DNA of 64,000 bases from an uncultured Prevotella sp. (GTDB lineage Bacteria; Bacteroidota; Bacteroidia; Bacteroidales; Bacteroidaceae). The stretch spans positions 1 to 64,000 of the forward strand of contig CAJOPE010000026.1 in the NCBI GenBank assembly GCA_905236815.1. Reading direction: 5' to 3'. Positions 1-64,000 of the stretch are shown here, piece after piece. Every line of letters begins with the position of its first letter. The first letter of the stretch is position 1. A model generated the notes under the pieces. The model did not search any database. It worked only from the letters and a program-made list of their open reading frames with translations, and was not told where the DNA came from. The position numbers were made by a program, and so were the translations under genes.

Positions 1-142
1 GGATTTCCACTTCATGTGGCATCTACAAGTACAGATGAAACCAAATAAAAGCATTTTAGAAAGTTCCTCCATAGTTAATCTTATGATATCCAATGGATTA
101 TCTCAAAATATGGAGGAACTTTTTTAAATTGAACGAAAAATA
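1..142 (+). repeat. Copy 1 of a two-copy hairpin-bearing repeat
   Basis: This stretch aligns without gaps to 55964-56105. Both copies carry a perfect 14-bp inverted pair (AAAGTTCCTCCATA at 60-73 and TATGGAGGAACTTT at 109-122) followed by a T-run, so each looks like a Rho-independent terminator on the + strand. Bases 1-48 can be read as the last 15 codons plus TAA of a gene entering from the left, but substitutions relative to copy 2 show no third-position bias, so coding is not supported. The element may extend left of the window. Confidence 0.7.
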
Positions 143-543
143 CAGCGTGATGTATGCAACTATAGCTCGTGATGCTGATAAGTTGTTAAATCTCATTGAG
201 ATACATGTATTTTATCTCATATATTATTTGGCTATTTTCAATATATAATTCCGCCAACGAGTTAGGTTTGATAATAGTAAATGTGTCCTATTTATTACTC
301 TTTTTATAGGTTTTCATTCTATAAATGGCTGTTTGGATAACGTTAAACAATTGTTTGATGTAATATAAACTCTTTTTTTTCTGTTCGATGGATACAACAA
401 AAGTGTCCTTTTAAGAGGCTAGTGGATATTAAATTTTATAAAAAGCTGTTATATCTTTTACTGTCTTATTAAAAATATATAATACTCTTTCTTTTTTTAA
501 TACTTTTTAGATTGTCGAATTCTCTTGTTTGCCCCTTTTTCCG
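143..543. other. AT-rich intergenic stretch, no gene seen
   Basis: About 400 bases between the hairpin repeat and the moxR promoter region. No open frame of useful length, no RNA gene and no convincing inverted repeat was seen; runs of T and A dominate. Confidence 0.6.
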
Positions 544-551
544 TACTTTTG
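544..551 (+). promoter_or_regulatory. -7 element of the moxR/bat operon promoter
   Basis: TACTTTTG matches the Bacteroidetes -7 consensus TAnnTTTG and lies 41 bases before the moxR ATG. The -33 box is less clear: the nearest TTTG (528-531) is only 12 bases upstream, so the match is partial. Confidence 0.5.
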
Positions 552-591
552 CGGGTAAAATTGAAATTAATAAATAATTAGATAGATAAAT

Positions 592-1587
592 ATGGCAGAA
601 TCTATTGATATCCGTGAGTTAAATATCCGGATAGAACAACAAAGTCAATTTGTAACTAACCTTACCTCTGGTATGAACCGTGTAATCGTTGGTCAGAAGC
701 ATTTGATTGATGCATTACTTATCGGATTGCTTAGCGATGGACACATCCTTCTTGAAGGTGTGCCTGGTTTGGCAAAAACACTTGCAATTAAAACACTATC
801 ACAACTGATTGCATCCGACTATAGTCGAATTCAGTTTACTCCAGACTTGCTACCAGCTGATGTTATCGGTACACAGATATATTCACAGAAAGACGAAGCT
901 TTCACTGTGAAAAAAGGTCCTATATTTGCTAACTTCGTTTTGGCAGATGAAATCAACCGTGCTCCAGCTAAAGTGCAGAGTGCTTTGCTCGAGGCTATGC
1001 AGGAGCACCAGGTAACAATTGGTGAGCAAACTTTCAAGCTCCCTAATCCTTTCCTAGTTATGGCTACTCAGAACCCTGTAGAGCAGGAGGGAACTTATGC
1101 TCTCCCAGAGGCTCAGGTTGACCGTTTCCTTTTGAAGGTGATTATCGACTATCCTACATTGGAGGAAGAGAAACTTATTATCAAGGAAAATATCGAGGGA
1201 ACAATGCCTACAGTAACCCCAGTAGTTACAGCACAGGAGATTGTAGAGGCACGTAAGGTGGTTAATCAGGTTTATATTGACGAGAAGATTGCGCAGTATA
1301 TTGCCGATATCGTTTTCGCTACACGCTATCCTGACCGTTATGGATTGGCAGAGCTCAAAGATATGATTACATTTGGTGGTAGTCCTCGTGCTAGTATCTC
1401 TCTTGCAAAGGCAGCACGTTCTTATGCTTTTATTAAGCACAGAGGATATGTGGTTCCTGAGGATGTGAGAGCTGTTGCTCATGATGTATTGCGTCATCGT
1501 ATCGGATTGAGTTACGAGGCTGAAGCAAGCAACATTTCAAGCGAGGATATTGTTTCAAAGATCATTAATAAGGTAGAGGTGCCATAA
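592..1587 (+). CDS. MoxR-family AAA+ ATPase
   Basis: 331 aa, the usual length for MoxR chaperone-like ATPases. A Walker A motif (GVPGLAKT, about residues 56-63) and Walker B (LADEINRAP, about residues 117-125) are visible, followed by the sensor region FLVMATQNP and the arginine-rich lid. MoxR proteins are thought to help assemble or activate partner proteins with von Willebrand A (VWA) domains. The next gene is a DUF58 protein and the VWA proteins BatA and BatB follow, which is the classic MoxR-Bat arrangement. It is the first gene of a tightly packed + strand operon. Function beyond ATPase is inferred from family and context. Confidence 0.93.
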   Translation: MAESIDIRELNIRIEQQSQFVTNLTSGMNRVIVGQKHLIDALLIGLLSDGHILLEGVPGLAKTLAIKTLSQLIASDYSRIQFTPDLLPADVIGTQIYSQKDEAFTVKKGPIFANFVLADEINRAPAKVQSALLEAMQEHQVTIGEQTFKLPNPFLVMATQNPVEQEGTYALPEAQVDRFLLKVIIDYPTLEEEKLIIKENIEGTMPTVTPVVTAQEIVEARKVVNQVYIDEKIAQYIADIVFATRYPDRYGLAELKDMITFGGSPRASISLAKAARSYAFIKHRGYVVPEDVRAVAHDVLRHRIGLSYEAEASNISSEDIVSKIINKVEVP

Positions 1588-1591
1588 ATTG

Positions 1592-2461
1592 ATGGACGAA
1601 AAAGAAATTTTAACTAAGGTTCGCAAGATTGACATAAAGGCTCGGGGATTGAGCCGTAACATATTTGCTGGTCAATGGCGCTCTGCCTTTAAAGGTAGGG
1701 GAATGGCCTTCGCCGAGGTGCGTGAGTACCAATATGGTGACGATGTAAGAGACATCGAGTGGAATGTTACAGCTCGCTATAATCGTCCTTTTGTGAAGGT
1801 CTTTGAAGAAGAGCGCGAGATGACAGTGATGCTACTGGTGGATGTCAGTGGATCATTGGATTTCGGTACCACGCGACAAATGAAGCGTGATACCGTAGCA
1901 GAGATTGCTGCTACTCTTGCATTCTCTGCCATCACCAATAATGACAAGGTGGGTGTGATCTTCTTTAGCGACCGAATTGAAAAATATATCCCAGCTAAGA
2001 AGGGTCGTCGACACATTCTATATATTATAAGGGAAATGCTCGACTTTAAGCCTGTAAGCAAGAAAACGGATATAAAGCAGGCAATTGAATACCTCACTAA
2101 GGTGATGCGACGACATTGCAATGCATTTGTTATCAGTGATTTCTATGCTCAACAAGATTTCCAGCATGCACTCACTATCGCGAATGAGAAGCATGATGTG
2201 GTGGCTTTGCAGGTATATGATCCTAGAGCTAAGATGTTGCCGGATATAGGCTTGATTAAGGTGGTTGATTCTGAGACTGGACATGAGACCTATATCGATA
2301 CAAGTATGAAGAAACTACGATTGGCGCATACAGCATATTGGATTCGCCGTGAGGAGGAGCTTCGAAATGTATTTGCCAAGTGTAATGTCGATTGGATAAG
2401 TGTAGCTACCAACGAGAATTTCGTTCAAGCTCTAAAGCTTCTCTTCGACAAGCGTGGGTAA
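1592..2461 (+). CDS. DUF58 domain protein of the Bat operon
   Basis: 289 aa from the ATG at 1592; a TTG three bases upstream is possible but less likely. It shows the DUF58 signature FAEVREYQYGDDVRDIEWNV near residue 50 and a VWA-like MIDAS sequence LLVDVSGSLDFG (DxSGS) near residue 90, so it probably folds as a degenerate VWA domain. There is no signal peptide or membrane segment, so it is probably cytosolic at the inner membrane face. It starts four bases after moxR stops and is presumably co-transcribed. DUF58 proteins accompany MoxR ATPases widely; the biochemical role is unknown. Confidence 0.9.
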   Translation: MDEKEILTKVRKIDIKARGLSRNIFAGQWRSAFKGRGMAFAEVREYQYGDDVRDIEWNVTARYNRPFVKVFEEEREMTVMLLVDVSGSLDFGTTRQMKRDTVAEIAATLAFSAITNNDKVGVIFFSDRIEKYIPAKKGRRHILYIIREMLDFKPVSKKTDIKQAIEYLTKVMRRHCNAFVISDFYAQQDFQHALTIANEKHDVVALQVYDPRAKMLPDIGLIKVVDSETGHETYIDTSMKKLRLAHTAYWIRREEELRNVFAKCNVDWISVATNENFVQALKLLFDKRG

Positions 2462-2485
2462 TTATAAATGTGTAAGTAATAAAAG

Positions 2486-3583
2486 ATGAGATTTCATTCA
2501 TCCATAAAAAAATATTCAAGACTTTGCATTCTTTTGGTAATGCTTTGTATGGGTGGCCGCATGACTGCTCAGGTGCAAGTTACCCAGAAGATTGATTCTG
2601 TTTCGATTCTTATCGGACAACAGACACGGCTTCTGCTCTCGGTGAGTTTACCAAAAGGATGGGTTGCAGAATTTCCTTCTTTTAAGGATTCTGTTATGAT
2701 TACTCCTGGTGTGGAAGTTATAGACCAGAATGATCTTGCAAAACAGGATATAGGTCATGGTATGCAGCGTCTTCAGCGCGTATATACCCTTACTTCTTTT
2801 GAGCAGGATCTCTATCGAATTCCTGCTCTCGACGTTAAAGTCAAGGATGAAAAATATCATGGTAATGAGTTGGCACTCAAAGTTATAACTGTTCCTGTAG
2901 ATACAATTCATCCCGATCAGTTCTATCCACAGAAACCGGTTCAGGATAATCCTTTCCAATCAAATGAATGGCTACCATTGTATTTTGTGAGCATTTTGAT
3001 GTTGCTTGTTATAGGAGTAGCTATATTCCTGATTGCTAGATTAAGAAGTAACAAGCCTATCCATATGACATTCAAGATGGTAAAGCGTATCCCTGCTCAT
3101 ACAAAGGCTTTGCGAGAGATTGAAGTTATCAAGCAGGAACATCCTGAAAACCAAGAAGGCCAAAAGATCTATTATACACGACTCACGGAAACAATACGTA
3201 AGTATATTGAGAGTCGTTTCGGATTCAGCGCTATGGAAATGACTAGTTCACAGATTATTGAGGAGCTAAGAGCCAAGGGCGATGAGAAGATGATAGATGA
3301 ATTGAAAGGACTCTTCCAAACCGCCGATTTGGTGAAGTTTGCCAAGTATGAAACCCTCATAAATGAGAATGATTATAATCTTGTGAATGCTGTAAAGTTC
3401 ATCGATGAAACTAAGACTGATGAAACAGAGATTGTGGAGCGTGTTGCCCCTAAGCTTTCAGAAGATGACAAGAAGCATAACAGTCAGCGATTGATTATGA
3501 AGGTATTGATTGCAGCTACTTCCTTAACAGCAGTTGGATTATTAGCTTGGATCATCTACCGTGTTTCGATGCTGACTTTCTAA
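2486..3583 (+). CDS. Bat-operon membrane protein, uncharacterised
   Basis: 365 aa. It has a signal peptide (hydrophobic residues about 12-27, cleavage after MTA), a beta-rich exported region of about 130 residues, a membrane segment near residues 165-185, a cytosolic part with a helix-rich segment (TETIRKYIESRFGFSAMEMTSSQIIEEL) and a second membrane segment near the C-terminus. The cytosolic segment recalls the corresponding part of BatD. It lies between DUF58 and batA. I do not recognise a named family with confidence (DUF4381-like is possible); a periplasmic/inner-membrane role in the Bat complex is inferred from position. Confidence 0.75.
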   Translation: MRFHSSIKKYSRLCILLVMLCMGGRMTAQVQVTQKIDSVSILIGQQTRLLLSVSLPKGWVAEFPSFKDSVMITPGVEVIDQNDLAKQDIGHGMQRLQRVYTLTSFEQDLYRIPALDVKVKDEKYHGNELALKVITVPVDTIHPDQFYPQKPVQDNPFQSNEWLPLYFVSILMLLVIGVAIFLIARLRSNKPIHMTFKMVKRIPAHTKALREIEVIKQEHPENQEGQKIYYTRLTETIRKYIESRFGFSAMEMTSSQIIEELRAKGDEKMIDELKGLFQTADLVKFAKYETLINENDYNLVNAVKFIDETKTDETEIVERVAPKLSEDDKKHNSQRLIMKVLIAATSLTAVGLLAWIIYRVSMLTF

Positions 3584-3594
3584 AGATTAAAAAA

Positions 3595-4596
3595 ATGGAA
3601 TTTGCAGATAAAGGATATTTTCTATTGCTATTATTGCTGATACCTTATATAGTATGGTATCTGCTTTATAGAAAGAAGAGTGAGCCAACTCTTCGCATGA
3701 GTGACACCCGTGCATATCAGTATGCTCCTAAGAGTATGCGTGTTCGTCTTATTCATCTTCCGATGATATTGCGATGCATTGCTTTCACACTTATTGTCAT
3801 AGTCATGGCTCGTCCTCAAACTAAGAATGACTACGATAATAAGACAGTAGAGGGTATTGACATTATGTTGGCAATGGACGTTTCAACCTCAATGCTTGCA
3901 GAAGACTTGAAACCTAATCGAATTGAGGCTGCAAAAGATGTAGCTACAGAATTTATTAGTGGAAGACCTAATGACAATATTGGCTTGACAATTTTTGCAG
4001 GTGATGCTTTCACTCAATGCCCAATGACTACAGATCATTCTAGTTTGATGAATCTTCTGGAGCATACAAGCACAGCAATGGCTGCAAGTGGCTATCTTGA
4101 GGGAGGTACTGCTATAGGTATGGGCCTTGCAAATGCCGTTTCACGTTTAAAAGACTCTAAGGCAAAGAGTAAGGTGATTATCCTTTTAACTGATGGAGCA
4201 AATAATGTTGGAGATATCTCTCCACTGACTGCTGCTGAAATTGCTAAGAGTTTTGGTATTCGTGTCTATACAATTGCAGTTGGTACGGATAAAAAGTTTG
4301 CACCATATCCAGTTCCTGTGGGTGGAGGTATTCAGTATATGAATCAACCTGTAGAATTGGATACAAGAACTTTGCAGGATATTGCCAGCAATACAGAAGG
4401 AAATTATTATAGAGCTACGAACACTAAGCAGTTGAGGATGATCTATCAAGACATCGATAAACTGGAGAAAACCAAGATGAACGTTCAGCATTTCTCAAAA
4501 AGATATGAGGCCTATCAGCCATTTGCAATTGCTGCGGTTCTCATTCTGTTCTTGGAAATTCTTCTGAGAATTACTTGGTTCAGACGTATTCCTTAA
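3595..4596 (+). CDS. batA: BatA, VWA-domain membrane protein
   Basis: 333 aa from the ATG at 3595; an upstream TTG would overlap the preceding gene and add residues that fit no membrane segment. The order is a hydrophobic N-terminus (LLLLLLIPYIVW), a second membrane helix near residues 60-75, a VWA domain with MIDAS sequence AMDVSTSML (DxSxS), a conserved LTDGANN segment, and a C-terminal membrane helix (FAIAAVLILFLEILL). This is the standard BatA/BatB topology with the VWA domain on one face of the membrane. Bat proteins were named for Bacteroides aerotolerance; the molecular role is still unclear. Confidence 0.9.
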   Translation: MEFADKGYFLLLLLLIPYIVWYLLYRKKSEPTLRMSDTRAYQYAPKSMRVRLIHLPMILRCIAFTLIVIVMARPQTKNDYDNKTVEGIDIMLAMDVSTSMLAEDLKPNRIEAAKDVATEFISGRPNDNIGLTIFAGDAFTQCPMTTDHSSLMNLLEHTSTAMAASGYLEGGTAIGMGLANAVSRLKDSKAKSKVIILLTDGANNVGDISPLTAAEIAKSFGIRVYTIAVGTDKKFAPYPVPVGGGIQYMNQPVELDTRTLQDIASNTEGNYYRATNTKQLRMIYQDIDKLEKTKMNVQHFSKRYEAYQPFAIAAVLILFLEILLRITWFRRIP

Positions 4597-4614
4597 TAAT
4601 TAATTGATGAAGAT

Positions 4615-6267
4615 ATGTTAAGATTTGAAGATCCAATATATTTATGGGCTTTGCTCATTGTCCCAATTCTCTTGCTTATTAGGTTTTTGGGATGGCGAAG
4701 CAGAAAGGCAAAGCTTAAGAAGTTTGGTGATCCTGAACTTTTAAAGGAATTGATGCCTGATGTCTCGAAGTATCGCCCAACCGTAAAGTTCTTTTTGGCA
4801 TTAACAGCTTTAGCCTTGCTCATTGTTGTTCTTGCTCGTCCACAGATGGGAAGCAAAATTTCAAATGAAAAGCGTGAAGGCATAGAAACGATTATTGCCG
4901 TGGATATTTCCAATTCCATGTATGCACAAGATGTGGCACCATCGAGAATCGATAAGGCCAAGATGCTGATAGAGGATTTGGTTGATAATTTTTCGAATGA
5001 CAAAGTTGGACTTGTTGTTTTTGCCGGTGAATCGTATATTCAATTGCCTATCACAAGTGATTATGTTTCAGCAAAGATGTTTCTTCATGATATTGACCCT
5101 TCGTTGATACAGACACAGGGAACCGATATTGCAGGAGCTATTAATCTGAGTATGAAGAGTTTTACTAAACAGCAGAATGTAGGTAAGGCGATTATTGTGA
5201 TAACTGATGGTGAAGACCATGAGGGTGGTGCTGAACAAGCTGCAGCTAATGCTCATAAACAGGGAGTTAACGTTTTCATTATGGGTATAGGTGATACCAA
5301 GGGCTCACCAATACCAATGGATGGTGAATATCTGAAAGATAATTCAGGTAATGTGGTAATGTCCCGCTTGAATGAGGATATGTGTAGAAAGATAGCTTCG
5401 GCTGGTAGCGGTAAGTATATTCACGTGGATAATACCAGTGAGGCTGAAGAAATCCTGAATGCTGATTTGGCTAAACTGCAGAAGGGAGATGCTTCCTCCG
5501 TTGTGTATAGTGAATATGCAGAAAAGTTTCAGACATTTGGTATCCTGGTGGTATTGCTACTCATAATTGAAGTATGCATCATGGAGGCCAAGAACAGCAG
5601 AATGAAGGATTTGCACATATTTAAGCGTGCTAGTTTGTTAATAGCACTATTTATGATGGTTGGTTTGGCGAATGCGCAATCTGATAGAGATTATATTCGT
5701 CAGGGAAATCGAAATTATAATGCCGAAAATTTTGCTCAGGCTGAAACCTCGTATAGAAAGGCTCTCTCTAAGAATCCAGGAAATACTCAGGCTATGTATA
5801 ATCTTGGAATGTCTCTTCTTGGTCAGCAAAAGGTACAAGAAGCTGCAAAATATCTGGAGCAAGCAGGTAAAGAGGAACCAAATAAATTGCGAAAGGCTAA
5901 GAGTTATCATAATCTGGGATGGATGTGCCAGAAGATGAGAGACTATAATAATGCTATCAATTATTATAAGATGGCTCTTCGCAACAATCCTTCGGATGAG
6001 CAAACTCGTTACAACTTAGCCCTCTGTCAGCATCAGAAGAAGAATCAGCGTGATGATAAGAAGGATAAGAAAGACGACAAGAAAAAGAAGAAAAAGAAAG
6101 AAGAAAAGGAACAGGAGCAGAATCAAAATCCTGACAAGAATAAAATGAGCAAGGATAATGCCGAGCAACTTCTTAATGCTGCTGTTCAGAACGAGAAAAA
6201 TGCTAAGCAGAAAATTCGCAAACATATGGCTGCTCCTAGAAGCAGAAACTTGTCGAAAAATTGGTAA
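4615..6267 (+). CDS. BatB-BatC fusion (VWA + TPR)
   Basis: 550 aa, longer than a normal BatB of about 330-340 aa. Residues 1-329 are BatB: two N-terminal membrane helices, a VWA domain with MIDAS at D97-I-S99-N-S101, LTDG-like ITDGEDHEGG, and a C-terminal helix FGILVVLLLIIEVCI. Residue 330 is a Met that begins a typical BatC: signal-peptide-like MKDLHIFKRASLLIALFMM...ANAQ, TPR repeats (about 350-470), a Lys/Glu-rich linker, and a C-terminus ending in SKNW as BatC proteins do. The frame is open across the junction, with no stop. The internal ATG at 5602 could also give separate BatC. The next gene starts nine bases downstream. Confidence 0.85.
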   Translation: MLRFEDPIYLWALLIVPILLLIRFLGWRSRKAKLKKFGDPELLKELMPDVSKYRPTVKFFLALTALALLIVVLARPQMGSKISNEKREGIETIIAVDISNSMYAQDVAPSRIDKAKMLIEDLVDNFSNDKVGLVVFAGESYIQLPITSDYVSAKMFLHDIDPSLIQTQGTDIAGAINLSMKSFTKQQNVGKAIIVITDGEDHEGGAEQAAANAHKQGVNVFIMGIGDTKGSPIPMDGEYLKDNSGNVVMSRLNEDMCRKIASAGSGKYIHVDNTSEAEEILNADLAKLQKGDASSVVYSEYAEKFQTFGILVVLLLIIEVCIMEAKNSRMKDLHIFKRASLLIALFMMVGLANAQSDRDYIRQGNRNYNAENFAQAETSYRKALSKNPGNTQAMYNLGMSLLGQQKVQEAAKYLEQAGKEEPNKLRKAKSYHNLGWMCQKMRDYNNAINYYKMALRNNPSDEQTRYNLALCQHQKKNQRDDKKDKKDDKKKKKKKEEKEQEQNQNPDKNKMSKDNAEQLLNAAVQNEKNAKQKIRKHMAAPRSRNLSKNW

Positions 6268-6275
6268 TAATTAAT

Positions 6276-8864
6276 ATGACGCAATATATCAAAAAACTCA
6301 TAACGATGATGTTTGGGCTCATGATAGTTTCTACTATCTCTTTTGCTCAGCATATCTCGGTTTCTGCACCTTCACAGGTTTTGGCAGGCGAGAATTTTCG
6401 CCTGGTTTATACTGTGAATACGCAGAATGTTGAGGATTTCCGTGCGGGTAATGTTCCTTCTGGATTGGAAGTAATTGCGGGGCCATATACATCTCAGCAA
6501 TCAAGCTATCAGATGGTAAATGGACACACAAGTAGTTCTTCCTCCATTACCTTCACTTATACTCTCTATGCTGTAAAAAATGGTACATACACAATTTCTG
6601 CTGCTCATGCAAATGTGAATGGCAAGCGCGTGAACTCTGCTTCTGTAAAAGTTAGAGTCATGGGAAGTGCTCCAAAGAATCAAAATGGTCCTAGAATGAA
6701 CCAGCAAGGCTATGGAGATGAAGATACGCAGAGGTCGGGAGCTGTGATTTCTGGAAATGATCTTTTTGTAAAGGTTACAGCGAATAAAAAATGTGTTTAC
6801 GAACAGGAGCCAATTCTACTCACTTATAAGCTGTATAGACAAGTGGTAGATATTACTTCTATCTCGGGTAATATGCCTGATTTAAAAGGCTTTCATACAC
6901 AGCAAATCAAGTTACCTCAGCAGAAACCTCAGATAGAGAAATTAAATGGTAAAAATTATATTTGCCAAACTATTAGTCAGTATTTGATATTCCCTCAAAT
7001 GACTGGAAAACAAAAAATTCCTAGTTTTTCCTTTGAGGGAACTATACTTCAGAAACATAATGTAGATCCTTTGGAGGCTTTCTTTAATGGTGGTTCCAGT
7101 TATTCTGAAATTCATAAGAACATAGTAGCTCCAGGAATAGATATTCAAGTTTTGCCTCTTCCAACTAAGCCTTCGAATTTCTCGGGTGGAGTAGGTCGAT
7201 TCAATATATCTTCTTCTATTGACAAGAAATCGGTTAAGGCAGGTGATCCAATCAGCATTCGATTGGTAATCGGAGGTAATGGCAATATGAAGTTATTGAA
7301 ACAACCTCAAATCAAGGTACCTAAGGGTTGGAGTAAGTATGACCCTAAGATCACTGACAAGACTCGTCTTACAACCAATGGTGTTGAGGGTAATGTGCTT
7401 TATGATTTTGTTGTTGTACCTGACAAGGAAGGCAGTTATACATTGCCTCCTCTGGAATTTGTGTATTTCGACACAAATGCTAAAAGTTATAAAACTCTGA
7501 AAACGCAATCCTTCAAGGTGAATGTAACTAAGGGTGATGGTAAGGGTGTTTCCAGTGAGGACTTTAGCGATCCGCGTGACCAGGATATTCATCCAATAAT
7601 GAAAGGAAAAGCTAGCTTGAGAAAGGCAAGTGATTTCTTCTTTGGAAGTACTGGTTATGTGTTGTTGCTAATGTTGTTGCTAGTAACTTTTATTGCTTTG
7701 CTTATCATTTTCCGCAAGCGTGCTATTGCAAATGCAGATATTGTTGGAAAAAAGGCAAATCGTGCTCACAAGGTGGCTGCAAAGAAACTCCGCACTGCAC
7801 ATGAACTGATGCTGGCCGGAAAACACGGTGAGTTCTATGATGAGGTTCTTAGAGCCTTATGGGGCTATGTGGGAGATAAATTAAATATGCCTGTTGAGAG
7901 TTTGAATCGTGAAAATATTCAGGACAATCTTAAGGCTCATCAGGTAGATGATGCTACTATTCTGAAATTTGTTTCAGCTCTTGATGAATGTGAGTATGAA
8001 CGCTATGCACCTGGTGATATCGCTGGAAACATGAATAAGACTTTTGAAAGTGCGATGACAGGAATTATGGAGATAGAAGATGCAATAACTCAGTCAAAGA
8101 AGGCTAAGAAGAATGCTGCAAAGGTGATGCTTATGTTGCTTTTCCTTATGGTAGGTGCAAGCGCATCGGCAGTAACTGTTTCCAAGCAAAAGGCAGACAG
8201 AGAATACCTTCAAGGTGAATATCAGCAAGCCATCAACGATTATGAATTAGTGCTTAGAAATGGTGAGTCGGCTGAGGTTTATTATAATTTGGGAAATGCC
8301 TATTATAAGAACGATGATCTTACTAAGGCGATTCTCAACTATGAGCGTGCTCATCTCTTGGATCCAGGAAATGAGGATATTAATTTTAACTTGGAATTTG
8401 CACGGGCAAAAACCATAGATAAGATAGTTCCTGTAGAAGATTTCTTCTTGGTGGAATGGTATAATGCCATGGTTAATTTTACAAGTGTTGATGGATGGGC
8501 GGTTATCGCGGTCTTGTCGTTGGTTCTTGCTATTGCCTTTACGTTGGCATATCTCTTTGGCAGTAGGTTAATTTTAAGAAAGGTTGGATTTTATGGTGGC
8601 ATTGCTACTATTCTTCTCTTTTTTGTTGCTAATATATTCGCCTCTCAACAGAAAGAGGATTTAGAACATCGAACAGGTGCAATAGTAATATCCTCATCAG
8701 CTACCATTATGAAGACTCCTTCCATGAATGGAACTCAAGATTTTGTTCTTCATGAGGGTACCCGTGTGGATATTATGGATAAGACTATACACAACTGGCG
8801 TGAAATTAAAGTGGGAGATGGTAGAACAGGATGGATTCTCACAAAACAACTAGAAGAAATATAA
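6276..8864 (+). CDS. BatD-BatE fusion
   Basis: 862 aa from the ATG at 6276; a TTG at 6261 overlaps the previous stop and is unlikely. Residues 1-617 match BatD (DUF11-like/oxygen-tolerance family): signal peptide ending SFAQ, beta-sandwich repeats, a membrane helix near 470-490 (YVLLLMLLLVTFIALLIIF) and a cytosolic helical region. A Met at 618 starts a signal-peptide-like segment (MLMLLFLMVGASASA) followed by TPRs (YYNLGNAYYKNDDLTKAILNYERA), two membrane helices and a C-terminal SH3-like domain, the BatE layout. No stop separates the halves. The internal ATG at 8127 might permit separate BatE synthesis. The PAP2 gene begins immediately after the stop. Confidence 0.83.
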   Translation: MTQYIKKLITMMFGLMIVSTISFAQHISVSAPSQVLAGENFRLVYTVNTQNVEDFRAGNVPSGLEVIAGPYTSQQSSYQMVNGHTSSSSSITFTYTLYAVKNGTYTISAAHANVNGKRVNSASVKVRVMGSAPKNQNGPRMNQQGYGDEDTQRSGAVISGNDLFVKVTANKKCVYEQEPILLTYKLYRQVVDITSISGNMPDLKGFHTQQIKLPQQKPQIEKLNGKNYICQTISQYLIFPQMTGKQKIPSFSFEGTILQKHNVDPLEAFFNGGSSYSEIHKNIVAPGIDIQVLPLPTKPSNFSGGVGRFNISSSIDKKSVKAGDPISIRLVIGGNGNMKLLKQPQIKVPKGWSKYDPKITDKTRLTTNGVEGNVLYDFVVVPDKEGSYTLPPLEFVYFDTNAKSYKTLKTQSFKVNVTKGDGKGVSSEDFSDPRDQDIHPIMKGKASLRKASDFFFGSTGYVLLLMLLLVTFIALLIIFRKRAIANADIVGKKANRAHKVAAKKLRTAHELMLAGKHGEFYDEVLRALWGYVGDKLNMPVESLNRENIQDNLKAHQVDDATILKFVSALDECEYERYAPGDIAGNMNKTFESAMTGIMEIEDAITQSKKAKKNAAKVMLMLLFLMVGASASAVTVSKQKADREYLQGEYQQAINDYELVLRNGESAEVYYNLGNAYYKNDDLTKAILNYERAHLLDPGNEDINFNLEFARAKTIDKIVPVEDFFLVEWYNAMVNFTSVDGWAVIAVLSLVLAIAFTLAYLFGSRLILRKVGFYGGIATILLFFVANIFASQQKEDLEHRTGAIVISSSATIMKTPSMNGTQDFVLHEGTRVDIMDKTIHNWREIKVGDGRTGWILTKQLEEI

Positions 8865-9551
8865 ATGGATTGGAGCCAAATAGATTTGGGTATATTGCAT
8901 TTTTTCAATGGAAGTGATAACATTGCGCTTGACGACATTGTGGTGTCGCTCACAAATGGCTTTGTTTGGATTCCACTGTTTCTGTCATTAATATACCTTA
9001 TTATAAAAAATAATGAGACAATGGCACAAATTATGCTTGCAATAGGTGGAGCGATTCTTTGTGTCTTGGTGACTGATGGAATAGATGATGGCATCGTAAA
9101 GCCAATGATTGGAAGATTGCGGCCTTTGAATGATCCGATGGTTAGAATGTCACTCGATTTGGTGAGTGGTGTTTCGGAAAGAAGCTTCAGCTTTTTCTCC
9201 GCTCATGCCGCCAACACAATGGGAATTGCTGTTTTCTTCTGCTGGCTAGTGAGAAGCAGAATGGTTGGATTTCTATTGGTATCATGGTCGTTGATAAATT
9301 GTTGGACAAGATTGTATCTAGGTGTGCATTATCCATCAGATATTCTAGTTGGTATTATCTGTGGAGCACTTGTGGGAAGCTTGGTGTACTTTCTTTATCG
9401 AAAACTCTATTTCAAGATATCTCCAAAGTTGCATTATGTCTCTACACAATACACAAAGACAGGATATGATTATTATGATATAGATGTGGTTATGGTGGTG
9501 ACAACTTTAACATTGCTCGTCATTGTAGTGAAGAGCGTCATCGTATTTTAA
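8865..9551 (+). CDS. PAP2-family membrane phosphatase
   Basis: 228 aa with about five or six membrane helices. The three PAP2 motifs are present: KPMIGRLRP (KxxxxxxRP), SFFSAHA (in place of PSGH) and TRLYLGVHYPSD (in place of SRxxxxxHxxxD), including the two catalytic histidines. Members dephosphorylate lipid pyrophosphates such as undecaprenyl pyrophosphate or phosphatidylglycerol phosphate at the outer face of the inner membrane; the substrate here cannot be told from sequence. The ATG follows the BatD-BatE stop with no gap, so it is translationally coupled to the Bat operon. Confidence 0.88.
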   Translation: MDWSQIDLGILHFFNGSDNIALDDIVVSLTNGFVWIPLFLSLIYLIIKNNETMAQIMLAIGGAILCVLVTDGIDDGIVKPMIGRLRPLNDPMVRMSLDLVSGVSERSFSFFSAHAANTMGIAVFFCWLVRSRMVGFLLVSWSLINCWTRLYLGVHYPSDILVGIICGALVGSLVYFLYRKLYFKISPKLHYVSTQYTKTGYDYYDIDVVMVVTTLTLLVIVVKSVIVF

Positions 9552-9585
9552 CAACATATAAGTAACGAGAAATATTAAAAATAAA

Positions 9586-10860
9586 ATGGATACAAAACAT
9601 ATAAAGATCAGCGATTATAACTATAATCTGCCTGATGAACGAATTGCAAAATTCCCTCTTGCTCAGAGAGATCATTCTAAGCTTCTCATCTATAATAAAG
9701 GTGAGATAAGTGATGATATATTTTATAATCTTCCAAATTATCTCCCTAAAGGTGCATTGATGGTATTCAACAATACTAAGGTGATTCAGGCACGTATGCA
9801 CTTCAGAAAGGAAACAGGTGCTCTTATCGAGGTATTCCTAATGGAACCTGCTGCACCTACTGACTATGAATTGATGTTCCAAACTACTGGACATTGTGCA
9901 TGGTTATGTATGATTGGAAACTTGAAGAAGTGGAAGGAGGGATCACTGAAGCGTGAGTTTGAAATCAAGGGACATAAGTTTACCTTGAGTGCTACTATGC
10001 TTCGAGGAGAAGAACTTTCTGAGGAGCAGAAAAAGATGACAGCTCATGGTGGAGGTACTAATTATTGGGTAAACTTTGATTGGGATACCGATCAGGTGAA
10101 CTTTGCGGAAATTCTCGAGACAGTTGGAGAGTTGCCAATTCCACCGTATTTAAATCGTGAAACGCAGGAAAGCGACAAGACTACATATCAGACAGTTTAC
10201 AGCAAAATCAAGGGTAGTGTTGCTGCTCCTACTGCAGGTTTGCATTTTACGGATGCTGTTTTGAATGATTTAGACAAGCATGGAATTATTCGTGATGAGG
10301 TTACTTTACATGTAGGAGCTGGTACATTTAAACCAGTTAAGAGCATGGAAATCGAAGGTCATGAGATGCATACTGAATATATTGTAGTTCATCGCCATAC
10401 TTTCGAACGCTTGTTGGAGCATGAATGTAATGCCATTGCTGTAGGTACTACATCTGTTAGAACATTGGAAAGCCTTTACTATATTGGTGCCTATCTGGAA
10501 ACACATCCAGATGCCAACGAGGAAGATTTGCATGTAAACCAATGGGATCCTTATGATAATGGAAGAAATGGTGGTTTTGCAGAAGGAATTACTCCGATGA
10601 AGGCAATTCAGAATATCGTGGATTATCTTGAGAGAAATGGTTTGGAGGCACTTCATAGTAGTACTCAGATTATCATTGCTCCTGGTTATGAATACAAAAT
10701 AGTAAAGATGCTAGTTACAAACTTCCATCAGCCGCAGAGTACCTTGCTTCTATTAGTAAGCGCATTCTTAAAGGGAAATTGGACAAAAGTATATGATTAT
10801 GCCTTGTCACATGATTTCCGTTTCTTGAGCTATGGAGATTCCAATTTGCTTATTCCTTAG
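9586..10860 (+). CDS. queA: QueA, tRNA preQ1(34) ribosyltransferase-isomerase
   Basis: 424 aa, longer than the about 350-aa E. coli enzyme because of extra segments, one around residues 145-160. Family blocks are clear: LPDERIAKFPLAQRDHSKLL near the start, VFNNTKVIQARM, the SVAAPTAGLHFT motif, LHVGAGTFKPV, and ATIGTTSVRTLESL-like AVGTTSVRTLESL. QueA transfers the ribosyl moiety of S-adenosylmethionine to preQ1 in the tRNA anticodon to make epoxyqueuosine, in the cytosol. It follows the PAP2 gene by 34 bases on the same strand and could be in the same transcript. Confidence 0.96.
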   Translation: MDTKHIKISDYNYNLPDERIAKFPLAQRDHSKLLIYNKGEISDDIFYNLPNYLPKGALMVFNNTKVIQARMHFRKETGALIEVFLMEPAAPTDYELMFQTTGHCAWLCMIGNLKKWKEGSLKREFEIKGHKFTLSATMLRGEELSEEQKKMTAHGGGTNYWVNFDWDTDQVNFAEILETVGELPIPPYLNRETQESDKTTYQTVYSKIKGSVAAPTAGLHFTDAVLNDLDKHGIIRDEVTLHVGAGTFKPVKSMEIEGHEMHTEYIVVHRHTFERLLEHECNAIAVGTTSVRTLESLYYIGAYLETHPDANEEDLHVNQWDPYDNGRNGGFAEGITPMKAIQNIVDYLERNGLEALHSSTQIIIAPGYEYKIVKMLVTNFHQPQSTLLLLVSAFLKGNWTKVYDYALSHDFRFLSYGDSNLLIP

Positions 10861-11010
10861 AGAGGAATCTGCATCTAGAATGATGACTTAAAATTTAAAG
10901 TGTATAATTGAATTGAACATATCGAGATAATTAATATTGAAAGATAATCTTGAATTATAAAGCTCAATATTCAAAGTTCGCTGTTTCATTCAGTTTTAAT
11001 TGATAATAAG

Positions 11011-12255
11011 ATGAAGATAGGAGATAAAGTAGAATTCCTTAGTGAGACTGGTGGCGGCAGAGTTGCTGGCTTCCAGGGTAAGAATATAGTATTGGTAGAG
11101 GATGAGAACGGATTTCAGATTCCTACACCTATTACAGATGTGGTTGTTGTAGAGCAGGATGACTACAGCATGGGTAAGATGATTGCCGAGAAGATGGATA
11201 AGAAGGAAAAGGCAGATGCTCATGCTCAGACAGAATTGAAGGATGATAGTAAGAGTGTAAAAGCACTTCTAAGTGAAGGTATGGAGGAGGACTCGTATGA
11301 AAAGGAGGATGACATTGACCCTTCTGATCTCAATATCTCATTCAAGGCTCCTGCTGAGGAACGTAAGGGGGGAAATGTGTTGAATGCTTATCTTGCCTTT
11401 GTTCCTGTTGATCCTAAAGAAATTACTACCACACGTTTCGAGACTTACTTCGTAAATGACAGCAATTACTATATGTATTATACATATATGACGGCAGAAG
11501 GTAATAGCTGGAATCTGAAGTCTATGGGCGAGATTGAGCCAAATACAAAGATGTATATCGATGATTTTGGCAAGGAGGATCTCAACGAACTTGGACGTGT
11601 TTCCATTCAAGTACTTGCCTATAAGAAGGATAAGAGTTTTGTACTCAAGCCAACAGTGGATTGTCATTTCCGCATTGATCCAGTGAAATTTTACAAACTT
11701 CATACTTTCGAGGAAAATGATTTCTTCGAGCAGGCAGCCTTGCTCTACACTATCGTAGAAAACGACAAAGAGGTGAATCCTCTTACTATCGATGCACGTA
11801 AGCTCAAGGAGAAGATGTATCAGAAAGATGAAGTTCAGCCTGCCCGCAAAATAGATGCTTCTGCTCGTATTTTAGGAAAAGTTGATTTGAGCAAGGACAA
11901 GGATTATGTTCGTCGCTATTATAAAGAGGAAAAATCCAATAATCCTTTCATTATCAAACGTAGAGGTGATGAGGATGTGATTGTAATCGACCTTCATGCG
12001 GAGTCTTTGTTAGAGACAACACAAGGTATGTCAACTGCAGACATTCTTCACTATCAGGTAGATTATTTCAAGTCTGTGATGGAGGAGAATAAGAAGAATA
12101 AAGGCCAGAAGATTATTTTCATTCATGGTAAGGGTGAGGGAGTACTCCGTCAGTCTGTAATTCATGAATTGAATTATCGCTATAAGAGTTGTCAATATCA
12201 GGATGCAAGTTTCCAGGAGTATGGCTATGGAGCCACTCAGGTAACTATCCGATAA
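11011..12255 (+). CDS. DUF2027-Smr domain protein
   Basis: 414 aa. An N-terminal SH3-like segment (KIGDKVEFLSETGGGRVAGF) and a beta-rich DUF2027 middle region are followed by a C-terminal Smr domain (about residues 325-414) with the signature VIDLHAESLL and the catalytic-type HGKGEGVLR block. Smr domains in MutS2-like and stand-alone proteins act as nucleases or nucleic-acid binders; ribosome rescue has been shown for some. This fusion is typical of Bacteroidetes. Cytosolic, no signal peptide. The upstream 150 bases contain an inverted AATATTGA/TCAATATT pair but no clear promoter. Confidence 0.88.
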   Translation: MKIGDKVEFLSETGGGRVAGFQGKNIVLVEDENGFQIPTPITDVVVVEQDDYSMGKMIAEKMDKKEKADAHAQTELKDDSKSVKALLSEGMEEDSYEKEDDIDPSDLNISFKAPAEERKGGNVLNAYLAFVPVDPKEITTTRFETYFVNDSNYYMYYTYMTAEGNSWNLKSMGEIEPNTKMYIDDFGKEDLNELGRVSIQVLAYKKDKSFVLKPTVDCHFRIDPVKFYKLHTFEENDFFEQAALLYTIVENDKEVNPLTIDARKLKEKMYQKDEVQPARKIDASARILGKVDLSKDKDYVRRYYKEEKSNNPFIIKRRGDEDVIVIDLHAESLLETTQGMSTADILHYQVDYFKSVMEENKKNKGQKIIFIHGKGEGVLRQSVIHELNYRYKSCQYQDASFQEYGYGATQVTIR

Positions 12256-12280
12256 TTAACCATTTAACAAGATAGAGAAC

Positions 12281-14266
12281 ATGTACGGATTTATCAAAGT
12301 TGCTTCGGCGGTTCCTTTAGTAAAGGTTGGTGAGGTAGATTATAATCTTCAGCAAATGGAGTCAATGATAGCCGATGCTGAGGGCAAGGGTGTGGAAATC
12401 ATCGTTTTCCCAGAATTATCTTTAACAGGTTATACTTGCCAGGATTTATTCCGTCAGCAATTATTGCTGGAATCATCAGAGAATGCAGTAATGATGCTGC
12501 TTGATTTTACTCGAAAGATGGATATCATAGCCATCGTAGGAGCTCCAGTTGTTGCTGGTGATCTGCTTCTTAATTGTGGCATTGTTATTCAGCATGGACA
12601 AATTCTTGGCATTGTTCCAAAAACCTATTTGCCAAACTATAGCGAGTTTTATGAAAAACGTTGGTTTGCATCTGCTCAGGACCTGAAAGATATGAACTTG
12701 CGTTTTGCAGGAAGAAAGGTATGCATCACTCCGGATGTTCAGCTTTTCCGCACTCATAAGGGCGTTGAGTTTGGTGTGGAGATATGTGAGGATGTTTGGG
12801 CACCAGCCCCACCTAGCAATAAGTTAGCACTAGCAGGAGCAGACCTCATCTTTAACTTGAGTGCGAGTGATGAGCTAATAGGCAAGCACAACTATCTAAA
12901 AAGTTTGGTCTCTCAGCAGAGTGCCCGTACTATTACTGGATATATTTATAGCAGTTGTGGCTTTGGAGAGAGTACCCAGGATGTAGTCTATGGCGGCAAT
13001 GCTCTTATCTTCGAAAATGGAAAACAACTTGCTGAAGGTGAGCGATTTGCACTTGATGGTCAAATGGTTACTGCACAAGTGGATATTGAGAAATTACGCT
13101 CAGAGCGTCGTACCAATTCCACTTATGTGAATGCCCAGCGAAATATCAAATATTCGATGCTTGATAATCAATTTGCTATTCGTAATATTGATTGTCTTCC
13201 TTTAGAAAAACAGATTGAATTTAAGTTGGAAAGACCTGTCGATCCGCATCCTTTTATTCCAAAATCAAAAGATATGGATGCATCGTGTGAGGAAATCTTT
13301 AATATTCAGGTAATGGGTCTAGCCAAGCGTATCGTACATACTCATTCCAAGACAGTTGTGATTGGAATTAGTGGTGGATTAGATTCTACACTGGCCTTGT
13401 TGGTATGCGTGAAGACATTCGACAAGTTAAAGATGGATCGTAAGGGTATAGTGGGTGTGACAATGCCAGGATTTGGCACCACCGATCGCACCTATAATAA
13501 TGCAATGACCCTGATGGAGACTTTGGGTATAACTATTCGTGAAATAAGTATAGCCAAGAGTGTTACACAGCATTTCGAGGATATTGACCATGATATTAAT
13601 ATACATGATGTTACTTATGAGAATGGACAGGCACGTGAGCGAACCCAAATCCTTATGGATCTGGCCAATCAATTAAGTGGAATGGTAATTGGAACTGGCG
13701 ATCTTAGCGAACTAGCCTTGGGATGGGCTACTTATAATGGTGATCACATGAGTATGTATGGAGTAAATGCCAGTATACCAAAGACCTTGATTCGATTCCT
13801 TGTTCGTCATGTAGCTTCAAAGATTGATGAGACTTCACGGGCAACCTTACTCGATATTATCGATACTCCAATCAGCCCAGAACTTATTCCTGCTGATGAG
13901 AATGGAAATATTAAGCAGAAAACTGAAGATCTTGTAGGACCATATGAATTACATGATTTCTTCCTCTACTATTTTTTACGTTTTGGATTCCGCCCAAAAA
14001 AGATCTATCTGCTTGCATGTAAGGCATTCTCGGCTGATGGAGTAGGGGCAGAAGAAGGTGATGATCTCTCTACAACATTTGATCAGGAAACTATCAAGAA
14101 ATGGCTGAAAACCTTCCTTCGTAGATTTTTTAACCAACAATTTAAGCGCTCTTGTCTTCCTGATGGTCCTAAAGTTGGAAGTGTGAGTTTATCACCAAGA
14201 GGTGATTGGCGCATGCCGAGTGATGCTTGCTCTGATATATGGTTGAAAGAAGTTGAAAAACTTTAA
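12281..14266 (+). CDS. nadE: NadE, glutamine-dependent NAD+ synthetase
   Basis: 661 aa, two domains. The N-terminal nitrilase-like glutaminase domain carries the Glu (FPELSLTGY), Lys (PKTYLPNY) and Cys (GVEICEDVW) catalytic positions. The C-terminal synthetase domain has the PP-loop SGGLDSTLAL and GTGDLSELALGW. It makes NAD+ from nicotinate adenine dinucleotide with glutamine-derived ammonia and ATP, the last step of NAD synthesis. nadC, an earlier pathway enzyme, is encoded about 6 kb downstream on the same strand. It begins 25 bases after the Smr gene. Confidence 0.96.
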   Translation: MYGFIKVASAVPLVKVGEVDYNLQQMESMIADAEGKGVEIIVFPELSLTGYTCQDLFRQQLLLESSENAVMMLLDFTRKMDIIAIVGAPVVAGDLLLNCGIVIQHGQILGIVPKTYLPNYSEFYEKRWFASAQDLKDMNLRFAGRKVCITPDVQLFRTHKGVEFGVEICEDVWAPAPPSNKLALAGADLIFNLSASDELIGKHNYLKSLVSQQSARTITGYIYSSCGFGESTQDVVYGGNALIFENGKQLAEGERFALDGQMVTAQVDIEKLRSERRTNSTYVNAQRNIKYSMLDNQFAIRNIDCLPLEKQIEFKLERPVDPHPFIPKSKDMDASCEEIFNIQVMGLAKRIVHTHSKTVVIGISGGLDSTLALLVCVKTFDKLKMDRKGIVGVTMPGFGTTDRTYNNAMTLMETLGITIREISIAKSVTQHFEDIDHDINIHDVTYENGQARERTQILMDLANQLSGMVIGTGDLSELALGWATYNGDHMSMYGVNASIPKTLIRFLVRHVASKIDETSRATLLDIIDTPISPELIPADENGNIKQKTEDLVGPYELHDFFLYYFLRFGFRPKKIYLLACKAFSADGVGAEEGDDLSTTFDQETIKKWLKTFLRRFFNQQFKRSCLPDGPKVGSVSLSPRGDWRMPSDACSDIWLKEVEKL

Positions 14267-14326
14267 AAATTAAATAAATCCTATTAGATAAAGCTGGTTA
14301 TATTCGCTCTTTTATATCATTTTTAG

Positions 14327-14334
14327 TACTTTTG
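14327..14334 (+). promoter_or_regulatory. -7 element before the small unknown gene
   Basis: TACTTTTG matches TAnnTTTG. A degenerate -33 box (TTCG at 14303-14306) sits 20 bases upstream. The ATG at 14372 lies 37 bases downstream, so the gene is probably transcribed independently of nadE. Confidence 0.5.
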
Positions 14335-14371
14335 TGATACTAAAACAAAAAACAAAAGATTGAAACTAGAA

Positions 14372-14632
14372 ATGAGTAGTAAATGTGAATATAACTGGCT
14401 TTATCATGTGCCAGAAAGCGGGATAGTTAAACTAGACAGACCTTATAAAAGACTTCTGAAAAATTATTCCCCTATTGTATCTTTGATAATAAAAGCAAAC
14501 GATATCAATATAAGAAAATTGATTTTTGAGAAAGACCTGCTAAAATTGGTTAGGGCAGATCAATATGAACCTTGGGTTATGGAAGAACTTATCAGTTTGC
14601 AGAAAGAGGCCCGACTGCTAATTTTCGGATAA
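14372..14632 (+). CDS. Small protein of unknown function
   Basis: 86 aa from the ATG at 14372 (a TTG four codons upstream is less likely). No recognised domain, signal peptide or membrane segment. It is rich in Lys/Leu/Ile/Tyr and ends in a charged helix (MEELISLQKEARLLIFG). A -7 promoter element upstream and the ileS promoter just after the stop frame it as its own unit between nadE and ileS. Reality as a gene rests on its promoter, the ATG and an uninterrupted frame filling the gap; function unknown. Confidence 0.6.
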   Translation: MSSKCEYNWLYHVPESGIVKLDRPYKRLLKNYSPIVSLIIKANDINIRKLIFEKDLLKLVRADQYEPWVMEELISLQKEARLLIFG

Positions 14633-14636
14633 TCTT

Positions 14637-14667
14637 TTTGTTGTTACAAGAATATTTTGTAACTTTG
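14637..14667 (+). promoter_or_regulatory. Promoter of ileS
   Basis: TTTG at 14637-14640, a 19-base spacer and TAACTTTG at 14660-14667 match the Bacteroidetes consensus fully. Transcription would begin near 14674, leaving a leader of about 35 bases with no room for a T-box or attenuator. Confidence 0.75.
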
Positions 14668-14707
14668 CGCCTATTAAAAATATTACGTAATAAAACTGAT
14701 TTAAAAG

Positions 14708-17700
14708 ATGGCTAAGAAATTTGCCGAACATACGGGTCTTGATTTGGTTAAAACGAATCAGGACGTTTTAGCAGAATGGAAGAAAGACGACATCTTCCAT
14801 AAATCTATTGACGAGCGCGAGGGTTGTCCTCAGTTTGTGTTCTTCGAAGGTCCTCCTTCGGCTAACGGACATCCTGGTATTCACCATGTTCTTGCTCGTT
14901 CTATCAAGGATACATTCAATCGATATAAGACTATGCAGGGCTTCAAGGTTAATAGAAAGGCCGGATGGGATACCCACGGACTTCCTGTTGAGCTTGGCGT
15001 TGAGAAAGAGCTTGGTATCACTAAGAAAGATATTGATAACAAGAAGTCGGACAAGTATATCTCTGTAGAGGACTACAACAAGAAGTGCCGTGAGAATGTA
15101 ATGATGTTTACACAAGAATGGCGCGAACTTACAGAGGAAATGGGTTATTTTGTCGACCTGGATCATCCTTATATCACTTATGACAATAAGTATATTGAGA
15201 CTTTATGGTGGCTCTTAAAGCAGCTTTATAATAAGGGATTGCTTTATAAGGGTTACACTATTCAGCCATATTCTCCAGCTGCAGGTACTGGTCTTTCCAG
15301 CCATGAGTTGAACCAACCTGGTTGCTATCGCGATGTAAAGGATACTACTGTTACTGCTCAGTTCCTTATCAAGGATCCTAAGTCTGAATGGACAAATCAT
15401 GGTAAGCCTTACTTTATCGCATGGACTACTACTCCTTGGACTTTGGCTTCTAACGTGGCACTTTGTGTTGGTCCTAAGATTGATTATGTAGCTGTTGAGA
15501 CATATAACCTTTATGATGGCCAGCCAATGACTCTCATCATGGCAGAGGCTCGCGTAAATGCTTATCTCGATCCTAAGCAAGAGGTTAAAGAGGGTGAACT
15601 TGGTGCTTTCGACAAAGAGAAAAAACTTTGTCCTTGGCGTATCATCGACCGCGTTAAGGGTACCGATCTCGAAGGCTTGCATTACCAGCAATTGATGCCT
15701 TGGGTTAAACCATGCGAGAAAGCTGGTGATTTTGCTCCTGCATTTGTTAACGACTATGCTGCCAAGAATCCTGAGAAAGTATTCGTTGGTGAGGATGGCA
15801 GAGACAAGTTCGTGGAGATGGATGATCAGGCATTCCGTGTAATTCTGGGTGACTATGTTACTACAGAGGATGGTACTGGTATTGTACATATTGCTCCTAC
15901 TTTCGGTGCTGATGATGCTAAGGTAGCTAAGGATGCTAACATACCAGGTCTTTATCTCATCAACAAGAGGGGTGAGACACGTCCTATGGTTGATCTCCAG
16001 GGTAAGTATTATCTTCTCGAAGAGTTGGATGATAATTTTATCAAGGCTTGTGTAAACAAGGAAAAATATGGTCATCACGCTGGTGACTATGTTAAGAATT
16101 CCTATGCTCCTAAGTACAATGAAGGTGGTGTATGGAATAAGCAGAGCGAGAAGGATGAAGACTTGAATGTGATCATCTGTATGGAGATGAAGCAGGAGGG
16201 TAGTGCTTTCAAGATAGAGAAGCATGTTCACAATTATCCTCACTGTTGGCGTACTGATAAGCCAATTCTCTACTATCCACTTGATAGCTGGTTTATTAAG
16301 GATACCGCTAAGAAAGAGCGAATGGTAGAACTCAATAAGACTATCAACTGGCAGCCTGAATCAACTGGTACAGGTCGTTTCGGCAACTGGTTGGAGAACT
16401 TGAACGATTGGAACCTTTCACGTTCACGTTTCTGGGGAACACCATTGCCAATTTGGCGTGATGAGAATCGTAATGAGAAGTGCATTGGTTCTGTTGAAGA
16501 GCTCTATAACGAAATCGAAAAGTCAGTTGCTGCTGGTGTTATGGAGTCTAATCCACTAAAGGAGAATGGCTTTGTTCCAGGTGATTACAGTCTGGAAAAT
16601 TATGATAAGATCGACTTGCATCGTCCTTATCTTGACTATATCGTTTTGGTAAATGATGAGGGTAAGGCTATGCATCGTGAGGCTGACCTTATCGATGTAT
16701 GGTTCGATTCAGGTTCTATGCCTTATGCTCAGCAGCATTATCCATTCGAGGGAACTATGAACGAAGAGGCATTGAAGGCTACAGGTAAGAGTGAAGCTGA
16801 ATATCGTAACGAATTGATTCATAGTACATATACAGGTACCCCTGTACCTCCTGCATATTATCCTGCAGACTTTATCAACGAGGGTGTTGACCAGACTCGT
16901 GGTTGGTTCTTTACCTTGCATGCCATCTCTACAATGGTCTTCGATCAGGTTGCGTTCAAGAATGTAATTTCTTCTGGTTTGGTATTGGATGCCAAGGGCA
17001 ACAAGATGAGTAAGCACGTGGGTAATGTTATCAGCCCATTCGAGATGATCAACAAGTATGGTGCTGATCCTGTTCGTTTCTATATGATGACAAACAGTGA
17101 GCCTTGGGATAACCTCAAGTTTGATGCTAATGGCGTTGATGAGGTTCGTCGCAAGTTCTTCGGTACACTTTACAATACTTATAGCTTCTTTGCACTGTAT
17201 GCTAATGTCGATAACTTTGATGCAGAGGCACCACAGGTAGCATTGGAGAAGCGTCCAGAAATCGACCGTTGGATTATCTCTTGCCTTAACACAATGGTGA
17301 AGGGTGTTCAAGAACAGTTGGATAGCTATGACCCAACTCGTGCAGGCCGCTTGATTGATGCTTTTGTTAACGATGACCTCAGTAACTGGTATGTTCGCTT
17401 GAATCGTAAGCGCTTCTGGGGCAAGGAAATGAGCGAGGATAAGTTGAGTGCTTATCAGACTCTCTACACTTGCTTGATGACAGTAGCTAAGGTTCTTGCT
17501 CCATTTGCACCATTCTATAGTGATGAACTCTATCATGATCTTGGTGGCAAACTGGAGAGTATCCATTTGGAGGCATTCCCTAAGGTAGATGCTAATGCTA
17601 TTGATAAGGATCTTGAGGCACGTATGAGTATGGCTCAGAAGATTACCTCTATGGTTTTGGCTCTCCGTCGCAAGGTTAATATTAAGGTACGTCAGCCATT

Positions 17701-18340
17701 GGCTCAGATTATGATTCCTGCTGTAGATGATGTACAGAAGAAGCATATTGAGGCTGTTGCCGACCTTATTAAGAATGAGGTAAATATCAAGGATTTAAGC
17801 TTTGTCGAGGATTCTGGTTTCTTGGTAAAGAAGGTTAAGTGTAACTTCCGTGTCATGGGTAAGAAGTTTGGAAAGCTCATGAAGGGGGTAGCTGCTGTAA
17901 TGAATGGCCTTAGCCAGGAGGAAATCATCTCATTGGAAAAGTCTGGAAATATGACATTCGATGTTGATGGTCAGAGCGTAACCGTTGATGCTACCGATGT
18001 AGAAATCATTTCTGAAGATATTCCAGGATGGTTGGTATCTAATGAGGGTAATCTTACTGTTGCACTCGAGGTTGAGTTGACTGACGATTTGAAGAAGGAA
18101 GGTATGGCTCGTGAACTTATCAACCGTATTCAGAACCTTCGTAAGGAAACTGGACTTGAAATTACTGATCGCATCAAAGTTATTGTTGCTCCAAACGAAG
18201 AGACAACAGCATCTATTGAAGCATTTGGTGAACTCATCAAGACACAAGTTCTTGCTGACGAAATTGTTGTTGGTGAGAATGATGGCACAGAAACTGAATT
18301 TGACGAATTCAAATTGAATATTAAAGTAGAGAAAATCTAA
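14708..18340 (+). CDS. ileS: Isoleucyl-tRNA synthetase, altered HIGH motif
   Basis: 1210 aa, much longer than the 938-aa E. coli enzyme and close to eukaryote-like (type 2) IleRS. The start region reads VFFEGPPSANGHPGIHHVL: aligned on GPPxANG, the canonical HIGH tetrapeptide is GIHH at residues 57-60, with the first His and the Gly exchanged. The second signature is KMSKH at residues 766-770. An editing-domain block (GTGIVHIAPTFGADD) is present, and the C-terminal region carries the anticodon-binding helices. It charges tRNA-Ile in the cytosol. Codon use looks like that of a highly expressed gene. A good promoter precedes it and a hairpin at 18349-18374 follows. Confidence 0.96.
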   Translation: MAKKFAEHTGLDLVKTNQDVLAEWKKDDIFHKSIDEREGCPQFVFFEGPPSANGHPGIHHVLARSIKDTFNRYKTMQGFKVNRKAGWDTHGLPVELGVEKELGITKKDIDNKKSDKYISVEDYNKKCRENVMMFTQEWRELTEEMGYFVDLDHPYITYDNKYIETLWWLLKQLYNKGLLYKGYTIQPYSPAAGTGLSSHELNQPGCYRDVKDTTVTAQFLIKDPKSEWTNHGKPYFIAWTTTPWTLASNVALCVGPKIDYVAVETYNLYDGQPMTLIMAEARVNAYLDPKQEVKEGELGAFDKEKKLCPWRIIDRVKGTDLEGLHYQQLMPWVKPCEKAGDFAPAFVNDYAAKNPEKVFVGEDGRDKFVEMDDQAFRVILGDYVTTEDGTGIVHIAPTFGADDAKVAKDANIPGLYLINKRGETRPMVDLQGKYYLLEELDDNFIKACVNKEKYGHHAGDYVKNSYAPKYNEGGVWNKQSEKDEDLNVIICMEMKQEGSAFKIEKHVHNYPHCWRTDKPILYYPLDSWFIKDTAKKERMVELNKTINWQPESTGTGRFGNWLENLNDWNLSRSRFWGTPLPIWRDENRNEKCIGSVEELYNEIEKSVAAGVMESNPLKENGFVPGDYSLENYDKIDLHRPYLDYIVLVNDEGKAMHREADLIDVWFDSGSMPYAQQHYPFEGTMNEEALKATGKSEAEYRNELIHSTYTGTPVPPAYYPADFINEGVDQTRGWFFTLHAISTMVFDQVAFKNVISSGLVLDAKGNKMSKHVGNVISPFEMINKYGADPVRFYMMTNSEPWDNLKFDANGVDEVRRKFFGTLYNTYSFFALYANVDNFDAEAPQVALEKRPEIDRWIISCLNTMVKGVQEQLDSYDPTRAGRLIDAFVNDDLSNWYVRLNRKRFWGKEMSEDKLSAYQTLYTCLMTVAKVLAPFAPFYSDELYHDLGGKLESIHLEAFPKVDANAIDKDLEARMSMAQKITSMVLALRRKVNIKVRQPLAQIMIPAVDDVQKKHIEAVADLIKNEVNIKDLSFVEDSGFLVKKVKCNFRVMGKKFGKLMKGVAAVMNGLSQEEIISLEKSGNMTFDVDGQSVTVDATDVEIISEDIPGWLVSNEGNLTVALEVELTDDLKKEGMARELINRIQNLRKETGLEITDRIKVIVAPNEETTASIEAFGELIKTQVLADEIVVGENDGTETEFDEFKLNIKVEKI

Positions 18341-18348
18341 ATAACAAG

Positions 18349-18377
18349 TCCTGTCCTCTAAAATGAGGACAGGATTT
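18349..18377 (+). terminator. Hairpin after ileS
   Basis: Perfect 10-bp stem (TCCTGTCCTC at 18349-18358, GAGGACAGGA at 18365-18374), loop of six, followed by only TTT and then AT-rich sequence. Likely a terminator or attenuator between ileS and the DksA-like gene; the short U-tract suggests partial read-through. Confidence 0.6.
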
Positions 18378-18400
18378 GATTATTTTAATCTAATTACTGT

Positions 18401-18784
18401 ATGGAAATCAAAAAACGCTATTCCGATGAGGAACTCGAGGAGTTCCGCGGAATTATCAACGAAAAACTAGCGGTTGCCCATCGCGATTACAAGGATATGA
18501 TGAACCAGCTCAATAACTCAACTAGTAATGATGTAGCTGACACATCTCCTACTTACAAGGCAATGGAAGAGGGTACAGAATCCCAAAGTAAAGAAGAACT
18601 CCTCACAATGGCACAACGCCAGCAGAAGTTCATTAAAGGTTTGGAAGCTGCCCTTGTTCGCATTCAAAATAAAACTTATGGTATCGACCGTATCACAGGA
18701 GAGTTGATTCCTAAGGAGCGTCTTCGTGCTGTACCTCATGCAACATTGAGTGTGGCATCGAAAGAAGCAAGAAAAAATAGATAA
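18401..18784 (+). CDS. TraR/DksA-family regulator lacking zinc cysteines
   Basis: 127 aa. An N-terminal coiled-coil (residues about 8-75) is followed by the family's globular end YGIDRITGELIPKERLRAVPHATLSV. In DksA/TraR this end is a C4 zinc finger; this protein contains no cysteine there, and a position often occupied by Cys (YGIC) is Asp. Such proteins bind the secondary channel of RNA polymerase and adjust rRNA and stress promoters. It overlaps lspA by one base (TAATG), indicating translational coupling. Family call firm, exact regulatory role inferred. Confidence 0.9.
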   Translation: MEIKKRYSDEELEEFRGIINEKLAVAHRDYKDMMNQLNNSTSNDVADTSPTYKAMEEGTESQSKEELLTMAQRQQKFIKGLEAALVRIQNKTYGIDRITGELIPKERLRAVPHATLSVASKEARKNR

Positions 18785-19410
18785 TGAAACAACAGAAAAT
18801 TCATATAGGCTGGCTCGTCACGGCTTTGGTGTTATTACTGCTCGTAATTGATCAAGTAATAAAAATCTATATCAAGACCCATTTTTTCCTTGGCGAGTCA
18901 CATGAAATTACTTCATGGTTCCATATCGAGTTCATCGAGAACAATGGTATGGCATGGGGTATGACATTCTTTAATAAACTTGTACTTAGCTTGTTCCGCT
19001 TGGGAGCAATCTCTGTGCTCATTTGGTATATCTACCGTTTGATAAAGAAAGGAACTTGCCGAATGCTCTATCTGACATTGATTACTTTAATTTTGTCTGG
19101 AGCTATCGGCAATATGCTGGATTCTATGTTCTATGGACTTATTTTCAGCGGTTCTTCTCCTGACTACGTTTCTTATGTAGTTCCATTCGGGCAGGGATAC
19201 CAGTCTTTCTTGATGGGAAAAGTAGTAGATATGTTCCGTTTCCCATTCTTCACAATTACTTGGCCTGATTGGCTTCCATTTTTGGGAGGTAATAGATTCA
19301 CTTTCTTTGATCCAGTTTTCAATTTTGCTGATTCTTGCGTAAGTGTAGGAGTCATTGCAATGGCTATTTTCTGTCGTAAGGACATTGAAAACTTGAAAGA
19401 ATGGATTTAA
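18784..19410 (+). CDS. lspA: LspA, lipoprotein signal peptidase (signal peptidase II)
   Basis: 208 aa, somewhat longer than the usual 160-170 because of an insertion around residues 120-175. It has four predicted membrane helices and the aspartyl protease pair: D113 in GNMLDS and D183 in FNFADS. It cleaves prolipoprotein signal peptides before the lipidated Cys in the inner membrane. The next gene encodes a lipoprotein, and the pairing of lspA with DksA-like and DUF4296 genes is common in Bacteroidales. Confidence 0.96.
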   Translation: MKQQKIHIGWLVTALVLLLLVIDQVIKIYIKTHFFLGESHEITSWFHIEFIENNGMAWGMTFFNKLVLSLFRLGAISVLIWYIYRLIKKGTCRMLYLTLITLILSGAIGNMLDSMFYGLIFSGSSPDYVSYVVPFGQGYQSFLMGKVVDMFRFPFFTITWPDWLPFLGGNRFTFFDPVFNFADSCVSVGVIAMAIFCRKDIENLKEWI

Positions 19411-19451
19411 TGCAAAAGTTAAGAGATTTAAGTGTAAGAGTATAGTTTACA

Positions 19452-20390
19452 ATGAGAAAAGTAATATTTTCATATTTACATCTTCTAATTTTTGCATCTG
19501 TCATTTCCTTTATGATAGGTTGCAAACCTTCCAAGCCAAGTGGGGTCTTATCATCAGGAACCATGGAGGATATCCTTTTTGATTACCATGTAGCTCAGGC
19601 AATGGCTGGTTATGATGGTAAGAAAATGATTCAGTATGAGACAGCTGTTTTGAAAAAGCATGATGTCACGAAATCTGAGTTTGATTCCTCTATGGTGTAT
19701 TATATCCGGCATACTGAAGAATTACACGAAATTTATGAGCATCTTTCCAATCGTTTGAACGATGAAGTGGTAGCGATGGGTGGTAGTTCTTCTATTGGTC
19801 AATATGATGATGTAACTGGTGATACTGCAAATATTTGGAAGGGTATGCGCTCGGCTGTATTCTCACCTGATAAGCCTTTTAATTATGAGGCTTTTGAGGT
19901 TAAGGCAGACACTTCTTTCCATAAAAATGATCGTTTTTTATTAGAGTTTGATGCTCAATTTCTCTATCAGTCTGGTCCAAGAGATGGAATTGCTGTATTG
20001 GCTGTTCAGTTCAGCAACGATAGTGTCGCATCTCAAGTTACCCATATTCAGAGTGATACCCACTTTAGTTTAATGATTCAAGATGGTGATAGTTTAGGCA
20101 TCAAGGCGGTTAGAGGCTATTTTCTACTTAATAGAGGTGACGACTCTAATTCTTCCTCTCTGAAAATAATGATCCTTCAGAATATTCGACTGGTTAGAAT
20201 GCATGTAAAGAACACTCCTGTTGGACCTCAACAGGAAGTTGGCACTTCGCAAGAGACACCAATTACTGCACCATCTTCTACACCATTACCTCCACCAAGC
20301 AATAATGGGCCACAACCAATTCCTGATAATGTGAAGGCTGCGCCTGTTGCTGCAGGTATTGAGAGAACTGTTATCAAACAAATGAAGTGA
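19452..20390 (+). CDS. DUF4296 lipoprotein
   Basis: 312 aa. The signal peptide ends in the lipobox FMIG-C (Cys24), so it should be a lipoprotein, processed by the LspA encoded just upstream. The N-terminal part (MEDILFDYHVAQAMAGYD...) is the DUF4296 domain; the middle is beta-rich; the C-terminal region from about residue 258 is a Pro/Ser/Thr-rich low-complexity stretch (ITAPSSTPLPPPSNNGPQPIP). Function unknown. Its stop overlaps the next start (TGATG). Confidence 0.85.
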   Translation: MRKVIFSYLHLLIFASVISFMIGCKPSKPSGVLSSGTMEDILFDYHVAQAMAGYDGKKMIQYETAVLKKHDVTKSEFDSSMVYYIRHTEELHEIYEHLSNRLNDEVVAMGGSSSIGQYDDVTGDTANIWKGMRSAVFSPDKPFNYEAFEVKADTSFHKNDRFLLEFDAQFLYQSGPRDGIAVLAVQFSNDSVASQVTHIQSDTHFSLMIQDGDSLGIKAVRGYFLLNRGDDSNSSSLKIMILQNIRLVRMHVKNTPVGPQQEVGTSQETPITAPSSTPLPPPSNNGPQPIPDNVKAAPVAAGIERTVIKQMK

Positions 20391-20611
20391 TGGACGAGGA
20401 AGAAAGAATTTGTGGAGCTCACTTCGTAAAACTTGAGGATGGCAGACAACTCGAACAAGCTGTGGTTGTAATTATGAATGGGAGAGTGGTTAATTACTAT
20501 GAGTTCCGAGATGAAATCGCCATGTGTGAATGGATGGGAGGAACCATTGAGGTAAAACGAGATGAAGAAGATTATCTTCGTGCCTATTGGCATGGTAAAA
20601 TACTAGAATAA
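20390..20611 (+). CDS. Small acidic protein of unknown function
   Basis: 73 aa from the ATG at 20390 (a GTG at 20387 is possible). It overlaps the DUF4296 stop by one base, so it is translationally coupled. Predicted as mixed alpha/beta, acidic, with no signal or membrane segment: EERICGAHFVKLEDGRQLEQ, VVIMNGRVVNYYEFRDE. No family recognised. It sits between the DUF4296 lipoprotein and nadC in one run of + genes; no function can be given. Confidence 0.75.
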   Translation: MDEEERICGAHFVKLEDGRQLEQAVVVIMNGRVVNYYEFRDEIAMCEWMGGTIEVKRDEEDYLRAYWHGKILE

Positions 20612-20634
20612 TTAAAAATTTAAAACAAAAAGAT

Positions 20635-21486
20635 ATGTTAAGCGTAGATCAATTAGAAGACGAACTTCTGGAATTAGCTTTTGCAGAAGATATTGGTGAT
20701 GGTGATCATACAACTCTCTGTTGTATTCCTGAGGATGCAATGGGCAAGAGTCATCTGCTTGTAAAGGAAGAAGGTATTCTTGCTGGTGTAGCACTGGCTC
20801 GCAAGGTTTTTGATAAATTTGATCCATCTATGCAGATGGAGGTTTTTATCGAGGATGGTGCACACGTAAAGCCAGGTGATATTGCTTTTGTTGTAACAGG
20901 TAAGACACGTTCATTGCTTCAGACAGAGCGCATTATGCTCAATATTATGCAGCGTATGAGTGGAATTGCCACAATGACAAATAAATATGTGAAATTGCTC
21001 GAAGGAACTGGTTGCCATGTACTTGATACCCGCAAGACTACACCAGGTCTTCGTATGATCGAGAAGCAGGCTGTAAAGATTGGTGGTGGTATGAATCATC
21101 GTATTGGCTTGTTTGATATGATTCTTCTCAAGGATAACCACATCGATTTTGCTGGTGGTATCGAGAACGCTATTGATCGTTGTCATGAGTATCTTCAGAA
21201 AAAAGGTCTTGATATAAAGATAGAAATTGAGGTTCGTGACTTTGATGAGCTGAACCGAGTACTCACTAAGGGTGGTGTTCATCGTGTAATGCTCGATAAC
21301 TTCAGTGTAGCTGATACCAAGAAGGCTGTAGATTTGATTAATCATCGTCTTGAGGTTGAATCATCTGGCGGTATCACCTATGATACAATTCGTGGCTATG
21401 CAGAACAAGGTGTTGATTTCATTTCAGTAGGTGCACTCACACATTCCGTAAAGGGACTTGACATGAGTTTTAAGGCTTGTGACTAA
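20635..21486 (+). CDS. nadC: NadC, nicotinate-nucleotide pyrophosphorylase
   Basis: 283 aa, the normal length. Family blocks: EDIGDGDHTT near the start, RIMLNIMQRMSGIATMTNKYV, the DTRKTTPGLRMIEKQAVKIGGGMNHRIGL active-site stretch, KDNHI and the C-terminal barrel end (SGGITYDTIRGYAEQGVDFISVGALTHS). It converts quinolinate and PRPP to nicotinate mononucleotide, CO2 and PPi. Together with nadE in this window it covers the entry and the last step of NAD synthesis. Confidence 0.96.
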   Translation: MLSVDQLEDELLELAFAEDIGDGDHTTLCCIPEDAMGKSHLLVKEEGILAGVALARKVFDKFDPSMQMEVFIEDGAHVKPGDIAFVVTGKTRSLLQTERIMLNIMQRMSGIATMTNKYVKLLEGTGCHVLDTRKTTPGLRMIEKQAVKIGGGMNHRIGLFDMILLKDNHIDFAGGIENAIDRCHEYLQKKGLDIKIEIEVRDFDELNRVLTKGGVHRVMLDNFSVADTKKAVDLINHRLEVESSGGITYDTIRGYAEQGVDFISVGALTHSVKGLDMSFKACD

Positions 21487-21526
21487 GATTTAACTTTAAG
21501 CGACATAAAATAGACTAAGCAAATTT

Positions 21527-23182
21527 ATGAGAAAAAGACTGTATGGTATATTTGCACTGCTTTTGCTTCTTTCAGCAAAAGCAGAAGCTTGTACCAATTT
21601 TATTGTAGGTAAGGATGCCAGCGATGATGGTAGTGTGATTTGTTCATACAATGCTGATGATTACGGCTCTTTTATGAGTCTTTGTCACTATCCAGCTGCC
21701 ACTCATAAGAAAGGCGAGATGCGTAAAATTATTGATTGGGATACACAGAAGTATTTAGGTGAGATTCCTGAGATTGACCAGACTTTCAATGTCATTGGTA
21801 ATATGAATGAATTTCAGGTTACCATTGGAGAGACTACTTATGGTGGTCGCGAGGAAATGGTTGATACTACTGGTCTCATCGATTATGGCTCACTTATTTA
21901 TATTGCATTGCAGCGTTCTAAGACAGCACGTCAGGCAATTTCTGTGATGACGGGTCTAACAGAGAAGTATGGTTATTGCTCTGAAGGTGAATCTTTCACA
22001 ATCTGTGATAAGAATGAGGCTTGGATTCTCGAGATGCAGGGCTGTGGTGGTGACAAGGACAATAAGGTGGTTTGGGTAGCTGTTCGCATCCCAGACAATG
22101 CTATTAGTGGTCATGCTAATCAAGCGCGTATTGGTAGAATCTGTGATTATCAGACTATGGTAATGCACAGTACCAACCTTATTCCTTTTGCACGTAAGAA
22201 AGGTTGGTTCACAGGTAACAATAATGATTTCAATTGGAAGGAAACTTTCGCAAAGCCTGATTTCGAGGGACGTCGTTTCTGTGATGCACGTGTTTGGAGT
22301 TTCTTCAATCATTTTGCCAATGTTGATGCTTATCTTCCTTGGGCTTTGGGTAAGGATCCAAATGCCAAAGATATGCCTCTTTACATCATTCCAGACAAAA
22401 AGGTAAGTGTACGTGACATTATGGCATGTATGCGTGACCATTACGAGGGGACTGCTCTTAGTGTTGCAAATGGTGGCGACCTTGGAGGCGGTATCTGGCA
22501 GATGCCTTATCGTCCAACTCCATTGGTATTCAAAATAGATGGTAAGGAATATTTCAACGAGCGTCCTACAAGTACTCAGCAGACTGCCTTCACATTTGTG
22601 GCACAGATGCGTGCATTCTATCCAGATGAGGTTGGAGGTGTGTTATGGTTTGGTAACGACGATCCAAATATGATTGCCTATACACCAATCTATTGTAACA
22701 GTACCAAGCAGCCTAAGTGTTATAATACTCCTGGAGCTGATGCTCTTACTTATAGTGATGACAATGCTTATTGGCTTTGCAACAGTGTAAGTAACATAGT
22801 ATATCCTCGATATAGCTTATTATTCAAGCCATTGGAAATTCTTCGTGATAGCTTGGAAGATATGGAATTCAAGGAGCAGAGAAATATTGAAGAGCGTGCC
22901 TACAGTATGTCTAAGTCAAATAAGAAAGAGGCAATTAGTTACTTGATGAATCAGCAGGAAAAGAACTGTGATAAGATGATGGATAGCTGGAAAAAACTTC
23001 GTGTGTATCTTACAGTGAAGTTTAACGATATGACTATTAAGCCTGAGAAAAACGGCAAGTTCACTCGCACGAAGGAGGGTCTTGGGTCTAAGGTTATTCG
23101 TCCTGGATATCCAGAGAGTTATGCTAAGGAATTGATTAAACAGACAGGAGATAAGTTTGTTTATCCTACAAAGAAAAAATAA
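21527..23182 (+). CDS. Secreted C69-family dipeptidase
   Basis: 551 aa. A signal peptide (LLLLLSAKAEA) ends directly before Cys22, which in the C69 (U34) family is the N-terminal nucleophile exposed by processing: ACTNFIVGKDASDDGS. Further family blocks are FNVIGNMNEFQVTIGETTYGGR and AWILEMQGCG. These enzymes release dipeptides from peptides and help asaccharolytic or protein-using Bacteroidales feed on peptides. It is the last + gene before a bidirectional terminator. Confidence 0.92.
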   Translation: MRKRLYGIFALLLLLSAKAEACTNFIVGKDASDDGSVICSYNADDYGSFMSLCHYPAATHKKGEMRKIIDWDTQKYLGEIPEIDQTFNVIGNMNEFQVTIGETTYGGREEMVDTTGLIDYGSLIYIALQRSKTARQAISVMTGLTEKYGYCSEGESFTICDKNEAWILEMQGCGGDKDNKVVWVAVRIPDNAISGHANQARIGRICDYQTMVMHSTNLIPFARKKGWFTGNNNDFNWKETFAKPDFEGRRFCDARVWSFFNHFANVDAYLPWALGKDPNAKDMPLYIIPDKKVSVRDIMACMRDHYEGTALSVANGGDLGGGIWQMPYRPTPLVFKIDGKEYFNERPTSTQQTAFTFVAQMRAFYPDEVGGVLWFGNDDPNMIAYTPIYCNSTKQPKCYNTPGADALTYSDDNAYWLCNSVSNIVYPRYSLLFKPLEILRDSLEDMEFKEQRNIEERAYSMSKSNKKEAISYLMNQQEKNCDKMMDSWKKLRVYLTVKFNDMTIKPEKNGKFTRTKEGLGSKVIRPGYPESYAKELIKQTGDKFVYPTKKK

Positions 23183-23204
23183 TTATTATCAATTTATAAC
23201 TACA

Positions 23205-23240
23205 AAAAAGGCTCGGTTCCTAAGTGAATCGAGCCTTTTT
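23205..23240. terminator. Bidirectional terminator between dipeptidase and pafA-like gene
   Basis: Hairpin with A-run on the left and T-run on the right: AAAAAGGCTCG..TTC / GAA..CGAGCCTTTTT with a six-base loop and one mismatch. It lies between two convergent genes and can serve both. Confidence 0.85.
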
Positions 23241-23292
23241 ATATGTTAATTAGTGAATTCAGATCTTGAATGGAATTAATATTTGATTAGAA

Positions 23293-24777
23293 TCAGTGAT
23301 TAATCTTCACGGTTTTGGCATCTCCAATACAAGAATTTGGCATTTGAATATGAAGCATCGCACAGATTGTAGGAGCAATATCCACGATATGAGTTGGTTC
23401 GTTAGAACTTCCGTTTGGCACATTCCAACCCATAAGAATGAAAGGAATATGAGCATCATAAGGATTCCATTCACCATGACTTGTACCTTTATAATCAGGC
23501 GAAGGCTTACTTACACCAAAATATCCTGCTCTAGGAACAACTGTAATTTCTCCAGAGCGCTTATGATTGTAGCCGTTGATGAGCATTTCCTTAATACGAG
23601 CAGGTATTACTGCTTCTGTCGCATGTTTGTTGTCGATTACATAAAGAAAATCATCATCTTGTTCAAGAAAATCGACTGCTTCTTTCACCACTTTTTCCTT
23701 CTCAATACCAGCAGAAGCTATTAAGCTATCGTTGAGATACATCTGATAATTATCTTCAAACATCACGATTTTTTCCTTGCCGAATTTCTCTTGCAGATGG
23801 GCATTTAATTCTTTAACTGTTTTCTTATAATTCCATCCACCAGCAGGTATCTTATGATTTTGCATATAATTATAATTGTGCGCTGCTCCATGATCGGCTG
23901 TTAGGAATAGCAAATAATTTCCCTTGCCAACCTCGTTATCAAGCGCTTTCAGAAATTCGGATAGTCCCTTGTCAAGTGTCATGAACACCTCTTCATTCTC
24001 TTTTCCGCGAGTGGAGTAGGAGTGTCCTATTGCATCAGTAGAGCTAATGCTTACTGTAAGCATATCCGTAACATCATGCTTACCCAACTGTTCATTTCTT
24101 AAAGCTGCAAGAGCCATCTTAAAAGTCATGTCCACACCCAGATTGGATTCTCTGATATTGAATTTTGGCTTTGTGTGATTCTCTTTATTAAATTTCTCCA
24201 CCCATTCTGGAAGTTTATCCATATAATAAGAGGAAGAAACAAAATGTCCGGCACTAGTATCCCACCAATAAGCAGCATCAGCAGAATGACCTGCAGGGAG
24301 AATTGCCGCACGATCTTTTAAGGCCACACCGATAACTTTCGATTTGAAATCATCAGAAATCTTAAGTACGTCACCAATAGTAGTGGCTAGCAAATTTCGA
24401 GGTGACATTTGTCCTTCTTTAGAATTGCTTCCTATACTTTTAACTGATGTGTCATTGCAGCAATAAGTAGCCTTATCATTGATAACAAAATAGTTACCAG
24501 CAATACCATGCAGCGAAGGAACTGTGCCAGTATACACACTTGTATGACCAATAGCTGTAACTGTAGGAATATAGTTAATAAGAGTATTATCAAAGCTATA
24601 ACCCTCATTAAGTAAACGCTTAAAACCATCCTCTCCATATTTATCATAATAATAGGAGAGATAGTCCCAGCGCATTTGGTCAACCACTAAGCCTACAACA
24701 AGCTTTGGTCTTTCAATTTTCGAGAATGAAGACAGAGAAAAAGCCATCATTATCGCAAAACATACTAATTTTTTCAT
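23293..24777 (-). CDS. PafA-like alkaline phosphatase / phosphodiesterase
   Basis: 494 aa with a signal peptide (MKKLVCFAIMMAFSLSSFS). The type I phosphodiesterase/alkaline phosphatase fold is shown by LVVGLVVDQMRWDYL (metal Asp33), the nucleophile-Thr block PTVTAIGHTSVYTGTVPSLHGI (residues 71-92), SISSTDAIGHSYS and FLTADHGAAHN metal ligands. PafA enzymes in Bacteroidetes are secreted, phosphate-insensitive phosphomonoesterases; this one is a little shorter than the best-known PafA (about 546 aa). Substrate range not decidable here. Confidence 0.9.
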   Translation of the reverse strand: MKKLVCFAIMMAFSLSSFSKIERPKLVVGLVVDQMRWDYLSYYYDKYGEDGFKRLLNEGYSFDNTLINYIPTVTAIGHTSVYTGTVPSLHGIAGNYFVINDKATYCCNDTSVKSIGSNSKEGQMSPRNLLATTIGDVLKISDDFKSKVIGVALKDRAAILPAGHSADAAYWWDTSAGHFVSSSYYMDKLPEWVEKFNKENHTKPKFNIRESNLGVDMTFKMALAALRNEQLGKHDVTDMLTVSISSTDAIGHSYSTRGKENEEVFMTLDKGLSEFLKALDNEVGKGNYLLFLTADHGAAHNYNYMQNHKIPAGGWNYKKTVKELNAHLQEKFGKEKIVMFEDNYQMYLNDSLIASAGIEKEKVVKEAVDFLEQDDDFLYVIDNKHATEAVIPARIKEMLINGYNHKRSGEITVVPRAGYFGVSKPSPDYKGTSHGEWNPYDAHIPFILMGWNVPNGSSNEPTHIVDIAPTICAMLHIQMPNSCIGDAKTVKINH

Positions 24778-24833
24778 CTTCTTATCTTAAACTAAACTAT
24801 TTTTGCAAAATTACAAAAAAAACAGCAAAAACG

Positions 24834-24865
24834 TTTGCACTAAACCATTAAAAATAGTATCTTTG
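24834..24865 (+). promoter_or_regulatory. Promoter of the 136-aa unknown gene
   Basis: TTTG at 24834-24837, a 20-base spacer and TATCTTTG at 24858-24865: a full match to the Bacteroidetes consensus, 50 bases before the ATG. Confidence 0.75.
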
Positions 24866-24904
24866 CCTTAGAAGGTATTATAAGGCAAAATCGAGTTATA
24901 AAAT

Positions 24905-24910
24905 AGGAGG
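24905..24910 (+). promoter_or_regulatory. Strong Shine-Dalgarno AGGAGG
   Basis: AGGAGG five bases before the ATG at 24916. Most genes in this window have no such site, which is usual for Bacteroidetes, so it stands out and also fixes the start codon. Confidence 0.65.
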
Positions 24911-24915
24911 TTCAT

Positions 24916-25326
24916 ATGAAAGCACTAAGCATCAAAGACTTCCAACATATCGATTTGCAGTTGAGTCGTATAGCAGTAATGCTTACGACGATATTAAACG
25001 AATTAGATCGTTGTTTGGGAAAGGTAGAAATGGATTCGTCCATCTACAAAAAAATTACGAAGATTCTCTTAAAGGTTGCGGAATCTCGTACTAATGTTTT
25101 AGCAGCCGGAAGTAACGTATCGAAGGATATTTTTCATCCTCAAATAGGAAATCCAATCAATGGTAAAGCTGAGATACTTAAATTTGCTTCAAAGGAAGAC
25201 ATTGAGAATTACAGAAAACAATTACAAGAAGAACTCTCTAAAGTATCTATAGACGATTTGACGATTATTTATTTGATCAATGAAGGAACTTCTCCAAAGT
25301 CATTTGTTCGACAGATGGTAGATTGA
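24916..25326 (+). CDS. Unknown 136-aa protein
   Basis: 136 aa, predicted almost wholly helical. The first 60 residues (IKDFQHIDLQLSRIAVMLTTILNELDRCLGKVEMDSSIYKKITKILLKVAESR) could form a long helical hairpin or coiled coil; a second helical part follows (KEDIENYRKQLQEELSKVSIDDLTIIYLINEG). No signal or membrane segment and no family recognised. It stands alone with its own consensus promoter, Shine-Dalgarno and terminator, divergent from the pafA-like gene. Real gene with good confidence, function unknown. Confidence 0.82.
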   Translation: MKALSIKDFQHIDLQLSRIAVMLTTILNELDRCLGKVEMDSSIYKKITKILLKVAESRTNVLAAGSNVSKDIFHPQIGNPINGKAEILKFASKEDIENYRKQLQEELSKVSIDDLTIIYLINEGTSPKSFVRQMVD

Positions 25327-25335
25327 TTCCAAAAT

Positions 25336-25372
25336 GGTACGATTTTCTGTGAAGAGGATCGTACCTTTTTTT
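25336..25372 (+). terminator. Terminator of the 136-aa unknown gene
   Basis: GGTACGAT at 25336-25343 pairs perfectly with ATCGTACC at 25358-25365, directly followed by seven T. Confidence 0.88.
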
Positions 25373-25569
25373 GTTTCTTCTCCATATTTTCATTATTTCG
25401 AGCCTATTATATTTTTAGCTAGAGAAATCTTATATATCATTTTACTGAGCAATTTTTTCTAGGCCTTATGCTTCTCTAGAATAGGTTCTTTCTTTTGGAT
25501 GTATTTTCTTTATTTATCATAACACCGATTATATAATTAATAGTGTATCTTGAAATTCCTGTCAATCTG
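25373..25569. other. AT-rich spacer, nothing seen
   Basis: About 200 bases between the terminator and the IS66-like left end. No frame or structured element supported. Confidence 0.6.
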
Positions 25570-25657
25570 GTAAGCGTCCAATTTCGACCCTTGCGGTAAA
25601 AAACGACCCTTTTTATCTTTACAGCATAATTATAATGACCATATCAAGAATCAGGTA

Positions 25658-25872
25658 ATGCCTGTAACTATAATAGATTTACCTGAGTCTCAGAAGAAAC
25701 GTGGACATCCCCGAAAAATGCAGATTTCTGAGTCGACCGACCAGTTGACTGTAAATACGTCAAAAATGAAAGCTAAAGTATCAGCTGTCATTCAGTTCGA
25801 AAATGGTACAGTTAGAGCAACTGCTATGCAGATGTCAAGGATATCATAGACAGATTGGAGGAACCATGTTAG
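25658..25872 (+). pseudogene. IS66 orfA-like accessory gene fragment, frameshifted
   Basis: An open frame encodes a basic stretch (PVTIIDLPESQKKRGHPRKMQ) and then VIQFENGTVRAT. Near 25831 the frame slips: after the shift the sequence reads ADVKDIIDRLEEPC and stops at TAG 25870-25872, which is the expected end of this protein. The N-terminal part is missing. The family call is from memory of Bacteroides IS66 accessory proteins. Confidence 0.6.
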
Positions 25873-26076
25873 ACTTATCAAATTTCAAGAAATTCTATTA
25901 TGTACCTGGATTTGTGAATATGAACTGAGGATTCTACAGACTTCTTGAGTTTGTATCTGAGGAATATCATGTATTACCCCATGAAGTTGATGTGTTCTTT
26001 TTCATGTCATGAAGCCATAAAGAGTTCGGCTAATCTGTTATGATAAATAGACTTTATTACATGAATGAGAAAAACA
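25866..26076 (+). pseudogene. IS66 TnpB pseudogene
   Basis: Starts ATG at 25866, overlapping the orfA end as in intact IS66 elements. It reads MLDLSNFKKFYYVPGFVNMN, then a TGA (25926-25928) where a Cys codon is expected, then GFYRLLEFVSEEYHVLPHEVD and a further series of in-frame stops (S-stop-SHKEFG-stop). The pattern is that of TnpB decayed by point mutation. Confidence 0.75.
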
Positions 26077-26182
26077 TTCTATAATAAAGATTACAGGTTA
26101 ATATAAAGTTGAGATCAAGGAACAGCCACTTATTGTATTAATCCATAAAACAGTAGAAATGATGTCGTCATATTTTGTGCTA

Positions 26183-26223
26183 AAATAAAATGTTGTGCAT
26201 CCATAGAATGGACTGCACAACAT
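26183..26223 (-). terminator. Terminator of the GH2 gene
   Basis: ATGTTGTGCA at 26190-26199 pairs perfectly with TGCACAACAT at 26214-26223. On the minus strand the stem is followed by a U-rich ATTTTATTTTA tract. It lies just after the stop codon at 26230. Confidence 0.85.
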
Positions 26224-26229
26224 CTTGAT

Positions 26230-28716
26230 TTATTCCACTGGAATTGTAAAAGTTCCTTTCAATTTTTTGTTAGTTTTGTCCTTAACAACCATTTGAAGAG
26301 TTCCTGGACTATCTTTTGCTTGAAGCGTTACCACCAACTTTCCAGAAAAGAGTTTCATTGTTGGTTGGGTGAATGATTCCAAAGAAGTGGCATCTCCATT
26401 GCAAACAGCCTTAAACGAACCTGCTCCTTTCACTTCAAAAGAGAGGGCATCATCAGCAGAAGGCACCTCTACTCCATTCTTGTCGATAATCGAGATGGTG
26501 ATGTAAACTAAATCCTCGCCATCAGCTTTCAGACTAGATCGATCGGCTTCCATCTTTATCGCATTTGGCTTTCCTGCAGTCTTTACCACTTGTTCGCCAG
26601 CCTTGTTGCCTTGCGAATCATAAGCTACTACTTTCAGTTCACCTGGCTCGTATTTTACATCCTTCCACATCAGCCTATAGCGGGCAGCACGGCGTTCTGC
26701 ATCAGCAGGTTTAGCTGCCTTTCCACAGAAAATCTCTCCATCATTCTCAACTTTTTGCTTTGAAATTCTGCCTTGTGACTTGCCATTCACAAAAAGCTCT
26801 GCCGATGGATAATCTGTATAACAGAAAACAGGCGTTACTTTTCCTATACGATCTGGCCATGTCCAATGAGGCAACAAATGAAGGGTATGCTCTTGTGTAT
26901 TCCATTTTGAGCGATAGAGGTAGTAGCGATCCTTTGGAAGTCCTGCAAGATCGACAGCACCAAAATAGCTGCTTCGGCTTGGCCAATACTCATCGTATGG
27001 AGTAGGTTCACCAAGATAATCAATACCCGTCCAGATGAATTGGCCGATATAGTATGGAGCATCGTCCTCAGCGATAAAATCTTCCTCAGGAAGGTTACTC
27101 CAACTGCACCATTGAGTATCGTAGCTGCTTAGCTGTCCATCAGGATAAGTCTTGCTGTTATTCCATTCTAATGGGAATTTGTAAATACCTCTACTACTTA
27201 CAGTTGATGCTGTTTCGGAGCCTAAAAGGAAGGCCTTAGGCAGCTGTTTGATGTTGCGAGGATATTTATAAACACGATAGTTGAAGCCCGGAACATCCAT
27301 TGTCTGTGCAAAGCCTGATTTCAAGGCTGATTCCGCCCTATCCATTCCTTGAGTGACAGGTGTGAGTGGGTCGAGTGTGTGACAAAGATTTTGCAATCTC
27401 TCAGCAATCTTTCGACCTTCCTCACTCCACTGTTCTGGAATTTCATTTCCAATACTCCACATCACAAGACTTGGGTGATTGCGGTTGGCAAGTATCAGGT
27501 TGGTGATATCCTTGTCGGCCCACTCCTTGAAGTTTCGGGCATAGCCATTTTTGCATTTTGGATAAATCCACATATCGAAACTCTCTGCCATCACCATCAT
27601 GCCAAGGGAGTCATAAACTTCCATCTGCATCTGACTAGGCATATTGTGAGAAGTTCGAATGGCATCTGCACCCATATCTTTCATCAACTTAACTTGACGA
27701 ATTAGTGCAGCTTTGTTGATAGCAGCACCTAAAGGTCCTAGATCGTGATGTAAGCAGACTCCCTTGATACGGCGACTCTTTCCATTGAGTTGGAAACCAT
27801 TAATGCTATCAACCTTTATAGTGCGCAACCCCACTTTCTTAATGAGTTTATCAACCACCTTGCCGTCTTTTCCTAGAAGCTGGAGTTCCAAGGTATATCG
27901 GTAAGGATCTTCAGGAGACCATAGGTGGGGCTTACTAACAAAAAAGTTATAATGATCGGCTACATTTTTTGCTGGAACATCTGTAGCTGCATTCTGTATT
28001 TTCCCATTATCATCCTTTAGGCAGATATAAGTGCGGTAATCTTCATTTTCAGGATTTTCGATTTTGAAACTGACATTTAAAAATGCAACTTCCTCATCCG
28101 ACCATCCACCTCCATTTGTGCGATAGTGGCCTATGCTATCTGTTCGAACAGAAAGTCCCCATTCGTCAAAATGCAATTTTGGTAAACTTGCAACAGTAAC
28201 AGGACGATAAAGTCCGGCGCCAGGATACCATCTACTGCTCTCTTCACGATTTTTAAGATGTACCACCACTTCATTTTTGCCTTTATGCAGATAAGTAGAA
28301 GCATCTATGCGGAAAGCATTATATCCATAGGCCCAATATCCAGCTTTTTCTTTATTAATATAAACAGTTGGCTCCGACATTGCACCATCAAATTGCAGTT
28401 GATGAAAAGGCAATTGATTATCGATGTTAAGGGTAGTACGATACCATCCCTCGCCTATCCAAGGCAATGCGCCAGATCGACCCGACTTCTCTGTGGCGGT
28501 CTTTTCGCCATTTTGTACAATAGCAACATTCTGCAAGTCCCATTTCTTGTCGAATGGTCCTGAGATAGCCCAGTCATGTGGTATCGATACTTTTTCCCAA
28601 TGGATGCTATCACGAGAGAATTCCCATTGTTTCAGGGAAATAACGTTTCTTGTCTGTGCATTTAGCGCAGAGGAAGCCCCCATTGCAAAATATAAACTTA
28701 TCAGTCGAAGATTCAT
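26230..28716 (-). CDS. Glycoside hydrolase family 2 beta-galactosidase-like enzyme
   Basis: 828 aa with a signal peptide (cleavage after ALNA), so secreted or periplasmic. Domain order: GH2 sugar-binding jelly roll (about 25-190), Ig-like domain (about 200-310), TIM barrel (about 310-600), DUF4982-like beta domain (about 630-690) and a C-terminal Ig/BIG-like domain. The acid/base Glu is in MWSIGNEIPE and the nucleophile Glu in LLGSETAST. Probably a beta-galactosidase, but GH2 also includes beta-glucuronidases and mannosidases. It is not inside a SusCD locus in this window. A consensus promoter overlapping a palindrome precedes it. Confidence 0.9.
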   Translation of the reverse strand: MNLRLISLYFAMGASSALNAQTRNVISLKQWEFSRDSIHWEKVSIPHDWAISGPFDKKWDLQNVAIVQNGEKTATEKSGRSGALPWIGEGWYRTTLNIDNQLPFHQLQFDGAMSEPTVYINKEKAGYWAYGYNAFRIDASTYLHKGKNEVVVHLKNREESSRWYPGAGLYRPVTVASLPKLHFDEWGLSVRTDSIGHYRTNGGGWSDEEVAFLNVSFKIENPENEDYRTYICLKDDNGKIQNAATDVPAKNVADHYNFFVSKPHLWSPEDPYRYTLELQLLGKDGKVVDKLIKKVGLRTIKVDSINGFQLNGKSRRIKGVCLHHDLGPLGAAINKAALIRQVKLMKDMGADAIRTSHNMPSQMQMEVYDSLGMMVMAESFDMWIYPKCKNGYARNFKEWADKDITNLILANRNHPSLVMWSIGNEIPEQWSEEGRKIAERLQNLCHTLDPLTPVTQGMDRAESALKSGFAQTMDVPGFNYRVYKYPRNIKQLPKAFLLGSETASTVSSRGIYKFPLEWNNSKTYPDGQLSSYDTQWCSWSNLPEEDFIAEDDAPYYIGQFIWTGIDYLGEPTPYDEYWPSRSSYFGAVDLAGLPKDRYYLYRSKWNTQEHTLHLLPHWTWPDRIGKVTPVFCYTDYPSAELFVNGKSQGRISKQKVENDGEIFCGKAAKPADAERRAARYRLMWKDVKYEPGELKVVAYDSQGNKAGEQVVKTAGKPNAIKMEADRSSLKADGEDLVYITISIIDKNGVEVPSADDALSFEVKGAGSFKAVCNGDATSLESFTQPTMKLFSGKLVVTLQAKDSPGTLQMVVKDKTNKKLKGTFTIPVE

Positions 28717-28745
28717 ATAATTCTATTCATAAGGTTTTGTTACTA

Positions 28746-28777
28746 CAAAATTACATCAAAACAATCGTTTGCGCAAA
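28746..28777 (-). promoter_or_regulatory. Promoter of the GH2 gene with overlapping palindrome
   Basis: On the minus strand TTTG (28774-28777), a 20-base spacer and TAATTTTG (28746-28753) match the consensus. The -33 box is part of a perfect 12-bp palindrome GTTTGCGCAAAC (28767-28778), similar in kind to LacI-family operators. No LacI-type gene is in the window. Confidence 0.72.
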
Positions 28778-28855
28778 CAAAACATTAAAAATTTACTAAA
28801 TTTAAAAATTGTGTTCGGACACAGATAGAAAATCAAAAAAAAAGTTTATCAAAAG

Positions 28856-28887
28856 TTTGGTGATGATAAAAAAAGCCTTTATATTTG
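28856..28887 (+). promoter_or_regulatory. Promoter of a candidate small RNA
   Basis: TTTG at 28856-28859, 20-base spacer, TATATTTG at 28880-28887. It points away from the GH2 gene; no open frame follows, only a terminator about 60 bases on. Confidence 0.7.
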
Positions 28888-28893
28888 CAACTG

Positions 28894-28982
28894 TTATCCT
28901 GAAAACAATCTTTTTACCTTAAAAAAACTAATACCTATTGAAGATTTGGAGCGGTCACCTGTGAAGGTCATCGCTTTTTTTT
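28894..28982 (+). ncRNA. Candidate small RNA (Bacteroidales-1-like?)
   Basis: The stretch between a consensus promoter and a terminator is about 90 bases and contains no credible open frame. Its 5' half is single-stranded, U/A-rich (CTTTTTACCTTAAAAAAAC) and its end is a hairpin with a run of eight T. An sRNA class called Bacteroidales-1 is described as bounded by just such a promoter and terminator; I cannot test the match. The 5' end is estimated from the -7 element. Confidence 0.5.
28950..28982 (+). terminator. Terminator of the candidate small RNA
   Basis: AGCG/CGCT outer stem and ACCT/AGGT inner stem separated by an internal loop, GTGA loop at 28961-28964, then eight T (28975-28982). Confidence 0.7.
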
Positions 28983-29160
28983 ATGCATTTTATGAATAGA
29001 CTATTTATGAAAAATGTATTCTTTTTTTGTGATAATTCTTTCTTTAGTGTGAACTCAATGAGATATTGATAAGAAACTCGTTGTATCATTCACAGAAAGG
29101 AAAGTTCTATTCCTTTGATTATATATGACTTAATCAAGGAAATAAGCCTTATACATAATA

Positions 29161-29221
29161 TGAAACGATCGTTTGACATTATGTGAAACGGTCGTTTAAC
29201 ATTATATGAAACGGTCGTTTC
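29161..29221. repeat. Three palindromic repeats with a 23-bp period
   Basis: Three units start at 29161, 29184 and 29207. Each holds the 14-base inverted repeat GAAACGRTCGTTTN; the third is a perfect palindrome GAAACGGTCGTTTC. The linkers (ACATTATG, ACATTATA) are also conserved. The array lies between the small RNA and the TPR gene, about 450 bases upstream of the GH2 start, in DNA with no gene. It looks like a multi-site operator, but no target promoter is obvious. Confidence 0.85.
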
Positions 29222-29334
29222 ATATTGTAAAAACAAGCCTTCTTAATGGAATATAAATCAATAATGAGAACGGAATTCTGTAGCTTTGAAAATAATAAAG
29301 TCCCTCCTTATCAATTTCTTTATGGACCATATAC

Positions 29335-29368
29335 AAAAAATCCTCCATCAAATCGAATTGATGGAGGA
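29335..29368 (-). terminator. Terminator after the TPR gene
   Basis: Perfect 11-bp stem (TCCTCCATCAA at 29341-29351, TTGATGGAGGA at 29358-29368). The minus strand continues into six T (29335-29340), so it terminates the TPR gene that ends at 29390. Confidence 0.88.
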
Positions 29369-29389
29369 TTTATATTATTATGTTATAAT

Positions 29390-30604
29390 TTACATATCAG
29401 CTTTTGCAGCCTGAGTCTTAGGATCATTCTCACCATATCTTGCATAGTAAGAATTGTAACGGAAACGGCCCCAAGAAACCTTCTGCTGATCAGGATCTAG
29501 CTCCTTAGCCTTTTCGTAGTTCTTAATAGCCTCTTCCAACAATACATTTGCTGTAGTCTTTGCTGGTGCATCAGAAGCACGGTTCTGGAAACAAGCGCCA
29601 ATGTAGAAGTATGGGAATGGGCTCTCTGGATCTGCCTCCTGTGCCTTCTTGAAGGTAGCAATAGCATCCTGCCATGCACGCTCATCGAACTGAGAGTTAC
29701 CCTTCAAAATCAATGCAACAAAATTCTTTGGATCCTTTGCCAAAGTCTGGTCGAGCAAAGTTTTTGCAGCTGCAAGACCATCAAGTTTCTTAGTTACATT
29801 ATAAAGGTTCTCCAAAACAACCTGGTTAGTTGGATTCTCCTCGAAAACCTGAATAAGGTTGTTCTTATACTTTATAGAGTCTTCTTTTGATGTAAGACCC
29901 TCGCTCATTGCAGCGATCTTAAGATCGAAAGCTTTTTTCTTATATTCCTGATCCTGCATAGCGAATTCTGCGTACTTTCCTACCAAATCAAACTTCTTCT
30001 GCTGATAAGCAAAAGCAGCTGTATAGAAAGCAACCTGACCAAGGAACTGCTTCTCATTCTCACTGCTGTAATCCTTGAAGAAAGGCTCGTTCTTTGCATC
30101 AAGATAACTACCCCAATACTTCAAAGCCTTTACTTGGTCGCCTGAGATAGCATAAGGATTACCACATAAAATCAGGTTCTCAAAAGCTGGCTTAACTCGC
30201 TCAAAGTTATTTGCGAATCTTGGCTTGATTTTGCCTTTTGAATTTGGTTCGTTATCATAAAGAAAACACTGCTCGGCTGCCTTAATAGCATTGATAGCTG
30301 CATCACCCATAGCAATTGTATCAATAGCTTCTACTTTGTCTTTCTGACCCTGCTGAATAAGGAATTGATTTGTACCAATCTTTGATGCCTGTGCTTGATA
30401 ATCAGCAAGCGCAATATCTACAAGATGGTTATAGGCTGTGGCCTTCTCCTCTGATCCCTGAAGATCTTCCATTGCAGAATTAAGTACATCGAGGCATTCA
30501 GCATAGTTCTTAGAGCCAAGGATAGCTTTCAGAGCTGGACTTACACCTGCAAACGCGGCAGATGTGCTTAACATCACTAAAGCCGCAACAAATAGCTTTT
30601 TCAT
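29390..30604 (-). CDS. Secreted TPR-repeat protein
   Basis: 404 aa with a signal peptide (LFVAALVMLSTSAAFA). The body is helical with several TPR-like repeats (for example FVALILKGNSQFDERAWQDAIATFKKAQEADPESPFPYFYIGACFQNR, about residues 300-345). It lies directly downstream of gyrA on the same strand, an arrangement I associate with Bacteroides/Prevotella genomes. Presumably a periplasmic or outer-membrane-associated scaffold; function unknown. Confidence 0.85.
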   Translation of the reverse strand: MKKLFVAALVMLSTSAAFAGVSPALKAILGSKNYAECLDVLNSAMEDLQGSEEKATAYNHLVDIALADYQAQASKIGTNQFLIQQGQKDKVEAIDTIAMGDAAINAIKAAEQCFLYDNEPNSKGKIKPRFANNFERVKPAFENLILCGNPYAISGDQVKALKYWGSYLDAKNEPFFKDYSSENEKQFLGQVAFYTAAFAYQQKKFDLVGKYAEFAMQDQEYKKKAFDLKIAAMSEGLTSKEDSIKYKNNLIQVFEENPTNQVVLENLYNVTKKLDGLAAAKTLLDQTLAKDPKNFVALILKGNSQFDERAWQDAIATFKKAQEADPESPFPYFYIGACFQNRASDAPAKTTANVLLEEAIKNYEKAKELDPDQQKVSWGRFRYNSYYARYGENDPKTQAAKADM

Positions 30605-30643
30605 ATAGTTCTTTATTTAATTAGGTTATTCTATTATATTATA

Positions 30644-30700
30644 ATCGGGCACAAAGAAATGATAATTATTTGATTTATCATTATCTTTGCCCGATTTTTT
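30644..30700. terminator. Long imperfect hairpin between gyrA and the TPR gene
   Basis: ATCGGGC at 30644-30650 pairs with GCCCGAT at 30689-30695, and the stem continues inwards with AAAGA/TCTTT and ATGATAA/TTATCAT-type pairing with small mismatches. TTTTTT follows on the + strand; the minus strand continues ATTATAATATA. Probably ends gyrA transcripts or separates the two genes. Confidence 0.6.
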
Positions 30701-30724
30701 AGGATATTTTACACATTTAACGGC

Positions 30725-33355
30725 TTATTCGAAGTCGGTATTGGTTGTAAATGCATTTTCGTCGGTAGAATCGAAGTCAACATCCTCTTCAGGTGTCTCT
30801 ACCTCTGGCAGTGCCTCTACGGCTGTGTCTTCGGTAATTTCCTCGCTCTTCTTCTCAAACGCTGTTCTACTCTCCTCCTCTGCTGTTGCTTCGAGTTCAC
30901 TGCTCATTACCTTGCAGACACTTGCGATGACATCAGCTTTCTTCTCAAGATTGATGAGACGAACACCTTGTGTAGCACGGCCCATTACACGGCAATCAGC
31001 AACTGCAAGACGGATAGTAATACCACTCTTGTTGATAATCATCAAGTCGTTCTCGTCAGTAACATTCTTAATTGCTACTAAGCGACCGGTCTTCTCTGTA
31101 ATGTTGAGGGTCTTAACACCCTTACCACCACGATTGGTAACACGATATTCTTCTACCTGTGAACGTTTACCATAACCCTTATCGCTGACAACCATGATGG
31201 TTTCCTTATCAGCATCGTTTACAGTAACCATACCAACTACAGCATCGTCATCACCCTGGAGGCGCATACCACGCACACCAGTAGAGGTACGACCCATTGT
31301 GCGGATGGTGCTTTCGTTGAAGCGAACAGCACGACCATTTCTATCAGCGATGATCAACTCGTTAGAGCCATTGGTCAATCGAACATCTACTACCTCATCG
31401 CCTTCAGCAATGTTGATGGCGATTACACCATTTGCGCGTGGACGAGAGTATGCCTCAAGACAAGTCTTCTTCACAGTACCATTGGCTGTAGCGAAAATGA
31501 TATAATGGTTGTTTACAAACTCGCTGTCATTCAAGCCACGAATTCTAAGCATTGCACTGATAGAATCGTCCTTTTCAATATTAAGGAGGTTCTGGATAGC
31601 ACGTCCCTTAGAGTTGCGGTCACCCTCAGGTATCTCATAGCACTTCAACCAATAACAACGTCCCTTCTTGGTGAAGAATAACATTGTCTGGTGCATAGTA
31701 GCTGGGTAGATATTCTCTGTGAAGTCTTTGTCACGAGTACGAGCACCCTTGCTGCCTACACCACCACGAGCCTGCTCACGGAAATCAGCAAGTGGAGTAC
31801 GCTTGATATAACCAAGATGGCTAACAGTGATAACTACAGGATCATTTGGATAGAAGTCTTCAGGGTTAAACTCATGATCGTCTGGCTTGATACGTGTACG
31901 ACGAGCATCGCCATACTTCTCCTTTACCTCGATCAATTCGTCCTTCATTACCTTCTTGCAAAGCTCTGGATCATTTAAAATCTGATTCAAGTACTCAATT
32001 TCCTTCATCAGTTCATCGTATTCTGCATGTAACTGCTCCATACGAAGACCTGTGAGCTGACTGAGTCGCATATCTACGATAGCCTTAGACTGAATTTCAT
32101 CTAATTCAAAGCGTTCCTCCAAGTTGTGCTGAGCATCTGATGGAGTTTTGCTGGCACGAATGATGTGTACAACCTCATCGATATTGTCACAAGCGATGAT
32201 CAAGCCTTCGAGGATATGTGCACGCTCCTGTGCCTTCTTCAAATCGTATTTGGTACGGCGGATGGTTACATCATGGCGATGCTCTACAAAGTACTGAATG
32301 CACTCCTTGAGGCTCAGCAAGCGAGGACGTCCCTTAACCAAAGCAATGCAATTCACAGAGAATGAGCTCTGGAGAGCTGTCATCTTGAACAATTTGTTCA
32401 AAACAACATTTGCATTGGCGTCTTTCTTAACGTCGATAACAATACGCATACCCTGACGGCCAGACTCATCGTTAGCATTGCTGATACCATCGATCTTGCC
32501 TTCCTTAACCAATTCTGCAATATACTCGATGAGCATCTGCTTGTTTACACCGTAAGGAATCTCTGTGACAACGATTTTATCATGGTTTTCGTCGCTTTCA
32601 ATCTCAGCTGTAGCACGAATAATAATTCGGCCACGGCCAGTCTCGTATGCATCGCGTACACCCTTGATGCCATAAATAGTAGCTCCTGTTGGGAAATCTG
32701 GAGCAGGGATATAATGCATCAAACCATCGAGATCGATGTCTGGATTGTCGATGTATGCGCAGCAGCCATCAATTACCTCGCCCAGGTTGTGGGTAGGAAT
32801 ATTAGTTGCCATACCAACAGCAATACCATTACCACCATTTACAAGGAGGTTAGGAATCTTTGTAGGCATTACGCTAGGCTCCTTCAATGTGTCATCGAAG
32901 TTGTTGGCCATATCGACTGTATCCTTCTCAAGGTCATCCATGATGTGCTCACCCATTTTACTGAGTCGGCACTCGGTATAACGCATAGCTGCAGGAGAGT
33001 CGCCGTCGACAGAACCGAAGTTACCCTGGCCATCTACCAGTTTATAGCGCATATTCCATTCCTGACCCATACGAACAAGCGCACCATATACAGAAGAGTC
33101 ACCGTGTGGGTGATATTTACCAAGAACATCACCTACAACACGCGCACATTTCTTGTATGGCTTGTCACTAGTGTTTCCAAGACCTTGCATGCCGAAAAGA
33201 ATACGGCGATGAACTGGCTTGAAACCATCTCGAACATCAGGAAGGGCACGAGCCACAATAACCGACATAGAATAGTCGATATAGGATGACTTCATTTCTT
33301 CCTCAATGTTGATTTTCATAATGCGATCGTTATCGATCGTCTGATTTTCGTCCAT
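30725..33355 (-). CDS. gyrA: DNA gyrase subunit A
   Basis: 876 aa, normal length. The winged-helix/tower core begins [30 protein letters not shown]; the catalytic Tyr is Y126 in AAMRYTE. The quinolone region reads [13 protein letters not shown]: the Ser83 position of E. coli is Ser (S87) and the Asp87 position is Gly (G91). The C-terminal DNA-wrapping pinwheel carries GyrA-box-like [10 protein letters not shown], and an acidic tail ends the protein. With GyrB (not in this window) it introduces negative supercoils. 5' DNA contains 21-bp repeats at 33504-33545. Confidence 0.97.
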
Positions 33356-33437
33356 TGTTTATTTGTTGTTTTAATTAAAATTCGTTCTTTAAGAAGAAGT
33401 CTATTTAATAACTAAATGTCCATAGACCCACGAAATT

Positions 33438-33545
33438 TTCGATTTAAGCGCTTTAGGTGCTCAAAATCCCGACAAATTTACAAAAATAATTTGAGATAAA
33501 AAAGGCTTAAATCGAATATTTTTGGCCTTAAATCGAATTTTTAAG
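33438..33545 (-). promoter_or_regulatory. gyrA upstream region with 21-bp direct repeats
   Basis: CTTAAATCGAA occurs at 33506-33516 and 33527-33537, exactly 21 bases apart, within a longer similar context, and once inverted at 33438-33448. A possible minus-strand -7 box TAAATTTG lies at 33473-33480, so the repeats would fall at and just upstream of the gyrA -33 region. Role as regulatory sites is inference. Confidence 0.45.
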
Positions 33546-33620
33546 TTAAAAAGAGTTGATTGGTAAGTATGCGTGAAAATATGGGCTTAGATAGTAAAAA
33601 TGACATTTATATATTTATTG

Positions 33621-33662
33621 CAATGCCTTGTTTTGTACACTGCAAGGCATTGTAATTTTTTA
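33621..33662. terminator. Hairpin after the AlkD-like gene
   Basis: Perfect 10-bp stem (CAATGCCTTG at 33621-33630, CAAGGCATTG at 33643-33652). T-rich sequence follows on the + strand; on the minus strand it lies about 60 bases after the AlkD-like stop. Confidence 0.65.
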
Positions 33663-33712
33663 AAGAATGCTATTTATGGCATTATCTTCAAATTGAATAC
33701 TCATCCATAATC

Positions 33713-34330
33713 CTAGAAGAATTCTATCAGGTCTTTCAGCGCTGACTTTGCCATTCTTTCATAGACAATACCCAATTGAGCAAATCTCTGTGCGCAATTC
33801 GCTGCTGCATGCTTTACGCCCATATTGTCACCCTGAAGCGCTACTGCCGCCTGATCAAGAAACTCGTTGATACCTCGCTCGTTAGGCTCTTGTCCCTTCA
33901 TAAAAAGACGACCAAGGATAGAATAGCCTGTAATCTGATAAAGATTATCATCTGAAGCAATCCACTGATAAGCAAGAACTGGAGCAAATTCCACATTTTG
34001 AAGGAGGTTGAAGGCGATTAGCTCTGCCATTTCCTGTGTGCGCACGCTTTCCATCCAGACATCAACTATTTCAGGAAGCATCTTTTCGGCAGGCATAATC
34101 ATTGTAGCAAGAATCTTGCATTCACGAATGTCCTCTTTCCATAATTCAATGGCCAGTTCATAATCTTTTCCATATTCTTCTGCCTGTTGTTTTAAGGCAA
34201 TAAAAGGTACACCCCAGTTAATTTTGTAGGCAATTCCTTTGTCCTTCATCGACTGTGAAGTCGGACCATTCATCAGCAGACGAAAACTTTGCTTTATTTC
34301 TTTTAGCTTATTATGAGTTTCTTCTTTCAT
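33713..34330 (-). CDS. AlkD-like DNA alkylation repair protein
   Basis: 205 aa, all-helical, consistent with the HEAT-repeat AlkD/AlkC family (PF08713). Visible features include GIAYKINWGVPFIALKQQAEEYGKDYELAIELWKEDIRECKILATMIM and the Trp/aromatic-rich second half. AlkD proteins remove N3- and N7-alkylated purines. No signal peptide. Catalytic Asp cannot be assigned with certainty, and many homologues in Bacteroidetes have not been tested, so glycosylase activity is inferred. Confidence 0.78.
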   Translation of the reverse strand: MKEETHNKLKEIKQSFRLLMNGPTSQSMKDKGIAYKINWGVPFIALKQQAEEYGKDYELAIELWKEDIRECKILATMIMPAEKMLPEIVDVWMESVRTQEMAELIAFNLLQNVEFAPVLAYQWIASDDNLYQITGYSILGRLFMKGQEPNERGINEFLDQAAVALQGDNMGVKHAAANCAQRFAQLGIVYERMAKSALKDLIEFF

Positions 34331-34383
34331 CTTATCAAAAATTATCCTCGTCGAAATATTGTCCGACGAGGAATATTAATTAG

Positions 34384-36336
34384 TTACAAAGTACTATATT
34401 CGTCGGAGTAGCGAAGATTCTGATGTTCAAAGGTTTCAGAATAATCGAGTTCAATATCCTTGATATTCCCCATTTCATCGAATACAGGTTTCATCCAAGG
34501 ATTAATAAAGCCTTTGTAAGGAGCGATGTTCAATTTCTCGTATCTGTCAAGAATTTCCTTATGAAGATCAGGTTGGATCTTAACAGCATATTTTTCAACG
34601 AGGTTGCGTGCTGCCTCAAAATCACCTTCACTCTTTATACGCTGGATTTCAGCTAATTCCTTGCCAAATACCTTGCGAAGTTGATCGTAGTTGTTTATCT
34701 TTACAAAGTGTTTATTATCCCGTTCTATAATCTCTACAGCCTCTCCTGCAAGGTCGAGTGCCCACCATGAAATCAGAGCACGATTACGCATATGTGCCTC
34801 CTCGATATTATCTCCTAGTTTTATGCGCATGGTTTGGGTGAGCAGACCATTCATCAAATAGCTGTAATATTGTGCCTTATATGCATCATCGTTTGGTAAA
34901 AGTCCTAACTCTACCAACTTTGGGTCTGCCATATAGTACAAGCCAAAAAGATCGGCTCTCGCCTCTTCTATCGTATTGCCATAAGCCTTAAGAGCGTCAG
35001 GATCGGTACCAGGAAGTAATTGTCCACTTCCATGTCCAAGACATTCATGCAAATCAGTATGCAGATCATCGGTTTTGTCACCATACGCATTAATAAGGTC
35101 CAATGTTTCTTTATCAATGACGAATTCATCGCGAAAACCATTTCCTTGTGCAGCCTTATCGTATGCTTCGGTCAAGTTGCCAATGGTGACACTCTTGCTG
35201 CCATGTTTCTGGCGAATCCAGTTAGCGTTAGGAAGGTTGATACCAATAGCCGAAGCAGGATATTCGTCACCAGCCAGCATAGCGGCACAAATAACATTGG
35301 CGATAACGCCTTTTACTTTCGGCTTGCGGAATTTTGGGTCAACAGGTGAATGATCTTCAAACCATTGAGCATTTTCGCTAACAGTACGAGTTCGTTTAGT
35401 AGCTTCTTCGTCCTTGAATTCCACAATGCCTTCCCATGTGCCTTTCATGCCTAATGGGTCGCCATAAACTTCAATAAATCCATTGATGAAATCAATCATT
35501 CCATCGTTTTGATTTACCCATTCAATAGAATATTGGTCGAATACCTTTAAGTCGCCTGTACGATAGTACTTTATTAAAAGTTCAATTACCTTTTCCTGCT
35601 GCTCATTCTCCACATACTTAAGGGATTCTTTCAGCCAATGAACAATGAGCTTGATAGCCTCGCTATAGAGACCATCCTCTTTCCATACCAATTCAGTGAG
35701 TTGGTCTCCCCTTTTGATAAGTTTAGAATTCAAGCCATACGAGATAGGTTCCTCGCTATTGCCCTCTTCCTTCATTTTATCATAGAAGGCTTCCACTTCA
35801 TCTTGACTAACCCCTTCATAGAAATTACATGCAGAAGTCTTAACCAGATCCTCGCCATCTGCTTGATTTACACGCTTTGGCAATACCATAGGATCGAAGA
35901 TAACCTCCACGAGCTTATTAATGAAATCTTCCTTGCTTTCTCCTTTTCTTATTGGAAGTTTTGCAATAGGAATTTCATTTATCTGAGTACGGAAAAACTC
36001 TTCGGAAAATTCAGGTTTGAATTTCTCGCAACCATAATGATGGTGAATACCACTAGAGAACCAGGTTCTCTTTAAATAGACTTCAAGGGCCTCGAAATCT
36101 TTATTATTTCGCGACCCTTGATAGTTAGTGAAAATCGCCTCTAAAGTCTTTCTTAAACAAAGATTGTATTTTCCTTGCTGATCGAAGGTAATGTCTCTTC
36201 CAAAGAGAACGGATTTCGAAAGACAATAGATAAACGCTTTCTGACTACATGTCAATTTTTCAAAACCATTCAGACGATAGCGCAACATTTGAATATCTGC
36301 AAATCTTTCGTCTGAATAGTTGAATTCATTTTGCAT
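34384..36336 (-). CDS. Dipeptidyl peptidase III (M49)
   Basis: 650 aa. The M49 zinc motif HECLGH (HExxGH, hexapeptide form) and the second-ligand motif EEARADLFGLYY are present about 30 residues apart. The enzyme removes dipeptides from the N-terminus of oligopeptides. The HECLGH version is the one known from Bacteroides. No signal peptide is seen at the start (MQNEFNYSDERF), so it should be cytosolic. Together with the secreted C69 dipeptidase it fits peptide use. 53 bases separate it from the AlkD-like gene. Confidence 0.93.
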   Translation of the reverse strand: MQNEFNYSDERFADIQMLRYRLNGFEKLTCSQKAFIYCLSKSVLFGRDITFDQQGKYNLCLRKTLEAIFTNYQGSRNNKDFEALEVYLKRTWFSSGIHHHYGCEKFKPEFSEEFFRTQINEIPIAKLPIRKGESKEDFINKLVEVIFDPMVLPKRVNQADGEDLVKTSACNFYEGVSQDEVEAFYDKMKEEGNSEEPISYGLNSKLIKRGDQLTELVWKEDGLYSEAIKLIVHWLKESLKYVENEQQEKVIELLIKYYRTGDLKVFDQYSIEWVNQNDGMIDFINGFIEVYGDPLGMKGTWEGIVEFKDEEATKRTRTVSENAQWFEDHSPVDPKFRKPKVKGVIANVICAAMLAGDEYPASAIGINLPNANWIRQKHGSKSVTIGNLTEAYDKAAQGNGFRDEFVIDKETLDLINAYGDKTDDLHTDLHECLGHGSGQLLPGTDPDALKAYGNTIEEARADLFGLYYMADPKLVELGLLPNDDAYKAQYYSYLMNGLLTQTMRIKLGDNIEEAHMRNRALISWWALDLAGEAVEIIERDNKHFVKINNYDQLRKVFGKELAEIQRIKSEGDFEAARNLVEKYAVKIQPDLHKEILDRYEKLNIAPYKGFINPWMKPVFDEMGNIKDIELDYSETFEHQNLRYSDEYSTL

Positions 36337-36344
36337 AGGTTCTT

Positions 36345-36821
36345 TTACTCTTTTTCTGTTTTTGGTTTACGGCCACGCTTTTTAGGACGTTCACCTATAG
36401 CTGGGTGAAGCTCAATGTTACGAAGCTTGTAATCGCGTGGAGTAATTCCATTAAACTTATAGAATGAAGCATAAAAACTCTGTCTATTTGCGAATCCTAC
36501 CATATCGGAAATATCCTCCATGTTCAGATCTTGATAACGTCTGTCGCAAAGCAGTGTCATTGCTTCTTCGATTCTATACTTGTTAACAAACGAAGTGTAA
36601 TTCATGTGAAATTTCACATTTACAACAGCGGATATGTAACGAGTATTCGTTCCAAGATCCTCAGCAAGTTTTTTTGCTGAATAATCTTTGTCCTTATATC
36701 GCTTTTCAATGAGAATAATCTTCAGGATTTTCTCCTTCAGCTCATCCATAAGCTTAGGACTTACGAGACTCCTGTAAGCAGCCTTTTTTTCCTTTTTCTC
36801 TGTAATATTATACTTTGCCAT
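36345..36821 (-). CDS. Stand-alone AraC-type DNA-binding protein
   Basis: 158 aa. A single AraC HTH domain (about residues 25-135): YSAKKLAEDLGTNTRYISAVVN and the second helix-turn-helix MEDISDMVGFANRQSFYASFYKFNGITPRDYKLRN. No ligand-binding or membrane domain is present. Both ends are basic, and the C-terminus KKRGRKPKTEKE resembles an AT-hook-like tail. It ends eight bases before the DPP III start, so they form an operon. Target genes unknown. Confidence 0.87.
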   Translation of the reverse strand: MAKYNITEKKEKKAAYRSLVSPKLMDELKEKILKIILIEKRYKDKDYSAKKLAEDLGTNTRYISAVVNVKFHMNYTSFVNKYRIEEAMTLLCDRRYQDLNMEDISDMVGFANRQSFYASFYKFNGITPRDYKLRNIELHPAIGERPKKRGRKPKTEKE

Positions 36822-36857
36822 AGTCCTTAATGTTTAAGTTTTTACCTTCTTTCGTTG

Positions 36858-36889
36858 CAAATATATAAACTTTATTTGAAATAATCAAG
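36858..36889 (-). promoter_or_regulatory. Promoter of the AraC-type gene
   Basis: TATATTTG on the minus strand (36858-36865) with CTTG 20 bases upstream (36886-36889), 37 bases before the ATG. Confidence 0.6.
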
Positions 36890-36893
36890 TTAT

Positions 36894-36927
36894 TTTGGTA
36901 AAAAATACTAAAAAAGAAGTAACTTTG
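36894..36927 (+). promoter_or_regulatory. Promoter of recQ
   Basis: TTTG at 36894-36897, a 22-base spacer and TAACTTTG at 36920-36927. The ATG is only 18 bases further on, so the leader is about 10 bases. It is divergent from the AraC promoter. Confidence 0.65.
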
Positions 36928-36944
36928 CGGGAAAATTCAATGTG

Positions 36945-38759
36945 ATGAGTCCTAAAGAATTATTAAAGCAATATTTCGGATATGAAAATTTCCGTCCAAA
37001 TCAGGAGGAAATTATTAACGATGTAATGAATGGTAAGGATTGTTTGGTACTCATGCCAACGGGCGGTGGAAAGAGTATGTGTTATCAAATTCCAGCACTC
37101 GCCATGTCAGGTACGGCAGTCATTGTATCTCCCTTGATTAGCTTGATGCACGACCAGGTAGAGAGCCTAAAGGCTAATGGTATTCCTGCTGAAGCTCTTA
37201 ATAGTGGAAATGATGAAAATGATGAGGTTATCATTCGAAGAAGATGTATGTCGGGTGATCTCAAACTAATTTATGTTTCACCTGAAAAATTGTTGAGTGA
37301 AATCCCTTTTTTGTTTAGTAATATTAAGGTAAGTTTTTTTGCAATTGACGAGGCACATTGCATTAGTCAATGGGGACATGATTTCCGTCCAGAGTATTCA
37401 CAACTTGGATTGTTGCATGAAAAATTTCAAAATGTCCCAGTTATCGCTCTTACGGCTACAGCAGACAAAATCACGCGCGAGGATATAGTTAGTCAGCTTC
37501 ATTTGAATGGAAAAACTTATATCAGTTCTTTCGACAGACCTAATCTTTCGTTGAAGGTAATTCGAAATTATAAGAAGCCTGACAAAATTCGTTACATTTC
37601 CAATTATATTTTTAATCATCCTGGCAATGCAGGAGTTGTTTATTGCCTTTCACGAAAGAACACGGAAACAGTAGCAGAGGATCTTCGTAAGAGGGGCATC
37701 AATGCCGCTGCTTATCACGCTGGTTTAAGTAATACAGAAAGAGCATCCGTTCAGGAACGTTTTAAAATGGACCAAATACAGGTGGTTTGCGCTACAATTG
37801 CTTTTGGTATGGGTATTGACAAGAGCAATGTTAGGTTTGTTTTCCATTATAATATGCCTAAATCTATAGAGAGCTTTTATCAGGAAATTGGCCGAGCTGG
37901 CCGAGATGGTGCTCCTGCAGATACGGTACTCTTCTACTCTATCGCTGATATTATACAGCTACAGAAATTTGCCGAGGACAGTGGACAGAAGGATGTGAAT
38001 ATGGAAAAACTTCGACGGATGCAAGAATATGCTGAAAGTCGTGTGTGTAGGCGACGTATATTGTTGAATTATTTCGGAGAAACTTCGGATATGCATTGCG
38101 ACAATTGCGACGTTTGTAAGAATCCTCCTAAGACTTTTGATGGTACAATAATCGTACAAAAAGCATTGAGCGCTATTGTTCGTGCCAATGAGAAAATCCA
38201 TGTTGGAACTACGATCGAAATACTTAGAGGAATGACCTCATCGACAGTACTCCATAATGGCTACGACCAATTGAAGACTTTTGGTGCGGGCAAGGATGTT
38301 GCCGTGAAGGATTGGCAAGATTATATGCTGCAAATGCTTCAGATGGGTTTCTTTGAGGTTGCTTATAATCAGAATAATGCCATTCATGTAACTCCTTTAG
38401 GTTGGGAAGTTTTGAAGGGACAGAGAACAGTTGATCTTGTTGAAATCGATAGAAGTCAGCAAGAAGAAAAACCAGTACGTCGGTCAAGAAGGTCTGCTAT
38501 CCCTGAGGCTCGTCTTGCCAATGTTGCTGTTATGGCAGGTAATGAAGACGCTAACCTTTTTGAGCGTCTAAGAAAATTGCGTATGCGTCTAGCAAACGAA
38601 CAAGGCTTCCCTGCTTATATAGTATTATCCGACAAAGTTTTGCATTCTCTTGCAACCATCCGTCCCCATACTATCGATGAATTCGGCGAAATTCCTGGTA
38701 TTGGAGAATTTAAGAAGCAAAAATATGGAAAAATATTCGTTGATGAGATAAATAAATAG
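36945..38759 (+). CDS. recQ: ATP-dependent DNA helicase RecQ
   Basis: 604 aa from the ATG at 36945 (GTG at 36942 also possible). Helicase motifs: FRPNQEEII (motif 0), MPTGGGKS (Walker A), DEAHCISQWGHDFRPEY (motif II and the aromatic loop), and QEIGRAGRDG (motif VI). The RQC zinc site shows CRRRILLNYFGE..CDNCDVC. The C-terminal HRDC domain is at about 515-600. RecQ unwinds recombination and replication intermediates. Complete three-domain architecture of normal length. Confidence 0.96.
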   Translation: MSPKELLKQYFGYENFRPNQEEIINDVMNGKDCLVLMPTGGGKSMCYQIPALAMSGTAVIVSPLISLMHDQVESLKANGIPAEALNSGNDENDEVIIRRRCMSGDLKLIYVSPEKLLSEIPFLFSNIKVSFFAIDEAHCISQWGHDFRPEYSQLGLLHEKFQNVPVIALTATADKITREDIVSQLHLNGKTYISSFDRPNLSLKVIRNYKKPDKIRYISNYIFNHPGNAGVVYCLSRKNTETVAEDLRKRGINAAAYHAGLSNTERASVQERFKMDQIQVVCATIAFGMGIDKSNVRFVFHYNMPKSIESFYQEIGRAGRDGAPADTVLFYSIADIIQLQKFAEDSGQKDVNMEKLRRMQEYAESRVCRRRILLNYFGETSDMHCDNCDVCKNPPKTFDGTIIVQKALSAIVRANEKIHVGTTIEILRGMTSSTVLHNGYDQLKTFGAGKDVAVKDWQDYMLQMLQMGFFEVAYNQNNAIHVTPLGWEVLKGQRTVDLVEIDRSQQEEKPVRRSRRSAIPEARLANVAVMAGNEDANLFERLRKLRMRLANEQGFPAYIVLSDKVLHSLATIRPHTIDEFGEIPGIGEFKKQKYGKIFVDEINK

Positions 38760-38786
38760 TAATTTTGCACAAAACCATTTTTGAAT

Positions 38787-39527
38787 ATGAAATTTATTGG
38801 AATTATACCAGCAAGATATGCTTCTACTCGCTTTCCAGGCAAACCATTGGCTATGCTTGGTGGGAAGCCAGTCATTCAGAGAGTTTATGAACAAGTAGCT
38901 AGTGTTTTGGAAGCAGCCTATGTTGCTACCGACGATGAACGCATATATAATAAGGTAAAGGAATTCGGCGGAAATGTCGTCATGACACGTAATGATCACA
39001 AAAGTGGAACTGATCGCATTGAAGAAGCGATAGAGAAAATTGGTGGTGATTGGGATGTTATTGTAAATATTCAAGGCGATGAGCCTTTTATCCAGAAATC
39101 GCAGATAGAAACGGTATGTCACTGTTTCGATGATCCTTCTACTCAGATAGCAACACTTGGTAAACCATTTACGGAGATGGATGCTGTGAAAAATCAGAAT
39201 TCACCGAAAATTGTACTTGACAACAATAATTTTGCGATGTATTTCAGTCGCAGCGTAATTCCATTTGTGAGGAATGTTGATGAGTCAGAATGGCTTACAA
39301 AATATCCATTCCTAAAACATTTGGGTATTTATGCTTATCGCAAGGAAGTTCTTGCTAAGGTAACTAAACTTCCTCAAAGTAGTTTGGAAATTGCAGAAAG
39401 CCTTGAACAACTTCGTTGGTTACAGAATGGTTATAAGATAAAAGTAGGCTTCACCAATGTCGAAACTGTAGGTATTGATACACCTGAGGATTTGCAAAGA
39501 GCAGAGGAATTTTTACAGAATGAATAA
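38787..39527 (+). CDS. kdsB: KdsB, CMP-KDO synthetase
   Basis: 246 aa from the ATG at 38787. KFIGIIPARYASTRFPGKPL is the nucleotide-binding start; VYVATDDERI-like AYVATDDERIY, NIQGDEPFI and GIDTPEDLQRAEEF are family blocks. The enzyme activates KDO for lipid A core synthesis, as expected for a Gram-negative. A -7-like TAATTTTG overlaps the recQ stop at 38760-38767, so it may have its own start of transcription. It overlaps tilS by eight bases. Confidence 0.96.
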   Translation: MKFIGIIPARYASTRFPGKPLAMLGGKPVIQRVYEQVASVLEAAYVATDDERIYNKVKEFGGNVVMTRNDHKSGTDRIEEAIEKIGGDWDVIVNIQGDEPFIQKSQIETVCHCFDDPSTQIATLGKPFTEMDAVKNQNSPKIVLDNNNFAMYFSRSVIPFVRNVDESEWLTKYPFLKHLGIYAYRKEVLAKVTKLPQSSLEIAESLEQLRWLQNGYKIKVGFTNVETVGIDTPEDLQRAEEFLQNE

Positions 39528-40899
39528 AATTGAAGAATTCATCGAGCAACAGCATTTGCTTGATAGAACAAAGAAATATATTGTAGCGCTATCAGGAGGA
39601 GCTGATAGCGTTACTCTTTTATTGTGCCTTCATCGTTTGAACTATCAGATTGAGGCTGCACATTGCAATTTCCACTTACGTGGCGAAGAGTCTAATCGCG
39701 ATGAAATCTTTTGTGAAGATCTCTGTAAACGTGAATCTATCCCGTTTCATCGTGTTCACTTTGACACTAAGACTTATGCAGAGCTTCGTCATATAAGTAT
39801 AGAGATGGCTGCTCGCAACCTACGTTACCAATATTTCGAACAGTTGCGAAAGGATATTGAAGCTGATGGTATTTGCGTTGCTCATCATCAGGACGATAAT
39901 GTTGAGACGATTCTCTTGAATCTTGTTCGTGGAACAGGTATCAAGGGATTAACAGGAATGGCTCAAAGAAATGGTAACATAATCAGACCAATGCTGGGTA
40001 TAACTCGTTTGGAAATAGAAGATTATCTAAAATCGAATAAACAAGATTATATTACAGACAGCAGTAATTTAGTTGATGATGTGAAGCGCAATCAAATTCG
40101 TTTAGACATACTTCCTCTTTTGGAGAAGATGAACCCGGGTGTTAAAGAAAACATTGCAATGACTGCCCGCCATCTTTCTGAAGCTTCAAAAATTATCAAC
40201 AATAGTTTGGATAGTTATTGGAAGAGAAAGACCGAGATTATCACTTTCCTCAGCAATGAGAATGCTCCAGGCAATGTAGATGAACTAGAAACAAGTGCTT
40301 CTATTGGTATCTCGACAATTAAGGACTATGCTAGTCCTGAATACCTTCTTTTCACAATTTTGGAAAAATATGATTTCAACGGAAAGCAGGTTCAACAAAT
40401 TTACGATTCTATCGACAATGCTCAAGGAAAGTTATGGACATCACCTACCCATGAGCTGATTATTGATCGTGGATATTTGCAAATCCAACGAGTGAAATCA
40501 AAGAAAATCTTAGAAAAACGAATTCCGGAAGAAGGCAACTATGTACTGAATGACCAACTGAAGTTAAAAGTATATATCGATGAAATCGATGATACTTTTA
40601 AAATTAGTAAAGAAGTTCATCGCGTTACCCTTGATGCAGCTAAAGTAAAATTCCCGATAATAGTCAGAACCATTAAAAATGGCGATAAATTCACTCCTTT
40701 TGGAATGAAAGGCAGTAAACTAGTAAGCGATTATCTTACTGACATCAAGAAGAATGTCTTTGAGAAAAGAAAGCAGTTGGTTGTGGAAGATGCTGAAGGA
40801 AAAATTATCTGGCTCGTAAATGAAAGAACCGATGAAAGGGTGAAAATCACCAATTCATCGGCTCAGGCGCTTATTCTACATATAATACCAAACCTTTAA
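39520..40899 (+). CDS. tilS: TilS, tRNA(Ile)-lysidine synthase
   Basis: 459 aa from the ATG at 39520, which overlaps the kdsB end by eight bases; a longer frame upstream lies inside kdsB and is unlikely. The PP-loop SGGADS is at residues 25-30, followed by AAHCNFHLRGEESNRDE and AHHQDDNVETILLNLVRGTGIKGLTGM. TilS converts C34 of tRNA-Ile(CAU) to lysidine, changing AUG to AUA decoding. The 3' end overlaps the convergent rlmI-like gene by 29 bases. Confidence 0.95.
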   Translation: MNKIEEFIEQQHLLDRTKKYIVALSGGADSVTLLLCLHRLNYQIEAAHCNFHLRGEESNRDEIFCEDLCKRESIPFHRVHFDTKTYAELRHISIEMAARNLRYQYFEQLRKDIEADGICVAHHQDDNVETILLNLVRGTGIKGLTGMAQRNGNIIRPMLGITRLEIEDYLKSNKQDYITDSSNLVDDVKRNQIRLDILPLLEKMNPGVKENIAMTARHLSEASKIINNSLDSYWKRKTEIITFLSNENAPGNVDELETSASIGISTIKDYASPEYLLFTILEKYDFNGKQVQQIYDSIDNAQGKLWTSPTHELIIDRGYLQIQRVKSKKILEKRIPEEGNYVLNDQLKLKVYIDEIDDTFKISKEVHRVTLDAAKVKFPIIVRTIKNGDKFTPFGMKGSKLVSDYLTDIKKNVFEKRKQLVVEDAEGKIIWLVNERTDERVKITNSSAQALILHIIPNL

Positions 40900-42052
40900 G
40901 ATACTCTCCTTCTGGATGGTAGATGTTTATCGGATGATCGGCAGGCTGATGTAGCTGATGCAGAATTCTTACACGGCGTTTTGCCTGTGCTGCAGCTGTG
41001 AAGACAGCCTGTCGGAATTGATCTTTGTTTACAGCTTGTGAACAACTGAATGTAAACAAAATACCTCCGTGTTTAATACGGCTTAATCCCTTTAAGTTCA
41101 AACGGGTATATCCTTTCAAGGCATTGCGTAGGGCACTGCGGTGTTTTGCGAATGCAGGAGGGTCAAGAATGATAAGATCATATTTATCATCGTGCTCATC
41201 CAAATACTTAAATGCATCCTCGCAGAATTCTCCATGACGAGAATCACCTGGGAAATTCATTTCAATATTTTGGTTTGTAAGTTCAATAGCCTTTGCAGAA
41301 CTATCAACACTATGTACCTCCTTGGCACCACCTCTCATTGCGTAAACCGAGAAACCACCTGTATAGCAGAACATATTAAGAACACTCTTTCCCTTAGAAT
41401 ACTGTTCCAGTAATTTTCTGTTTTCACGCTGATCAACAAAGAAACCTGTTTTCTGGCCCTTTAGCCAATCTATGTGGAACTTTAAGCCATTCTCGACAGC
41501 AACATCATCGGCATTCCCACCATACATAAATCCATTCTCCTGACCAAGATCAGCCTTGAATGGTAAAGTCGTCTCACTCTTATAGTATACATTCTTAATG
41601 CGATCGCCCATTACCTCAACAAGTGCTTTAGAAACGGCCTCGCGATTTACATGCATTCCTACAGAATGTGCCTGCATAACAGCTGTGTCGCCATAGCAAT
41701 CAATGACCAAACCAGGAAGATTATCACCCTCACCATGTACAAGTCGGAAAGTGTTATTCTCGGGATTGTCAGCAATACCAATAGCCAAACGCATCTGAAG
41801 AGCTACTTCCAAACGAGACTTCCAAAAATCATTGTTGATTTCGATGTCCTCAAAGGAGAGAACTCTTACGGCAATACTTCCTATCTGGAAATGGCCAACA
41901 GCAATAAAGTCATTGCTGTTAGTGAATACCTTAACAATATCACCCTCCTCAATGCCCTCATCCATACGGTTGATAGCACCACTGAATATCCAAGGATGAA
42001 AACGCTTAAGGGATTCTTCCTTTCCTCTTTTTAAATATATAGACTTATACAT
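40871..42052 (-). CDS. RlmI-like 23S rRNA (m5C) methyltransferase
   Basis: 393 aa. N-terminal PUA domain (HPWIFSGAINRMDEGIEEGDIVKVF), then a Rossmann methyltransferase domain with the SAM loop VLNMFCYTGGFSVYAMRGGA, LIILDPPAFAKHR and TFSCSQAV, where the Cys fits the family's catalytic position. RlmI methylates C1962 of 23S rRNA in E. coli; that this protein has the same target is inferred. It ends inside the convergent tilS gene and shares an operon with the exonuclease upstream. Confidence 0.9.
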   Translation of the reverse strand: MYKSIYLKRGKEESLKRFHPWIFSGAINRMDEGIEEGDIVKVFTNSNDFIAVGHFQIGSIAVRVLSFEDIEINNDFWKSRLEVALQMRLAIGIADNPENNTFRLVHGEGDNLPGLVIDCYGDTAVMQAHSVGMHVNREAVSKALVEVMGDRIKNVYYKSETTLPFKADLGQENGFMYGGNADDVAVENGLKFHIDWLKGQKTGFFVDQRENRKLLEQYSKGKSVLNMFCYTGGFSVYAMRGGAKEVHSVDSSAKAIELTNQNIEMNFPGDSRHGEFCEDAFKYLDEHDDKYDLIILDPPAFAKHRSALRNALKGYTRLNLKGLSRIKHGGILFTFSCSQAVNKDQFRQAVFTAAAQAKRRVRILHQLHQPADHPINIYHPEGEYLKGLVLYVE

Positions 42053-42058
42053 AATATT

Positions 42059-42739
42059 CTAATCTTCAATTTCTGGTGTTTGTGCAACTTCCTCAGCCAC
42101 TTCTACTACCTTAGGCTCTGGTTCAGGAACTTTGATTAAGTCAAAATCCTTGGTTGAAACTAAACGAATCATCTCCTCATATAAATTAATACAAGTCCAA
42201 GCGTCTGTAGCAGCATATAGTTTCTGACTATCCTTGAGGATATCCGTTTCCCAATTGCTTAGTCGCTGAGTCTTGCTGATTTTCTGTCCAAAGAGATTTG
42301 CATAAAGTTTCTGTAGGCTCATATCCTCGATACCCACTTTTGGTGCCACATCCTGAAGTTCTATGAAATTACCAGGAATAAAACTTGCACGCTCGTGGAG
42401 CATATGAATATCATCATGCCAGGAAAGTCCTACTTTTGGAACATTCCTGTCTTCGAGTAAACGTATGATAGCTGGGGTCATACCTGTAAGGTGCAACCTA
42501 AATAAGAAACAAGTGTCGTGTGTACTAACCTGAAGAAGGCAAACCTTATAGTGCTTGCCTTTATGGAAAGATGGTCTTGTTTCTGTATCTACCCCTAAAA
42601 TGCTTTGACTAAGCAGATAATCAACGGCTTTCTCTGTCTCACCTGGAGAGATGATCGTGATGATTCTTCCAGGGAAAGTAACCCGAGGCAAAGCAGCGAT
42701 AGCATGCTTATCAAACTTGTTGTATATCGTTTTCTTCAT
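42059..42739 (-). CDS. DEDDy 3'-5' exonuclease (RNase D-like)
   Basis: 226 aa from the ATG at 42739; a TTG four codons earlier would place the start in a -7 box. Exonuclease motifs: ILGVDTETRPSF (Exo I, DxE), VGLSWHDDIHML (Exo II region) and LYAATDAWTC (Exo III, YxxxD), so it is the DEDDy type. Lacks HRDC domains of full RNase D. The substrate (RNA or DNA) is unknown. It is followed six bases later by the rlmI-like gene. A minus-strand TAATTTTG lies 10-20 bases before the ATG. Confidence 0.88.
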   Translation of the reverse strand: MKKTIYNKFDKHAIAALPRVTFPGRIITIISPGETEKAVDYLLSQSILGVDTETRPSFHKGKHYKVCLLQVSTHDTCFLFRLHLTGMTPAIIRLLEDRNVPKVGLSWHDDIHMLHERASFIPGNFIELQDVAPKVGIEDMSLQKLYANLFGQKISKTQRLSNWETDILKDSQKLYAATDAWTCINLYEEMIRLVSTKDFDLIKVPEPEPKVVEVAEEVAQTPEIED

Positions 42740-42869
42740 TACCGTTTGCAAAATTAGAAAAAAAATACCGAATAATTGGTTACTTTTGAAAGATTTTCGC
42801 TAATTTTGCACAAAATAGAAAAAAAAGAGGGTTATGAACACGGCCCGAACAAATTAAACGCATCTAAAA

Positions 42870-45416
42870 ATGGCAAAGAAAAAGTCTTCACGTCAACCTA
42901 AGAACTTAGGTGAAGCGGTAGGTTTCCAAAATATTTTTAATAATGAAAAAACAGATTTCTTCCTAGGAATAATTCTGTTTTTATTCTCTGTATATGTTAT
43001 TATAGCCATGGTTAGTTTCTTTATGACGGGAACTGCCGACCAGAGTATTCTTGAGGATCTTCGTCCTGGTGAATGGATGAATGCTAATCAGGAATTCCAA
43101 AACTATTGTGGTTCGTTTGGAGCTATTACTTCTTATTGGCTTATGGCTATAAATTTTGGTATTCCAGCTTTCCTCATTCCTCTATTTGGTGTGATTTGTG
43201 CATTGCAGCTGATGCGCGCCTATCACATTAATTTATGGAAGTGGTTCTTTGGAATGGCTTTCGTGATGGTATGGTGTTCTGTTACTTTCGCGAAGTTCCT
43301 TACACCTCTTTATGATTGGACTGTATTTAATCCAGGAGGTCAGCATGGCGTATTCTGTGTTCAGCAGTGCGAAAATGTTATAGGTCCTCCAGGCCTTACC
43401 TCTATATTGTTCCTTACAGCAGTAATTTTCCTCACCTTATTAACTAGCGAAACAATCGTTGTAATTCGTAAGGCGCTTAATCCTATTGGCTACATTTCCA
43501 AGAAGGTTACCTTTGAGATCACTAATCATAAAGGAAAGCAGAGCCAGGAGGATATTAAGGAAGAATTTGTTGATGATACAAAGGAACCTGAAGATATTAA
43601 TGAGGAACCTGAAGATAGTTCCGAAGTTGATGAGCCTGATGATGGGAACTTGAAATCAGGAGTGGTAGATCTTGACCAGAAGGACACTATTGAAAATGGT
43701 GAGCCTGAAGAGTCAAATATTCATGAGACTCAGCCTGAAAGTCTGATAGCTCAACAGCGCTTAGCTCGTTTAGCGTCAGAGGAAGCTGCAGCAGCCGCAG
43801 CAGAAGTTTCTGCCAAGGTTGGAATGGATATCAGTGTTGCAACAGATGGCGAGAAAGCATCAAGTAACACGGTAGCAGATCTTGGAGATATCAATACTCC
43901 TTACGATCCAAAAGCTTCACTTTCAAGATACAAGTACCCTACTCTAGACCTCTTGAAAAAATACGATAATGACGGTTGTCCTAATATTGATGAGGAAGAG
44001 CAAATTGCTAATAAAAACCGAATTATTGAGGTTCTAGGTAACTTCGGTGTACAGATCAAGACTATTCGTGCAACTGTTGGTCCAACCATCACTCTGTATG
44101 AGATTCAGCCTGCTGAGGGTGTTCGTATTTCAAGAATCAAGAACTTGGAAGATGATATTGCTCTAAGTTTAGCTGCTTTGGGTATTCGTATTATCGCGCC
44201 AATTCCTGGTAAGGGAACAATTGGTATTGAAGTGCCAAATGCAAAGCCAAATATTGTCTCTATGGAGAGCATCCTCAACTCAAAGAAGTTTAAGGAAACA
44301 AAGATGGATCTCCCTATTGCTTTGGGTAAGACTATTACTAATGAGGTGTTTATGTTCGACCTTGCCAAACAACCACACTTGTTGGTTGCAGGTGCCACAG
44401 GTCAGGGTAAGTCTGTTGGTTTGAATGCCATCATTACCTCTTTACTATATAAGAAGCATCCTGCAGAGCTGAAGTTTGTGCTTATCGACCCTAAAAAGGT
44501 TGAGTTCTCAATCTACTCAAAAATTTCAGACGACTTCATGGCTGTTGTCGATCCTGATGATGAAGCAATCATCACAGATGTGAAGAAAGTAGTTCGCACC
44601 TTGAACAGTCTGTGTGCTTTGATGGATCATCGTTATGATTTGTTGAAATTGGCAGGTGCTCGTAACATTAAGGAATATAATGCCAAGTTCCGTGAACGCA
44701 AGTTGAATCCTGAGAAGGGGCATGAGTTTATGCCATACATCGTAGTTATCATTGATGAGTTTGGTGACTTGATTATGACTGCCGGCAAGGAGGTAGAACT
44801 TCCAATCGCTCGTATAGCTCAGTTGGCACGTGCAATTGGTATTCATATGGTTATTGCTACCCAGCGCCCTACTACCAGCATTATCACTGGTAATATTAAA
44901 GCAAACTTCCCTGGCCGTATTGCTTTCAAGGTGAGTGCCGGAATTGATAGTAAGACTATTCTCGACCGCACTGGTGCTCAGCAGTTGATTGGACGTGGTG
45001 ATATGCTTTATTTGAATGGAAATGAACCTGTCCGTGTACAGTGTGCATTCGTTGATACTCCAGAAGTTGAGCGCATCAACGACTTTATCGCTGACCAGCA
45101 GGGATATGATATGCCATTGCTTCTTCCAGAACCTCCTGCAGAAGGTGTGGATGGTGCAGCCAATGCTGGCGGTATGGATGCGCGTAGCTTGGATCCTTAT
45201 TTTGAGGAAGCAGCTCACGCAATCGTATTAAGTCAGCAAGGAAGTACAAGTATGATTCAGCGTCGTTTCAGCATTGGTTATAACCGAGCTGGTCGCTTAA
45301 TGGATCAATTGGAAGCTGCAGGTATTGTTGGACCTGCAATGGGTTCAAAGCCTCGCGATGTTCTTATTCAAGATGAGAATTCATTAAACCAGCTGATAGC
45401 TCAGCTGCATAGTTAA
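42870..45416 (+). CDS. ftsK: FtsK/SpoIIIE-family DNA translocase
   Basis: 848 aa. Four membrane helices occupy roughly residues 30-200 (TDFFLGIILFLFSVYVIIAMVSFF, others), followed by an acidic linker (about 225-330), the alpha/beta motor with Walker A GATGQGKS (about 508) and Walker B VVIIDEFGDL (about 625), and a C-terminal gamma winged-helix domain (about 775-848) for KOPS-like recognition. It pumps chromosome ends through the septum during division. A divergent -7 TAATTTTG (42801-42808) is upstream. Confidence 0.95.
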   Translation: MAKKKSSRQPKNLGEAVGFQNIFNNEKTDFFLGIILFLFSVYVIIAMVSFFMTGTADQSILEDLRPGEWMNANQEFQNYCGSFGAITSYWLMAINFGIPAFLIPLFGVICALQLMRAYHINLWKWFFGMAFVMVWCSVTFAKFLTPLYDWTVFNPGGQHGVFCVQQCENVIGPPGLTSILFLTAVIFLTLLTSETIVVIRKALNPIGYISKKVTFEITNHKGKQSQEDIKEEFVDDTKEPEDINEEPEDSSEVDEPDDGNLKSGVVDLDQKDTIENGEPEESNIHETQPESLIAQQRLARLASEEAAAAAAEVSAKVGMDISVATDGEKASSNTVADLGDINTPYDPKASLSRYKYPTLDLLKKYDNDGCPNIDEEEQIANKNRIIEVLGNFGVQIKTIRATVGPTITLYEIQPAEGVRISRIKNLEDDIALSLAALGIRIIAPIPGKGTIGIEVPNAKPNIVSMESILNSKKFKETKMDLPIALGKTITNEVFMFDLAKQPHLLVAGATGQGKSVGLNAIITSLLYKKHPAELKFVLIDPKKVEFSIYSKISDDFMAVVDPDDEAIITDVKKVVRTLNSLCALMDHRYDLLKLAGARNIKEYNAKFRERKLNPEKGHEFMPYIVVIIDEFGDLIMTAGKEVELPIARIAQLARAIGIHMVIATQRPTTSIITGNIKANFPGRIAFKVSAGIDSKTILDRTGAQQLIGRGDMLYLNGNEPVRVQCAFVDTPEVERINDFIADQQGYDMPLLLPEPPAEGVDGAANAGGMDARSLDPYFEEAAHAIVLSQQGSTSMIQRRFSIGYNRAGRLMDQLEAAGIVGPAMGSKPRDVLIQDENSLNQLIAQLHS

Positions 45417-45433
45417 ACATAAACTTGACTAGT

Positions 45434-46051
45434 ATGAAAAGATTAAGAATTCAATATTTGCTGGTAATGCTTGTTATGCTAGGCATTACTGGCAGCAGTT
45501 TTGCACAGACAGCCACACAGATTCTAGACAAGACCGCAAGTGTGATAGGAAGAAAAGGTGGTGCTGCTGCTAATTTCAAGATCAACTCAACAAAGTATGG
45601 ATCTACCTCTGGCACAATAGCCATTAAGGGAAACAAATTTCAAGCCACCACTCCACAGGCAATTATCTGGTATGATGGTAAGACACAGTGGAGTTATTTG
45701 AAGCATACCAACGAGGTAAATGTAAGTAACCCTAATCAGGCACAACAGATGTCGATGAACCCTTATACTTTTATCAACATCTATAAATCTGGCTATAAGG
45801 CTACTGTTACTTCCAAGGCTGGAGCCAACTATACTATTCGACTCTATGCAAACAACCAAAAACGCACAGTTCAGGAGATGTACATTACCATCAACAAGAA
45901 GAGCTATATACCTTCTGTTGTAAAGATGCGTCAGGGCAAAACATGGAGCACAATTACAGTCAGCAATTTCAAAGCAAAGAATCAACCAAATAGTGTTTTT
46001 GTTTTCAATAACAAAGATTATAAAAGTGCTGAAGTTATAGATCTAAGATAA
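45434..46051 (+). CDS. LolA-like periplasmic lipoprotein carrier
   Basis: 205 aa from the ATG at 45434. Signal peptide ends SSFAQ. The LolA-like single-domain beta half-barrel is suggested by ATQILDKTASVIGRKGGAAANFKI, a beta-strand rhythm, and IIWYDGKTQWSYLKHTNEVNVSNP. LolA carries lipoproteins from the inner to the outer membrane. It follows ftsK by 17 bases; ftsK next to lolA is a common pairing in many bacteria, which supports the call. Confidence 0.87.
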   Translation: MKRLRIQYLLVMLVMLGITGSSFAQTATQILDKTASVIGRKGGAAANFKINSTKYGSTSGTIAIKGNKFQATTPQAIIWYDGKTQWSYLKHTNEVNVSNPNQAQQMSMNPYTFINIYKSGYKATVTSKAGANYTIRLYANNQKRTVQEMYITINKKSYIPSVVKMRQGKTWSTITVSNFKAKNQPNSVFVFNNKDYKSAEVIDLR

Positions 46052-46054
46052 ACT

Positions 46055-47575
46055 ATGAACAATAGAGAGATTTTTAAGGAGTTACTGAAACATCGTAAAT
46101 TAGCAAATAAAAGAAGTTTGGCTTATGGCTCAGAACAGAAAGCCAAACTTTTTATGTATATTATTGGAGGCATTATAGCATTTTACTTGCTATTTGCCTC
46201 CATTATGTTTGCAATGTTAGTCAATGATGATAGGCATCTTCATCCTGCAGCATTCTTACTTGCAGGTGCACCACTAATTTTCGCCATTGATTTTATGATG
46301 CGATTTATAAGTCAACAGACACCATCTCAGCTTATCAAACCTTATTTGATACTTCCTATTCCAAGGTATCTTTGCATTGACACCTTCATCTATCGATCTA
46401 TTTTCAACCTTGAGAATTTCTCATGGATGATAATGTTGGTGCCGTATGCGATTATGTCGATCGTCTTCAGAAATGGCATATTCACAGCGTTAGCCTTTCT
46501 CCTCGCCTATCAGTTAATAATCTATACCTGCAGTCAGTTCTATCTCATCTGTCGTAGTTTCCTCAAGGATAGTATAGCATATATTGTTCTTCCAATAGTA
46601 TTTGTAGCATTGATGGCTCTTCCCGGAATTGTACCAGAGTTGAGCATCGAGCATTTCTTCAAGTTCTACTATGCCTTTGGCGATGGCTTGATGAATGGTA
46701 ATTTGCTCTACTGGGCAATTTTGGTTGCACTTCTTTGCTTAAGCATCTTTGTGAACAGAAAAGTGCAATATAACCATGTGATGGCTGAAGCAAGTAGATT
46801 AACTACCACCAAGATCAATCATCTCAGCAGTTTTTCTTTTTTTGATAAATTGGGTGAGATTGGTGAGTATATGAAGTTAGAGATGAAACTCATTTTGAGA
46901 AATAAGCAGCCACGAAGCTCACTCATCCTTATATGGAGTTGTGTTATTATTATGTGGCTATCTTATAGTATTTTTATGCCAAATGCAGCAGATATCTATG
47001 GTAATACTGGCAATTTCTTTTGGTGCTTTTATTGCTTTGCTTTCCCTGGAATCATTACTCTTCAGCGTTTGATGGCATATGAGGGCAATTATATAGACTG
47101 TTTAATGGTTCATCATGAGAATCTGTTAAAGCTATTTACCGCAAAATATTATTTCTATACGATTGTTTTGATATTGCCATTTATTATGGGCATTATTAGC
47201 GTAATCGCTGGTGAGAGTTGGACTCTACTTATGGTAATTGCCTGCTTACTTTATACTGCTGGTCCTATTATGTGTATGACATTCTTCCTATGTCTGTTTA
47301 ATAAGAACACAATGCCATTAGATGCAAGTTTCGCTCACCATACTGGAGCAGATATGAAATGGCTTCCTAATGTGCTGATGATGGGAGCTATCGGTTTGCC
47401 TGTCCTGATCTGTTGGATTCTCACATCCTTATTGAGTGGAAACATTTCTTATATTGTGATAAGCGTGTTGAGTGTTCCTTTCATCCTTTGTCATAGAATC
47501 TGGCTACGTTATATTTATAGACGCTTTATGGCAATTAGATACGAAAATATGGAAGGACTAAGATCTTCCCGATAA
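46055..47575 (+). CDS. DUF5687 membrane protein (ABC permease-like)
   Basis: 506 aa with about 10-12 membrane helices in two clusters separated by a cytosolic region (about residues 245-275, rich in charged residues). Characteristic for DUF5687, an ABC-2-type permease-like family of Bacteroidetes. Its usual ATPase partner is not adjacent here. It begins three bases after the lolA-like gene, so both are probably in the ftsK transcript. Substrate unknown. Confidence 0.8.
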   Translation: MNNREIFKELLKHRKLANKRSLAYGSEQKAKLFMYIIGGIIAFYLLFASIMFAMLVNDDRHLHPAAFLLAGAPLIFAIDFMMRFISQQTPSQLIKPYLILPIPRYLCIDTFIYRSIFNLENFSWMIMLVPYAIMSIVFRNGIFTALAFLLAYQLIIYTCSQFYLICRSFLKDSIAYIVLPIVFVALMALPGIVPELSIEHFFKFYYAFGDGLMNGNLLYWAILVALLCLSIFVNRKVQYNHVMAEASRLTTTKINHLSSFSFFDKLGEIGEYMKLEMKLILRNKQPRSSLILIWSCVIIMWLSYSIFMPNAADIYGNTGNFFWCFYCFAFPGIITLQRLMAYEGNYIDCLMVHHENLLKLFTAKYYFYTIVLILPFIMGIISVIAGESWTLLMVIACLLYTAGPIMCMTFFLCLFNKNTMPLDASFAHHTGADMKWLPNVLMMGAIGLPVLICWILTSLLSGNISYIVISVLSVPFILCHRIWLRYIYRRFMAIRYENMEGLRSSR

Positions 47576-47609
47576 TTTTAAGGATTATTTTTTTCATATA
47601 TATAAACAG

Positions 47610-47645
47610 AAAAGGGCCGAAACTTAATAGTTTCGACCCTTTCTT
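47610..47645 (+). terminator. Terminator after DUF5687
   Basis: AAAGGG-C-CGAAACT pairs with AGTTTCG-A-CCCTTT around a TAAT loop, followed by TTCTT. End of the ftsK-lolA-DUF5687 unit. Confidence 0.85.
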
Positions 47646-47869
47646 GCTAATTAACTCTAGTTTTTGTTTTCTTTCTGAAGTGATTATTTTGGACTGATAT
47701 TGATTAATATCTGTAGAAAGAAAAATCAATTTTACTTGATAATCGACTTCCCTGCTGGCCTCCTTTCTTTTATTATTAACCGTTTAAATTGGTTGATACC
47801 TAAATTGTTAAACTTAATATTCATAAGTTCTTAATGAACTTTGTTTTTTAAATTATAGTAGTAACAGTT

Positions 47870-47909
47870 AGAGAATTATACGTCTCTTTTTGTATAGACG
47901 TATAATTCT
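47870..47909. repeat. Perfect 14-bp inverted repeat beside phosphoglucomutase gene
   Basis: GAGAATTATACGTC at 47870-47883 and its exact inverse at 47896-47909, loop of 12. It begins ten bases after the minus-strand stop at 47919, as a terminator would, but neither strand has a U-tract directly after it. The rest of 47646-47869 is AT-rich with nothing seen. Confidence 0.7.
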
Positions 47910-47918
47910 CAATATAGT

Positions 47919-49667
47919 TTAATCTAAGCCAAGACTTTTCTTGATAGCAGCAACCTTCTTGCTTGCTTTTTCCTCAAGAGCAGGATAATCAGAAGCCTCC
48001 TTCAAAGAATCCTTAATCTCAATATAGAACTTAATCTTTGGCTCAGTACCTGAAGGACGAACACTTACCTTTGTACCATCCTCACAGAACCACTGAAGTA
48101 CATTACTTGTAGTAGGCATTTCGAGCTTAGTTACATTGCCCTCAGCATCTTTAGCTGTAAGGTCCTTGTAATCCTTTGTAAGAACAACCTTGCTACCTGC
48201 GATCTCAGGAACACCATTTTCGCGGAAGTTGATCATCATCTGCTGAATCTCATCGGCACCAGCCTTACCAGGACGCTCAACATTGATAAGAGTCTCGTGG
48301 CTGTAGCCATACTCCTTATAGATATCCATCAAGACATCATAAAGAGTCTTTCCATTATCCTTTGCATAAGCACAGATCTCAGCGAGCAATGAGCAAGCAG
48401 AAACTGAGTCCTTATCACGAACGAAATCTTCTGCGAGGAAGCCGTAGCTCTCTTCACCACCACCGATATACTGCTGCTTTCCTTCAGATAGAGCAATCTC
48501 GCGAGCAATCCACTTGAAACCAGTGAAGCAGTCGCGCATCTCAATATTATTCTTATCAGCAATCTTCTTGATTACCTCAGTTGTAACAATAGTCTTAACG
48601 ATGAAATCTGTTGGTTTCATCTTTCCTACAGCCTTGCGGTTAGCAATGATATACCACAAGAAGATCATACAGGTCTGGTTACCGTTGATAAGTACCCACT
48701 CACCCTTGTCGTTCTTGCAAGCCATACCAATACGGTCTGCGTCTGGATCTGATGCCATAAGGATATCTGCATCAAGTGCCTTAGAGTCACGAAGACCCAA
48801 TGTAAGAGCTTCAGCGAACTCTGGGTTTGGACGATCTACTGTAGAGAAGTTGCCATCCTTTACCATTTGCTCCTTAACACAATGTACATTGTCGAAGCCC
48901 CACTGCTTCAAAGAACGAGGAATCATAGTCATACCTGTACCGTGAAGAGGAGTATAAACAATGCAAAGATCGTGCTGGCGCTTGATCACTTCAGGATCGA
49001 TGCTCAAAGTCTGAACCTGGTCAAGATAGATCTGGTCGATTTCCTCACCGATAATCTCGATAAGCTCCTTGTTGCCCTCGAACTTCACATCCTCAACAGT
49101 TACCTTGTTAACCTCGTCGATGATACCCTTGTCGTGAGGAGGGAGTACCTGAGCACCATCCTCCCAGTAAGCCTTGTAACCGTTATATTCACGTGGGTTG
49201 TGGGAAGCAGTGATATTAACACCACCCTGACAGCCGAAGTGACGGATTGCGAAAGAACACTCTGGAGTTGGACGCATATCCTCGAAAAGATAAACCTTGA
49301 TACCATTAGCAGAGAAAATGTCTGCAACGCTCTCAGCATACTTGCGAGAGTTGTTACGGCAGTCGTGGCATACAACCACAGAAATCTGCTCTTTGTCCTT
49401 AAAGTTTATCTTCAGATAGTTGGCGAAGCCCTGAGTAGCCATGCCAACTGTGTAAATGTTCATACGATTTGAACCAGCGCCCATAATTCCGCGCAAACCA
49501 CCAGTACCAAACTCCAGGTCTCTATAGAAACACTCTATGAGTTCTGTTTTGTCGGCTGCATCAAGCTTAGCCTGAACATCCTTACGTGTTTCCTCATCAA
49601 AAGAAGGAGATAACCACTGTTTAGCTTTTGCTTCGCACTGAGCGATAAGTTCTGCGTTATTTGCCAT
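47919..49667 (-). CDS. Phosphoglucomutase / phosphomannomutase
   Basis: 582 aa. Alpha-D-phosphohexomutase family: phosphoserine loop TASHNP with S155, metal loop DPDADRIGM, sugar-binding GGEESYG and phosphate-binding RPSGTEPKIKFY near the end. Length fits the PgcA/PGM2-like phosphoglucomutases, which interconvert glucose 1- and 6-phosphate; mannose or ribose phosphates are possible alternatives. The start is fixed by ATG at 49667 with a minus -7 TATCTTTG at 49702-49709. Confidence 0.94.
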   Translation of the reverse strand: MANNAELIAQCEAKAKQWLSPSFDEETRKDVQAKLDAADKTELIECFYRDLEFGTGGLRGIMGAGSNRMNIYTVGMATQGFANYLKINFKDKEQISVVVCHDCRNNSRKYAESVADIFSANGIKVYLFEDMRPTPECSFAIRHFGCQGGVNITASHNPREYNGYKAYWEDGAQVLPPHDKGIIDEVNKVTVEDVKFEGNKELIEIIGEEIDQIYLDQVQTLSIDPEVIKRQHDLCIVYTPLHGTGMTMIPRSLKQWGFDNVHCVKEQMVKDGNFSTVDRPNPEFAEALTLGLRDSKALDADILMASDPDADRIGMACKNDKGEWVLINGNQTCMIFLWYIIANRKAVGKMKPTDFIVKTIVTTEVIKKIADKNNIEMRDCFTGFKWIAREIALSEGKQQYIGGGEESYGFLAEDFVRDKDSVSACSLLAEICAYAKDNGKTLYDVLMDIYKEYGYSHETLINVERPGKAGADEIQQMMINFRENGVPEIAGSKVVLTKDYKDLTAKDAEGNVTKLEMPTTSNVLQWFCEDGTKVSVRPSGTEPKIKFYIEIKDSLKEASDYPALEEKASKKVAAIKKSLGLD

Positions 49668-49787
49668 AGTTATTATATATTTTAAATGTAATATTCTCTC
49701 GCAAAGATAATAATTATTTTTGTTTTAGGACACATTAATGGACATTTTTTTGTATTTTTGCAAATCAAATAATTAATAGGAGAAGAT

Positions 49788-50108
49788 ATGGAACTACACT
49801 ATACTGGCGTAATCATTGCAATCAGCACCTTTTTGGTTATTGGTGCGTTTCACCCTGTTGTCATAAAAACAGAGTATTATTTTGGTACTAAACCATGGTG
49901 GTTGTTTCTTCTTGGTGGCTTAGTCTGCCTTTGTTTCGCCTTTTTAGTGTCCGATATTTTATGGTCTTCTATTCTTGGAGTTCTTGGTGCTTCCTTCCTT
50001 TGGTCGATAGGTGAACTTTTCGAACAGAAGAAACGTGTTGAGAAGGGCTGGTTCCCGATGAACCCCAAGCGTAAAGATGATTACACTAAATCAGAAAATA
50101 AGGGATAA
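49788..50108 (+). CDS. DUF4491 membrane protein
   Basis: 106 aa with three membrane helices (about 5-25, 35-57, 60-78) and a charged tail. Matches DUF4491 by the pattern HYTGVIIAISTFLVIGAFHPVVIKTEYYFGTKPWW. Function unknown. A GGAG precedes the ATG. It is followed by rlmH after four bases. Confidence 0.85.
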   Translation: MELHYTGVIIAISTFLVIGAFHPVVIKTEYYFGTKPWWLFLLGGLVCLCFAFLVSDILWSSILGVLGASFLWSIGELFEQKKRVEKGWFPMNPKRKDDYTKSENKG

Positions 50109-50112
50109 CAAT

Positions 50113-50583
50113 ATGAAAACAGAACTGATATTGGTTGGAAAGACTGTTAACAAACATTTTGTGGCAGGCATCAAGGATTATGCTGAGCGCATCACGCACT
50201 ATATGCCATTTGAGATTAAGGTGATTCCCGAAATTAAGTTTACAAAGTCGCTTACAGAAGAACTTCAGAAAACAAAGGAAGGTGAATTGATTCTCAAACA
50301 GATACAACCATCCGATACTGTTGTTCTTTTGGATGAACATGGTAAGGAATATCGCTCAATCGAGTTTGCCGATTGGTTGCAGAAGAAGCAGAACACTGCC
50401 CGTCGACTCATCTTTGTAATTGGAGGTCCCTACGGTTTCTCCGAAGAAGTTTATAAGCGCGCCAACGAGAAAATTAGTCTTAGCAAGATGACTTTCAGCC
50501 ACCAGATGGTGAGAATGATATTTACAGAACAAATCTACAGGGCCTGCACTATTATCAAGGGCGAGCCTTATCATCACGAATAA
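50113..50583 (+). CDS. rlmH: RlmH, 23S rRNA pseudouridine1915 N3-methyltransferase
   Basis: 156 aa from the ATG at 50113, the usual length; a longer frame would overlap DUF4491. SPOUT-class blocks: [33 protein letters not shown] and the knot end [30 protein letters not shown]. It methylates Psi1915 in helix 69 of 23S rRNA on the assembled ribosome. Confidence 0.96.
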
Positions 50584-50590
50584 ATATATT

Positions 50591-53503
50591 ATGACAAAAA
50601 ATATAGAGAATAATACGATTGAGATACACGGTGCCCGTGTGAACAATCTTAAAAATATATCCGTAAACATTCCTCGTGACAAATTTATAGTTGTATGTGG
50701 TGTTTCCGGTTCTGGTAAGTCATCATTGGCTTTCGATACACTCTATGCTGAGGGACAGCGTCGATATGTAGAATCTCTCTCCTCTTATGCCCGTCAGTTC
50801 CTGGGTAGAATGAGCAAGCCTGAGTGTGATTTCATTAAGGGTCTTCCTCCAGCAATTGCTATTGAGCAGAAGGTTATTTCTCGAAACCCTCGCTCTACAG
50901 TAGGTACTTCTACTGAGATCTATGAGTATCTTCGCCTGCTTTTCGCCCGTATAGGAAAGACCTTCTCGCCTATTAGTGGCGATGAGGTGAAGCGTCATAC
51001 TACTGATGATGTGCTAAAATGTACACAACAGTTCTCCGAAGGCACTAAGTTTGTACTTCTCGCTCCTTTTCATGTAGCTGAGGACCGCACTTTGCGCCAA
51101 CAAATGGAGATGTATAATAAGGAGGGGTACAGCCGAATATATGTAGATGGCGATTTTCAGCGTATTGAAGATTTGATGGATTCTCAGGATCCAGATACTC
51201 TTGAACTGCTGGAGAAAAATGGAAAGGAGTATAATGAGATGCTTTCCGATGGTGGTGCAGAGAACCTTAAGGGTTATTATCTTGTTATTACTCGTTCGGC
51301 TGTATCTTCAGCTAAAGACCAGATTTCACAGCTCATAGATTCTGCCGAAACTGCATTTTACGAAGGTGATGGCGAGTGCAAGCTTTTATTCTTGCCTTCT
51401 AAGCAGACTTTTGATTTTTCTACTCGATTTGAGGCCGACGGTATCAAATTCGAGGAGCCTAATGATAATATGTTCTCGTTCAACTCTCCATTAGGCGCTT
51501 GTCCAACGTGTGAGGGCTTTGGAAGTGTTATCGGCATTGATGAGCATCTTGTCATTCCAAACTCTAGTCTAAGTGTCTATGATGGTTGCGTACAATGTTG
51601 GCATGGCGAGAAAATGGGTGTATGGCAAAAGGAATTCTGTCGCCGTGCAGCTAAGGACAACTTCCCTATTTTCAAACCATATTATGAGCTTACTCGAAAG
51701 GAGAAAGATATGCTCTGGCATGGTTTGCCTTCCGATAAAAATAGTGCAGAGCCTGTGAGTCTTGACGCTTTCTTCCAAATGGTGAAGGAAAATCAATACA
51801 AGATTCAGTATCGTGTGATGCTGAGTCGTTTTCGCGGTAAGACTGTCTGTCCAGATTGTCATGGTACTCGATTGAAGAAGGAAGCCAACTATGTGAAAGT
51901 TGGTGGTATGAGCATCACAGAACTAGTGGAGATGCCGATACGCAACCTTGAAAAATGGTTCCTTGACTTGCAACTTGATGAGCATGATGCTGAGGTGAGC
52001 AAGCGACTTCTTACAGAAATCCGCAATCGTCTGCACTATCTTGTAGAGGTAGGTGTAGGCTATCTCACACTCAACCGCCGTTCTAATAGTCTTTCTGGTG
52101 GAGAAAGTCAACGCATTAACCTTACCACTTCGCTCGGAAGTAGTTTGGTGGGTAGTCTTTATATTCTTGACGAACCAAGTATCGGTCTTCATAGTCGCGA
52201 TACCGATCGCCTTATCCGTGTTCTCCGTGAGCTTCAGGAGTTGGGCAACACTGTGGTTGTAGTCGAGCATGATGAGGAGATTATGCGTGAGGCCGACTAC
52301 ATTATTGACATAGGTCCTGATGCAGGAAGACTAGGTGGTGAAGTTGTTGCTGAGGTTTCAGGATTTGAAATCCGAGAATTCAAGGATTCTAAAGATAAAG
52401 GTATCGAGAATAATCTTCTCGAGAGATTCCCGAAATCCCATACCATAAAATATCTCACAGGCACCGAGACTATTGATGTGCCAAAGTCACGTCGTGCATG
52501 GAACCTTTCCATTGAGTTGAAGGGTGCTCGTATGAACAATCTTCGCGGAGTGGATGTAAAGATTCCATTGAATTGTTTCGACGTGGTTACTGGTGTTTCA
52601 GGTTCGGGTAAGTCGTCACTTATCAAGGGCATCCTCTACCCTGCTATGAAGCGTCACCTAGATGAAGTTAGTGATGCTCCAGGCGAATACACCTCATTAG
52701 AGGGTGATTGGAAGGCCATTAAACATGTGGAGTTTGTTGACCAGAACCCAATCGGAAAATCATCACGAAGTAATCCTGCCACTTATGTAAAGGCGTATGA
52801 TGCAATCCGTCAGGTATTTGCAGAACAGCCACTGGCCAAACAGCTTAGTTTTACTCCTCAATTCTTCAGTTTCAATGCTGAAGGTGGAAGATGCGAAGAG
52901 TGCAAGGGTGCTGGTGTCATAACCGTGGAGATGCAGTTCATGGCCGACCTGGTGCTGGAGTGTGAGGCATGTCACGGACAGCGTTTCAAGCGTGATGTAC
53001 TTGAAGTACGTTATCACGAGAAGAATATCAATGATGTACTCAATATGACGGTGAGCGAGGCGATTGAATTCTTCGGACAATATGGCGAGAAGGCTATCAT
53101 CAGTCGACTCAAGCCTTTAGAGGATGTCGGACTGGGCTATATCAAGTTGGGCCAGAGTTCTTCTACCCTTTCAGGTGGTGAGAATCAACGTGTTAAGTTG
53201 GCTTATTTTATTGGTCAAGAGAAAGCAGATCCAACACTCTTCATCTTCGATGAGCCTACAACAGGCTTGCATTTCCACGATATCAAGCGATTGCTGAAGG
53301 CATTCGACTCATTGATTGCCAAAGGACATACCATTCTTGTAATTGAACACAATCTTGATGTTATCAAATGTGCCGATTATGTGCTTGATCTTGGTCCAGA
53401 TGGTGGAGACAAGGGGGGTAATCTTGTGGTTGCAGGAACTCCTGAAGAAGTTGTTGCCTGCAAGGAGAGTTTGACGGGTAAATACTTGAAAAGCTACCTT
53501 TAA
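50591..53503 (+). CDS. uvrA: UvrA, excinuclease ABC subunit A
   Basis: 970 aa. Two ABC ATPase halves: Walker [11 protein letters not shown] twice (about residues 38 and 675), LSGGE signatures twice ([22 protein letters not shown]). The zinc elements show [15 protein letters not shown] and [17 protein letters not shown]. It finds bulky DNA lesions for nucleotide excision repair with UvrB and UvrC. The ATG is eight bases after rlmH. Bacteroidetes often carry two uvrA paralogues; this is a full-length one. Confidence 0.96.
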
Positions 53504-53561
53504 CCCACCTCCAGTTTCTCCAATAGGGAGGAAAGATTGATTAGTTTAACTCAAAAATATG

Positions 53562-53594
53562 TAGGGGCGGAATTTATTCCGCTCCTATTTTTTT
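53562..53594 (+). terminator. Terminator of uvrA
   Basis: 12-bp stem TAGGGGCGGAAT / ATTCCGCTCCTA (one G-U pair) with a tight TT loop, followed by seven T. Confidence 0.9.
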
Positions 53595-53746
53595 ATATAT
53601 AAATCAAAAACGCAATGATTTTCACCCATACAAATATATAAACCAACCAAAATATGCCTTGAATTTCTAACTTTTTATAAAGAACTACCATAAATATGCT
53701 ATGAAATTGCCAACTTTGTGGTATTTCGTAGATGGAAATTTCGCCG

Positions 53747-53754
53747 TATCTTTG
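53747..53754 (+). promoter_or_regulatory. -7 element of a second candidate small RNA
   Basis: TATCTTTG, with a degenerate -33 (TTCG at 53725-53728, spacer 18). No gene starts downstream on this strand. The preceding stretch 53595-53746 is AT-rich with nothing else seen. Confidence 0.55.
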
Positions 53755-53760
53755 CATCAG

Positions 53761-53893
53761 AAATCAAACAAAGATTTACAGCGGTACATCCGGAATGATT
53801 CCATAGCACATAGATTGAATTTATAATGTTTTTGTATTTGAGTTAGAATGATGCTCAGATTGCTTGCAGAAAGCAGTCTGAGCATTTTTGTTT
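53761..53893 (+). ncRNA. Candidate small RNA in the uvrA-DUF6984 gap
   Basis: About 133 bases between a -7 box and a strong terminator. Short frames inside (three to six codons) are not convincing. The interior holds GGTACATCCGGAATGATTCC, which can form a small local hairpin. No known family recognised. Confidence 0.5.
53853..53893 (+). terminator. Strong terminator of the candidate small RNA
   Basis: 13-bp stem GCTCAGATTGCTT / AAGCAGTCTGAGC (one G-U) with a five-base loop, followed by ATTTTTGTTT. Confidence 0.88.
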
Positions 53894-53921
53894 GATACTT
53901 ATGCAGTACTGATATAAATAA

Positions 53922-54299
53922 TTACTTTGTATTAATTTCAAGTAAAGAATCCGGACTAGCAATTTCTAGAATCTCAGAATTATCAACTTTCCACATATCT
54001 AACTCGCAAAGATTCTGGTTAGAATCTATTAGCAAATAGACACAAACTTCTGTACCATCAGCATCATAATAATAACTATCTGTAATAAGACGACCTCCCC
54101 GCTTTAACAGAATTGGCAAACTTATATTTATAAGTCTGATAGATCCAATCCGCACATCATCAATAGGTTGAGCCAAGATTTTTTCCATCCAATTTGGTTC
54201 AAGATTATAATTTGCTTTTTTAGCAAGTGCCTCTATTAATTCAAGTTCTTCTTTTGTACAGCGCCTAACAGGTCTTTGCCCGATAATATTATTATTCAT
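53922..54299 (-). CDS. DUF6984-like small protein
   Basis: 125 aa from the ATG at 54299; a TTG 17 codons upstream is possible but unlikely. N-terminal RPVRRCTKEELELIEALAKKAN recalls DUF6984, followed by a beta-rich region with GSIRLI and YYYDADGTEVCVYLLIDSNQNLCELDMWKVD. Such proteins are often found near polymorphic toxins as possible immunity proteins, but no toxin gene is here. Cytosolic, function unknown. Confidence 0.65.
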   Translation of the reverse strand: MNNNIIGQRPVRRCTKEELELIEALAKKANYNLEPNWMEKILAQPIDDVRIGSIRLINISLPILLKRGGRLITDSYYYDADGTEVCVYLLIDSNQNLCELDMWKVDNSEILEIASPDSLLEINTK

Positions 54300-54371
54300 G
54301 TGTCTTATCGTATTGTTATCAATCCATCTTTGACGCAATATCAAGTACAATAAATATTTTTCCCTGTACTT

Positions 54372-54884
54372 CTACTCCATTCTTCCGTATTTCATTTCTT
54401 CTCCCTCCTTATCGTACTGTTTGCGTTTGCCGGTAATCTCAGTAAGCGTAATTCGAACAACAGCAGTGCGAGATAAGGAACGAGCAATAGCCTCGTCGAA
54501 TGCATCCATGTGTTTAGGAAGAAAACGTTCACTTATTAACCGAAGTCCCTTTATCTTTTCTGTATCCTCAGTAATAAGTTCAGCTTTTCCATAGGCGATT
54601 GCAGATTTGAACTGAAGGGTGAAGCTTCCATCCTTTGGACCTACTGTTGGAGTACATCTACTTACAGCAGAAAGGCAAACCTCCGGATGAGCTTTAATGG
54701 CATCAAGTTTCTTACCCTCAAGAGCACCGTGGAAATACCAATGAACATCGTCATCGGAAGCAAGTGAAAGTGGCAAGCCATATGCCTTTCCTTCTGTGTC
54801 TATGAAACTCACGGTAACATAGGGTGCCTTATGCAACACTTCCAATGCCCACTCTCTATCCATTTCTCTTGATATCTTTCTCAT
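54372..54884 (-). CDS. Nim/PNPOx-like flavoprotein
   Basis: 170 aa. Split-barrel FMN-binding fold of the pyridoxamine-phosphate-oxidase-like class that includes the 5-nitroimidazole reductases (Nim): AYGLPLSLASDDDVHWYFHGALEGKKLDAIKAHPEVCLSAV, then SAIAYGKAELI. The HGA-EGKK-D segment is the phosphate-binding part. Substrate not determinable; nitroimidazole resistance is a possibility only. It is followed by the DUF6984-like gene after 72 bases. Confidence 0.82.
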   Translation of the reverse strand: MRKISREMDREWALEVLHKAPYVTVSFIDTEGKAYGLPLSLASDDDVHWYFHGALEGKKLDAIKAHPEVCLSAVSRCTPTVGPKDGSFTLQFKSAIAYGKAELITEDTEKIKGLRLISERFLPKHMDAFDEAIARSLSRTAVVRITLTEITGKRKQYDKEGEEMKYGRME

Positions 54885-54891
54885 AATACTT

Positions 54892-55578
54892 TTATTTAAT
54901 TTTCTTTATACGATCAAAAAAAGGTTTCAATGCACCTGGATGAATGCCCATCTTCACAAGTTCTTGATAATCAGCCATAGCATCTTTCTTGCGATACAGA
55001 AGAATGCGAAGTTCCATTCTATTCACCCAGTAATCAGTTATCGTTGGATCTTTCTCAATAGCCTTGGAATAGTCGAATTCTGCCAAATCAAGCATATTCC
55101 TACCCTTTTCAATACCGCCACGGGCAGCATAAGCCTCGGCACTATCCGGATATTGCTCTATCAAACTATTAATCTGATCCATGGCCTCAGTCTTATGCTT
55201 ATCTTTTTCGTTGAGAAGAGCCAAACCGAGTTGGGCTTCAAAATTTCCGGGAACTAAAATCAACAGATTCTGATAGTCTAATCGTGCAAAATTAAATCGG
55301 TTCAGTTTCTCGTTTACATAAGCACGATAAAATAAACCAGCAATATTCTTATTGTCAATATATAGAACTTTGTCAAGGTCATCCTTGGCATATTCCCATT
55401 GTTTAAGTTCTATGTTCCATGCCACTTTTTTCAGTCGTAAGTCGATGCTGTCAGGGTGAAAGGCAAGCTGATGAGTAGCTTGCGCCAAAGAATCACGCAA
55501 AGCTTCTGGTTTGGTCTGAGCTGAAAGGTTCCCTGAAAAAACAGAGAACACTAGAAGGGCTGTATATATCTTGTTCAT
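54892..55578 (-). CDS. Secreted TPR protein
   Basis: 228 aa with signal peptide (LLVFSVFSGNLSAQ). Five or so TPR-like units occupy the rest (for example WEYAKDDLDKVLYIDNKNIAGLFYRAYVNEKLN, SAEAYAARGGIEKGRNMLDLAEFDYSKAIEKDP). Probably periplasmic. It ends seven bases before the flavoprotein gene, so they are co-transcribed. Function unknown. Confidence 0.82.
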   Translation of the reverse strand: MNKIYTALLVFSVFSGNLSAQTKPEALRDSLAQATHQLAFHPDSIDLRLKKVAWNIELKQWEYAKDDLDKVLYIDNKNIAGLFYRAYVNEKLNRFNFARLDYQNLLILVPGNFEAQLGLALLNEKDKHKTEAMDQINSLIEQYPDSAEAYAARGGIEKGRNMLDLAEFDYSKAIEKDPTITDYWVNRMELRILLYRKKDAMADYQELVKMGIHPGALKPFFDRIKKIK

Positions 55579-55842
55579 ACAGCAAAGGTACGATAAAATT
55601 CAAAAAATCAAAAATTAATAAATTCAAAAAATTATATTGAATGCTAATTTCAAATAAATTTAAGCTATTATCGCAGAATATAGAGATAATGATATAAATA
55701 AAACATTTCTAACTGATGAAAATTACCATCCTTTCACTTTGATGCATAATAGTCAACATATTTTACCAATTCAGAAATAGCCTTAATTGAGTGCTAAGAA
55801 CATATATATGAGGTGCCAATATCCTATGTTCTGGAAAGTCTG
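55579..55842. other. AT-rich intergenic stretch, nothing seen
   Basis: No frame, repeat or structured element supported in this part of the 730-base gap between the TPR gene and leuB. Confidence 0.6.
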
Positions 55843-55872
55843 CCTCTAGGCAGACTATAATCTGCCTAGAGG
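55843..55872. repeat. Perfect 12-bp inverted repeat without U-tract
   Basis: CCTCTAGGCAGA at 55843-55854 and its exact inverse at 55861-55872, loop CTATAA. No T-run on either side, and GC-rich compared with its surroundings. Not near a gene end. Confidence 0.75.
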
Positions 55873-55963
55873 AAGACGAAGGATTCTTTTGCCCTTCATC
55901 CAGCTTAAAAGCAGAAATGAGGATTTAACTCTATACCATCATCCATCGATTTTAGAGGCTGTA

Positions 55964-56105
55964 GATTTTCACCTTCATGTGATTTACACAAGTACAGATG
56001 AAATCAAATAAAAGCATTTTAAAAAGTTCCTCCATAGTTAATTCTATAATATACAATGACTTATCTAAAAATATGGAGGAACTTTTTTGAATTAAACAAA
56101 AAATA
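55964..56105 (+). repeat. Copy 2 of the two-copy hairpin-bearing repeat
   Basis: Gap-free alignment to 1-142. The inverted pair lies at 56023-56036 and 56072-56085, with the T-run to 56088. Here it is not at the end of any recognisable + gene. Confidence 0.75.
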
Positions 56106-56235
56106 TAATATGCTTTTTCCATCAACATAACTTTAAAAAAGCTAGAAATCGATATGCTTACGCCTAATTTCTATATCTTTTTTCTCGCTTTGGTATATGG
56201 ATTCCTATTATGATGTGAATTGCGTTATATTTGTA
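56106..56235. other. AT-rich spacer, nothing seen
   Basis: Between repeat copy 2 and the leu terminator. A TATATTTG at 56226-56233 resembles a -7 box but has no -33 and runs straight into the terminator. Confidence 0.5.
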
Positions 56236-56282
56236 GAAAAAAAAATAATGCAAAAACTCCACAAGGGAATTTCTGCATTATT
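56236..56282 (-). terminator. Terminator of the leu operon
   Basis: AATAATGCA..AA/TTT..TCC / GGA..TGCATTATT stem with small mismatches, followed on the minus strand by nine T. It lies 27 bases after the leuB stop. Confidence 0.88.
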
Positions 56283-56308
56283 AAATTATTGAGTGTTTAA
56301 GTTTACTC

Positions 56309-57370
56309 TTAAGCGTTCTTGATGTAGTTAACGATCCACTCGCCTACTTCAGTTGTGCCATACTGAGCACCACCCTCAACCTGGATCTCAGGTGTACGAA
56401 CATTAGCATCGAGAGAAGCATCAACAGCCTTGCGAATCATTGCACCTTCCTCGTTCAAGCCAAAGTGCTCGAGCAACATTGCTGCAGAGAGAATCTGAGC
56501 TACAGGGTTAGCAAGATTCTTACCTGCTGCCTGTGGCCATGAACCATGAACAGGCTCGAACAATGGTGTATGCTCGCCGAGAGAAGAAGAAGGCTGAAGA
56601 CCCATTGAACCTGTGATACAAGATGTTTCATCGGTAAGGATATCACCGAAAGTATTCTCTGTTACAATTACATCGAAGAATGTTGGTTCTGTCAACACAC
56701 GCATAGAAGCATTGTCGATGAACATATAATCAACTGTAACCTCTGGGAACTGAGGTTCCATCTCCTTTGCAATCTGGCGCCACAAACGTGAACTTGCCAA
56801 AACGTTAGCCTTATCAACTACAGTGAGGTGCTTATTGCGCTTCATTGCGAAATCAAAAGCAACCTTGAGGATACGCTCAATCTCTGGACGATAGTAGATA
56901 TCTGTATCGTATGCCTTGTCATTGTCCTGATACTTCTCACCGAAGTACATACCGCCTGTAAGCTCGCGAATTACTACGAAATCAGCACCCTTCAGCAACT
57001 CATCCTTCAAAGGACTCTTGTGAAGAAGGCAATCGAATGTTGCAACTGGACGAACATTAGCGAACAAACCGAGTTTCTTACGCATTGCAAGCAAGCCCTG
57101 CTCAGGACGAACCTTGGCTGTAGGATCGTTATCGAAACGAGGATCACCTACTGCTGCGAACAATACAGCATCAGCATCCATACAAGTCTGGAATGTATCC
57201 TCAGGGAAAGGATCGCCTACAGCGTCAATACCATGAGCACCGCAGATAGCCTCCTTATATGTAAAGTTGTGACCAAACTTGGCTGCAATAGCGTCCATTA
57301 CTGCAATACCTTGTTTCATAATCTCAGGTCCAATTCCATCACCAGGAAGGACTGCAATCTTTAAATCCAT
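56309..57370 (-). CDS. leuB: LeuB, 3-isopropylmalate dehydrogenase
   Basis: 353 aa. Family blocks: [13 protein letters not shown], the substrate-binding [31 protein letters not shown] (Arg and Tyr), VDKANVL, DNASM and the Asp pair [14 protein letters not shown] site [18 protein letters not shown]. It oxidises and decarboxylates 3-isopropylmalate to 2-ketoisocaproate; the same enzyme may act on 3-methylmalate in the citramalate route to isoleucine. Last gene of the operon, 16 bases after cimA. Confidence 0.96.
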
Positions 57371-57386
57371 ATCTTTTTAATTTAAT

Positions 57387-58994
57387 TTAAAATCCATTCT
57401 TTAAACTATCAAACTTCTCTTTGTGAAGTTCTGGTGTGAGCACCTCTCTATCGTCTTCGGATACTTGTGAAGCATATTCCAACATATTCAACATTTTTAC
57501 TGTTGCCTTGATAGCTGCCTCAGTCTGGTCTGCATCGAGTCCCTTGGTGCGCAAAACACTGCCATCATCCTTTCGCCAGGTAATGATAGTCTGCACCAAA
57601 GCATCTGTACGACCACCTGGTGGAATACTTACTGCATAGTTGTCCAAACGAGGGAACGTGCGATTGAGGTTCTCCTTGTAGATCTTGCGAAGTGCCTTTA
57701 CAAAGGCATCATACTGACCATCTCCTGTAGAATCAGCTTCATACTGATTTCCATCGATCTCTACTTTAAGACTTGCTATAGGCTTCAGACCATAAGAGGT
57801 TGATACCATATAACTTATGAGCTTAACCTTATCCTCAGGAGTATTGTGCTTGAGCACATCACTTACAATGTATGGAAGATCCTCCTGAGAGATGAGTTCC
57901 TTGCGATCGCCAAGTTCTGTGATACGTTTGGTAACAGCCTTTGTCTGTTCCAGTGTAAGCTGTAAGCCGAGGTCATTAAGATTCTGAATGATGTTGGCCT
58001 TACCCGAGTTCTTACCCAGTGCATACTCACGCTTACGGCCGAAACGCTCAGGCTTCAGGTCGTTGCTATAAAGCTGACCTTTCTTGTCGCCATCCGCATG
58101 AACACCTGCAACCTGAGTAAAGACATTCTCGCCTACCACCGGCGCATTAGCAGCTACGGCAATGCCACTATATCCCTCAACGAGATGAGAAGCATCTACC
58201 ATATAATTCTCATTGATATTGGTCTTTACACCTAGCATATCGTGCAGCATTACCTGCACAGAAGCCATTGGTGCATTACCACAGCGCTCACCTAATCCGT
58301 TCACTGTAACATGCAGGCCATGAACACCTGCTTTCACAGCTGCCAGAGAGTCGGCCACCGCCATATCATAATCGTTGTGTGCATGGAAGTCGAACAAGCA
58401 GTTTGGCCACATCTGCACCATCTTTGTGATGTATTCATCCACCTCGAGAGGATTCAGAATACCTAAAGTATCTGGCAGCAGAAAGCGATGGATGTTCGCA
58501 CCACTCAAGGCATTCATTACCTGCTCCACGTATTCAGGAGAATTCTTCATACCTCCCGACCAGTCCTCAAGATAGAGATTCACCTTCATACCTACCTTGT
58601 CAGCATAATCAAGTACTCGGAAAATGTCCTCGATATGCTCACGTGGAGTTTTCTTCAACTGCTGAGAGCAGTGACGAAGGCTACCTTTGGCAAGCAGATT
58701 GATTACCTGACCGCCACATTCACGAATCCAGTCGATAGACAAGTTTCCATCTACAAATCCAAGAACCTCGACCTTGTCAAGTTTTCCTTCTGCATCTGCC
58801 GCCTGGCAGATCATCTTTACAGCATCCTTCTCTCCCTGAGAGACACGTGCTGAAGCTACCTCTATTCGATCCACCCCAACATCGTGGAGCAGATAGCGGG
58901 CAATCATCAGTTTCTCGTGTGGGAGAAAGGATACGCCATTGGTCTGTTCTCCATCCCGAAGGGTGGAATCCATTATTTCTACTGAACTATTCAA
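57387..58994 (-). CDS. cimA: CimA, (R)-citramalate synthase (Leptospira type)
   Basis: 535 aa. DRE-TIM barrel start VEIMDSTLRDGEQTNGVSF, KVNLYLEDWSGG, FHAHNDYDMAVA, TVNGLGERCGNAPMASV, and a C-terminal regulatory domain. The VGENVFTQVAGVHADGDKKG and SIPPGGRTDALVQT segments match, from memory, Leptospira interrogans citramalate synthase far better than LeuA; the Tyr-Leu-Glu of YLEDW is the pyruvate-pocket signature there. It would make citramalate from pyruvate and acetyl-CoA for isoleucine. No ATG near the expected start: TTG at 58994 keeps the first strand, the ATG at 58973 would cut it. Confidence 0.85.
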   Translation of the reverse strand: MNSSVEIMDSTLRDGEQTNGVSFLPHEKLMIARYLLHDVGVDRIEVASARVSQGEKDAVKMICQAADAEGKLDKVEVLGFVDGNLSIDWIRECGGQVINLLAKGSLRHCSQQLKKTPREHIEDIFRVLDYADKVGMKVNLYLEDWSGGMKNSPEYVEQVMNALSGANIHRFLLPDTLGILNPLEVDEYITKMVQMWPNCLFDFHAHNDYDMAVADSLAAVKAGVHGLHVTVNGLGERCGNAPMASVQVMLHDMLGVKTNINENYMVDASHLVEGYSGIAVAANAPVVGENVFTQVAGVHADGDKKGQLYSNDLKPERFGRKREYALGKNSGKANIIQNLNDLGLQLTLEQTKAVTKRITELGDRKELISQEDLPYIVSDVLKHNTPEDKVKLISYMVSTSYGLKPIASLKVEIDGNQYEADSTGDGQYDAFVKALRKIYKENLNRTFPRLDNYAVSIPPGGRTDALVQTIITWRKDDGSVLRTKGLDADQTEAAIKATVKMLNMLEYASQVSEDDREVLTPELHKEKFDSLKNGF

Positions 58995-59006
58995 AACGTA
59001 AAATCT

Positions 59007-59600
59007 TTATTTGTTAGCTGCTTCCCAAGCCTCTACCTTATCGCAGTTCTGCACGAGGAAGTCTACATCATCAAGACCATTCATCAAGCAATGCTTTTTA
59101 TAGCCGTTGATTTCGAACTTCTCGCTCTTGCCTGTTGCAAGATTTGTAACAGTCTGGTTAGGAAGATCCACCTTTACCTGCATAGCATGATTGCCGTCGA
59201 TGCTTTCAAAGAGTTCCTTGAGGAAATCTTCACTTACAACTACAGGCAACACAAAGTTGTTCAACTCATTATTCTTGTGGATATCTGCAAAGAATGAACT
59301 GATAACCACACGGATGCCATAGCCTGCAATTGCCCAGGCAGCATGCTCACGAGAGGAACCTGAACCGAAGTTCTTTCCTGCTACAAGGATAACAGACTCC
59401 TTGAAGTCTGGATTGTTAAGCACGAACTCCTTCTTTTCGCTGCCGTCGTTGTTGAAACGCCAATCGTGGAAAAGATAAGGTCCAAAGCCATCCTTCTGGG
59501 TGAGCTTCAGATAACGTGCAGGGATAATCTGGTCGGTATCTACATTCTCTAATGGAAGAGGAATGCAGGTGGATGTTATAACGTCAAATTTCTGTTTCAT
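59007..59600 (-). CDS. leuD: LeuD, isopropylmalate isomerase small subunit
   Basis: 197 aa, normal length. Blocks: LPLENVDTDQIIPARYLK, KNFGSGSSREHAAWAIAGYGIRVVISSFFADIHKNN. With LeuC it interconverts 2- and 3-isopropylmalate and probably also citramalate and 3-methylmalate. It follows leuC by ten bases. Confidence 0.96.
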   Translation of the reverse strand: MKQKFDVITSTCIPLPLENVDTDQIIPARYLKLTQKDGFGPYLFHDWRFNNDGSEKKEFVLNNPDFKESVILVAGKNFGSGSSREHAAWAIAGYGIRVVISSFFADIHKNNELNNFVLPVVVSEDFLKELFESIDGNHAMQVKVDLPNQTVTNLATGKSEKFEINGYKKHCLMNGLDDVDFLVQNCDKVEAWEAANK

Positions 59601-59610
59601 TGCTTTAAAA

Positions 59611-61002
59611 TTAAAGGGTTCTTGGATCGGTAATCTTACCTGTCAATGCGGCAGCTGCTACTACAAGTGGAGAAGCAAGGATGGTACGTGAACCTGGTCC
59701 CTGACGACCCTCGAAGTTACGGTTGCTGGTAGATACAGAATACTTGCCTGCAGGAATCTTATCGTCGTTCATTGCCAAGCAAGCAGAGCATCCTGGCTGA
59801 CGAATCTCGAAGCCTGCTGCCTCTACGATCTTGTCGATACCCTCGTCCTTGATCTGCTTTGCTACGAGGTGTGAACCTGGTACTAACCAAGCTGTTACGT
59901 TGTCTGCCTTCTTCTTTCCCTTTACTACTTCAGCGAAAGCGCGGAAGTCCTCAATACGACCATTGGTACAAGCACCGAGGAATACATAATCGATTGGATG
60001 ACCCAGAAGTTTCTCGCCTGGTTCAAAGCCCATATAGTTAAGAGATTTCTTGAATCCAGGAATCTCGTTCTCAGGAATCTGATCCAATGTAGGAATAGTC
60101 TCTGTGATACCGATACCCATACCAGGGTTAGTTCCATAAGTGATGCGTGGCTCGATGTCGGCAGCATCGAAAGTGATTTCCTTGTCGAAAACAGCATCGT
60201 CGCCACTCTTCAGAGTCTTCCAATAAGCTACTGCCTTATCCCATTCCTCACCCTTAGGTGCATACTCGCGACCCTTGATATATTCGAATGTTGTCTCGTC
60301 TGGTGCGATGAATCCACCACGAGCTCCCATCTCGATAGAGAGGTTGCAGAGAGTGAGACGTCCATCCATACTCATATTCTTAATAACATCACCTGCATAC
60401 TCTACGAAATAGCCAGTTGCACCAGATGTAGAAAGCTTGCTCATCATGTAAAGAGCAACATCCTTAGCGGTAACACCAGCCTGAAGAGTACCTGTGAAGT
60501 TGATGCGCATAGACTTTGGCTTAGACTGGAGGATACACTGAGAAGCGAGTACCATCTCTACCTCTGATGTACCAATTCCGAAAGCCACAGCACCCATCGC
60601 ACCGTGAGTAGATGTATGTGAGTCACCACAAACAATAGTCATACCAGGAAGAGAAAGACCCTTCTCTGGACCAACTACATGGATGATACCATTATCCTTC
60701 GTATTGTATTTGAATTCGGTTACACCAAATTCAGCACAGTTCTTGTCGAGGGTCTCAACCTGATGACGACCAACTGGGTCTGCAATAGGCTGATCCTGAT
60801 CGTGAGTCTGTGTATTGTGGTCAGGCATTGCGAAAACATGGTCAGGACGGAAAACCTTCAGTCCTCTTGTGCGCAAACCTTCGAAAGCCTGGGCTGTTGT
60901 AACTTCGTGGCAATACAAGCGGTCGATATAAAGCTGTGTAGGACCATCTTCGACGATCTGCACAACGTGCTTGTCCCAAATCTTATCAAATAATGTATTC
61001 AT
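59611..61002 (-). CDS. leuC: LeuC, isopropylmalate isomerase large subunit
   Basis: 463 aa. Aconitase-family blocks: [20 protein letters not shown]-like [30 protein letters not shown], and the [4Fe-4S] cysteines in GACTNGR and GCSACLAMN. Forms the isomerase with LeuD. 61 bases separate it from leuA, containing a GC-rich hairpin. Confidence 0.96.
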
Positions 61003-61025
61003 ATAATATGTATCTTTTTATCCCT

Positions 61026-61062
61026 TCATTCCCCCTCTTTTGGTGAGGGGAATTGGGGGAGG
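61026..61062. repeat. GC-rich hairpin in the leuA-leuC gap (REP-like)
   Basis: On the minus strand CCTCCCCCAATTCCCCTC is followed by GAGGGGGAAT; ATTCCCC and GGGGAAT pair with a bulge. Its base composition is unlike the surrounding AT-rich spacers and resembles the dispersed GC-rich intergenic repeats seen in Prevotella/Bacteroides genomes. Only one copy seen here. Confidence 0.55.
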
Positions 61063-61063
61063 C

Positions 61064-62563
61064 TTAATTTCTAAATTTGTTTATACAATCAATATATGCT
61101 TCTACAGAAGCGGTTACAATGTCGGTGTCGGCACCAAATCCATAGTAGAGATGACCATCGTATTCCACCTGCATGTGTACTTTACCTACATCATCAGATC
61201 CCTTGTCGATAGCCTGAATTGTGAATTCCTTCAAGGTCATGTTCTTTGTGATGATCTTCTTCAAGGCACTGATAGCTGCATCTACAGGACCATTGCCGGT
61301 TGATGAATCCTCAAATTTCTGTCCTGCGATATCCAAACCGATAGAAGCTACACTCTTGAAGCCCTTTCCTGTTGTAACCTGAAGATAGTCGAGTGTAACA
61401 GCATGAGTATCAGCGTTATTGGCACCAGCCAACATCAATACGTCATCGTCAGTTACTTCCTTCTTCTTGTCGGCCAATACAAGGAACTGCTTATAGAGCT
61501 TGTCAAGCTTCTCATCATCCTCGATCTTCACACCATTTACTTCCAAACGGTATTTCAAGGCTGCACGACCAGAACGAGCGGTCAATACAATTGCGTTGTC
61601 ATCCAAACCAACATCCTTTGGATCCATGATCTCATAGGTCTGAACATTCTTCAGCACACCATCCTGGTGAATACCACTTGAGTGAGCAAAAGCATTTCTA
61701 CCTACGATTGCCTTGTTTGGCTGAACAGGCATGTTCATCAAACTAGACACCATACGAGAAGTTGGAACAATCTTAGAGGTATTAATATTTGTATCAATGC
61801 CGATGTGCTTGTGGCACTTCAGAATCATAGCAATCTCTTCAAGAGAAGTGTTACCCGCACGTTCACCAATACCATTGATAGTAACCTCAACCTGTCGTGC
61901 GCCATTCAGCACACCCTGAAGGGTATTGGCAGTAGCCATACCAAGGTCGTTATGGCAGTGGGTAGAAAGAATAGCCTTGTCCACACCATCCACATGCTCC
62001 ATCAGATACTTAATCTTATCGCCATACTCATCAGGCATACAATAGCCTGTAGTATCTGGAATATTCACAACAGTAGCACCCGCCTTGATAACGGCCTCAA
62101 CCACTCTTGCCAGATACTCATTGTCGGTACGACCAGCATCCTCAGCATAGAACTCTACATCCTCAACATACTTCTTTGCATATTTTACCGCAGCAACAGC
62201 ACGCTCGATAATCTCCTCACGATTGCTATTAAACTTATATTTAATATGACTGTCGGAAGTACCGATACCTGTATGAATTCTCTTACGCTTGGCATACTTT
62301 AGCGCCTCTGCAGCACAATCAATATCCTTCTCTACTGCACGGGTTAGAGCACAGATAGTAGGCCATGTAACAGCCTTGGAAATCTCTACTACAGAATTGA
62401 AGTCACCAGGACTTGAGATAGGAAAACCAGCCTCGATAACGTCGACACCTAGTTGCTCAAGTTGCTTAGCCACCTGAATTTTCTCCACTGTGTTCAACTG
62501 ACAACCTGGTACCTGCTCGCCATCGCGAAGCGTGGTATCAAAAATGTAAAGTCTATCGCTCAT
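61064..62563 (-). CDS. leuA: LeuA, 2-isopropylmalate synthase
   Basis: 499 aa. DRE-TIM barrel: [60 protein letters not shown]-terminal LeuA allosteric domain (about 370-499), the site of leucine feedback. It condenses acetyl-CoA with 2-ketoisovalerate. First gene of leuA-C-D-cimA-B and directly preceded by the attenuator. Confidence 0.96.
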
Positions 62564-62590
62564 TTGTCTCTCAATAAATTAAGTCCAACT

Positions 62591-62670
62591 AAAAAGGCTT
62601 TCACACTTCGGAAGTGAGAAAGCCTTAATATCATAGTTCATCAGAGCTACACGCATACTTTCTTACTTCC
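62591..62670 (-). promoter_or_regulatory. leu operon attenuator (antiterminator / terminator)
   Basis: On the minus strand, segment 62670-62658 (GGAAGTAAGAAAG, inside the end of the leader peptide) can pair over 13 positions (one mismatch) with CTTTCTCACTTCC at 62622-62610, the 5' arm of the terminator. The alternative terminator hairpin 62626-62594 has AAGGCTTTC/GAAAGCCTT and CACTT/AAGTG stems with loop CCG, followed by TTTTT at 62595-62591. The two folds exclude each other. Stalling of the ribosome at Ile/Leu/Val codons would favour the antiterminator; reading through to the TAG would cover the first arm and allow termination. Confidence 0.78.
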
Positions 62671-62733
62671 GGCCACTCGTTGCAGTCGAATTCGAATAAT
62701 AATACCTAGTAGGCTCTGTGAATTAATAGTCAT
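62647..62733 (-). CDS. leu operon leader peptide
   Basis: 28 codons from ATG 62733-62731 to TAG 62649-62647. Eleven residues are Ile, Leu or Val, concentrated in LLGIIIRIRLQRV. The peptide's last third overlaps the antiterminator arm (GGA AGT AAG AAA G). It starts about 25 bases after the estimated transcription start and ends about 20 bases before the terminator stem. Not homologous in sequence to E. coli LeuL, but the design is the same. Confidence 0.75.
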   Translation of the reverse strand: MTINSQSLLGIIIRIRLQRVAGSKKVCV

Positions 62734-62761
62734 TTTTATTCTTTTTATTTATTTTCGACTG

Positions 62762-62793
62762 CAAAGATATACATTTTTCACGAATTGAACAAA
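62762..62793 (-). promoter_or_regulatory. Promoter of the leu operon
   Basis: Minus strand TTTG (62790-62793), 20-base spacer, TATCTTTG (62762-62769): full consensus match. Transcription should start near 62755, about 20 bases before the leader ATG. Confidence 0.82.
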
Positions 62794-62928
62794 CAATTCA
62801 TAACTTTTTTGTAGAATTTTGTTTCGAATTCGTTATTTTGTTTGCGAAAACAATTGTAATTCATAATCTGATAGAGAGTTTATTGTTGTAATCTGAAATG
62901 TTTAAAACGAAAATTTATTTAAATAGAA

Positions 62929-62971
62929 AGATGAGAGAAGTTCTGGCTGACAGATCTTCTTTCATCTTCTA
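62929..62971 (-). terminator. Probable terminator of dnaB
   Basis: Minus strand AAGATGAAAGAAG pairs with CTTCTCTCATCTT (one mismatch, 13 positions), loop of about 15, then TCTATTTAAATAAATTTT. It lies about 12 bases after the dnaB stop. Confidence 0.65.
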
Positions 62972-62982
62972 AATAAAATATC

Positions 62983-64000
62983 CTAGAAAGGAAGTGGACC
63001 ATCAGGACCTCCCATTGGCGGAATTGCTGTAAGGTCTGGACCGGGATCCCCTCCTCCATTCATCTTCGAACCAAGAATCTCTCCACCCATATCGCCTGGC
63101 ATTGGAGAGAGGGCTGCATCCTCTGGATTCTGGAAACGAGTAAACTCACCACGGAAGTTAAGCAGCACATCACCAGTTGCACCCTTACGATGCTTAGCGA
63201 TGATAATCTGCGCCATACCGTGAAGGTCGTTACCCTTCTCGTCCTGGAAGATATGATAATATTCTGGTCGATGCACGAAAAGTACCATATCGGCATCCTG
63301 CTCGATGGCTCCAGACTCACGCAAGTCGCTCAACTGTGGACGCTTGCCGTCTATACCCTCACGATTCTCAACCGTACGGTTCAACTGAGAAAGAGCAAGG
63401 ATTGGAATACCCAACTCCTTAGCAAGTCCCTTCAACGAACGCGAAATAGTAGAAACCTCCTCCTGACGGCTACCAAATTTCATACCATTGGCATTCATCA
63501 ACTGAAGGTAGTCGATCATGATAATCTTCACACCTTTCTCTCTCACCAATCGACGAGCCTTAGTACGCAATTCGAATACACTCAAACCTGGAGTGTCATC
63601 TACATAAATAGGTGCATCCTCCAGCTTTCGTATGTTGGTATCAAATCGGTTCCAAGCTGCCTGATCCAATTGTCCGCTCAGAATGTCGTGACCCGAAATC
63701 TCACATACATTGGAGATCAAACGGTTGACAAGCTGAACGTTACTCATTTCTAGAGAGAAGAATCCGATAGGCTCTCGATAATCAACAGCAATGTTCTTGG
63801 CAAGACTCAACGCAAATGAAGTTTTACCCATGGCAGGACGTCCGGCGATAATAACAAGGTCGGCAGGCTGCCAACCGGATGTCATATTATCCAAACCTGT
63901 GTAACCTGTTGGAATACCCGTAAGACCACCCTGGTTCTCGGCAGCAGCCTGCATTGCACGCTGAGCCTCTTTGATTACTGGTAATACCTGGGTATAGTCC
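62983..64000 (-). CDS. dnaB: Replicative DNA helicase DnaB, 5' part cut by window edge
   Basis: 339 codons are in the window; the frame stays open to base 64000, so the N-terminal domain and linker lie outside. The C-terminal RecA-like motor is complete: IPTGYTGLDNMTSGW, Walker A GRPAMGKTS, IGFFSLEMS, IIMIDYLQLM (Walker B) and the RESGAIEQDAD / HRPEYY arginine-finger region. A Gly/Pro-rich tail (GGGDPGPDLTAIPPMGGPDGPLP) follows the core. It unwinds DNA at the replication fork. Confidence 0.95.
   Translation of the reverse strand, partial: DYTQVLPVIKEAQRAMQAAAENQGGLTGIPTGYTGLDNMTSGWQPADLVIIAGRPAMGKTSFALSLAKNIAVDYREPIGFFSLEMSNVQLVNRLISNVCEISGHDILSGQLDQAAWNRFDTNIRKLEDAPIYVDDTPGLSVFELRTKARRLVREKGVKIIMIDYLQLMNANGMKFGSRQEEVSTISRSLKGLAKELGIPILALSQLNRTVENREGIDGKRPQLSDLRESGAIEQDADMVLFVHRPEYYHIFQDEKGNDLHGMAQIIIAKHRKGATGDVLLNFRGEFTRFQNPEDAALSPMPGDMGGEILGSKMNGGGDPGPDLTAIPPMGGPDGPLPF

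Follow-up and report, generated by a model that had tools for sequence, protein, structure and literature searches.

The batA-E operon of Bacteroides fragilis comprises five separate genes (cited in PMC3557215). The same gene order and domains recur in the window considered here, a stretch of 64,000 nucleotides from an uncultured Prevotella sp.; however, whereas BatB and BatC, and likewise BatD and BatE, are separate in Bacteroides, both pairs are fused in the window. The first of these fusions raises the question of what becomes of a signal peptide that is enclosed within a membrane protein: is it kept as an anchor, is it cut, or is BatC also produced from a start of its own? The relevant features are as follows.

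592-1587, + strand: MoxR-type AAA ATPase (Pfam)
1589-2461, + strand: DUF58 protein (Pfam)
2486-3583, + strand: exported membrane protein (ORF, Pfam)
3595-4596, + strand: BatA (Pfam)
4615-5628, + strand: BatB part, with two N-terminal transmembrane (TM) helices, VWA domain, TM3 and basic tail (Pfam, Foldseek, AF2, tail alignment)
about 5527-5586, + strand: TM3 of BatB, followed at 5587-5628 by the conserved basic tail, predicted to be cytoplasmic (AF2 helices, BatB C-termini of separate genes)
5602-5604, + strand: ATG codon of M330, earlier proposed as the BatC start, inside the BatB tail (column composition)
5629-5676, + strand: retained BatC signal peptide and putative internal export signal, residues 339-354, ending ANA before Q (h+c length, AF2 helix)
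5674-5679, + strand: predicted signal peptidase I site A354/Q355, ANA/Q (conservation in 78 fused proteins)
5677-6264, + strand: mature BatC part, with TPR repeats at about 5680-6054, a Lys/Glu-rich low-complexity linker and a conserved C-terminal helix (TPR_2 and others, NCBIfam, AF2)
6276-8864, + strand: BatD-BatE fusion, the next gene, of the same design (BatD and TPR domains in one ORF)
8112-8171, + strand: internal signal-peptide-like segment of BatD-BatE, NAAKVMLMLLFLMVGASASA followed by V, ending ASASA/V and so departing from the Q-rule

The BatB-BatC fusion is real. The ORF at 4615-6267 (+ strand) is a single uninterrupted frame of 550 codons (550 amino acids) that runs from BatB into the TPRs of BatC, and BatA N-terminal, VWA and TPR domains are all recognised within it by Pfam. 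The in-frame fusion claimed in the first-pass annotation is therefore upheld by the open frame, by the domains and by about 100 other fused loci. The first half has the attributes of BatB, that is, PF07584 together with PF13519 (VWA_2), a double TM N-terminus and the MoxR-DUF58-BatA operon order; its MIDAS residues (D97-x-S99-x-S101, T170 and D198) are invariant, and the VWA half shares 55-56% identity with the solved BatB structures 3ibs and 4jdu (Foldseek with the AF2 model), the solved B. thetaiotaomicron BatB being at 56%. The second half has a signal peptide, TPRs and a charged low-complexity tail, lies directly 3' of BatB and aligns with separate BatC proteins; it also matches NCBIfam TPR_BatC_Lepto with an E value of 4e-15, a hit that falls short of that model's own Leptospira-only cut-off. 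An AF2 model built from the 78 fused proteins (mean pLDDT 76) places helices in the BatB part at residues 7-37, 54-73 and 305-324, and at a pTM of 0.45 it gives no confident arrangement of VWA relative to TPR.

The position of the join differs from that first proposed, in which the signal peptide began at residue 330. Residues from about 325 to 338 (KNSRMKDLHIFKR) correspond in alignment to the conserved tail of BatB, NPLLKNxxLFKR, which precedes the stop codon in separate-gene species. In those species a BatB tail such as NPLLKNVRLFKKK ends at a stop, with the BatC start placed after it or in another frame; the window junction reads NSRMKDLHIFKR (BatB tail) and then ASLLIALFMMVGLANA, followed by QSDRDYIRQGN. 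Since the sequence up to about residue 338 is BatB tail, the join lies there and not at 330, and the BatC signal sequence is indeed retained, at residues 339-354 or thereabouts. The AF2 helix at 339-354 stops at the predicted cut site, model confidence being low in this region.

The fused and separate arrangements are both common in Prevotella, and have changed repeatedly, as was found when the survey suggested in the first-pass annotation was carried out. Loci were drawn from genus, family and order surveys together with named genomes, all Bacteroidales. Among 281 usable loci, 124 are fused, 52 have both genes in the same frame but divided by a stop, 104 are separate and one is undetermined (100, 49 and 89 of the first three classes after a 97% redundancy filter), counts that are not frequencies because the sampling favours loci resembling the fused query. 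A single ancestral fusion is rejected: on a genus tree of 151 members, from which the junction columns were left out, the fused and unfused states require 18 changes, of which well-supported branches demand no fewer than 13, and for the order set the corresponding figures are 28 and 16. Fusions are present in other genera and families too. The same-frame state would be one stop-codon change away from fusion, which may provide an easy route. The window itself sits in a clade of nine rows with 99% support, of which six are separate, one has a same-frame stop and two are fused; as this clade is mostly unfused, the window's fusion probably arose recently, and separately from that of the large fused clade of the rumen.

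The account that fits best is that the ORF probably encodes a membrane polyprotein of two parts, which signal peptidase I separates between A354 and Q355. According to positive-inside reasoning, BatB would insert so that the VWA domain faces the periplasm and the tail stays on the cytoplasmic side, and the former BatC signal peptide would act as an internal export signal that re-enters the membrane and carries the TPR domain to the periplasm. Signal peptidase I would cut at A354/Q355, leaving BatB with one more membrane hairpin at its C-terminus and setting BatC free in the periplasm, the N-terminal Gln of BatC being expected to become pyroglutamate. BatB and BatC would in this way be made in equal amounts.

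The evidence that carries this reading is the conservation of the site. In the alignment of fused proteins A354 is present in 76 of 78 and Q355 in 77 of 78, with entropies of 0.20 and 0.10 bits where the neighbours have 2-3.4 bits, which puts the pair among the most conserved positions of the entire fused protein. Most of the surrounding signal peptide, at 2-3.5 bits, is free to vary, and A, S, V or T predominate at position -3. The join has the features of a Q-rule signal peptidase I substrate (basic n-region, short h-region, A-x-A and Q at +1), and its h+c region has a median of 16 residues, as in the separate genes. Automatic site calling, with a home-made heuristic rather than SignalP, finds Q at +1 in 86% of fused loci (n = 100), 84% of those with a same-frame stop (n = 49) and 87% of separate ones (n = 89), and of the 14 fused exceptions checked by eye only two (L041, A/K; L226, A/E) are without a small residue followed by Q. 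The A/Q pair is also kept in fusions from other genera and families (L217, L234, L235, L239, L254, L263-L265, L274 and L280), and the Q-rule is followed by the operon neighbours at 2486-3583 (MTA/Q) and 6276-8864 (SFA/Q) in the window. With a near-invariant signal peptidase site at the join, processing of the long protein into the usual BatB and BatC is probable; of the three outcomes envisaged in the first-pass annotation, predicted cleavage to release a periplasmic TPR protein is the best supported, by the near-invariant A/Q and the short, signal-peptide-like h-region.

In Bacteroidetes, Gln occupies the position after the signal peptidase I site in a mean of 71% of cases by species, and this Gln is cyclised to pyroglutamate, as detected also in Prevotella intermedia, in data that do not extend to inner-membrane proteins (Bochtler et al., PMC5837995). 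When the Gln is replaced, the proteins that were tested become less abundant (Szczesniak et al., PMC10653852). The site in these substrates is the same A-x-A/Q as at the BatB-BatC join; however, the Q-rule was described for N-terminal signal peptides, whereas the site in the window is internal to a polytopic membrane protein (PMC5837995, PMC10653852). A signal peptidase I gene is present in the genome. No glutaminyl cyclase candidate is found in this 92% complete assembly (G000), in which the two weak matches to Peptidase_M28 (PF04389) were rejected, reading as other peptidases. A strong Peptidase_M28 match of the glutaminyl-cyclase type occurs in 38 of 40 congeners, and its absence here probably reflects the incompleteness of the assembly; it would otherwise be a surprising loss.

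A considerably less probable reading is that the signal sequence stays uncut, and that a fourth TM helix holds the TPR domain to BatB in a permanent fusion protein. The topology would permit the membrane anchor that was also proposed at first, with TM3 and the signal segment forming a hairpin around a basic cytoplasmic loop, but this leaves the conserved Q unexplained: an invariant A/Q and a preference at -3 stand out amid otherwise free sequence, and the hydrophobic segment has the same short length as its counterpart in separate, cleavable BatC. We know of no use for Gln at this position in an uncut anchor, so its upkeep after many separate fusions is the main argument for cutting.

The anchor reading draws some strength from the neighbouring BatD-BatE fusion, which has the same design without the Q, so that joins of this kind may in some cases escape cutting. 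Of the 126 loci whose BatD-BatE junction could be read, 96 have the two genes fused, and the fusion is common in the genus. At its signal-like segment the +1 position is mostly taken by V, I or some other residue, and rarely by Q, in fused BatE and in most separate Prevotella BatE alike; the A can persist at this join without Q, and BatE carries TM helices of its own. BatD-BatE is fused in 48 of 56 loci in which BatB-BatC is fused and in 59 of 76 in which it is separate, raw counts that suggest no strong link between the two fusions in evolution. It is possible, though we hold this only tentatively, that in many Bacteroidales the Bat operon has time and again given rise to natural bacterial polyproteins, each linking an exported TPR partner to a membrane protein through the partner's own signal peptide, and that a single operon holds both kinds of join, BatB-BatC being cut by signal peptidase I and BatD-BatE, with no conserved Q, staying joined.

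It is improbable that BatC is additionally made from an internal start at ATG 5602 (M330), which in the window would supply a complete n-region and h-region, giving MKDLHIFKRASLLIALFMMVGLANA followed by Q. This codon lies inside the BatB tail, in a column where only five of 77 fused relatives have Met and 45 have Leu, and any ATG upstream of the h-region is found in only 35 of 100 fused loci; such a start would account for the conserved A/Q only if every species had one. A conserved internal BatC start is rejected on these counts, and the separate BatC that had been suggested from ATG 5602 is unsupported as a general mechanism. That a sequencing or assembly error masks a stop or frameshift between two separate genes, the hazard raised in the first-pass annotation, is most improbable and is rejected on the reading frames and the fused relatives, for although the draft assembly is in 166 contigs and the clade of the window is mostly unfused, both halves align in one frame (up to residue 338 and from 339 onward), about 100 independent loci have the same join, and the other two frames contain stops to either side of the join (frame 0, HI-stop-AC-stop; frame 2, E-stop...VLVC-stop-stop) and nowhere across the junction a BatC-like start with a full signal peptide, so that a missed indel would yield no two sensible genes.

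Fusion of this gene pair is itself already known, since batB and batC form one gene in Leptospira biflexa, and other bat fusions occur in Borrelia burgdorferi, Spirochaeta thermophila and Francisella tularensis Schu S4 (PMC3557215). The likeness to the Leptospira fusion is drawn from its published description, and no mention of an internal signal peptide or of cleavage was found in the parts of that account consulted (PMC3557215). Leptospira biflexa is a spirochaete, whereas the Q-rule is specific to Bacteroidetes. Literature searches on the Prevotella BatB-BatC fusion, on bacterial signal-peptidase polyproteins and on fbcH returned nothing direct; as far as they went, three features are new: that the fusion recurs in Bacteroidales, that its join keeps a conserved Q-rule site, and that it is paired with a BatD-BatE fusion.

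A membrane protein and an exported protein are likewise joined through an internal signal peptide, and cut, in the cytochrome b/c1 precursor FbcH of Bradyrhizobium japonicum. FbcH involves unrelated proteins and an enzyme complex, and is, as far as is known to us, a single case, whereas the BatB-BatC fusion is recurrent. To our knowledge, little is understood of what the Bat system does, and a repeatedly evolved fusion with a near-invariant cut site suggests a joint action of BatB and BatC in equal amounts, with the need for both to end as separate proteins. The join would make a simple case in which the action of signal peptidase I within a polytopic bacterial membrane protein can be tested, and the pairs of fused and unfused close relatives constitute a natural experiment. 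Gene callers and signal-peptide predictors will label the long ORF as a single protein.

Two further observations concern the junctions of other loci. In one (L241, genus g27) a long and unusual insert (AFAQSYSKDDKVQSAQDILGKDHSNAIPQ...) follows the signal peptide of the fused BatB frame. In some rumen Prevotella a dispersed palindromic repeat (AGAGGTGAG.../...CTCTTACCTCTTAC) supplies the coding sequence of the junction signal peptide, at 2509-2631 of L100, and in L026 at 7009-7128 and at the BatD-BatE junction. There are 33 matches to the repeat in genome G102, 23 in G118 and seven in G030, with none in a backwards control or in the window's genome, and its RNA hairpins are strong (z -4.3 and -5.6). 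The bat contig of G102 (C141) carries two copies, the first in the BatB-BatC join and the second approximately 2.6 kb downstream, where the BatD-BatE join is expected. Where the repeat encodes the junction signal peptide, the A/Q site survives.
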